Shown: positions 1 to 26,303 of the stretch, piece after piece
How positions within the stretch are numbered: position 1 is the stretch's first letter
Layout of the letters: every line of letters starts with the position of its first letter
The notes under the pieces: model-generated
Database searches by the model: none
What the model was told of the DNA's origin: nothing
The model's input: only the letters and a program-made list of their open reading frames with translations
Source of the DNA: a virus
IMG/VR virus record: IMGVR_UViG_3300030060_007048
Location: 1-26,303 of that record
DNA length: 26,303 nt
Reading direction: 5' to 3' (one strand)
Position numbers and translations under genes: made by a program

Positions 1-42
1 AATCATAATAAAATATAAAGATAAATATTGATTTATTTATCG

Positions 43-76
43 CGTCCTTCCATTATTTATGGAAGGGCGTTTTTTT
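43..76 (+). terminator. Intrinsic terminator of the upstream unit
   Basis: A 9-bp stem (CGTCCTTCC with GGAAGGGCG, one G-T pair) closes over a 9-base loop at 52-60 and is followed directly by seven T at 70-76. This is the classic rho-independent layout. It ends a transcript arriving from the left of the window and separates it from the tail genes that start at 108. Bases 1-42 before it are AT-rich and show nothing else that I can support. Confidence 0.85.
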
Positions 77-107
77 ATTGACTATTTAAGATAAGAGGCG
101 ATGTAAC

Positions 108-485
108 ATGTTTAAAAAAATAAAGTCACTATTTTATAAAGAAATAGAATTAGAGCATCAGCATACAGAAGTACCAGATATATTAGAGGAGCCGCTAGAA
201 CTTCCTGAGACCATCGAGGTGCCATGGCAACTTGTCGCAAGGGTAAAGAACACTGAAGAAGCTATTTCTAAGCTACATGAGGATCTGAAAGAGTTTTTTT
301 ACAATAACAAGATGACTGAAAAAAAGACTTTTGATCTTATTTCAAGATTAGAAGATGCCTCTGAAAAAGAAGAGCAAAAAATAAAAAAATCTTTCAATAT
401 TCCAGAAGATGTGCAGTATATCTTAGAGATACCAAATACAACGGGGAGGCCCGGTTTATTAAAAAAGGTCAGTCAAGATAAATAA
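108..485 (+). CDS. Unknown small phage protein upstream of the sheath gene
   Basis: A 125-residue protein that I do not recognise. It is hydrophilic, rich in Glu and Lys, and has no signal peptide or membrane segment. Residues about 45-95 look helical and may form a coiled coil (heptad-like Leu and Ile within charged residues), and the C-terminal part around residues 98-118 is more proline- and glycine-rich. The ATG start is preceded by AGAGGCG at a normal distance. It is the first gene after the terminator at 43-76 and lies 74 bases before the tail sheath gene, so a virion or tail-assembly role is likely from position alone. No catalytic motif is visible. Confidence 0.75.
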   Translation: MFKKIKSLFYKEIELEHQHTEVPDILEEPLELPETIEVPWQLVARVKNTEEAISKLHEDLKEFFYNNKMTEKKTFDLISRLEDASEKEEQKIKKSFNIPEDVQYILEIPNTTGRPGLLKKVSQDK

Positions 486-559
486 AGTGATTTTGGAAAA
501 AGAAGAAACTATTTATTAATGTGATAAATTAATCTAGATTTTTATAGGAGAATCTGTAG

Positions 560-3427
560 ATGTCAGTTAAAAAATTTAAATTTGTATCTCCCGGCGTTTT
601 TACTCGCGAGATAGACCAGTCTCAATTACCAGCAGACGACACGGCCCCCGGCCCCATGATCATTGGGAGACTTCCCCAAGGTCCAGCAATGGAGCCAGTC
701 TCCATTCGTTCTTTTGAAGAATTTGTACAGGTTTTTGGTAACCCAATTCCCGGACGCGCAAATGGCGATGTTTGGAGAGAAGGAAATTACCAAGGGCCGA
801 CCTATGCAGCATATGCAGCACAGGCTTATTTGAGAAACAGCACAGACGGAATTTCTGTCGTAAGACTTGCTGGCCTTGAAGATAAGAATAAGGTTGCCGG
901 CGGCAACGCAGGTTGGGCAACAGTCGACGTGAGCACTACAACAGCCTCTAACGGCGGAGCATTTGGCTTATTTATTTGCCAAGAAGGTTCTGGGGCCAAA
1001 GAAGGACACCTTGCGGCTGTCTGGTACGTGGCCTCCGGCGGAGCAGTCGTTTTGACAGGCTCTCTCGCAGGAGAGACAACACCAGCTAGAGGTATTGACG
1101 GATTGTTCGGCACCTCATCAGCAGGTTCAGTAACTACAGGGCCCGTATATAGTGCTCAAATTTTAGATGCTGATGGCAACACCGCCTATCAAACAGACTT
1201 TAACTTTGACCCATCTTCTAAAAACTTTATTAGAAAAGTTTTCAATACAAACCCACAAGCCACTAACAGCACAGTAGTTCCATCTTCATCATTATCTAAT
1301 GGTTCGGAGATTTATTGGCTAGGAGAAACTTATGAGTCCAGTGTTCAGAAGAAAATTGCAGAGGACGTACTTTCTAATACATCTTATGGCTTATTGATGG
1401 CCTTTGATTTTGCAAAGAAAGCAGACTACAAAGGCGAGTTTAGAAATGCCGCTACAGGTTATTATTTCTCTCAAGATTTTGCAACCTCAAGTGCCTATGA
1501 CGCTGCTAATTGCCAAAGATTATTTAGGCTTACCGCCTTGGAGCCCGGAAAATGGGTTCAAAACAACATTAAGGTATCTATTGAAGATATGTCTTATTCA
1601 CGCAGCACAAGTGGAAAGAATAATTACTCTACTTTCTCTGTGGTACTTAGAGACGCTTCCGATACCGATAAAAATCAAAATGTTATTGAAAGATATTCAA
1701 ATTGTAGCTTAAATCCCCTTTCAGAAAACTTCATCTCCAAGAAAATTGGCGATAAGCATGTAAGTTGGGATGAGGAAGCTAAGGTTCTTAGAGAATACGG
1801 CGAATATGATAATATTTCTAAATATGTTCGCGTAGAGTTAAATGATGCCGTCAAGAACGGCACGCTAGATCCAAGTGCATTGCCATTTGGTGTAGAAGGC
1901 CCAACAAAGTTCTCAGATTTAACCTTAACATCTGCAGGCATTAGTACATCTACCTTAGAAAGCGGTGTATCTGTGCTGTCTTTAAGTTCTTCCTCACCAG
2001 CATTCCCAATTGAAACTGGGTCTTTGTCAAGTTATGCCGTTACATTAAAGTTTCCGGAAATGGTTTTGAGAACTTCATCATCAGCTGGCGATCCATTTAG
2101 TCAAACTGATTCTTATTTCGGTATCTTAACAGATGCTTATTTAGAAAACGGTTCTGATGCTTACATGAGTCGACAATTCAGCGCGGATTACTCTGATATG
2201 GTTAATTTACTATCAGTTAATAATCCGGGTACAGTAGCTGGCTTAACAGAACCTCAATGGAGATTTAGCTTGGACGATATCGTTCAAAATGCAAATGGCT
2301 CTGCTTATTATCTTTCTGGTTCCAGAAAAGATGCTGCTTCGCTAACTGCAACTGAATCAACTGGGTGGAAAAAACTAATTGATAATGGCTGGGCTAAATT
2401 TACAGCCCCATTGTTCGGCGGCTTTGATGGTCTAGACATTACAGAAATTGAACCATTTAGAAACTCCGGCATGACAGGTGCCACAACCAGAGAAAACAAC
2501 TACGCATTTAATACAATTAGAGCTGCTATCGACATGATCGCCGATCCAGAAATTGTAGAAATGAACGTGGCAACAATTCCGGGTATCACTAATGATACAA
2601 TCACTAGAGTTCTTGTAGAGACATGCGAAGAACGTGGTGATGCACTGGCAATCATTGATTTGCCGGATGTATATTTGCCATTTACAGAGGGCAAGGATTA
2701 CGCATCGGGAACAGGCGATGACGTTAGGGGTTCGGTTGGAACTGTTACTAGAACATTTGAGGCAAGATACTTAAATAGTTCTTATGGATGTACTTATTAT
2801 CCTTGGGTTCAGATTCAAGACACAGCCACTTCAAACAGCAGACTTTGGGTACCACCTTCAGTTGCTGCTTTGGGTACATTCGCCTCTTCTGACACAGCAA
2901 CAGAGGTTTGGTTCGCGCCAGCCGGCTTTAACAGAGGTGGTCTAACAACGGGCGCAGCAGGCCTACCAGTGCTAAACGTTAGTCAGAAACTGACCTCCAA
3001 AGAAAGAGACACATTGTATGATGCAAGCATCAACCCAATTGCTTCTTTCCCAAATGAAGGTATTGTTATCTTCGGACAAAAAACACTCCAGATTGATCCT
3101 TCGGCACTAGATAGAATTAATGTACGCAGAATGATGATCTTTGTTAAGAAGCAAATTAGTATTTTTGCCAATTCTGTCCTTTTTGACCAGAATGTCGAAG
3201 CTACTTGGGATAGATTCAAGGGTCTAGCCGACCCATTCCTGTCAAGTGTTAAGACAAGACTGGGGTTAAGTGATTACAGATTGATCCTAGATAACACAAC
3301 AACCACTCCAGACCTAGTGGATCAGAATATCATGTACGCAAAGATTTTCCTTAAGCCAGCAAAGGCTATTGAATACATCGCACTTGATTTCTTTATCACT
3401 AATCAGGGAGCATCTTTCGAAGATTAA
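560..3427 (+). CDS. Tail sheath protein (T4 gp18-like)
   Basis: Contractile tail sheath subunit, which forms the outer cylinder that shortens to drive the tube into the host. The N-terminus has the typical sheath start (FVSPGVFTREID at about residues 8-19), followed by PGPMIIGRLPQGPAMEPV and a stretch on a named offset (FEEFVQVFGNP) that is characteristic of the family. The C-terminal 200 residues hold the conserved core, including RRMMIFVKKQISIFANSVLFDQN and the last strand region ending in LDFFITNQG. At 955 residues it is much longer than T4 gp18 (659), so the variable outer middle domains are enlarged. The ATG is preceded by a strong AGGAGA ribosome site. The tube gene follows, as in T4-like phages. 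Identification of the family is secure; the roles of the central insertions are unknown. Confidence 0.95.
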   Translation: MSVKKFKFVSPGVFTREIDQSQLPADDTAPGPMIIGRLPQGPAMEPVSIRSFEEFVQVFGNPIPGRANGDVWREGNYQGPTYAAYAAQAYLRNSTDGISVVRLAGLEDKNKVAGGNAGWATVDVSTTTASNGGAFGLFICQEGSGAKEGHLAAVWYVASGGAVVLTGSLAGETTPARGIDGLFGTSSAGSVTTGPVYSAQILDADGNTAYQTDFNFDPSSKNFIRKVFNTNPQATNSTVVPSSSLSNGSEIYWLGETYESSVQKKIAEDVLSNTSYGLLMAFDFAKKADYKGEFRNAATGYYFSQDFATSSAYDAANCQRLFRLTALEPGKWVQNNIKVSIEDMSYSRSTSGKNNYSTFSVVLRDASDTDKNQNVIERYSNCSLNPLSENFISKKIGDKHVSWDEEAKVLREYGEYDNISKYVRVELNDAVKNGTLDPSALPFGVEGPTKFSDLTLTSAGISTSTLESGVSVLSLSSSSPAFPIETGSLSSYAVTLKFPEMVLRTSSSAGDPFSQTDSYFGILTDAYLENGSDAYMSRQFSADYSDMVNLLSVNNPGTVAGLTEPQWRFSLDDIVQNANGSAYYLSGSRKDAASLTATESTGWKKLIDNGWAKFTAPLFGGFDGLDITEIEPFRNSGMTGATTRENNYAFNTIRAAIDMIADPEIVEMNVATIPGITNDTITRVLVETCEERGDALAIIDLPDVYLPFTEGKDYASGTGDDVRGSVGTVTRTFEARYLNSSYGCTYYPWVQIQDTATSNSRLWVPPSVAALGTFASSDTATEVWFAPAGFNRGGLTTGAAGLPVLNVSQKLTSKERDTLYDASINPIASFPNEGIVIFGQKTLQIDPSALDRINVRRMMIFVKKQISIFANSVLFDQNVEATWDRFKGLADPFLSSVKTRLGLSDYRLILDNTTTTPDLVDQNIMYAKIFLKPAKAIEYIALDFFITNQGASFED

Positions 3428-3437
3428 TCCTTCGAAA
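3415..3437 (+). other. 8-bp hairpin spanning the end of the sheath gene
   Basis: A perfect 8-bp inverted repeat (TTTCGAAG and CTTCGAAA) with a 7-base loop contains the sheath stop codon. It is followed by an AT-rich stretch (ACTATTTATAG) rather than a clean run of T, so it may be a weak terminator, a 3'-end stabiliser or a processing site between the sheath and tube messages. Function is inferred. Confidence 0.4.
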
Positions 3438-3493
3438 ACTATTTATAGAACTATATTATTTTAGGCACAAAGCTTTTAAGGAGAAAATAAAAT

Positions 3494-4060
3494 ATGTCAA
3501 GTGTAAATCAAGGGTTCTGGACAGAAAACAAGGCAGACCCAAAAAGAAATTATAGATTTCAAGTAAAATTAACAAGCGGAGCCGCAGAAGGCACCGCCAT
3601 GGATACCGGCGTTATTTGGTTTGCAAAAACTGTCGACAAGCCAGAAATTACAGTTCAGACAGCAGAAGCTAATTACATGGCTCACAAATTTTATTATCCC
3701 GGCTCTGTAGAGTGGAATGAAGTCACTCTTGTCTTGGTCGATCCTGTATCACCAGACGCTGCAGAGGCAACATTACAAATGCTTAAAAATATGGGATATT
3801 TGGGCCCAGAAGGATCTAGAAATAATCCAATAACTCCGACCAAAACAGCTTCTTTCGAAGTAGTTATTACTCAAATTGACAATGAAGGTGCTGCTTTAGA
3901 GACTTGGACCCTCAAGCGCGCCTTTATTACAACCCTTGGATTCGGACAACTTGATTATAGTAACGAAGATTTGAGTGAGATTTCCATGAAAGTTAGATAT
4001 GACTGGGCTACATGTACAGTCAGAGGTCAAGAAGTTCCCTTCTTCGGAAATCAGGGATAA
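3494..4060 (+). CDS. Tail tube protein (T4 gp19-like)
   Basis: Major tail tube subunit, which polymerises as hexameric rings inside the sheath and forms the DNA channel. The 188 residues follow the gp19 pattern: an N-terminal segment with NYRFQVKLTSG, a central EWNEVTLVLVDPVSPDAAE strand-helix region, and a C-terminal beta region where KRAFITTLGFGQLDY leads into a strand ending VRYDWA. The length agrees with T4 gp19 (163) plus small additions. AAGGAGAAAA precedes the ATG. The order sheath then tube is the standard order in T4-type and many other contractile phages. There is no sign of truncation. Confidence 0.9.
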   Translation: MSSVNQGFWTENKADPKRNYRFQVKLTSGAAEGTAMDTGVIWFAKTVDKPEITVQTAEANYMAHKFYYPGSVEWNEVTLVLVDPVSPDAAEATLQMLKNMGYLGPEGSRNNPITPTKTASFEVVITQIDNEGAALETWTLKRAFITTLGFGQLDYSNEDLSEISMKVRYDWATCTVRGQEVPFFGNQG

Positions 4061-4097
4061 AATAAATAATAACCAATATAACAAAATGAGGTGAAAA

Positions 4098-4952
4098 TTG
4101 GCTAGAAATAGTAAAAGTAGGCTCGGTAAAGATACCGAGTCTAGAACCCCAGATGCTGCTGATCCTGTCGCAGCATTGGGTGAGTCAGGGGGCTTGACGT
4201 TCACAACTCCTACTGAATTTGTGGAACTTCCTTCAGAGGGTAAATATTATCCAGAAGGTCATCCACTACATGGGCAGGATGCAGTAGAAATTAAATTTAT
4301 GACTGCCAAAGAAGAAGATATTCTTACTTCTAAAACATTAATCAAGCAGGGCGTAGCTCTTGAGAGGCTTCTTAAGAGTGTTATTGTAGATAAAACAATC
4401 GATCCCTCTAGGATGCTGACGGGAGACAGAAACGCCCTATTGATTGCAGCCAGAAAGACAGGCTATGGCCCTGAATATAATGCAAAAATTAATTGCCCAG
4501 CATGCAACGCAACCAATGAAGTTATCTACAATTTGGATAATGCAGAAATTGTACGACCGCAAGACAATGAAGAAGTCAAGTGGTCTGTCGATGGTAATAT
4601 GATTATAGAATTACCATACAGCAAAATTCAAGTAGAAGCAAAGCTCCTGACAGGGCGAGAAGAAATATATCTTTCCAGATCTCAAGAGTCTAAGAGAAAG
4701 AAGAAATTATTAGAGACAGCCATACAGGATGTTTTAAAGACTATGATAGTTTCTGTAAATGGAGACAGTACCCAAGAAATGTTAAAAATGTTTATAGAGC
4801 GCGCACCAGCACGAGATATTAAATATTTAAGAGAAGTTTATCGAGACAATACCCCAAACGTGGAAATGAATCACGATTTTGAATGCGAAAATTGCAACTA
4901 CGGAACGGCCATGGAGGTGCCGTTCACCGTTGAATTTTTTTGGCCTAAGTGA
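4098..4952 (+). CDS. gp26-like baseplate/tail assembly protein with a four-Cys zinc site
   Basis: A 284-residue protein of the T4 gp26-like 'base plate protein' type. Signs are an N-terminal FVELPSEGKYYPEGHPL segment, a middle KEEDILTSKTLIKQG segment, and two CxxC pairs (Cys133/136 and Cys263/266) that together could bind one zinc ion. The start is TTG at 4098, with GAGGTG just upstream; the nearby GTG at 4091 runs into a stop after four codons. Position between the tube and tape measure genes is where tail assembly chaperones are encoded in many long-tailed phages. The end of the frame contains a run of seven T and overlaps a second frame (see 4930-5133), so part of the product is probably made as a longer fusion. 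Family call is good; baseplate part versus chaperone is open. Confidence 0.75.
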   Translation: MARNSKSRLGKDTESRTPDAADPVAALGESGGLTFTTPTEFVELPSEGKYYPEGHPLHGQDAVEIKFMTAKEEDILTSKTLIKQGVALERLLKSVIVDKTIDPSRMLTGDRNALLIAARKTGYGPEYNAKINCPACNATNEVIYNLDNAEIVRPQDNEEVKWSVDGNMIIELPYSKIQVEAKLLTGREEIYLSRSQESKRKKKLLETAIQDVLKTMIVSVNGDSTQEMLKMFIERAPARDIKYLREVYRDNTPNVEMNHDFECENCNYGTAMEVPFTVEFFWPK

Positions 4953-5133
4953 TGAATACATTGAGAGCGTCTATGAACAATTTTTTCTTCTAAAATATCA
5001 TGGAGGCTGGAGTTTCATTGAAGCTTATAATTTGCCAATAGTTATAAGGCGTTGGTTTTTAGACAGACTTGTAAAGCAAATCAAAGAAGAATCAGAGCAT
5101 GCTAAAAAAGCTACAAGTAAATCCAAGAGATAA
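4930..5133 (+). CDS. Downstream frame of the tail assembly chaperone (probable frameshift extension)
   Basis: This frame encodes about 63 residues after the overlap, from GLSDEYIESVYEQ to a Lys/Arg-rich end. It includes HGGWSFIEAYNLPIVIRRWF, a pattern I associate with small T4-type tail assembly proteins. It has no ATG. It lies +1 (equivalently -2) relative to the upstream gene and is continuous with it across the run of T at 4935-4941, giving a fusion of about 344 residues. The alternative is separate initiation at TTG 4930, 12 bases after a GGAGG at 4913-4917. A longer TTG-started frame from 4879 would put an unlikely Arg/Cys-rich segment in front. The G/GT arrangement of lambda (-1) and the -2 shift in Mu are the known precedents. 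Confidence 0.65.
   Translation: MNFFGLSDEYIESVYEQFFLLKYHGGWSFIEAYNLPIVIRRWFLDRLVKQIKEESEHAKKATSKSKR
4935..4941 (+). other. Candidate ribosomal frameshift site (seven T)
   Basis: In the upstream frame the codons read GAA TTT TTT TGG CCT AAG TGA. Slipping +1 or -2 on the seven T at 4935-4941 joins the gp26-like frame to the downstream frame and avoids the TGA at 4950. A GGAGG at 4913-4917 lies upstream and could pause the ribosome. Seen in sequence: homopolymer, overlap and conserved-looking downstream frame. Inferred: that slippage happens. Confidence 0.55.
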
Positions 5134-5156
5134 ATTCATTTCTTGGATTTTTATTT
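5119..5156 (+). terminator. Intrinsic terminator after the tail chaperone genes
   Basis: A perfect 10-bp stem (AAATCCAAGA with TCTTGGATTT) has a 12-base loop that contains the stop codon of the downstream chaperone frame. It runs into the T-rich tract TTTTTATTTT at 5147-5156. It could end or reduce transcription before the gene at 5190. The stem is AT-rich, so partial readthrough is likely. Confidence 0.65.
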
Positions 5157-5189
5157 TAAAAAACTACTTAAATAAAAGAGGGACCAAAA

Positions 5190-6005
5190 GTGTCTGAAAA
5201 GTTTAAATTCTGGACAGAAAAAGATTTTATTCCGCTTCAACAGCATAGCTTTGAGGCAGTATGCAATTTATACGCCATAAATAAAGATAAATTTACGTCA
5301 TTTTATGATATGGAGCCAGCCCAATTAATTAAACGCCAAGATGTTAGTCAAGTTAAAATTCCAAAACATCTAGTTAAAAGAATTAATTTACCAAAATTTT
5401 CAGTATCAATCAATTCGGAATCCGGTAAATTGGATTCCCTCCCGGAAGGGACAGCAGACGATCCAGACGCACCAGATATTGAAGTCAGTTTTTACGCAAC
5501 TCCAGAATTGGTCAATTTAATTCCTAGAATATTCTTTGCATATTATTTAGATTTTTATGCAGATCGATCCGGTAGAGGTGTCGGCCTACCATTTTTAGCT
5601 AAATTTACCTCAAACTCTATTCAACCTTTCGGACCCTATGTTGATACTTCCTTTATCAGAGTTAATTTGATAGGAGATGTATATGAACAAAAAATGTTGG
5701 ATTATAAAGCCGGCCCCCCTATTAACGGCCAAGACAGGCTTTTCAGAACTGAAGAAAAATTTCTGGTGGATGTAGGATCTGAAATGATTTTTAAAAGATT
5801 AGCTCCAACATCTTTTGATATTGGCGAGGCGGGTTATGATTCATCTGACATTATTGAATGTAAAATGGGGTTTGCATATAATTTGGTTCCCAAGTTGACA
5901 AATATACCATCTCTTAGGATTGGGAGACCAAAATCACAATCAACATCGTCGGATACTTCCGAATCTGGCCCTCCACCAAAACAAAAATCAAAACCACAAG
6001 ATTAA
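5190..6005 (+). CDS. Second tube-fold protein, possibly a tube initiator
   Basis: A 271-residue protein started by GTG after AAAGAGGGACC. I do not recognise it with certainty. Its C-terminal half resembles the tube protein in this same window: a segment ending in YDSSDIIECKMGFAYN parallels the tube's LDYSNEDLSEISMKVRYD, and both follow a segment beginning with a Pro- or Phe-rich strand. T4 has tube-fold paralogues in the baseplate (gp48 and gp54) that start tube growth, so a baseplate tube initiator is a reasonable inference. The last 35 residues are low-complexity (Ser, Pro, Lys, Gln) and probably disordered. It lies between the chaperone pair and the tape measure, with terminator 5119-5156 just upstream. 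Confidence 0.55.
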   Translation: MSEKFKFWTEKDFIPLQQHSFEAVCNLYAINKDKFTSFYDMEPAQLIKRQDVSQVKIPKHLVKRINLPKFSVSINSESGKLDSLPEGTADDPDAPDIEVSFYATPELVNLIPRIFFAYYLDFYADRSGRGVGLPFLAKFTSNSIQPFGPYVDTSFIRVNLIGDVYEQKMLDYKAGPPINGQDRLFRTEEKFLVDVGSEMIFKRLAPTSFDIGEAGYDSSDIIECKMGFAYNLVPKLTNIPSLRIGRPKSQSTSSDTSESGPPPKQKSKPQD

Positions 6006-6020
6006 CAGGAATAACAAATA

Positions 6021-6359
6021 ATGAATACAGAAGAAAACGAAATAATTTTAGATTTAGAAGAATTAAAAAAAGAAGGTGCCGACCTAAATGAAAATTTGTT
6101 AAGGGTCTATGGCACCCAATTAGAACTAATTTTAAGGCAAATGTTTGATATGCCTATATTTGGTTCTGGAGCTAGAATCAAAGGAAAGAAGAAAGACTTA
6201 AGAGCTTTGGCAGCTGCTTTGGGAAATGAAAAGAAGTATATCGAAACAGCCCGCAACATGGGCATTGATTCTCCAGCAGCTAAGAAAAGCATGGGTTCGC
6301 TAAAAAAGGCAATCGGCGGGTTTGAAAAACTGACGGGATTAAAATGGCCCTTTAAGTAA
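6021..6359 (+). CDS. Unknown small protein before the tape measure
   Basis: A 112-residue, mostly helical, Lys- and Leu-rich protein that I do not recognise. The N-terminus is acidic (TEENEIILDLEELKKEG) and the rest is basic, with several Ala- and Lys-rich helices and a C-terminal LTGLKWPFK. No Cys pairs, membrane segment or catalytic motif is visible. It ends 13 bases before the tape measure gene and starts 15 bases after the tube-fold gene, so it is surely co-transcribed with tail genes. A small tail assembly or chaperone role fits the position, without direct evidence. Confidence 0.65.
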   Translation: MNTEENEIILDLEELKKEGADLNENLLRVYGTQLELILRQMFDMPIFGSGARIKGKKKDLRALAAALGNEKKYIETARNMGIDSPAAKKSMGSLKKAIGGFEKLTGLKWPFK

Positions 6360-6372
6360 GGAAAAATAGTAA

Positions 6373-8892
6373 ATGGCAGAAAATGCAATAGCAGAACTTA
6401 TTAAAAACCTCCCCCCCGAAAAGCAAAAAGAGCTTCTTGGTTTTTTTACCGATTTGACGGGAAAAATAAAAGAGGTTAGCCAAGCTGTTGACGTGGGTCT
6501 TGACAATTTAAGTGATACTACAGGCCCTGATGGTTTTGCCGAAACAATGGCCGGCCTAGCCGGAGTAACTTCAGATTTTAATAATACTTTCTTGGGAACA
6601 ATATCCAATCTTGCTGAAGCAGCCAGTGGTACCGGTGATGCTAAAAACAGCATGGATGAATACGCTGACTCGTTAAAAAAAGCATTTAACCCACTAAACA
6701 TAATTGCATCTGTTGTCAGCAGATTAGCACAAACCATGTCAGATTTGGCCTATGGTACAGACTCGGCTATGGCCACATTCAATAGGGCAACCGGTGCTAC
6801 TAGAATGTACGGAGAACAAATTGTGGGCTTGCAAATGGAAATGCAAGGATTACAAATAGGCATCGAAGATATCGGAGCCTCTTACACCGCCTTGGTTGAT
6901 AATTTTGGAAATTTCAATAATTTATCTAGCACTCAACAGCAAGAGTTGGCCAGAAATACGGCCCTATTATCTGAATTGGGCGTAAGTGCAAACACAACAG
7001 CCGCAAGCTTGAATATGCTAACAACTGGATTTGGCATGTCAGCAGAAAAGGCTGCTGCATCACAGAGAGAATTATTTGCTCTTGCACGAGATATTGGCAT
7101 GGCCCCGTCGACAATGTCAGACGGGTTCCAGCAGGCGTTACCAACCTTATCTAGATTTGGTTCTAAATCGCTAGAAGTATATAAAAAGATAGCTGTAAAT
7201 GCTAAAGCAGCAGGTATGGAAGTGGGCCAGCTTTTAAAAATCACAGAGCAATTTGATACGTTCGAAGGCGCAGCAGAATCTGTAGGAAAGCTAAACGCTA
7301 TCTTGGGCGGCCCATATTTAAGTGCCACAAGGATGATTCAGACAACAGACCCCACAGAAAGAATGAAAATGTTGTCGGATGCCACCAGAGAAGCTGGTCA
7401 ATCATTCGATGAACTGGGCTACTACGAAAGAAAAGCACTTGCTTCTGCGATGGGCTTGAGCGACGTTAGTGAATTAGCTCTTGTCATGTCAGGCAATTTC
7501 GATAAAACATCAAAATCTGTCCAAAAAACTTCAGCAGATTACGCAGCCTTGGCCATGCAAACGGAAGAATTTAATACAGTAACAGATGCCATGAACAATC
7601 TTTTAAAAAGCTTGGTTATAAACTTAGGTCCGTTGATCATGGCAGTCAAATCATTTGTCGGAGGATTGACACAAGCAATATCAATATATCCCGCTCTAAA
7701 AGCAGCTATCGGTGGCTTAGTCGTGGCTATGGGTGCCTTGGTTGTGGCAATAGCTGCAGTCTCATTGGCAACTGATGTTGCGCTATTTGGCATTCCCACG
7801 TTAATAAAAGCAATCGTAGCGGGCATTGCACTTATAGTTTCGGGAATAACCATAATGATGTCATATGTTGGTTCGCTTCACTCTATAGCAGAGGGTTTTA
7901 TGGCAGGAAATTACGCCGCCACTGCTTTGAGACTGGCGATTCTTGGCCTCGTCTCCGCGATAGTATTCGCCCTCGCCCCTGCCTTATTCCCGATAATTGC
8001 CTCCCTGTATGTTCTCTATTCGTTGTGGACAAAGTGGACTGATATTGTAGATACATTTTTCAAAATAGGAAACAAATATTTTAAGCCGATAATGAAAGTA
8101 TTAAATGAACAAATGGCAATGTTAAAGAAGGAAACTAAATTATTAACAAAAGAGTTCAATGATCTAAAAGAACAAGTAATGGATAATGCCGGTGTCATAC
8201 TTAAGGAATATCTTCCGCTCTTAAAACTGGTGGGCGGCATCATCGGTGCAGTTTTGTATGCTGCGGTTACTGAATTGGCTTTCCGTTTGCGATACTTAGC
8301 GAAGGCCACTCGCATCGTCATCGCCGCATTTTCAATAATGAACAATTTCATAACCCAAGTTCTTTCAAAAACCATATGGGCCCTTCAGACTCCAGTTAGA
8401 CTCTTACAAGAGCTATTGTCTTTTATGTATAACTTTTTACAAATTGGTAATAGCCCATCTTTCTTGGATGTACTGGGATACTTAGTAGATGCCTTTAAAG
8501 CATTAGGTGATATTATGACTTTCCCAGCAAGACAACTAATGAATCTTAAATCAATTTTTGTTGATGTCTGGAGCTATATAATGAATAATAAGGATGAGTT
8601 ACTTGGTATGCTTAGTGGGGGCCTAGAAGTAGCGGCAAACGTCCTTGGTATTAATAATTCTAGCCCAACACAGGAGATAGCTTCTGCCCAAGCGGAGCAC
8701 ACCAAAGCTCTCATTGAGTCAAATAAAGAAGTAGTAGCTTCTGTTAAGAAATTAAACGAAACCATAGAGAAGCGCATAAACACACCGCAAGAAGTGGATG
8801 TTAATATTAACGCAAATCTTGGCAAAATGTTCTCTGTTACTGAAGAAAAGATAAACAGAAAAATGTTAGGTAAGCCAGTCTTTGGCACATAA
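6373..8892 (+). CDS. Tail tape measure protein
   Basis: The 839-residue protein is the longest in this part of the tail cluster after the sheath and has the usual tape measure makeup: long Ala-, Leu- and Met-rich helices in the first 400 residues, then strongly hydrophobic stretches at about 440-500 (runs of Val, Ala, Ile and Gly) and 517-550 (ILGLVSAIVFALAPALFPII), then helical segments and a charged C-terminus. Tape measure proteins span the tube lumen, set its length and help pass DNA through the host membrane. By the usual rule of about 0.15 nm per residue, the tail would be near 125 nm. Its place after the chaperone-type genes and before baseplate genes supports the call. Confidence 0.88.
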   Translation: MAENAIAELIKNLPPEKQKELLGFFTDLTGKIKEVSQAVDVGLDNLSDTTGPDGFAETMAGLAGVTSDFNNTFLGTISNLAEAASGTGDAKNSMDEYADSLKKAFNPLNIIASVVSRLAQTMSDLAYGTDSAMATFNRATGATRMYGEQIVGLQMEMQGLQIGIEDIGASYTALVDNFGNFNNLSSTQQQELARNTALLSELGVSANTTAASLNMLTTGFGMSAEKAAASQRELFALARDIGMAPSTMSDGFQQALPTLSRFGSKSLEVYKKIAVNAKAAGMEVGQLLKITEQFDTFEGAAESVGKLNAILGGPYLSATRMIQTTDPTERMKMLSDATREAGQSFDELGYYERKALASAMGLSDVSELALVMSGNFDKTSKSVQKTSADYAALAMQTEEFNTVTDAMNNLLKSLVINLGPLIMAVKSFVGGLTQAISIYPALKAAIGGLVVAMGALVVAIAAVSLATDVALFGIPTLIKAIVAGIALIVSGITIMMSYVGSLHSIAEGFMAGNYAATALRLAILGLVSAIVFALAPALFPIIASLYVLYSLWTKWTDIVDTFFKIGNKYFKPIMKVLNEQMAMLKKETKLLTKEFNDLKEQVMDNAGVILKEYLPLLKLVGGIIGAVLYAAVTELAFRLRYLAKATRIVIAAFSIMNNFITQVLSKTIWALQTPVRLLQELLSFMYNFLQIGNSPSFLDVLGYLVDAFKALGDIMTFPARQLMNLKSIFVDVWSYIMNNKDELLGMLSGGLEVAANVLGINNSSPTQEIASAQAEHTKALIESNKEVVASVKKLNETIEKRINTPQEVDVNINANLGKMFSVTEEKINRKMLGKPVFGT

Positions 8893-8903
8893 GGAAAATA
8901 TAA

Positions 8904-9533
8904 ATGCCTGTATTAATAACTAGATACCCCACACCTCCAAATATAGAACCGTTCAGCGACTCTGACCCCATGTTCATGGATTTTAAAAGTCTCGATTCAG
9001 TTAGTATCGGATATGACTTAAGTTGGGATTCTGTAAATGTTTATGGTCGACAAGATGCAATAAACAGCTATAAGGCGACAGGAGAAACATTAAGTTTTGG
9101 TGTCGTCTACAACCCCGAAACCGGCGAAGAAATCGGAGATATGATGGAAAAGCTCGGCGAGCTAACTAGGCCAGTGTATTATAATAATGTAATACAACAG
9201 TCACCGCTATGGTATGTTCGGATTTTAGACAATGTTATATATAGCAAAAGTACTTTTATTTTTGTCCCGTTTTCAGTTAATGTTGATTTTGGAGATCGGA
9301 TCAGAAGTATTGAACAAACAATATATGGAAAAGGAGGCAATTTCGGATCCGTAGAATTGAAACCGGGTAAGACTTTTCCAAAACAAATATTAATTACTTT
9401 TAATGGCCCGATTATATCAAGTAGTCCCAAGTACTCAACAACCAGTGTTGGTTCTGGTCCCAACGCCCCACAAGCAGATGGCACTTCTCGTCAAGATGAA
9501 GCAAAAGAACTGGAGATTTTGGGCGGTTCGTAA
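8904..9533 (+). CDS. Small baseplate or hub-ring protein (tentative)
   Basis: A 209-residue, beta-rich protein with ATG start after AAGGAAAATATA. I cannot name it firmly. The pattern of a strand with GETLSFGVVYNP, a helix with LGELTRPVYY, then SPLWYVRILDNVIY and FIFVPFSVNVDFGDR is what is seen in small ring proteins that join tube to baseplate in contractile tails, often next to LysM-type proteins. The next gene does encode a LysM-like wedge protein. The last 45 residues are Ser-, Gly- and Pro-rich and probably flexible. Position between the tape measure and gp53-like genes makes a baseplate role likely. Confidence 0.6.
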   Translation: MPVLITRYPTPPNIEPFSDSDPMFMDFKSLDSVSIGYDLSWDSVNVYGRQDAINSYKATGETLSFGVVYNPETGEEIGDMMEKLGELTRPVYYNNVIQQSPLWYVRILDNVIYSKSTFIFVPFSVNVDFGDRIRSIEQTIYGKGGNFGSVELKPGKTFPKQILITFNGPIISSSPKYSTTSVGSGPNAPQADGTSRQDEAKELEILGGS

Positions 9534-9579
9534 AGAAGGTTCAGCACAAACAAAATAATCATAGTCGGAGAAAACAACA

Positions 9580-9921
9580 ATGTCACTTTCAAGATACACA
9601 GGAAAAGAAATTATAATTAATAAAGAAGAGGCTTATGAAGAAATACTTGATGAGCGCGGCGTAAAAGAAATTAGACAATATGAGTCGACACCAATTCATT
9701 TACCCACCCCAACAGAAATAATGAGTATCACGTATGAGACACGCAGGTGGAAATCTACGGATCGGCTCTATAAGTTAGCTTCCGAATTTTATAGTGACCC
9801 CGGTTACTGGTGGGTCATAGCACAATTTAATCAAAAGCCTACTGAATCACATTTTAAAATTGGTGATATATATTATATACCCTTATCAATAGAACAAATA
9901 TTAGAATATTATAGGATTTAA
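9580..9921 (+). CDS. gp53-like baseplate wedge protein with LysM-like fold
   Basis: A 113-residue protein whose second half reads RRWKSTDRLYKLASEFYSDP, then GYWWVIAQFNQ and IGDIYYIPLS. This is the gp53/LysM-like pattern: a tryptophan-rich helix-turn that seats the subunit in the wedge, followed by a short strand with 'IP'. T4 gp53 (196 residues) locks neighbouring wedges together through such a domain; this version is shorter. The ATG is preceded by GTCGGAGAAAAC. It ends four bases before the large hub-like gene, in agreement with a baseplate operon. Fold assignment is confident; the exact structural position in the baseplate is inferred. Confidence 0.75.
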   Translation: MSLSRYTGKEIIINKEEAYEEILDERGVKEIRQYESTPIHLPTPTEIMSITYETRRWKSTDRLYKLASEFYSDPGYWWVIAQFNQKPTESHFKIGDIYYIPLSIEQILEYYRI

Positions 9922-9925
9922 AAAC

Positions 9926-12538
9926 ATGTGGCCATTTACAAGCTCACCCCCAACTCTCATTGAAAAGATGGGCAAAATTGAAGGATTTGAAGATGATCTA
10001 GAGAAAGGCGATTACGAAAACTCTGGCATTGACTTAATTGGTCCGGAAGATAAAGAACTTAAAAAAGCGGCTAGTGTTAAAAATGATTTAGCGTCAGCTC
10101 AATTGCCCGAAGAAAGAAGGGCAGTTTTTGAAAAATATTATCCAAATGACAATCCTGATAGATTAGAGGAATTACACAATCTTTCTGAAAACGGAGAATT
10201 TGATTTAGAGGAAGCTCTTGTTGAGTATGATAGAGTCACTTCCCGCGCACGAACAGAGGGCAGAATTCAGACTGCAATCGCAGCAGCGGAAGCCGATGAT
10301 GATTGGGATAACCTCACTGAAGAGCAAAAAGAAGCCAGAAGAAAAACCATTAGAGAACAGGCCGAAAAAGATCAAGAAGCTGTAGAGTCGGGAGATAAAA
10401 CAAACGAATCTGCCGAAGAAGATTTAAAAAAATATGTAGAAGATGAGCTTTCCAAAGCAAACACTTTTGTACATCAAAGTTATTTGTTTCAAAAAATACA
10501 CGATATTAATAAAGAATTGAAAACGAAGAGATTTTTACTTAAACATAAATATTCAAGAGTTCTTGCCGCGTCTGGTAAAAATACCTCACAAAACCCTCTT
10601 GGTACCTTTAGAAATATTAGTAATGCACAAAAGATTTTAAATTTTAGTACCACACAGCTTTCTTTATTAGTCCCTTATATAAGGCTATATAAAGTAAAAA
10701 TAAGCGGCAGCAAAAGAATAGAAATTGAAATACCTTTTCCGACTACCAATACGTCACCCGGTACTGTATTTATGGGTGACAACAATGATACTAACATATT
10801 TTTTAAAAACAGAGCCGGCTTTGGTATAAAATCTTTTGAATGGATCTTACAAGGGCAAGACGAAGTCAATAAGTATGCAGACGTATCTGCTAAATTATCT
10901 TTATTCTTTCAAGACTTTGCTCAACTTGGTGCTAAAAGAAAAAATGGCAAACATAAGTTTTCTTATTTGGATTTACTTGTGGCCCTAAATGATGAAGATA
11001 GTGAAGATCCTAGTGAAAACGTCTATGTAAAAGCTAAAGTAGGATGGTCAGTTCCATCAGAATCAAGTAAATTATTTACGAAAGATCAACTCGATGGTAT
11101 TGCAGCTAATACTTCATCTTTTTTCCTAAACTGCACAGGATATTCATTTGGGTTTGATGAGACAATATCTACTTTCACTTTGGATATAGAATATAATTCC
11201 GGTTTTGAAAGGGTTACAAAAAATAATAAAGTTGGTGCCATATTGCCATCTAAGGAATTGTGCAAAAAAATAAAAGAAACCAATGACGAAATAAAGGCGG
11301 AAAAAGAAGGCGAGCAGGACAAAGGAAAAATTGATGATCTTGATACAAAGCTAAAAAAGATAAAAGAAATATCAATCACCCAATCTTACACTATTATATT
11401 TAGTACCTTGTTGCAGAAAAATTTGATCTACAGGCTTGAGTGCCCCTTGGAAGATATTTTAAATTTTCAAGGAGTCAACCCCGCCCTAACAAAAACTACC
11501 ATAAAGAACCTAGATGGACAGCAAGCCAAGGCCCTTGCAGAAAGCCTAACAGAATGGCGTGACGAGCCAGCCGAAGAGTCGCTAGACTCTGAAGTTATAT
11601 ATTTCGCATATTTTGGAGATATTATGGAGGTCGTCATGTCCAATGCCTTGGACAAAAACAAACTAAAAGCAATAGGATTTAAAGATCCGGGCCTTTCAGA
11701 TAGTTTGTATGGCATCACGACCGACATAAAAATTGGTAAAGAAGAAGTGAATATCGCCAATATACCAATTGATATTACATTATTTTCAAATTGGTTTTAT
11801 ACCGAAGTTATCGAACCCAGCATGGAAACTATCAGCCTTCATGAATTCATGAGAAGGCTTCTGACAAAAGCTATGCAAAATAAGGTAGAGAAATATGAAG
11901 AGATGTATTCGGTAGAAAGAAGAGAATATAAAACGACTTTTGTAGATTCGGACAGTAAAATTGTAGGCGTAAAAGATGCAAAAACCATTCAAAAAAGTTT
12001 TAAAGAAGGCACCGATTATTCTTATTTGGCTATCTATAGCTCTCCAAAATCAAGAGCCACACTGGAGTTGATAGACACCGGTAATTATAGAAAATCCAAA
12101 TTGTATGATATTAGCCAAAGAAAAATACCACACTTTGTTTTTGGGGCCTCTGATAATATAGTGAAATCATGTTCGTTTGATAAGCTTGACATTGCAGGCG
12201 TAAAAGAACACAGAATGATTGATACTCAAGATCCATACGCTTTTTTAGCAAATGTTTTTAACGCAAATTTATCTTTATGGGGTACGACAGTTTTCTTTCC
12301 GGGAAATATTATTTTTATAAACCCTTCTCACTCATTAGGCAACGGAGGCCGCCCATGGAAAGCTGGATCCATATATAATACTATGGGTCTGGGTGGGTAT
12401 CACATGATTACAAATGTCACAAATGCTATTACTGATGGTGTATTTTCCACGTCTTTAACAGCAAGGTATGTGGCCTCCGGCGAAAAACTATCGGATATCA
12501 AGAAAAGAAAGATCGCAAAGAGGGGTAATAAAAAATGA
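9926..12538 (+). CDS. Large baseplate hub-like structural protein
   Basis: An 870-residue protein. Residues about 25-190 are highly charged and helical (Glu-, Lys- and Ala-rich, coiled-coil-like). Beta-rich parts follow, including GTVFMGDNNDTNIFFKNRAG and repeated strand patterns. A second charged helical linker lies near residues 440-480. The C-terminal 120 residues (GTTVFFPGNIIFINPS, then GLGGYHMITNVTNAITDGVF and LTARYVASGEKL) look like the hub domain of gp27/gpD-type proteins, where a final beta module carries a position-sensing strand. A baseplate hub role is inferred from that and from position. The ATG lies five bases after the gp53-like stop, and its stop overlaps the next ATG (ATGA). 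It may also carry a lysis or cargo domain, though none is visible. Confidence 0.65.
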   Translation: MWPFTSSPPTLIEKMGKIEGFEDDLEKGDYENSGIDLIGPEDKELKKAASVKNDLASAQLPEERRAVFEKYYPNDNPDRLEELHNLSENGEFDLEEALVEYDRVTSRARTEGRIQTAIAAAEADDDWDNLTEEQKEARRKTIREQAEKDQEAVESGDKTNESAEEDLKKYVEDELSKANTFVHQSYLFQKIHDINKELKTKRFLLKHKYSRVLAASGKNTSQNPLGTFRNISNAQKILNFSTTQLSLLVPYIRLYKVKISGSKRIEIEIPFPTTNTSPGTVFMGDNNDTNIFFKNRAGFGIKSFEWILQGQDEVNKYADVSAKLSLFFQDFAQLGAKRKNGKHKFSYLDLLVALNDEDSEDPSENVYVKAKVGWSVPSESSKLFTKDQLDGIAANTSSFFLNCTGYSFGFDETISTFTLDIEYNSGFERVTKNNKVGAILPSKELCKKIKETNDEIKAEKEGEQDKGKIDDLDTKLKKIKEISITQSYTIIFSTLLQKNLIYRLECPLEDILNFQGVNPALTKTTIKNLDGQQAKALAESLTEWRDEPAEESLDSEVIYFAYFGDIMEVVMSNALDKNKLKAIGFKDPGLSDSLYGITTDIKIGKEEVNIANIPIDITLFSNWFYTEVIEPSMETISLHEFMRRLLTKAMQNKVEKYEEMYSVERREYKTTFVDSDSKIVGVKDAKTIQKSFKEGTDYSYLAIYSSPKSRATLELIDTGNYRKSKLYDISQRKIPHFVFGASDNIVKSCSFDKLDIAGVKEHRMIDTQDPYAFLANVFNANLSLWGTTVFFPGNIIFINPSHSLGNGGRPWKAGSIYNTMGLGGYHMITNVTNAITDGVFSTSLTARYVASGEKLSDIKKRKIAKRGNKK

Positions 12539-13782
12539 CAGATTACACTATAACTAACTTTACTTCTTTGAAAGATCTTTTTTTGGAAAGAGTTATCTAT
12601 GAAGCTGTGTTCTCATTGCCAATGGATTCGGACAGAGTAGGGCCAGCTAACATAAAGGGTGTAAAAAACTATTGGCATAATGAAAATTTATTTTACGGTA
12701 AAGTCAATAAAAAGTTTCAAGCTATAAAAGTAATGAATATCTCCTTGTCAGCATATGAGTCAGACGGAGAAATATTTCATTTACTGCCAGAAGTAATCCA
12801 ACCATTTGTCCAAATGAAAAATTTGTTCACTTCCAGATATAAAAATGGCCTTCTTAGTGAAGACCCATATCTGAGTGAAATAAAAATTCATAAAGCTTTT
12901 CACAGCGCAGAAATGGATTATGATTCTTACATAACAAAAATTGTAGAAAAATTTAACAATGATCTCATAGGGTCTCAAAAAGATAGCACTGTGAAAACTA
13001 TAAAAGATTATTTTGATTTATTTTTTGAGGAGATTATCGAAAGCAACGAAATAAGCAATTTTAGTAGAACTTCATACTATATGTCTCCAGAGGTATCCTC
13101 ATTATCCTCTGGGTTGTCTTTCGATATATCTCCTCTTAATCCCTCTAAAAACGAAGATAAGCAACTGTTTTTGGATTCTTTTAATTTCGATTTTTATAGA
13201 GAGTCGGCAATAAATTTTGGATTTAATATTAATAAGAATATTCCTTGGAGATTAAGCCTAAACCTTTCCTCGCCGGTTATCAGGCCTCTCTTAGGCTCCG
13301 AGGTATCGGATCCAGTAGAAAACTACCTAAATACTCGATTTTCGAAAACTAGTACCGGAGAGTTACAGTACATAGCATCTGCAATTCTTGTAGGATATAA
13401 CAGCTTTGTTGATAGAAAACCATCGTATCGCGATGGGGTGTGCTTGTTCAAGAGGAAAAAATATGATTTCGATGAGTTGGTGGGCGGAAAATTACCAATA
13501 GGGTATTTTATTAAAAACTATCTGAAAATAAAAAACAAAGAAAACGCCAATCTTTATAACTCATCGGAACTGGAAAAGATATATTTTAACGCCATGGATC
13601 TGAAAGGTCGCCCCGCTTCAAAATATATTCAATCTAAATTTAATTTACCTTATTATTTTAGGGGATCTACGGTTTATAAAAAGGCGCAAAGGCTGTTAGG
13701 AAAAAATAGTGATTTTTCTCTTGACAAATTTGATAAACATGTTAAATTAATAATCAAGAATTCAATCGATAAGATTTATTGA
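12535..13782 (+). CDS. Unknown structural protein at the end of the tail module
   Basis: A 415-residue protein that I do not recognise. It overlaps the preceding hub-like gene by four bases (ATGA), which suggests coupled translation and a linked role. Composition is Phe-, Tyr-, Asn- and Ser-rich, with helical N- and C-terminal parts (LPEVIQPFVQMKNLF near residue 83; YKKAQRLLGKNS near 382) and a beta-like centre around residues 190-270. There are no Cys pairs, signal peptide or transmembrane segments. It is followed seven bases later by the polymerase, so it sits at the border of the tail and replication modules. A virion role is likely from position and overlap only. Confidence 0.7.
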   Translation: MTDYTITNFTSLKDLFLERVIYEAVFSLPMDSDRVGPANIKGVKNYWHNENLFYGKVNKKFQAIKVMNISLSAYESDGEIFHLLPEVIQPFVQMKNLFTSRYKNGLLSEDPYLSEIKIHKAFHSAEMDYDSYITKIVEKFNNDLIGSQKDSTVKTIKDYFDLFFEEIIESNEISNFSRTSYYMSPEVSSLSSGLSFDISPLNPSKNEDKQLFLDSFNFDFYRESAINFGFNINKNIPWRLSLNLSSPVIRPLLGSEVSDPVENYLNTRFSKTSTGELQYIASAILVGYNSFVDRKPSYRDGVCLFKRKKYDFDELVGGKLPIGYFIKNYLKIKNKENANLYNSSELEKIYFNAMDLKGRPASKYIQSKFNLPYYFRGSTVYKKAQRLLGKNSDFSLDKFDKHVKLIIKNSIDKIY

Positions 13783-13789
13783 GGAACTA

Positions 13790-14971
13790 TTGCTGTTTCA
13801 GACATTAGATGATAAAAAACATTGTGTTGGTATATATTCAGACGGAAAGCTTATTTACGATAGCCTCCCTTCGGGGATAAGTCATACGTGGAATTATGCT
13901 TCTTTCTTAAAAGACAGAGAAATTCAGTATGCAAAGATTTATTGTGGAGGAAAGTCCTTAGATGAGGTGTGTCCAGAGGCACTCAAGCCCCGCTGGGAAG
14001 CAGTAAATAATAGATTGGTGGCATTCTATAAATCTTTTAACACTGCCCGTGTATCGCTAAATGAGAACTGTTTTTATGATTTAATTCCCGAAAGAGATAT
14101 TATGGATTGGTGTGTTGTTAAGAACCAAATCTCTCGGTATGTGTTTGAGAATTATAAAAAGCCAGAGAATTACGATTATCTAGTTGAATTGTCCTCTGTG
14201 TTATCAGACATTAAATATAGAAAATTGAATTTGGATCTTAGCTTCCTAAAGCCCTATAAAAACAAGCACGTAAAGCTTAAAAAAACATTAAGATCTTCTC
14301 AGCCATACTGTAAATTTAATATGTGGGGTACAAAGACCGGTCGACTGACCACAATTCGAAGCGGGTTTCCAATATTGACGCTAGATAAAACAATGAGAAG
14401 TATTATAAAACCGCGTAACGATTGTTTCGTAGAATTAGATTTTAACGCGGCAGAACTTAGGACACTGTTGGCCCTACAGAATAAAAAACAGCCAAACGAA
14501 GACATACATGAGTGGAATGTTAAAAATGTTTTCAACAATAGACTTTCCAGAGATGAAGCAAAGAAAAAGATTTTTGCTTGGCTTTACAATCCCGAAAGTC
14601 ACGATTCTCTCTGTGAGCATGCATATGGAAGAGATTCGGTGGTACAAAAGTACTTCACACAGGGCCAAGTGACAACCTTTTGGAACAAAGTTATCCCATC
14701 AGAGAAAAGAACAGCACTAAATTATATCATTCAGTCAACTTGTGCAGAAAATGTTTTAAGACAAATGATTAAGCTATCTAATTATCTAAAAGGTTATAAA
14801 ACACATGTTGCTTTCCCGATCCATGATTCTGTTGTACTGGACTTGTCTTACGAAGAAAAAGAAAAACTGCCAGAATTAGTGGATATTTTCTCAAATACTG
14901 CTCTTGGCAAAATGCGCGTAAATGTAAGTGTCGGGAAAGACTTTGGAAGTCTTAAAAAGTTGGAGTTTTAA
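13790..14971 (+). CDS. Short family A DNA polymerase without a proofreading domain
   Basis: Copies the phage genome. Only the polymerase part is present: TGRLTT at 183-188, motif A DFNAAELR with Asp217 and Glu222, motif B RDEAKKKIF with Arg254, Lys258 and Phe262, NYIIQST around 311-317, and motif C IHDS with His345 and catalytic Asp346. At 393 residues it is far shorter than E. coli Pol I (928) or T7 gp5 (704), and residues 1-150 show no DxE-type exonuclease motif. Motif C has Ser347 where Glu is usual. Phe262 corresponds to E. coli Phe762. The start is TTG at 13790, five bases after GAGGA. The stop directly abuts the FtsZ-like gene. Proofreading, if any, must come from another gene or the host. 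Confidence 0.88.
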   Translation: MLFQTLDDKKHCVGIYSDGKLIYDSLPSGISHTWNYASFLKDREIQYAKIYCGGKSLDEVCPEALKPRWEAVNNRLVAFYKSFNTARVSLNENCFYDLIPERDIMDWCVVKNQISRYVFENYKKPENYDYLVELSSVLSDIKYRKLNLDLSFLKPYKNKHVKLKKTLRSSQPYCKFNMWGTKTGRLTTIRSGFPILTLDKTMRSIIKPRNDCFVELDFNAAELRTLLALQNKKQPNEDIHEWNVKNVFNNRLSRDEAKKKIFAWLYNPESHDSLCEHAYGRDSVVQKYFTQGQVTTFWNKVIPSEKRTALNYIIQSTCAENVLRQMIKLSNYLKGYKTHVAFPIHDSVVLDLSYEEKEKLPELVDIFSNTALGKMRVNVSVGKDFGSLKKLEF

Positions 14972-15799
14972 TTGAATATTATCGGTTTGGGCGACGGTGC
15001 CTGTAAAATAGCAGAATGTTTTTCTAAATATCCTCAATACAAAATTTTTAAAATAAATGTTGACATTGAAGAAAAGAACTGCTATAGTGTACCTAAGATG
15101 AAGACAGCAGAAGAATACGAATCATATGCATATCCAAAAATAAAATCCTTTCTTAAGGGAATTGAGGGGGAAACTATTTTTATTATCGGCGGATCTGGAA
15201 AAATCTCTTGTGGTTCTTTGAAAATAATGGAAAATTTAAAAAACTTACCATTATCTGTTTTATATATTCAACCAGATCTAAGCATGCTCGATAATAAACA
15301 AATAATGCAGGAACGTCTGGTTAGGAATGTCCTACAAGAGTATGCCAGATCTGGCATTTTCGAAAAAATTTGTTTGATTTCTAATAATTGTTTAGATAGT
15401 ATTATAGAAGGCGCGCCAGTTATCGGGTATTATGACGCTTTAAATGAAGTTCTAGTACCATCATTGCATATGATTAATTTCTTCTCTAATAACAAGCCTG
15501 TCGCTGGAGCAATATCAGATCCGAAGAATACTCATCGCATATATACAGTCGGTCTCTTCGATATTGAAAAAAATGAAGAAAAAATGTTTTTTTCTCTTGA
15601 CAACAGTAGAAATAAGTGTTATATTTATGGTATAAGCGAAGAAAAGTTAAAAACAGATAAAAAACTTATGAAAAAAATTAAGCACCAAATTGAAACAAAT
15701 AAAGAAGAGAACTTAGAAGTATCATATGCGATATATTCTACCGATTATGAATATGATATTGGTTATGTTATAGAAAGAACGCCCAATATTCAAAATTAA
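14972..15799 (+). CDS. Divergent FtsZ/tubulin-fold protein
   Basis: A 275-residue protein whose order of segments follows bacterial FtsZ. IIGLGDGACKIAECF (3-17) matches the first glycine loop; YKIFKINVD (23-31) the second strand ending in Asp; TIFIIGGSGKISCGS (68-82) the tubulin signature loop; LSVLYIQPD the next strand; RSGIFEKICLISNNCLDSI (126-144) the helix-strand and 'NDxL' segment; and YYDALNEVL (153-161) the segment before helix H7. The signature GGGTGTG is degraded to GGSGKISCG, so GTP binding or hydrolysis is doubtful. The start is TTG directly after the polymerase stop, with TGGAG upstream. It may form filaments or positioning structures as PhuZ does in jumbo phages, or be a non-polymerising relative. 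It was identified by eye only, so a homology search is essential. Confidence 0.6.
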   Translation: MNIIGLGDGACKIAECFSKYPQYKIFKINVDIEEKNCYSVPKMKTAEEYESYAYPKIKSFLKGIEGETIFIIGGSGKISCGSLKIMENLKNLPLSVLYIQPDLSMLDNKQIMQERLVRNVLQEYARSGIFEKICLISNNCLDSIIEGAPVIGYYDALNEVLVPSLHMINFFSNNKPVAGAISDPKNTHRIYTVGLFDIEKNEEKMFFSLDNSRNKCYIYGISEEKLKTDKKLMKKIKHQIETNKEENLEVSYAIYSTDYEYDIGYVIERTPNIQN

Positions 15800-15820
15800 T
15801 TTTTTTAAACAACAAACCAG

Positions 15821-15844
15821 CAGAATGAGATATTTGTCATTCTG
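15821..15844 (+). promoter_or_regulatory. Leader hairpin of the SSB gene
   Basis: A perfect 8-bp inverted repeat (CAGAATGA and TCATTCTG) with an 8-base loop lies 43 bases before the SSB start codon, and a second small GCCA/TGGC repeat follows at 15851-15860. There is no T tract, so it is not a terminator. In T4, gp32 represses its own message by binding a folded leader, so an analogous autoregulatory leader is a fair inference here. Confidence 0.45.
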
Positions 15845-15886
15845 ACTATAGCCACATGGCAAAATTAACCAAAGAGGAGAAGAAAG

Positions 15887-16660
15887 ATGGCATTAGACAT
15901 CGCAAGAATTCGAGCACGACTCGACAATGTAAAAAATAACGGCAAGGCGGGGGGATCCTTCTGGCGACCAAAGGATGGCACACAGGCAATCCGAATTGTA
16001 CCCACACAGGATGGCGACCCTTTCAAGGATTATTGGTTCCACTATAATCTAGGTCCAGACCAAAAAGGCGGCCTCTTATGTCCCAATAAAAATCACGGAG
16101 ATGAGTGTCCGATTTGTAATTTTAAGGACCAACTATGGAAGGAGTTCAACGAAAATAAAGATCCTGACACTATGAAGATGGCCAAAGATCTATCGCCGCG
16201 CCAACGATTCTTTTCACCCGTATTAGTTCGCGGAGAAGAGGCAGACGGAATCCGCATCTGGGGATATGGTAAGGAAGCCTATACTTCTCTGTTGAATCTG
16301 GTTCTTAATCCAGAGTATGGAGATATCACTGATACCGAAGACGGTACAGATCTTAGTTTAACATACGGTAAGCCCCCCGGTGCTCAATTTCCCAAAACAA
16401 CACTGACACCCCGCCGTCGAACAAGTCCTTTATGCGACGATGCTGTGGGTGGTGATGCGGAGTGCGACCGACTTTTGGAAAATATTCCCAAGTTTGATAA
16501 CATTTTCCAAGTCAAGACTCTGGAGGAAGTGCAGGAAGCTTTAGACGGCTTCATCGCATCCCTAGATCCGGAAACTTCAAGTGAAGCTTCGGGTGTTCTA
16601 GAGGTTTCAGAATCGACACCAGATGTCTTGGCCGCTTTTAACGAGCTTTCCGGTAACTAA
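15887..16660 (+). CDS. gp32-like single-stranded DNA-binding protein
   Basis: Coats single-stranded DNA during replication and recombination. The 257 residues begin with a basic LAST-like N-terminus (IARIRARLDNVKNN) and contain the gp32 zinc site: His52, Cys65, Cys74 and Cys77 have spacings of 12, 8 and 2, against 12, 9 and 2 in T4 gp32 (His64, Cys77, Cys87, Cys90). Aromatic residues are frequent in the core (YWFHYN, IWGYGKEAY). The last 50 residues are acidic and Ser-rich, as in gp32, where this tail contacts replication partners. AAAGAGGAG precedes the ATG. The hairpin at 15821-15844 may control translation. A repeat element (16674-16712) follows. Confidence 0.9.
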   Translation: MALDIARIRARLDNVKNNGKAGGSFWRPKDGTQAIRIVPTQDGDPFKDYWFHYNLGPDQKGGLLCPNKNHGDECPICNFKDQLWKEFNENKDPDTMKMAKDLSPRQRFFSPVLVRGEEADGIRIWGYGKEAYTSLLNLVLNPEYGDITDTEDGTDLSLTYGKPPGAQFPKTTLTPRRRTSPLCDDAVGGDAECDRLLENIPKFDNIFQVKTLEEVQEALDGFIASLDPETSSEASGVLEVSESTPDVLAAFNELSGN

Positions 16661-16673
16661 TTTCTACTCCGAA

Positions 16674-16712
16674 CCGCAGGGAGGCATGGGTTTATAGATG
16701 TCTCACTTTTTT
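16674..16712 (+). repeat. Hairpin repeat element, copy 1
   Basis: Starts CCGCAGG, then a stem GAGGCAT at 16681-16687 and ATGTCTC at 16698-16704 (one G-T pair) around a 10-base loop beginning GGG, then ACTTTTTTAT. It has the layout of an intrinsic terminator but also a conserved 5' flank and loop. It lies between the SSB and prolyl isomerase genes, and the next ribosome site (GAGAGG) is within a few bases of its end. Confidence 0.85.
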
Positions 16713-16725
16713 ATGAGAGGTAAAA

Positions 16726-17205
16726 ATGACAGAAAATAATACAACAACCGCCAATAATGATTCTAACGTGACTATCCACTATAAGGGGTCTTTGGAGGAC
16801 GGATCCGAGTTCGACAATTCATACACACGGGGGGAACCAATTACAGTAACTTTGGGCTCTGGCCAGCTTATTCCCGGATTTAACGATGCGGTCGTTGGAA
16901 TGACAACAGGCGAGACAAAGACTATCACATTGTCTCCAGAGGACGCATACGGAGAAGTCAACCCAGAAGCAAAAACACAAATCGCAAAATCAAACTTTCC
17001 ATCTGATTTGGAATTAACAACCGGAATGGCTATTCCACTACGAGACCAATTGGGTCGAGTGGCATTAGGAAAGTTGATTGAGCATGATGATGAAAATGTA
17101 ACAATTGACTTGAATCATCCCCTTGCCGGCCAAACCCTGCAGTTTGATATTGAGTTACTTGAGGTAAATACAACAAATTCAACCGATGAGGAAATCGCTA
17201 CCTAA
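16726..17205 (+). CDS. SlyD-like FKBP-type peptidyl-prolyl isomerase
   Basis: Catalyses cis-trans isomerisation of proline peptide bonds and may act as a folding helper. The FKBP fold is clear: VTIHYKGSLEDGSEFDNSY (15-33), LGSGQLIPGFNDAVVGM (43-59) with the Pro50-Gly51-Phe52 turn, LSPEDAYGEV (69-78), and a final strand (LQFDIELLEV). The segment from about residue 78 to 130 is an inserted flap domain as in SlyD. The histidine-rich nickel tail of E. coli SlyD is missing; the C-terminus is Thr- and Glu-rich. ATG start after GAGAGG. It is flanked by copies 1 and 2 of the hairpin repeat, and so may be expressed at a stepped-down level relative to the SSB. Confidence 0.9.
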   Translation: MTENNTTTANNDSNVTIHYKGSLEDGSEFDNSYTRGEPITVTLGSGQLIPGFNDAVVGMTTGETKTITLSPEDAYGEVNPEAKTQIAKSNFPSDLELTTGMAIPLRDQLGRVALGKLIEHDDENVTIDLNHPLAGQTLQFDIELLEVNTTNSTDEEIAT

Positions 17206-17222
17206 TAACATGCGCGTTGTAA

Positions 17223-17263
17223 CCGCAGGGAGGCATGGGTTTAAAGATGCCTCATTTTATTTT
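17223..17263 (+). repeat. Hairpin repeat element, copy 2
   Basis: CCGCAGG, then a perfect 7-bp stem (GAGGCAT 17230-17236 with ATGCCTC 17247-17253), loop GGGTTTAAAG, then ATTTTATTTT. It differs from copy 1 at one stem position, where C replaces T, keeping the pair intact. It lies between the prolyl isomerase and the small membrane protein gene. Confidence 0.88.
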
Positions 17264-17278
17264 AACTTAGAGGAAAAA

Positions 17279-17473
17279 ATGAATATTTTAAAAGAAAGCC
17301 GAGTTATTTCAAACTCTTTTATTGTTGCAACACTTCTCTCCATTTCGCTATCAATCGCTATTTGGGTCGGAGCAGTCGGAGACAGTGCGGAACAAACTCA
17401 GCGATTAGCTCTTTTTGTTGGCCTTTGGGCACCAACTTTTATGGGCTTCGCAAATTACTACAAAGAGGACTAA
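17279..17473 (+). CDS. Small two-helix membrane protein, unknown
   Basis: A 64-residue protein with two likely membrane helices, about residues 12-30 (SFIVATLLSISLSIAIWVG) and 42-60 (RLALFVGLWAPTFMGFANYY), joined by a short polar loop with Asp and Glu. I chose the ATG at 17279 because TTAGAGG lies just upstream; an open frame extending back to 17186 would overlap the previous gene and run through the repeat. Role unknown. Such short proteins in phages may act on the host membrane or on superinfection, but nothing here shows that. Confidence 0.75.
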   Translation: MNILKESRVISNSFIVATLLSISLSIAIWVGAVGDSAEQTQRLALFVGLWAPTFMGFANYYKED

Positions 17474-17528
17474 TCAATAATGTTTTATCAAAAAAATATC
17501 AATCAATTCACATTTCTCCACAAAAAAA

Positions 17529-17575
17529 GGGAGGGTGTTTCTCCCATCATAATTTAGTCCTCAATGAAGAGGACT
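17529..17575 (+). promoter_or_regulatory. Two-hairpin leader before a 64-residue gene
   Basis: Hairpin 1 is GGGAG/CTCCC (17529-17545), hairpin 2 is a perfect 7-bp AGTCCTC/GAGGACT pair with loop AATGAA (17556-17575). GAGGACT also occurs at 17465-17471, at the end of the preceding gene, and could compete for the same partner. The T-rich tract needed for a terminator is missing on this strand. A structured leader or processing site is inferred. This 123-base gap holds nothing else I can support. Confidence 0.4.
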
Positions 17576-17596
17576 CAATATAAGGAGATTAGTCAT

Positions 17597-17791
17597 ATGA
17601 TTATTAATATTCAACACAAAATCCATCACCAGACTGCAATCAAAGCTCTAGAGGAGTACTTAGGCAAAGGCCCCGGTATTCGACGTATCGTTTTGAGGGA
17701 TCTTGCAAGACACGGGTTTTACACTAGTGATACTTTCTTGGATGCCTATGAGTTAAGTGCTAGACCCAAGACTGTTGAAGACGAAGACTAA
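17597..17791 (+). CDS. Unknown 64-residue protein
   Basis: Start chosen at ATG 17597, nine bases after a full AAGGAG; an ATG at 17564 in the same frame falls within the second leader hairpin and lacks such a site. The protein is soluble and mostly helical, with IKALEEYLGKGPGIRRIVLR, then RDLARHGFYTSDTFLDAYEL and an acidic C-terminus. The basic middle (Arg-Arg, Arg-Asp, Arg-His) could contact nucleic acid, which is a guess. It is followed by repeat copy 3. I do not recognise the family. Confidence 0.7.
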   Translation: MIINIQHKIHHQTAIKALEEYLGKGPGIRRIVLRDLARHGFYTSDTFLDAYELSARPKTVEDED

Positions 17792-17801
17792 TAGGTGATA
17801 T

Positions 17802-17841
17802 CCGCAGGGAGGCATGGGATTACAGATGCCTCATTTTATTT
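17802..17841 (+). repeat. Hairpin repeat element, copy 3
   Basis: CCGCAGG, perfect 7-bp stem (GAGGCAT 17809-17815 with ATGCCTC 17826-17832), loop GGGATTACAG, then ATTTTATTT. The loop differs from the other copies at two places while the stem is kept. It lies just before the recA-side promoter and would end the preceding unit. Confidence 0.88.
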
Positions 17842-17862
17842 CAAATTATTTTATTTTTTTGG

Positions 17863-17891
17863 TTGACAGCGAGCACACGTTATGTTATATT
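17863..17891 (+). promoter_or_regulatory. sigma70-type promoter upstream of recA
   Basis: TTGACA at 17863-17868, a 17-base spacer, and TATATT at 17886-17891. This is a perfect -35 and a one-mismatch -10 at the ideal spacing. Start of transcription is expected near 17898. It drives a leader that meets the terminator at 17966-17993 before reaching recA. Confidence 0.8.
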
Positions 17892-17897
17892 ATTATT

Positions 17898-17993
17898 ATA
17901 AACAAGGAAAGATACTAAAACATTTTCCCTAAAGAGTTCGACGAATAAAGCTTGTGGTTCATAGTGCCCCCCAAAAATGGGGGGCTTTTATTT
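17898..17993 (+). ncRNA. Possible short RNA or attenuated recA leader
   Basis: Between the expected start near 17898 and the terminator T tract lie about 95 bases, with a small GGAAA/TTTCC hairpin near 17906-17928 and no convincing ATG-started leader peptide. Either a discrete small RNA is made or the leader regulates readthrough into recA. Boundaries are inferred from promoter and terminator only. Confidence 0.4.
17966..17993 (+). terminator. Strong terminator inside the recA leader
   Basis: A 7-bp all-GC stem (GCCCCCC and GGGGGGC) with loop AAAAAT is followed by TTTTATTT. It lies 12 bases before the recA start, with only the AAGGAG ribosome site between, so there is no room for a second promoter. 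recA must be transcribed through it. Confidence 0.85.
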
Positions 17994-18004
17994 AAGGAGA
18001 GAGA

Positions 18005-19138
18005 ATGCCGAGAAAAACAAAATCAGCTGCCGGAAAACTTTCAATGGCAGATATGAGAAGCATGATTAATAAAAAAGCGGGAATGAATGTTGCCCATGAT
18101 TTGAAGGAGGAAAATCCAACAGAAGTAACACAATGGATCCCAACCGGATCTCGTTGGTTAGATTCGATTATTTGCAGAGGCCGATTAGCAGGCATCCCTG
18201 TGGGCAAAGTAACCGAAATCGCCGGCTTAGAATCAACAGGTAAATCATATATGGCCGCTCAAATCGCCGCCAACGCTCAAAAAATGGGTATCGATGTTGT
18301 ATATTTCGACTCTGAATCAGCAATTGATCCTCAATTTTTAGAAAACGCCGGCTGTGATTTATCCAATCTTTTGTATATTCAGGCAACGACCGTAGAATTT
18401 GTATTAGACACAATCGAAGAACTTTTGGCTAGTGAGAATCAATTCTTGTTTATTTGGGATTCACTGGCTATGACCCCCACAGAAAGAGTGGCAGAAGGCG
18501 ATTTTAATCCTAATTCTTCTGTCGCAGTAAAAGCTCGTGTCTTGTCCGTTGGAACAAAAAAGTTGACAATTCCAATTGCGAATACAAAATCGACGTTTCT
18601 AGTCCTTAATCAGCTTAAGACAAACATCCATACCGGCCCTAATGCACATATTCAAGCTATGGTAAATCCTTGGAATACTCCGGGTGGAAAAGCCATGCAC
18701 TATGTATATTCATTACGAATTTGGCTCACTGGCCGTAAGGCAAAATCTGCTTATGTCTTAGACGAAAATGGATTTAGGATTGGCTCTGAAGTAAAAGTAA
18801 AACTAGAAAAATCTCGCTTTGGAACAGCAGGACGCAATTGCCACTTTAGAATCCTGTGGGCAGGCATCGACGTTGCAATTCAAGATGATGAATCATTATT
18901 CGATGCCGTCAAGGGGTCTGAAAAAATCTTACAATCTGGTGCTTGGTACACCATGGTCTTTGACGACGGAGCAACAGAAAAGTTCCAAGCCTCGAAGTGG
19001 GTTGAGAAGATAAAGGATGATAAGTTTCGTCAGCAGGTTTATAAGATCATGGATGAAGAGGTGATTATGAAGTTTGATGAAAGACTGGGTAACGCCTCTG
19101 ACTTTTATGATGATGAGGAGGTAGAAAGCACTAGTTAG
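18005..19138 (+). CDS. RecA/UvsX-type recombinase
   Basis: Forms filaments on single-stranded DNA and performs strand exchange in recombination-dependent replication and repair. At 377 residues it has Walker A GLESTGKS (74-81), a YFDSESAIDPQF segment (100-111), Walker B FLFIWDS with Asp152, and the DNA-binding loop 2 region LNQLKTNIHTGPNAHIQ with NTPGGKAM downstream (about 201-230). The catalytic Glu is provided by the DSESA segment. The C-terminus is acidic and Ser-rich. ATG start after AAGGAG. It is closer in length to T4 UvsX (391) and E. coli RecA (352) than to archaeal forms. Expression depends on readthrough of the terminator at 17966-17993. Confidence 0.93.
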   Translation: MPRKTKSAAGKLSMADMRSMINKKAGMNVAHDLKEENPTEVTQWIPTGSRWLDSIICRGRLAGIPVGKVTEIAGLESTGKSYMAAQIAANAQKMGIDVVYFDSESAIDPQFLENAGCDLSNLLYIQATTVEFVLDTIEELLASENQFLFIWDSLAMTPTERVAEGDFNPNSSVAVKARVLSVGTKKLTIPIANTKSTFLVLNQLKTNIHTGPNAHIQAMVNPWNTPGGKAMHYVYSLRIWLTGRKAKSAYVLDENGFRIGSEVKVKLEKSRFGTAGRNCHFRILWAGIDVAIQDDESLFDAVKGSEKILQSGAWYTMVFDDGATEKFQASKWVEKIKDDKFRQQVYKIMDEEVIMKFDERLGNASDFYDDEEVESTS

Positions 19139-19153
19139 CGACTATTTGTAATT

Positions 19154-19747
19154 GTGAAAGATATAAAAACAATTAAGTTTGATAAGCTTGTCCTTGAGAT
19201 GAAATATTTAGAAGCCGAGCTTGATTACAATTCAGAAATAATGAGAGGTGCTGGTCCCGAATTTCAAAAACTGTTTCAGAAAGAAATGGAAGAAAGGGGT
19301 GCCAAGCATCTTCTGTTCCCAGAAAAAGAAAAGAAGCTAAACAGGGCACAGCGTAGAGCAGCCAAGAAAGCCTCTAAGGGCACTCAAAAAATATTTAAGA
19401 TGATTGCCAAAGAGTTACATCCTGATAAGCTTGTGAGTCTTTCTGGAGAGGAAAAAGAGGAAAAAGAAAATAAGTTCTTAGAGGCTACTGAAGCTAAAGA
19501 GCAAGATAATATATTAAAATTGTATGCCATGGCGAAAGAACTCAATATTGAAGTTGAGGAACTATCGGAAGAACATTTTGCTATTTTTGAGGAAAAGATA
19601 AAAAATCTCAAGCAAAAGATAAAAGATACAAATTTATCTTGGGTATCTGTATGGCATAGATCTGACGATGAAGGAAAGAAAGAAGTGGTAAAACGATATG
19701 CAGACTTCTTCATAAAAAGTTCCCAAGATAAAACCGAATCGGAGTAA
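19154..19747 (+). CDS. J-domain-like protein
   Basis: A 197-residue protein. Residues 76-115 contain IFKMIAKELHPDK with the diagnostic His89-Pro90-Asp91 tripeptide after a helix, then a helix with NKFLEATEAKEQDN, as in J-domains, which stimulate DnaK-type Hsp70 ATPase. The flanks are unlike standard DnaJ: a basic RAQRRAAKKASK stretch before and a long acidic coiled-coil-like helix after. No Gly/Phe or zinc region is present. The start is taken as GTG 19154, with no clear ribosome site; ATG codon 16 is the alternative. It lies between recA and the FEN nuclease, three bases from the latter. It could recruit host DnaK to replication proteins. Confidence 0.7.
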   Translation: MKDIKTIKFDKLVLEMKYLEAELDYNSEIMRGAGPEFQKLFQKEMEERGAKHLLFPEKEKKLNRAQRRAAKKASKGTQKIFKMIAKELHPDKLVSLSGEEKEEKENKFLEATEAKEQDNILKLYAMAKELNIEVEELSEEHFAIFEEKIKNLKQKIKDTNLSWVSVWHRSDDEGKKEVVKRYADFFIKSSQDKTESE

Positions 19748-19749
19748 AA

Positions 19750-20712
19750 ATGACTAAAAGATTAATGGTAATTGATGCGCTAAACGCATACTTTAGGGGC
19801 TACATTGTCGACCCTAGTATGTCCTTAAATGGTGATCCAATCGGGGGCTATAAAGGGTTTATAAAAATTCTGCAAAAACTATGCAGAGAGATGAAGCCAG
19901 ACGAAGTGATCATTGCATGGGATGGTGCCGGAGGATCCCAGAAGAGAAAGGCGACAAATAAAAATTACAAAGCCGGCAGAAAACCAATTAGATTGAATCG
20001 ATCAGTTAAAATACTCACAGAAGATGAAGAAATGCACAACCGGGTTTGGCAGCAGACTCGACTAATGGAAATGCTTAACTTTATGCCATTCATCCAAATT
20101 GTAAGCGACGGCGTAGAAGCAGATGATGTTATTTCCTACGTCGTACAAAATAAGAAGTATCGAGGTTGGCAAAAGGTCATTGTTTCCAGCGATAAAGACT
20201 TTTTTCAGTTATGTGATGACGAAACAATTTTATACCGCCCAATACAGAAGACTTTTGTAAATAAACCCAGAATTTTGGAAGAAAGTGGAATTCATCCTAC
20301 GAATTATGCTTTAGCTAGAGCAATCGATGGGGATAAATCGGACAACCTAAAGGGAGTCTATGGGGTCGGCTTGGGCAAAATAGCGAAAAAAATGTCTTTC
20401 TTTGGAGATTCAACATTCGTGACTTTCGATGATCTTTTCGATTTTTGCAAAAATGATCCAACAGGGCTTAAAATGTTTCAATCAATTTTGGAAAATGAGG
20501 ATTTAATTAGGGAAAATTATAGCATTATGCAGCTTTATTCTCCTACAATGTCAATCCAAACAAAAAGTAAAATAGAATACACTTTAGAGACTTTTGAGCC
20601 CGAATTTAATAAGACGGAAATAATTAAACGAATGCAGGAGGACGGCTTCGGCGACAAATGGAACCCGTCAGATATTTTTGCTACTTGCAAAAGAATTTCA
20701 AGTAATACTTGA
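19750..20712 (+). CDS. FEN-type 5'-3' exonuclease
   Basis: Removes RNA primers and 5' flaps during lagging-strand synthesis. The 320 residues carry the metal-binding acidic residues of the family: Asp9 in MVIDALNAYFRG, Asp58 in IIAWDG, Glu123/Asp125/Asp126 in VEADDVI, Asp148 and Asp150 in SSDKDFFQL, and Asp195 and Asp198 in GDKSDNLKGVYGVG, which begins a helix-hairpin-helix. The length is close to T4 RNase H (305) and T5 FEN (291). It supplies the 5' nuclease activity that the short polymerase lacks. ATG after TCGGAG. Its stop codon lies inside the -35 box of the next promoter. Confidence 0.92.
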   Translation: MTKRLMVIDALNAYFRGYIVDPSMSLNGDPIGGYKGFIKILQKLCREMKPDEVIIAWDGAGGSQKRKATNKNYKAGRKPIRLNRSVKILTEDEEMHNRVWQQTRLMEMLNFMPFIQIVSDGVEADDVISYVVQNKKYRGWQKVIVSSDKDFFQLCDDETILYRPIQKTFVNKPRILEESGIHPTNYALARAIDGDKSDNLKGVYGVGLGKIAKKMSFFGDSTFVTFDDLFDFCKNDPTGLKMFQSILENEDLIRENYSIMQLYSPTMSIQTKSKIEYTLETFEPEFNKTEIIKRMQEDGFGDKWNPSDIFATCKRISSNT

Positions 20713-20737
20713 CAAAATCTTCTTAGCATATTATAAT
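20709..20737 (+). promoter_or_regulatory. Consensus sigma70 promoter of the helicase gene
   Basis: TTGACA at 20709-20714, a 17-base spacer and TATAAT at 20732-20737: an exact match to the sigma70 consensus at the best spacing. Transcription should start near 20744, only about 13 bases before the helicase ATG, with GGAGGG at 20748-20753 between. The -35 box overlaps the stop of the FEN gene. Confidence 0.9.
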
Positions 20738-20756
20738 ATTACTTATCGGAGGGTAA

Positions 20757-22112
20757 ATGTCTAAAGAGGATTTTAGTCGTTATGGAAAAGGTTTTCAAGA
20801 AAGTTTATGTCACTTAATCATGGTCGATAGACCATTTGCTGATCAGATGTTTGAGGTGTTAGACATAAATTTTTTAGAACTAAAATATTTGCAAGTTTTT
20901 GTAAAATTAGTCAGAGATTATAGAGAAAGTTATTCTACGCATCCTAGTGAAGATATAATGAAATCCGTGATAAGATCCCAATTAGGTGCAGAATTAGACT
21001 CGGTACAGAGGCAGGTTAGGGATTTTTATGCTAGAATATTTCGAACCAACATAGATGATTCTGAATATATTAAGTCGACTTCTTTAGATTTTTGCCGTAA
21101 GCAGAATCTAAAGGGGGCAATGCTTAAGTCTGTAAAATTGCTGGAAAGTCTCTCCTTTGATGAGATCTCCAATGTTATAAATGATGCAATCAAACTCGGT
21201 TCAGATTCTAATTTCGGTCACGATTATATTGTGGATTTTGAGAAGAGATTTGAACTTAAGACGAGAAATCCCACCGCCACCGGGTGGCCAGAAATAGATG
21301 CAATCACCCACCAAGGTCTCGGAATAGGAGAATTGGGTGTAGTAATCGCACCCACCGGAGCAGGAAAGAGTATGGCATTGGTGCATCTAGGTGCCCAAGC
21401 ATTACTGGCGGGTAAAAATGTAGTATATTATACACTAGAGCTTTCCGAAACGGTAGTGGGCAAAAGGTTTGATAGTTGTATAACAAACGTGCCCCTAGAT
21501 TCTTTGCGTCCTTTTAAAGAGGAGATCTATGAAAAGATCCAAAATCTCGAAGGAAGATTGGTGGTAAAAGAGTATCCAACAAAGTCTTCTTCGGTCGTTA
21601 CCTTGAAAAATCATTTAGAAAAAATGTTAAACAGGGGCTTTAAGCCCGATGTCATTATCGTCGATTATGCAGACCTTTTACGCCCATCTTCAATTTTAAG
21701 AGAGAAAAGACACGAATTGGAGACTATTTATGAACAGCTTCGCGGTTTGGCGCAAGAACTACAATGCTGTTTGTGGACTGCTAGTCAAACTAATCGTTCC
21801 GGTTTGAACGCCGAAGTAATCACAATGGAATCTATTAGTGAGGCTTTTAATAAATGTTTTGTGGCAGATTTTATCATTTCAATTTCTAGAACAGCGGAAG
21901 ATAAAATAAACAACCAAGGAAGAGTATTTATCGCCAAAAACAGAAACGGCCAAGATGGACTAATATTTCCCATATATATGAACACCTCGAACATCACAAT
22001 CAAGGTGCTTCCAAACACGGGAGAAACAATTGGTGAAGTTCAAAAGGATGCTAAGAAGAGGCAGGAGCAGAAGCTCGTAAAACTTTATAAGAAAAACAAG
22101 GAGAAAAATTAA
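20757..22112 (+). CDS. DnaB/gp41-type replicative helicase
   Basis: Hexameric 5'-3' helicase that unwinds the fork. The N-terminal 160 residues are helical and match the DnaB primase-interacting region in size. The RecA-like core has Walker A APTGAGKS (198-205), a YYTLELSE segment (224-231) for the H1a region, Walker B VIIVDYADLL with Asp303, and WTASQTNR (about 338-345) for the sensor segment. RTAEDKINNQGRVFIAKNRNG resembles the arginine-finger strand region. 451 residues is near E. coli DnaB (471) and T4 gp41 (475). It is first in a unit with its own consensus promoter, and is followed one base later by the reductase start. No primase is seen in the window. Confidence 0.93.
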   Translation: MSKEDFSRYGKGFQESLCHLIMVDRPFADQMFEVLDINFLELKYLQVFVKLVRDYRESYSTHPSEDIMKSVIRSQLGAELDSVQRQVRDFYARIFRTNIDDSEYIKSTSLDFCRKQNLKGAMLKSVKLLESLSFDEISNVINDAIKLGSDSNFGHDYIVDFEKRFELKTRNPTATGWPEIDAITHQGLGIGELGVVIAPTGAGKSMALVHLGAQALLAGKNVVYYTLELSETVVGKRFDSCITNVPLDSLRPFKEEIYEKIQNLEGRLVVKEYPTKSSSVVTLKNHLEKMLNRGFKPDVIIVDYADLLRPSSILREKRHELETIYEQLRGLAQELQCCLWTASQTNRSGLNAEVITMESISEAFNKCFVADFIISISRTAEDKINNQGRVFIAKNRNGQDGLIFPIYMNTSNITIKVLPNTGETIGEVQKDAKKRQEQKLVKLYKKNKEKN

Positions 22113-22113
22113 T

Positions 22114-24336
22114 ATGTCAATTAATACATTACAGGAATACACAAGAATAGCGAAATACGCCAGATATTTGCCAGATCAAAAACGACGAGAGACGTGGGCA
22201 GAGCAAGTCGACCGGGTTTTCGACATGCATAGGGAATATTTTAAGGAATACCCGGATGTGATGCAACATATTGATTTTGCTGAAAGCGCGGTACTCAAAA
22301 AAGATATTTTAGGTTCACAGAGAATTTTGCAGTTCGGAGGTACCCCCATTTTTAAGCATAATGCAAGAGTTTATAATTGTGGCTTTGGGCATATCAATCG
22401 CCCACGAGCTTTTCAAGAGCTTATGTATTTGTTGTTGTGTGGTTGTGGAATCGGATTTTCTGTTCAGAAGCATCATGTGTCCCAATTGCCTCTTGTTGCG
22501 AAAAGAGGTGAAATTATTGAAAAAAACTATCTGGTACCAGACACCATTGAGGGCTGGGCAGACGCTATTGGAGTACTTATCGCAAGCTATATGGGAGGAA
22601 TTCCAGAATTTGATGAATATATTGGCGAAAAGGTTGTTTTTGATTATTCAAGTATTAGGCCAGCTGGTGCTCCCCTGTCTTCAGGTGCCAAAGCTCCGGG
22701 CCCCGGTGGATTGCGCCGCTCAATTGAAAAAATTGAAGAAATATTCGAAAGAAGTCTTTCCGAAGCTCGAAGAGTCAGGCTCCGACCAATAGACGTATAC
22801 GATATTATTATGCATGCAGCAGATGCAGTTATCTCCGGAGGCGTAAGACGCTCGGCAACAATCGCTCTTTTTTCTCCCGAAGATGAAGAAATGGCAACAG
22901 CAAAGACGGGTAATTGGTTTATCGAAAATCCCCAACGAGGTCGATCTAATAATAGCGCGCTACTGGTTAGAGACCAGACTTCTAAAGAGACATTCAACAA
23001 ATTGATGTCTTGTGTTAAGGAATACGGAGAACCGGGTTTTGTCTGGGCAGAATCTACTGAAATGGGCTTTAACCCCTGTGTGGAGATTGGATTATATCCC
23101 GTGGATGTGGAGACTGGCGACTCCGGATGGCAATTTTGTAATTTAACAGAAATTAATGGGAAAAGGGCTAATACACCAGAAAAGTTTTATCAAGCTTGTA
23201 AAGCGGCCTCAATTGTGGGCACTCTACAATCTGCATATACTAGTTTTCCTTATGTGGGCGAAACCACAGAAAGAATTACCAGAAGAGAAGCCCTATTGGG
23301 TGTATCCATTACAGGAATGATGGATAATCCAGACGTTCTTTTTGATCCGCAGATTCAGCGTAATGGTGCAAAGATTGTTAAGGAAACTAACAGAGAGATT
23401 GCAAGTATTATTGGCATCAATCCGGCTGCTAGAACCACATGTGTTAAGCCTGCCGGTTCTACTAGTTGTATTTTGGGTACTGCTAGTGGAATTCATCCAC
23501 ATCATGCTAAAAGATATTTTAGAAGAGTGCAGGCAAATGTGCAAGAAAATCCAGTACAACATTTCAAAAAGACAAACCCTAGAGCAGTGGAGACTTCCGT
23601 ATGGGATCCGAACGGTGTAACCGAGGTTATCACATTTTTGTGTGAAGTCCCTGTGGGAGCTAAGACAAAGAATCAAATTGATGCATCAAAGTTGCTAGAA
23701 AGTGTTAAGTTGACACAACAGAATTGGGTTCGCTATGGCACAAATAAGGAGCTTTGCACACAGCCATGGTTGAGTCACAATGTTTCAAATACAATTCATG
23801 TACGTCAGGATGAGTGGGATTTGATAGAAGATTATATTTACAAAAATAAGAAGTATTTCGCAGGCATCTCCCTAATTCCAAATTCTGGTGACAAAGATTA
23901 TCCACAGGCTCCTTTTTGCGCTGTCCCTTACCCAAATGATATTTTGAGAGAATATGGTCCGGGATCCTTTTTTGCATCTGGGATCATCGAATCCGGCCTT
24001 GCCGCTTTCAGCGGAGACTTGTGGGCCGCCTCTGACTGTCTATTGGGGATTGGAGAACCAATTCACCAAACCAAATATCTCAAGAGAGATTGGATAACAG
24101 CAGCAATTAAATTTGCAGATAGCCACTTTGCGGGTGACGTTAGAAAAATGACATATTGTTTAAAAGACATTTACAATTTAAAAATGTGGGAAAAGTTAAG
24201 CAAAGAGTACAAGGATATAAATTGGGAAACCATGTGTGAAGAAGAAGATAATATTGATTTTCAGCAAGATTCTGCGTGCGCTGGAGGCGCATGTGAAATG
24301 CCAGCTGAATATCTTGAAGCGTTAAGAACAAAGTAA
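22114..24336 (+). CDS. Monomeric B12-dependent class II ribonucleotide reductase
   Basis: Reduces ribonucleoside triphosphates to deoxy forms with adenosylcobalamin as radical source. At 740 residues it is the size of the Lactobacillus leichmannii enzyme (739). Active-site residues follow that type: NPCVE with Asn320, thiyl Cys322 and Glu324; the reducing pair Cys89 (VYNCGF) and Cys342 (FCNLTE); and the C-terminal redox pair Cys722 and Cys727 in CAGGAC. SGGVRRSATIALF (241-253) and TTCVKPAGSTS (441-451) are further family segments. It needs neither oxygen nor a small subunit. No intein or frameshift is seen. It follows the helicase directly and precedes the GroES-like gene, so it is likely expressed from the promoter at 20709. 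Confidence 0.94.
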   Translation: MSINTLQEYTRIAKYARYLPDQKRRETWAEQVDRVFDMHREYFKEYPDVMQHIDFAESAVLKKDILGSQRILQFGGTPIFKHNARVYNCGFGHINRPRAFQELMYLLLCGCGIGFSVQKHHVSQLPLVAKRGEIIEKNYLVPDTIEGWADAIGVLIASYMGGIPEFDEYIGEKVVFDYSSIRPAGAPLSSGAKAPGPGGLRRSIEKIEEIFERSLSEARRVRLRPIDVYDIIMHAADAVISGGVRRSATIALFSPEDEEMATAKTGNWFIENPQRGRSNNSALLVRDQTSKETFNKLMSCVKEYGEPGFVWAESTEMGFNPCVEIGLYPVDVETGDSGWQFCNLTEINGKRANTPEKFYQACKAASIVGTLQSAYTSFPYVGETTERITRREALLGVSITGMMDNPDVLFDPQIQRNGAKIVKETNREIASIIGINPAARTTCVKPAGSTSCILGTASGIHPHHAKRYFRRVQANVQENPVQHFKKTNPRAVETSVWDPNGVTEVITFLCEVPVGAKTKNQIDASKLLESVKLTQQNWVRYGTNKELCTQPWLSHNVSNTIHVRQDEWDLIEDYIYKNKKYFAGISLIPNSGDKDYPQAPFCAVPYPNDILREYGPGSFFASGIIESGLAAFSGDLWAASDCLLGIGEPIHQTKYLKRDWITAAIKFADSHFAGDVRKMTYCLKDIYNLKMWEKLSKEYKDINWETMCEEEDNIDFQQDSACAGGACEMPAEYLEALRTK

Positions 24337-24349
24337 TAGGAGATAAATT

Positions 24350-24631
24350 ATGTTTAAGCCATGTAATAGATATTTGTTAGTGAGAAAACAATACTTTGAA
24401 GAAGAAGATAGTGTATTGAGTACGATTGAGCTTCCAGAGGGCTCCTATAAACCAGAAAATAGATATGAGAAGGTGACAGTAGCAGCCATCTCCTCGGACG
24501 TGCGCCCGCCACTAGCTGTTGGCAAGGAAATTGTTGTCTTATCTCACATGATAGAAGAGGTGGATTTTGGCCAAGGAACTATCTATTTAGTATTGGAAAA
24601 CCATGTTTTGGGTGTAGTGGAGGATAATTAA
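24350..24631 (+). CDS. GroES/gp31-like co-chaperonin
   Basis: A 93-residue protein in the size range of GroES (97) and T4 gp31 (111). It has the small beta-barrel pattern: NRYLLVRKQYFEEEDSVLST at the N-terminus, where GroES has its first strand and mobile loop, AVGKEIVVLSHMIEEV in the middle where GroES has VGDIVIF, and the terminal YLVLENHVLGVVE, which matches the GroES ending with ESDILAIVE. In T4, gp31 replaces GroES so that GroEL can fold the capsid protein. ATAGGAGATAAATT lies before the ATG. The mobile loop is not clear enough to predict GroEL binding. Fold assignment is by eye. Confidence 0.65.
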   Translation: MFKPCNRYLLVRKQYFEEEDSVLSTIELPEGSYKPENRYEKVTVAAISSDVRPPLAVGKEIVVLSHMIEEVDFGQGTIYLVLENHVLGVVEDN

Positions 24632-24787
24632 ATGAATATTAACGAGCAATTTATTAATATCTTAAGAGAGCTTGTGAGCGAAGAACTGAGGAAAAGAAGT
24701 GTGCTTCTTGAATCTCCGGTAAAATCAGAGGCCGAAATCTTGGTAGAAAATCGCACTAGAAAGATCCTAAAAAGAACTAAAAAATAA
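24632..24787 (+). CDS. 51-residue protein with a capsid-targeting-like N-terminus
   Basis: A short ORF with a start one base after the GroES-like stop and GGAGG eight bases upstream. The product begins MNINEQFINILRELVSEEL, an amphipathic helix with L/I-x-E points, and continues in a basic, helical tail ending in KILKRTKK. It has no membrane segment. The strong ribosome site and tight packing argue for a real gene. N-terminal similarity to the two genes at 25876 and 26134 is discussed in the findings. Confidence 0.7.
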   Translation: MNINEQFINILRELVSEELRKRSVLLESPVKSEAEILVENRTRKILKRTKK

Positions 24788-24800
24788 ATAAAGAGGAGCT

Positions 24801-25670
24801 TTGAAGTTAAGTAAGCATATATATCATTATGATACTATAGTAGTTGGAGGTGACCTAAATGCTAAAGTGTATGCTTACTATAATAAGTTTCCTTGTATTT
24901 GTAGAAGTTTTAATGATCCCTTTAGGTTTGATATGCTGGAAAGAGGATTGCCCTTTTTCGAAAACAGAAACACGCTTCAGACGCTCGAAAAAATAAATTT
25001 TATTCTAGGCTTGTCTGGCTTGTCTCCTATGGGAGACAAGGTTTCTTCAATGAATGTTCAAAATAATTTTCTCAAGGTTTCGACAAAAAACCATCGTCTG
25101 GCAACCTATGAATTTGGAAAATTAATCATTTTTGATGATACTGGCCTCGACGGATTGCCGCCCATAAAGGAGCAGAAAAATGGAAAATCGCGAGTTTTGG
25201 ATTGGTTTGATGTCCGTTCTGGTATGGAGCATCAGCATGATTCTTTTGAGTCCGACGAGGACTTCGTTAAGAAAGTTATTTTCTACCCCTCCGACCGATT
25301 CGGAAATCAAACATCAGGACGAATTAGAAAAGACCTTGTGTCGGTATCATATCTGGACGAAGCACAAGTAAAGGACTTCGAGTACTCTGACACGATGGCA
25401 AGGTTTAAAATATTGCAGATGATGAAAGACGCAGGGATTAAGGGTGCCCGGAATGGTCGAGACACTAACAACCCAGAGCTTTATAGATATTACTCTCCCA
25501 AGATTGAGGCAACCCAGAGAGAAATAGTTCCCGATGTTACGAACTATTATGAAGAAGATCCTCGGTTTGAGTTTCGCTACGATACTCCAGAGGAAATTAT
25601 AAAGGAATTTAGTGAAGAACCTGACAGCTATGCCTCAAAATTATTAAACTTATTAACCAAAACAAACTAA
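24801..25670 (+). CDS. Unknown protein with a possible dinucleotide-binding N-terminus
   Basis: A 289-residue protein started by TTG at 24801 after AAGAGGAG; spacing is short, but no later start keeps the N-terminus. HYDTIVVGGDLNAKVYAYY (about residues 8-26) resembles the first strand, glycine loop and helix of FAD- or NAD-binding Rossmann folds, but the glycines are few and the rest lacks clear oxidoreductase features. Later parts include a GLDGLPPIKEQKNGKSRVLD segment and an Arg/Asn-rich GIKGARNGRDTNNPELYRYY region near residues 211-232. I do not recognise it. A flavoprotein relative is only a guess. It sits among small unknown genes in the right-end cluster. Confidence 0.7.
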   Translation: MKLSKHIYHYDTIVVGGDLNAKVYAYYNKFPCICRSFNDPFRFDMLERGLPFFENRNTLQTLEKINFILGLSGLSPMGDKVSSMNVQNNFLKVSTKNHRLATYEFGKLIIFDDTGLDGLPPIKEQKNGKSRVLDWFDVRSGMEHQHDSFESDEDFVKKVIFYPSDRFGNQTSGRIRKDLVSVSYLDEAQVKDFEYSDTMARFKILQMMKDAGIKGARNGRDTNNPELYRYYSPKIEATQREIVPDVTNYYEEDPRFEFRYDTPEEIIKEFSEEPDSYASKLLNLLTKTN

Positions 25671-25681
25671 TTATATAAGTT

Positions 25682-25879
25682 ATGGGACACTTAAAAGACG
25701 TTAACGAAACTTACTTAACTCATTGCCGACATGCTTTGGCTTTGAGTTCTCGTCTTTTGGTTGCCTCTGTTGGGCAAGCACTACACGCTTTTGTTCCAGA
25801 TGTACATCCACCACTCGGTTCTGATGTGAGATCTCTTATTTCATTTCTGGAATCAAAATTACCGGAGAATAGAAAATGA
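25682..25879 (+). CDS. Small DUF6356-like protein
   Basis: A 65-residue protein with ETYLTHCRHALALSSRLLVA (residues 9-28), then VGQALHAFVPDVHPPLGS. The His-containing segment before a hydrophobic helix, with a second His and Pro region after it, fits the DUF6356 group of small phage and bacterial proteins of unknown function. The helix at about 15-36 may associate with membrane. The ribosome site is weak. Its TGA overlaps the next ATG by four bases, so the two are likely translationally coupled. Confidence 0.65.
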   Translation: MGHLKDVNETYLTHCRHALALSSRLLVASVGQALHAFVPDVHPPLGSDVRSLISFLESKLPENRK

Positions 25880-26130
25880 AAATTACAAAGAAACAATTAA
25901 TCAAATTGATTAAAGAAGAAATCTCGAATGTGCGAGAATCAGATGCATATGATGCGATCACTAGCGACCTGCCCGACATTATAGCAAGACTTCCAATGGA
26001 AGATGTGATTAGAATCATCATGGATGAAGTTGTTCTTGAACCCGCTGATGTTGCTGATATGGTTACGAATATGCCACCTCTAGAAATGGAAAACATTTAC
26101 AATGCTTTGAGATCACAAGCTGGTGAATAG
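25876..26130 (+). CDS. Small acidic protein with a capsid-targeting-like N-terminus
   Basis: An 84-residue protein. It begins with MKITKKQLIKLIKEEISN, a basic amphipathic helix with I-x-E points, a start that recurs in small proteins of marine phages in my experience. The remainder is acidic and helical with repeated short hydrophobic motifs (DLPDIIARLPMEDVIRIIMD, DMVTNMPPLEMENIYNAL). It overlaps the previous gene by ATGA. No enzyme motif is visible. A prohead-packaged protein, processed at its N-terminus, is an inference. Confidence 0.65.
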   Translation: MKITKKQLIKLIKEEISNVRESDAYDAITSDLPDIIARLPMEDVIRIIMDEVVLEPADVADMVTNMPPLEMENIYNALRSQAGE

Positions 26131-26133
26131 AAA

Positions 26134-26303
26134 ATGAAACTCCTACTTGAAAATTGGCGAGGATACATTAAGGAAGCTGAAGTTCCGTACAAAAAAATAC
26201 AAGCAATTATAGATGGAAATCAGTATCTCAAGGGAAAGATTAATGCTACACCAGATACGATTTATGATATGGGAGACAGATACTTTCTTATGTCAGGTGT
26301 ATC
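26134..26303 (+). CDS. Partial gene, capsid-targeting-like N-terminus
   Basis: Runs off the right end after about 56 residues. The ATG is three bases after the preceding stop. The N-terminus MKLLLENWRGYIKEAEVPYK is again a short amphipathic helix ending at IKE, followed by a mixed domain (IQAIIDGNQYLKGK, then MGDRYFLMSGV). The downstream part may be a small beta-rich or alpha-beta domain, but too little is present to name it. Confidence 0.7.
   Translation, partial: MKLLLENWRGYIKEAEVPYKKIQAIIDGNQYLKGKINATPDTIYDMGDRYFLMSGV

Follow-up and report, generated by a model that had tools for sequence, protein, structure and literature searches.

A predicted tubulin-fold protein encoded in the DNA-replication gene cluster of uncultured T4-type phages

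A large group of uncultured T4-type viruses of microbes carries, inside its DNA-replication gene cluster, a small protein predicted to fold like tubulin and FtsZ, the filament proteins of microtubules and bacterial cell division. The protein, which we call TUB, keeps the residues at the guanine-recognising positions but lacks the usual GTP-splitting loop, hinting at a stable scaffold tied to viral DNA replication. The assignment of the fold is near certain, whereas the function is inferred. We found relatives of TUB in more than 500 viral contigs, always beside a PolA-like polymerase gene wherever this could be tested, but neither in 50,697 phage records nor in 84,980 prokaryote genomes.

Results

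The gene and its surroundings

The analysed stretch of DNA (the window) is an IMG/VR record of 26,303 bases, and its host is not known. The features discussed below are as follows.

12535-13782, plus strand: ORF415, protein of unknown function without a PHROG or Pfam match, conserved across the lineage, always immediately upstream of POL in the loci examined
13790-14971, plus strand: POL, 393-aa family A DNA polymerase (palm/fingers, no exonuclease domain recognised; PF00476, E 1.5e-15; phrog_17, 3.1e-20)
14972-15799, plus strand: TUB, predicted tubulin/FtsZ-fold protein, 275 aa, TTG start
14984-15007, plus strand: T1 glycine loop of TUB, residues 5-12 (GLGDGACK; family GLGxAGC)
15188-15214, plus strand: equivalent of the T4 signature loop, residues 73-81 (GGSGKISCG; family G-S/A/G-G-x-I/V-S-G/C)
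15335-15352, plus strand: QEYARS, residues 122-127, at the end of predicted helix H5, near-invariant and specific to this family
15383-15394, plus strand: T6 segment NNCL, residues 138-141, with N138 corresponding to FtsZ N165 (base contact)
15428-15487, plus strand: predicted core helix H7, residues 153-172, with Y154 (FtsZ F182) and N158 (FtsZ N186)
15488-15538, plus strand: loop in place of T7 and H8, residues 173-189, without an NxDxxD motif
15539-15781, plus strand: C-terminal domain, residues 190-270, predicted strands and one helix as in FtsZ but without H8/H9
15887-16660, plus strand: SSB, gp32-like single-strand DNA-binding protein (phrog_1192, 1.2e-26; PF08804, 4.8e-13)
18005-19138, plus strand: UvsX-like recombinase (phrog_97, 7.1e-57)
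19750-22112, plus strand: exonuclease (19750-20712; phrog_107, 4.4e-27) and DnaB/gp41-like helicase (20757-22112; phrog_19, 1.1e-75) of the same replication cluster

In addition, a 159-aa ORF downstream of SSB (16726-17205) reads by eye, without a search, like an FKBP/SlyD-type prolyl isomerase; its homologues occur in many but not all relatives between SSB and UvsX.

The preliminary description, based on by-eye alignment, had pointed to a divergent FtsZ/tubulin-like gene at 14972-15799, with segments in FtsZ order and an altered signature loop at residues 73-81, and this observation proved correct. The ORF is present, GGSGKISCG occupies exactly residues 73-81, and the order of segments (glycine loop, S2, T4-like loop, T6 NNCL, H7) is confirmed both by profile-profile alignment and by predicted secondary structure. 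The polymerase stop codon TAA lies at 14969-14971 and the TTG start at 14972, so that the gap is zero. A GGAG Shine-Dalgarno-like element is located just upstream, and the start is credible, since the closest relatives have ATG at the same place behind a GGAGG-type element.

The gene is real and widespread. A single-sequence search of IMG/VR gave 29 homologous loci at 34-78% identity, and two alignment-based searches gave at least 548 and at least 583 confirmed relatives. Among close relatives dN is 0.05-0.14 against a dS of about 1-2, and 34 columns are invariant in an alignment of 22 members. On the other hand, no homologue was found in 50,697 phage records or, by pattern search plus tblastn, in 84,980 prokaryote species genomes. 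Six T4-type phage contigs of 114-186 kb carry exactly one TUB each.

Predicted fold

Structure prediction with a fold search, together with profile comparison, had been proposed at the outset as the way to test the tubulin assignment, and both supported it. With 22 sequences AlphaFold2 gave a pLDDT of 78.7; with 85 sequences it gave 96.0 and a pTM of 0.92, the five models lying between 95.0 and 96.0. The order of elements is that of FtsZ: S1-H1-S2-S3-short helices-S4-H4-S5-H5-S6-H6-H7, followed by a C-terminal domain of strands and one helix; the two domains are joined by the long core helix H7. A Foldseek search of the PDB returned FtsZ or TubZ in all 50 best rows for both models (TM(query) 0.62-0.73; E 9.5e-13 to 2.4e-11 for the 85-sequence model). 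Independently of any model, profile-profile comparison (hhalign) with 11 FtsZ sequences gave E-values of 2.1e-5 for the 22-sequence profile and 5.5e-5 for the 85-sequence profile, collinear from T1 to H7. The same comparison with 16 other protein families of these genomes gave 0.04-0.78, and with the column-reversed TUB profile 0.22. However, a looser, automatically built TUB profile (untrimmed ORFs) aligned over the same region only at E 0.023, so the result depends somewhat on alignment quality.

The homology is remote and is detected only by profile-profile and fold comparison. Plain sequence and profile-sequence searches of PDB chains gave no significant FtsZ match (best FtsZ E 0.97), and no PHROG, Pfam or NCBIfam family was found above threshold. 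The Pfam tubulin family PF00091 reached at best E 0.0012, in 3 of 22 members, and none exceeded its curated cut-off in 10 contigs. A strong match to an unrelated Rossmann family had been set out in advance as grounds for abandoning the assignment. We did find weak Pfam matches to TrkA_N (22 of 85 members, best 6e-5) and to the saccharopine-dehydrogenase NADP domain (Sacchrp_dh_NADP). Yet in the members inspected these cover only 24-72 residues, sit at two inconsistent places (residues 2-31 or 65-136) and stay below the Pfam cut-offs.

Nucleotide site

Through the hhalign alignment, in which the T6 segment pairs with FtsZ IPNDKL, N138 pairs with E. coli FtsZ N165, residue 154 with F182 and N158 with N186. 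These are the places of tubulin N206, Y224 and N228, which hold the guanine base, as is established for tubulin and FtsZ but was not tested here. In 121 non-redundant members they are Asn in 98% (118 of 121), aromatic or His in 98% and Asn in 98%, respectively. In T1, G5 and G7 are invariant, A9 is found in 95% and G10 in 98% of the 121 members; the window departs from its own family in having the two small residues swapped (G9-A10, GLGDGAC instead of GLGxAGC). The phosphate-binding signature T4, GGGTGTG in FtsZ and [SAG]GGTG[SAT]G in the superfamily, is degraded to GSGx[IV]S[GC], with Ile or Val at the position of FtsZ G109; in the window it is GGSGKISCG at residues 73-81, which hhalign aligns to FtsZ GGGTGTG. 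After H7, where FtsZ has T7 (NxDFAD) and H8, the family has a loop lacking the catalytic NxDxxD motif across the 121 relatives. This loop has no conserved acid: its most acidic column, residue 186, reaches 66% and is Asn in the window. Since hhalign stops at H7, the statement on T7 rests on position in the model and on the family alignment. Thus, guanine recognition looks retained, phosphate contacts weakened and the usual trans-hydrolysis absent, although neither polymerisation nor GTP hydrolysis was assayed. The QEYARS segment, which is not shared with FtsZ, is conserved at 89-100% per column in the 121 members.

Gene order

TUB and POL are locked side by side but are separate ORFs, so the preliminary description of a head-to-tail fusion does not hold; the two genes abut in the window and may be translationally coupled. 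In the window they happen to lie in the same frame, but across 127 non-redundant loci all three frame offsets occur (32/42/53) and the spacing runs from overlap to more than 400 bp, which also rules out conserved readthrough. TUB directly follows POL in 186 of 186 loci having POL and enough sequence downstream, including 38 of 38 loci fetched with POL as bait. In 153 of 153 loci with enough sequence upstream, POL precedes TUB, and in 163 of 168 the gp32-like SSB follows within 3 kb; the other five have longer inserts but keep the order. In an independent set fetched with SSB as bait, 27 of 27 loci with enough upstream sequence contain TUB.

The phages and their polymerases

Three contigs of 183.9-185.6 kb have T4-type terminase, portal, prohead protease, capsid, sheath and gp13 by phmmer with T4 proteins, as well as a gp41-like helicase, while T4 gp43, gp44, gp45, gp62, gp46, gp47 and gp61 were not found. 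The T4-type sliding clamp PF02916 had no match in six large contigs; other clamp types were not searched. One of the three contigs encodes a bacterial-type PolIII-alpha with a PHP domain, and the other two have its homologue. This polymerase is 1141 aa long (453-3875 of L248, one of the loci examined). POL keeps its catalytic residues (D217, R254, K258, H345 and D346 are invariant in 41 sequences) but, at 393 aa, is a truncated enzyme and a second polymerase in those genomes. It is probably not the main replicase, since near-full-length relatives also encode PolIII-alpha, the likelier one, and the link of TUB to the polymerase holds for gene order, not necessarily for the main replicase. In contig G012, a relative, PolIII-alpha and the ribonucleotide reductase (45416-50216 and 60444-63639, minus strand; loci L264-L266) are each split into two ORFs about 1.0 kb and 0.75 kb apart, suggesting inteins or introns. 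Relatives (loci L246-L250 of contig G001) also carry a GroEL-type chaperonin, IMP dehydrogenase, ThyX, Clp protease and a eukaryotic-type phosphomannomutase.

Discussion

Given these results, the interpretation offered in the preliminary description is partly supported. The tubulin/FtsZ fold is strongly supported by two methods, the altered T4 signature is real and the suggested loss of GTP turnover fits the absence of the T7 motif. Coupling to DNA synthesis holds as a conserved gene neighbourhood, while the proposed filament, DNA-positioning or scaffold roles are inference.

Our preferred, though tentative, explanation is that TUB is a new, phage-specific family of the tubulin/FtsZ superfamily, belonging to the replication cluster of a widespread uncultured T4-type myovirus lineage and serving as a scaffold. 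What the computations themselves establish is the tubulin fold, the conserved guanine-base pocket, the degraded phosphate signature, the missing T7 motif and a single-copy core gene fixed between a PolA-like polymerase and a gp32-like SSB; nucleotide binding, assembly, contact with partners and the role in replication we infer. In this view, TUB binds GTP or GDP and stacks into oligomers or protofilaments that turn over slowly or not at all, because the neighbouring subunit cannot supply the usual catalytic acid. Made together with SSB, UvsX and the polymerase, it would gather or position the replication centre, perhaps through the near-invariant QEYARS segment of H5 and the C-terminal domain contacting a replication protein. 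However, there is no experiment behind this view and no evidence yet for polymerisation. Nucleotide binding is read from base-pocket residues while T4 is degraded, so binding may be weak or lost. In addition, gene neighbourhood shows co-inheritance, not physical contact, and the adjacent polymerase may not be the replicase. A bolder version, which we consider unlikely but not excluded, is that of a universal, hydrolysis-deficient tubulin hard-wired into the replication cluster of an abundant T4-type phage lineage and forming static guanine-nucleotide-bound filaments or shells that build the replication compartment, a replication organiser of a kind not described in T4-type phages.

Of the alternatives, each less likely than the scaffold, a non-polymerising replisome adaptor survives best. 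Here the tubulin fold would work as a nucleotide-sensing or purely structural subunit binding POL, SSB or UvsX as a monomer or dimer. The fixed place between POL and SSB, the degraded T4 and absent T7, and the family-specific QEYARS patch are in line with this possibility. On the other hand, the strictly kept base pocket fits a nucleotide switch or polymer better than a dead fold, and there are no interaction data. Less likely still is a dynamic cytomotive filament like PhuZ or TubZ that centres or moves phage DNA or capsids, hydrolysing GTP with a relocated catalytic acid, for example in the conserved EKNEEK segment (residues 199-204). The shared fold, the base pocket and E203, acidic in 89% of members, speak for it, and PhuZ of phiKZ centres phage DNA (PMC4244570). 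Against it are the absence of NxDxxD, the lack of any acidic column above 66% in the loop replacing T7 and the lack of detectable profile similarity to phiKZ PhuZ. Also unlikely is a decoy that co-assembles with or caps host FtsZ to block host division, in the manner of the phage anti-FtsZ proteins lambda Kil and T5 Hdi but with an FtsZ-like body. FtsZ is the nearest solved fold and phages do target FtsZ (PMC3961180, PMC10714956), but identity to FtsZ is only about 12%, and TUB is a core gene, always within the replication cluster and under strong purifying selection, whereas division inhibitors are usually small variable accessory genes. Finally, a divergent NAD(P)-type Rossmann protein whose GxGxxG strand-helix resembles FtsZ is very unlikely, since the Pfam matches behind it are partial and inconsistently placed, the full-length model matches FtsZ/TubZ in all 50 top rows, and H7 and the C-terminal domain are tubulin-like.

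Described phage tubulins come mainly from phiKZ-type jumbo phages and a few partition systems, where they are dynamic GTPases. In the present case the superfamily appears as an apparently universal, single-copy gene of a large uncultured T4-type lineage, inside the replication cluster, with the base pocket kept and the catalytic loop gone. We found no paper on a tubulin in T4-type phages in the open-access literature searched, and a survey of 224 jumbo phages speaks of two distinct FtsZ/tubulin representatives. If TUB binds nucleotide and assembles, it would show that a tubulin-fold protein can serve viral DNA replication without GTP turnover, and it would let one ask directly whether T4-type phages organise their replication centres with a cytoskeletal protein of their own.

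Relation to known systems

The lineage resembles the Far-T4 phages (PMC4360716) in having T4-type virion genes with a divergent replication module, in being uncultured and in the presence of phoH. Membership in a Far-T4 clade was not tested, and the Far-T4 paper mentions neither FtsZ nor tubulin. The FtsZl1 and FtsZl2 families (PMC2875224) are likewise divergent families of the same superfamily found by profile methods; they are cellular, with a membrane-remodelling gene context, and were not compared with TUB by sequence. Among predicted viral structures the best fold match is A0A6J5RW92, a much longer protein (452 aa) annotated as FtsZ from an uncultured Caudovirales phage (E 1.7e-13, TM(query) 0.79, 16% identity), whose sequence and genome context were not examined.

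TUB belongs to the tubulin/FtsZ superfamily by fold and profile similarity, but we do not file it as PhuZ, TubZ or FtsZ. PhuZ of nucleus-forming jumbo phages is also a phage-encoded tubulin-fold protein, yet it has a catalytic Asp in T7 (PMC3678025), and hhalign of TUB with phiKZ PhuZ, a single sequence, gave only E 0.094, out of register. No PhuZ relatives were found in IMG/VR with phiKZ PhuZ as query, so that no PhuZ profile could be built. The relatives of TUB have T4-type genomes of about 165-186 kb with T4-type terminase, portal, capsid and sheath, but since the nuclear shell protein was not searched for directly, these observations do not settle the question of a phiKZ-type genome with a shell. 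TubZ, the plasmid and phage partition tubulin, shares the fold (Foldseek E about 7e-12, TM(query) 0.67-0.72). TUB is much smaller and has neither the long C-terminal extension nor the catalytic loop motif; no partition genes were recognised next to it in the window, although TubR and the iterons of tubC were not specifically sought. Finally, TUB shares with FtsZ, the bacterial and archaeal cell-division GTPase, the fold, the order of elements and aligned T1, T6 and H7 base-contact positions. It differs from FtsZ in having only about 12% identity over the structural match, a degraded T4, no T7 NxDxxD or H8, a length of 275 aa with no C-terminal tail, and a place in a viral replication cluster instead of the division cluster.
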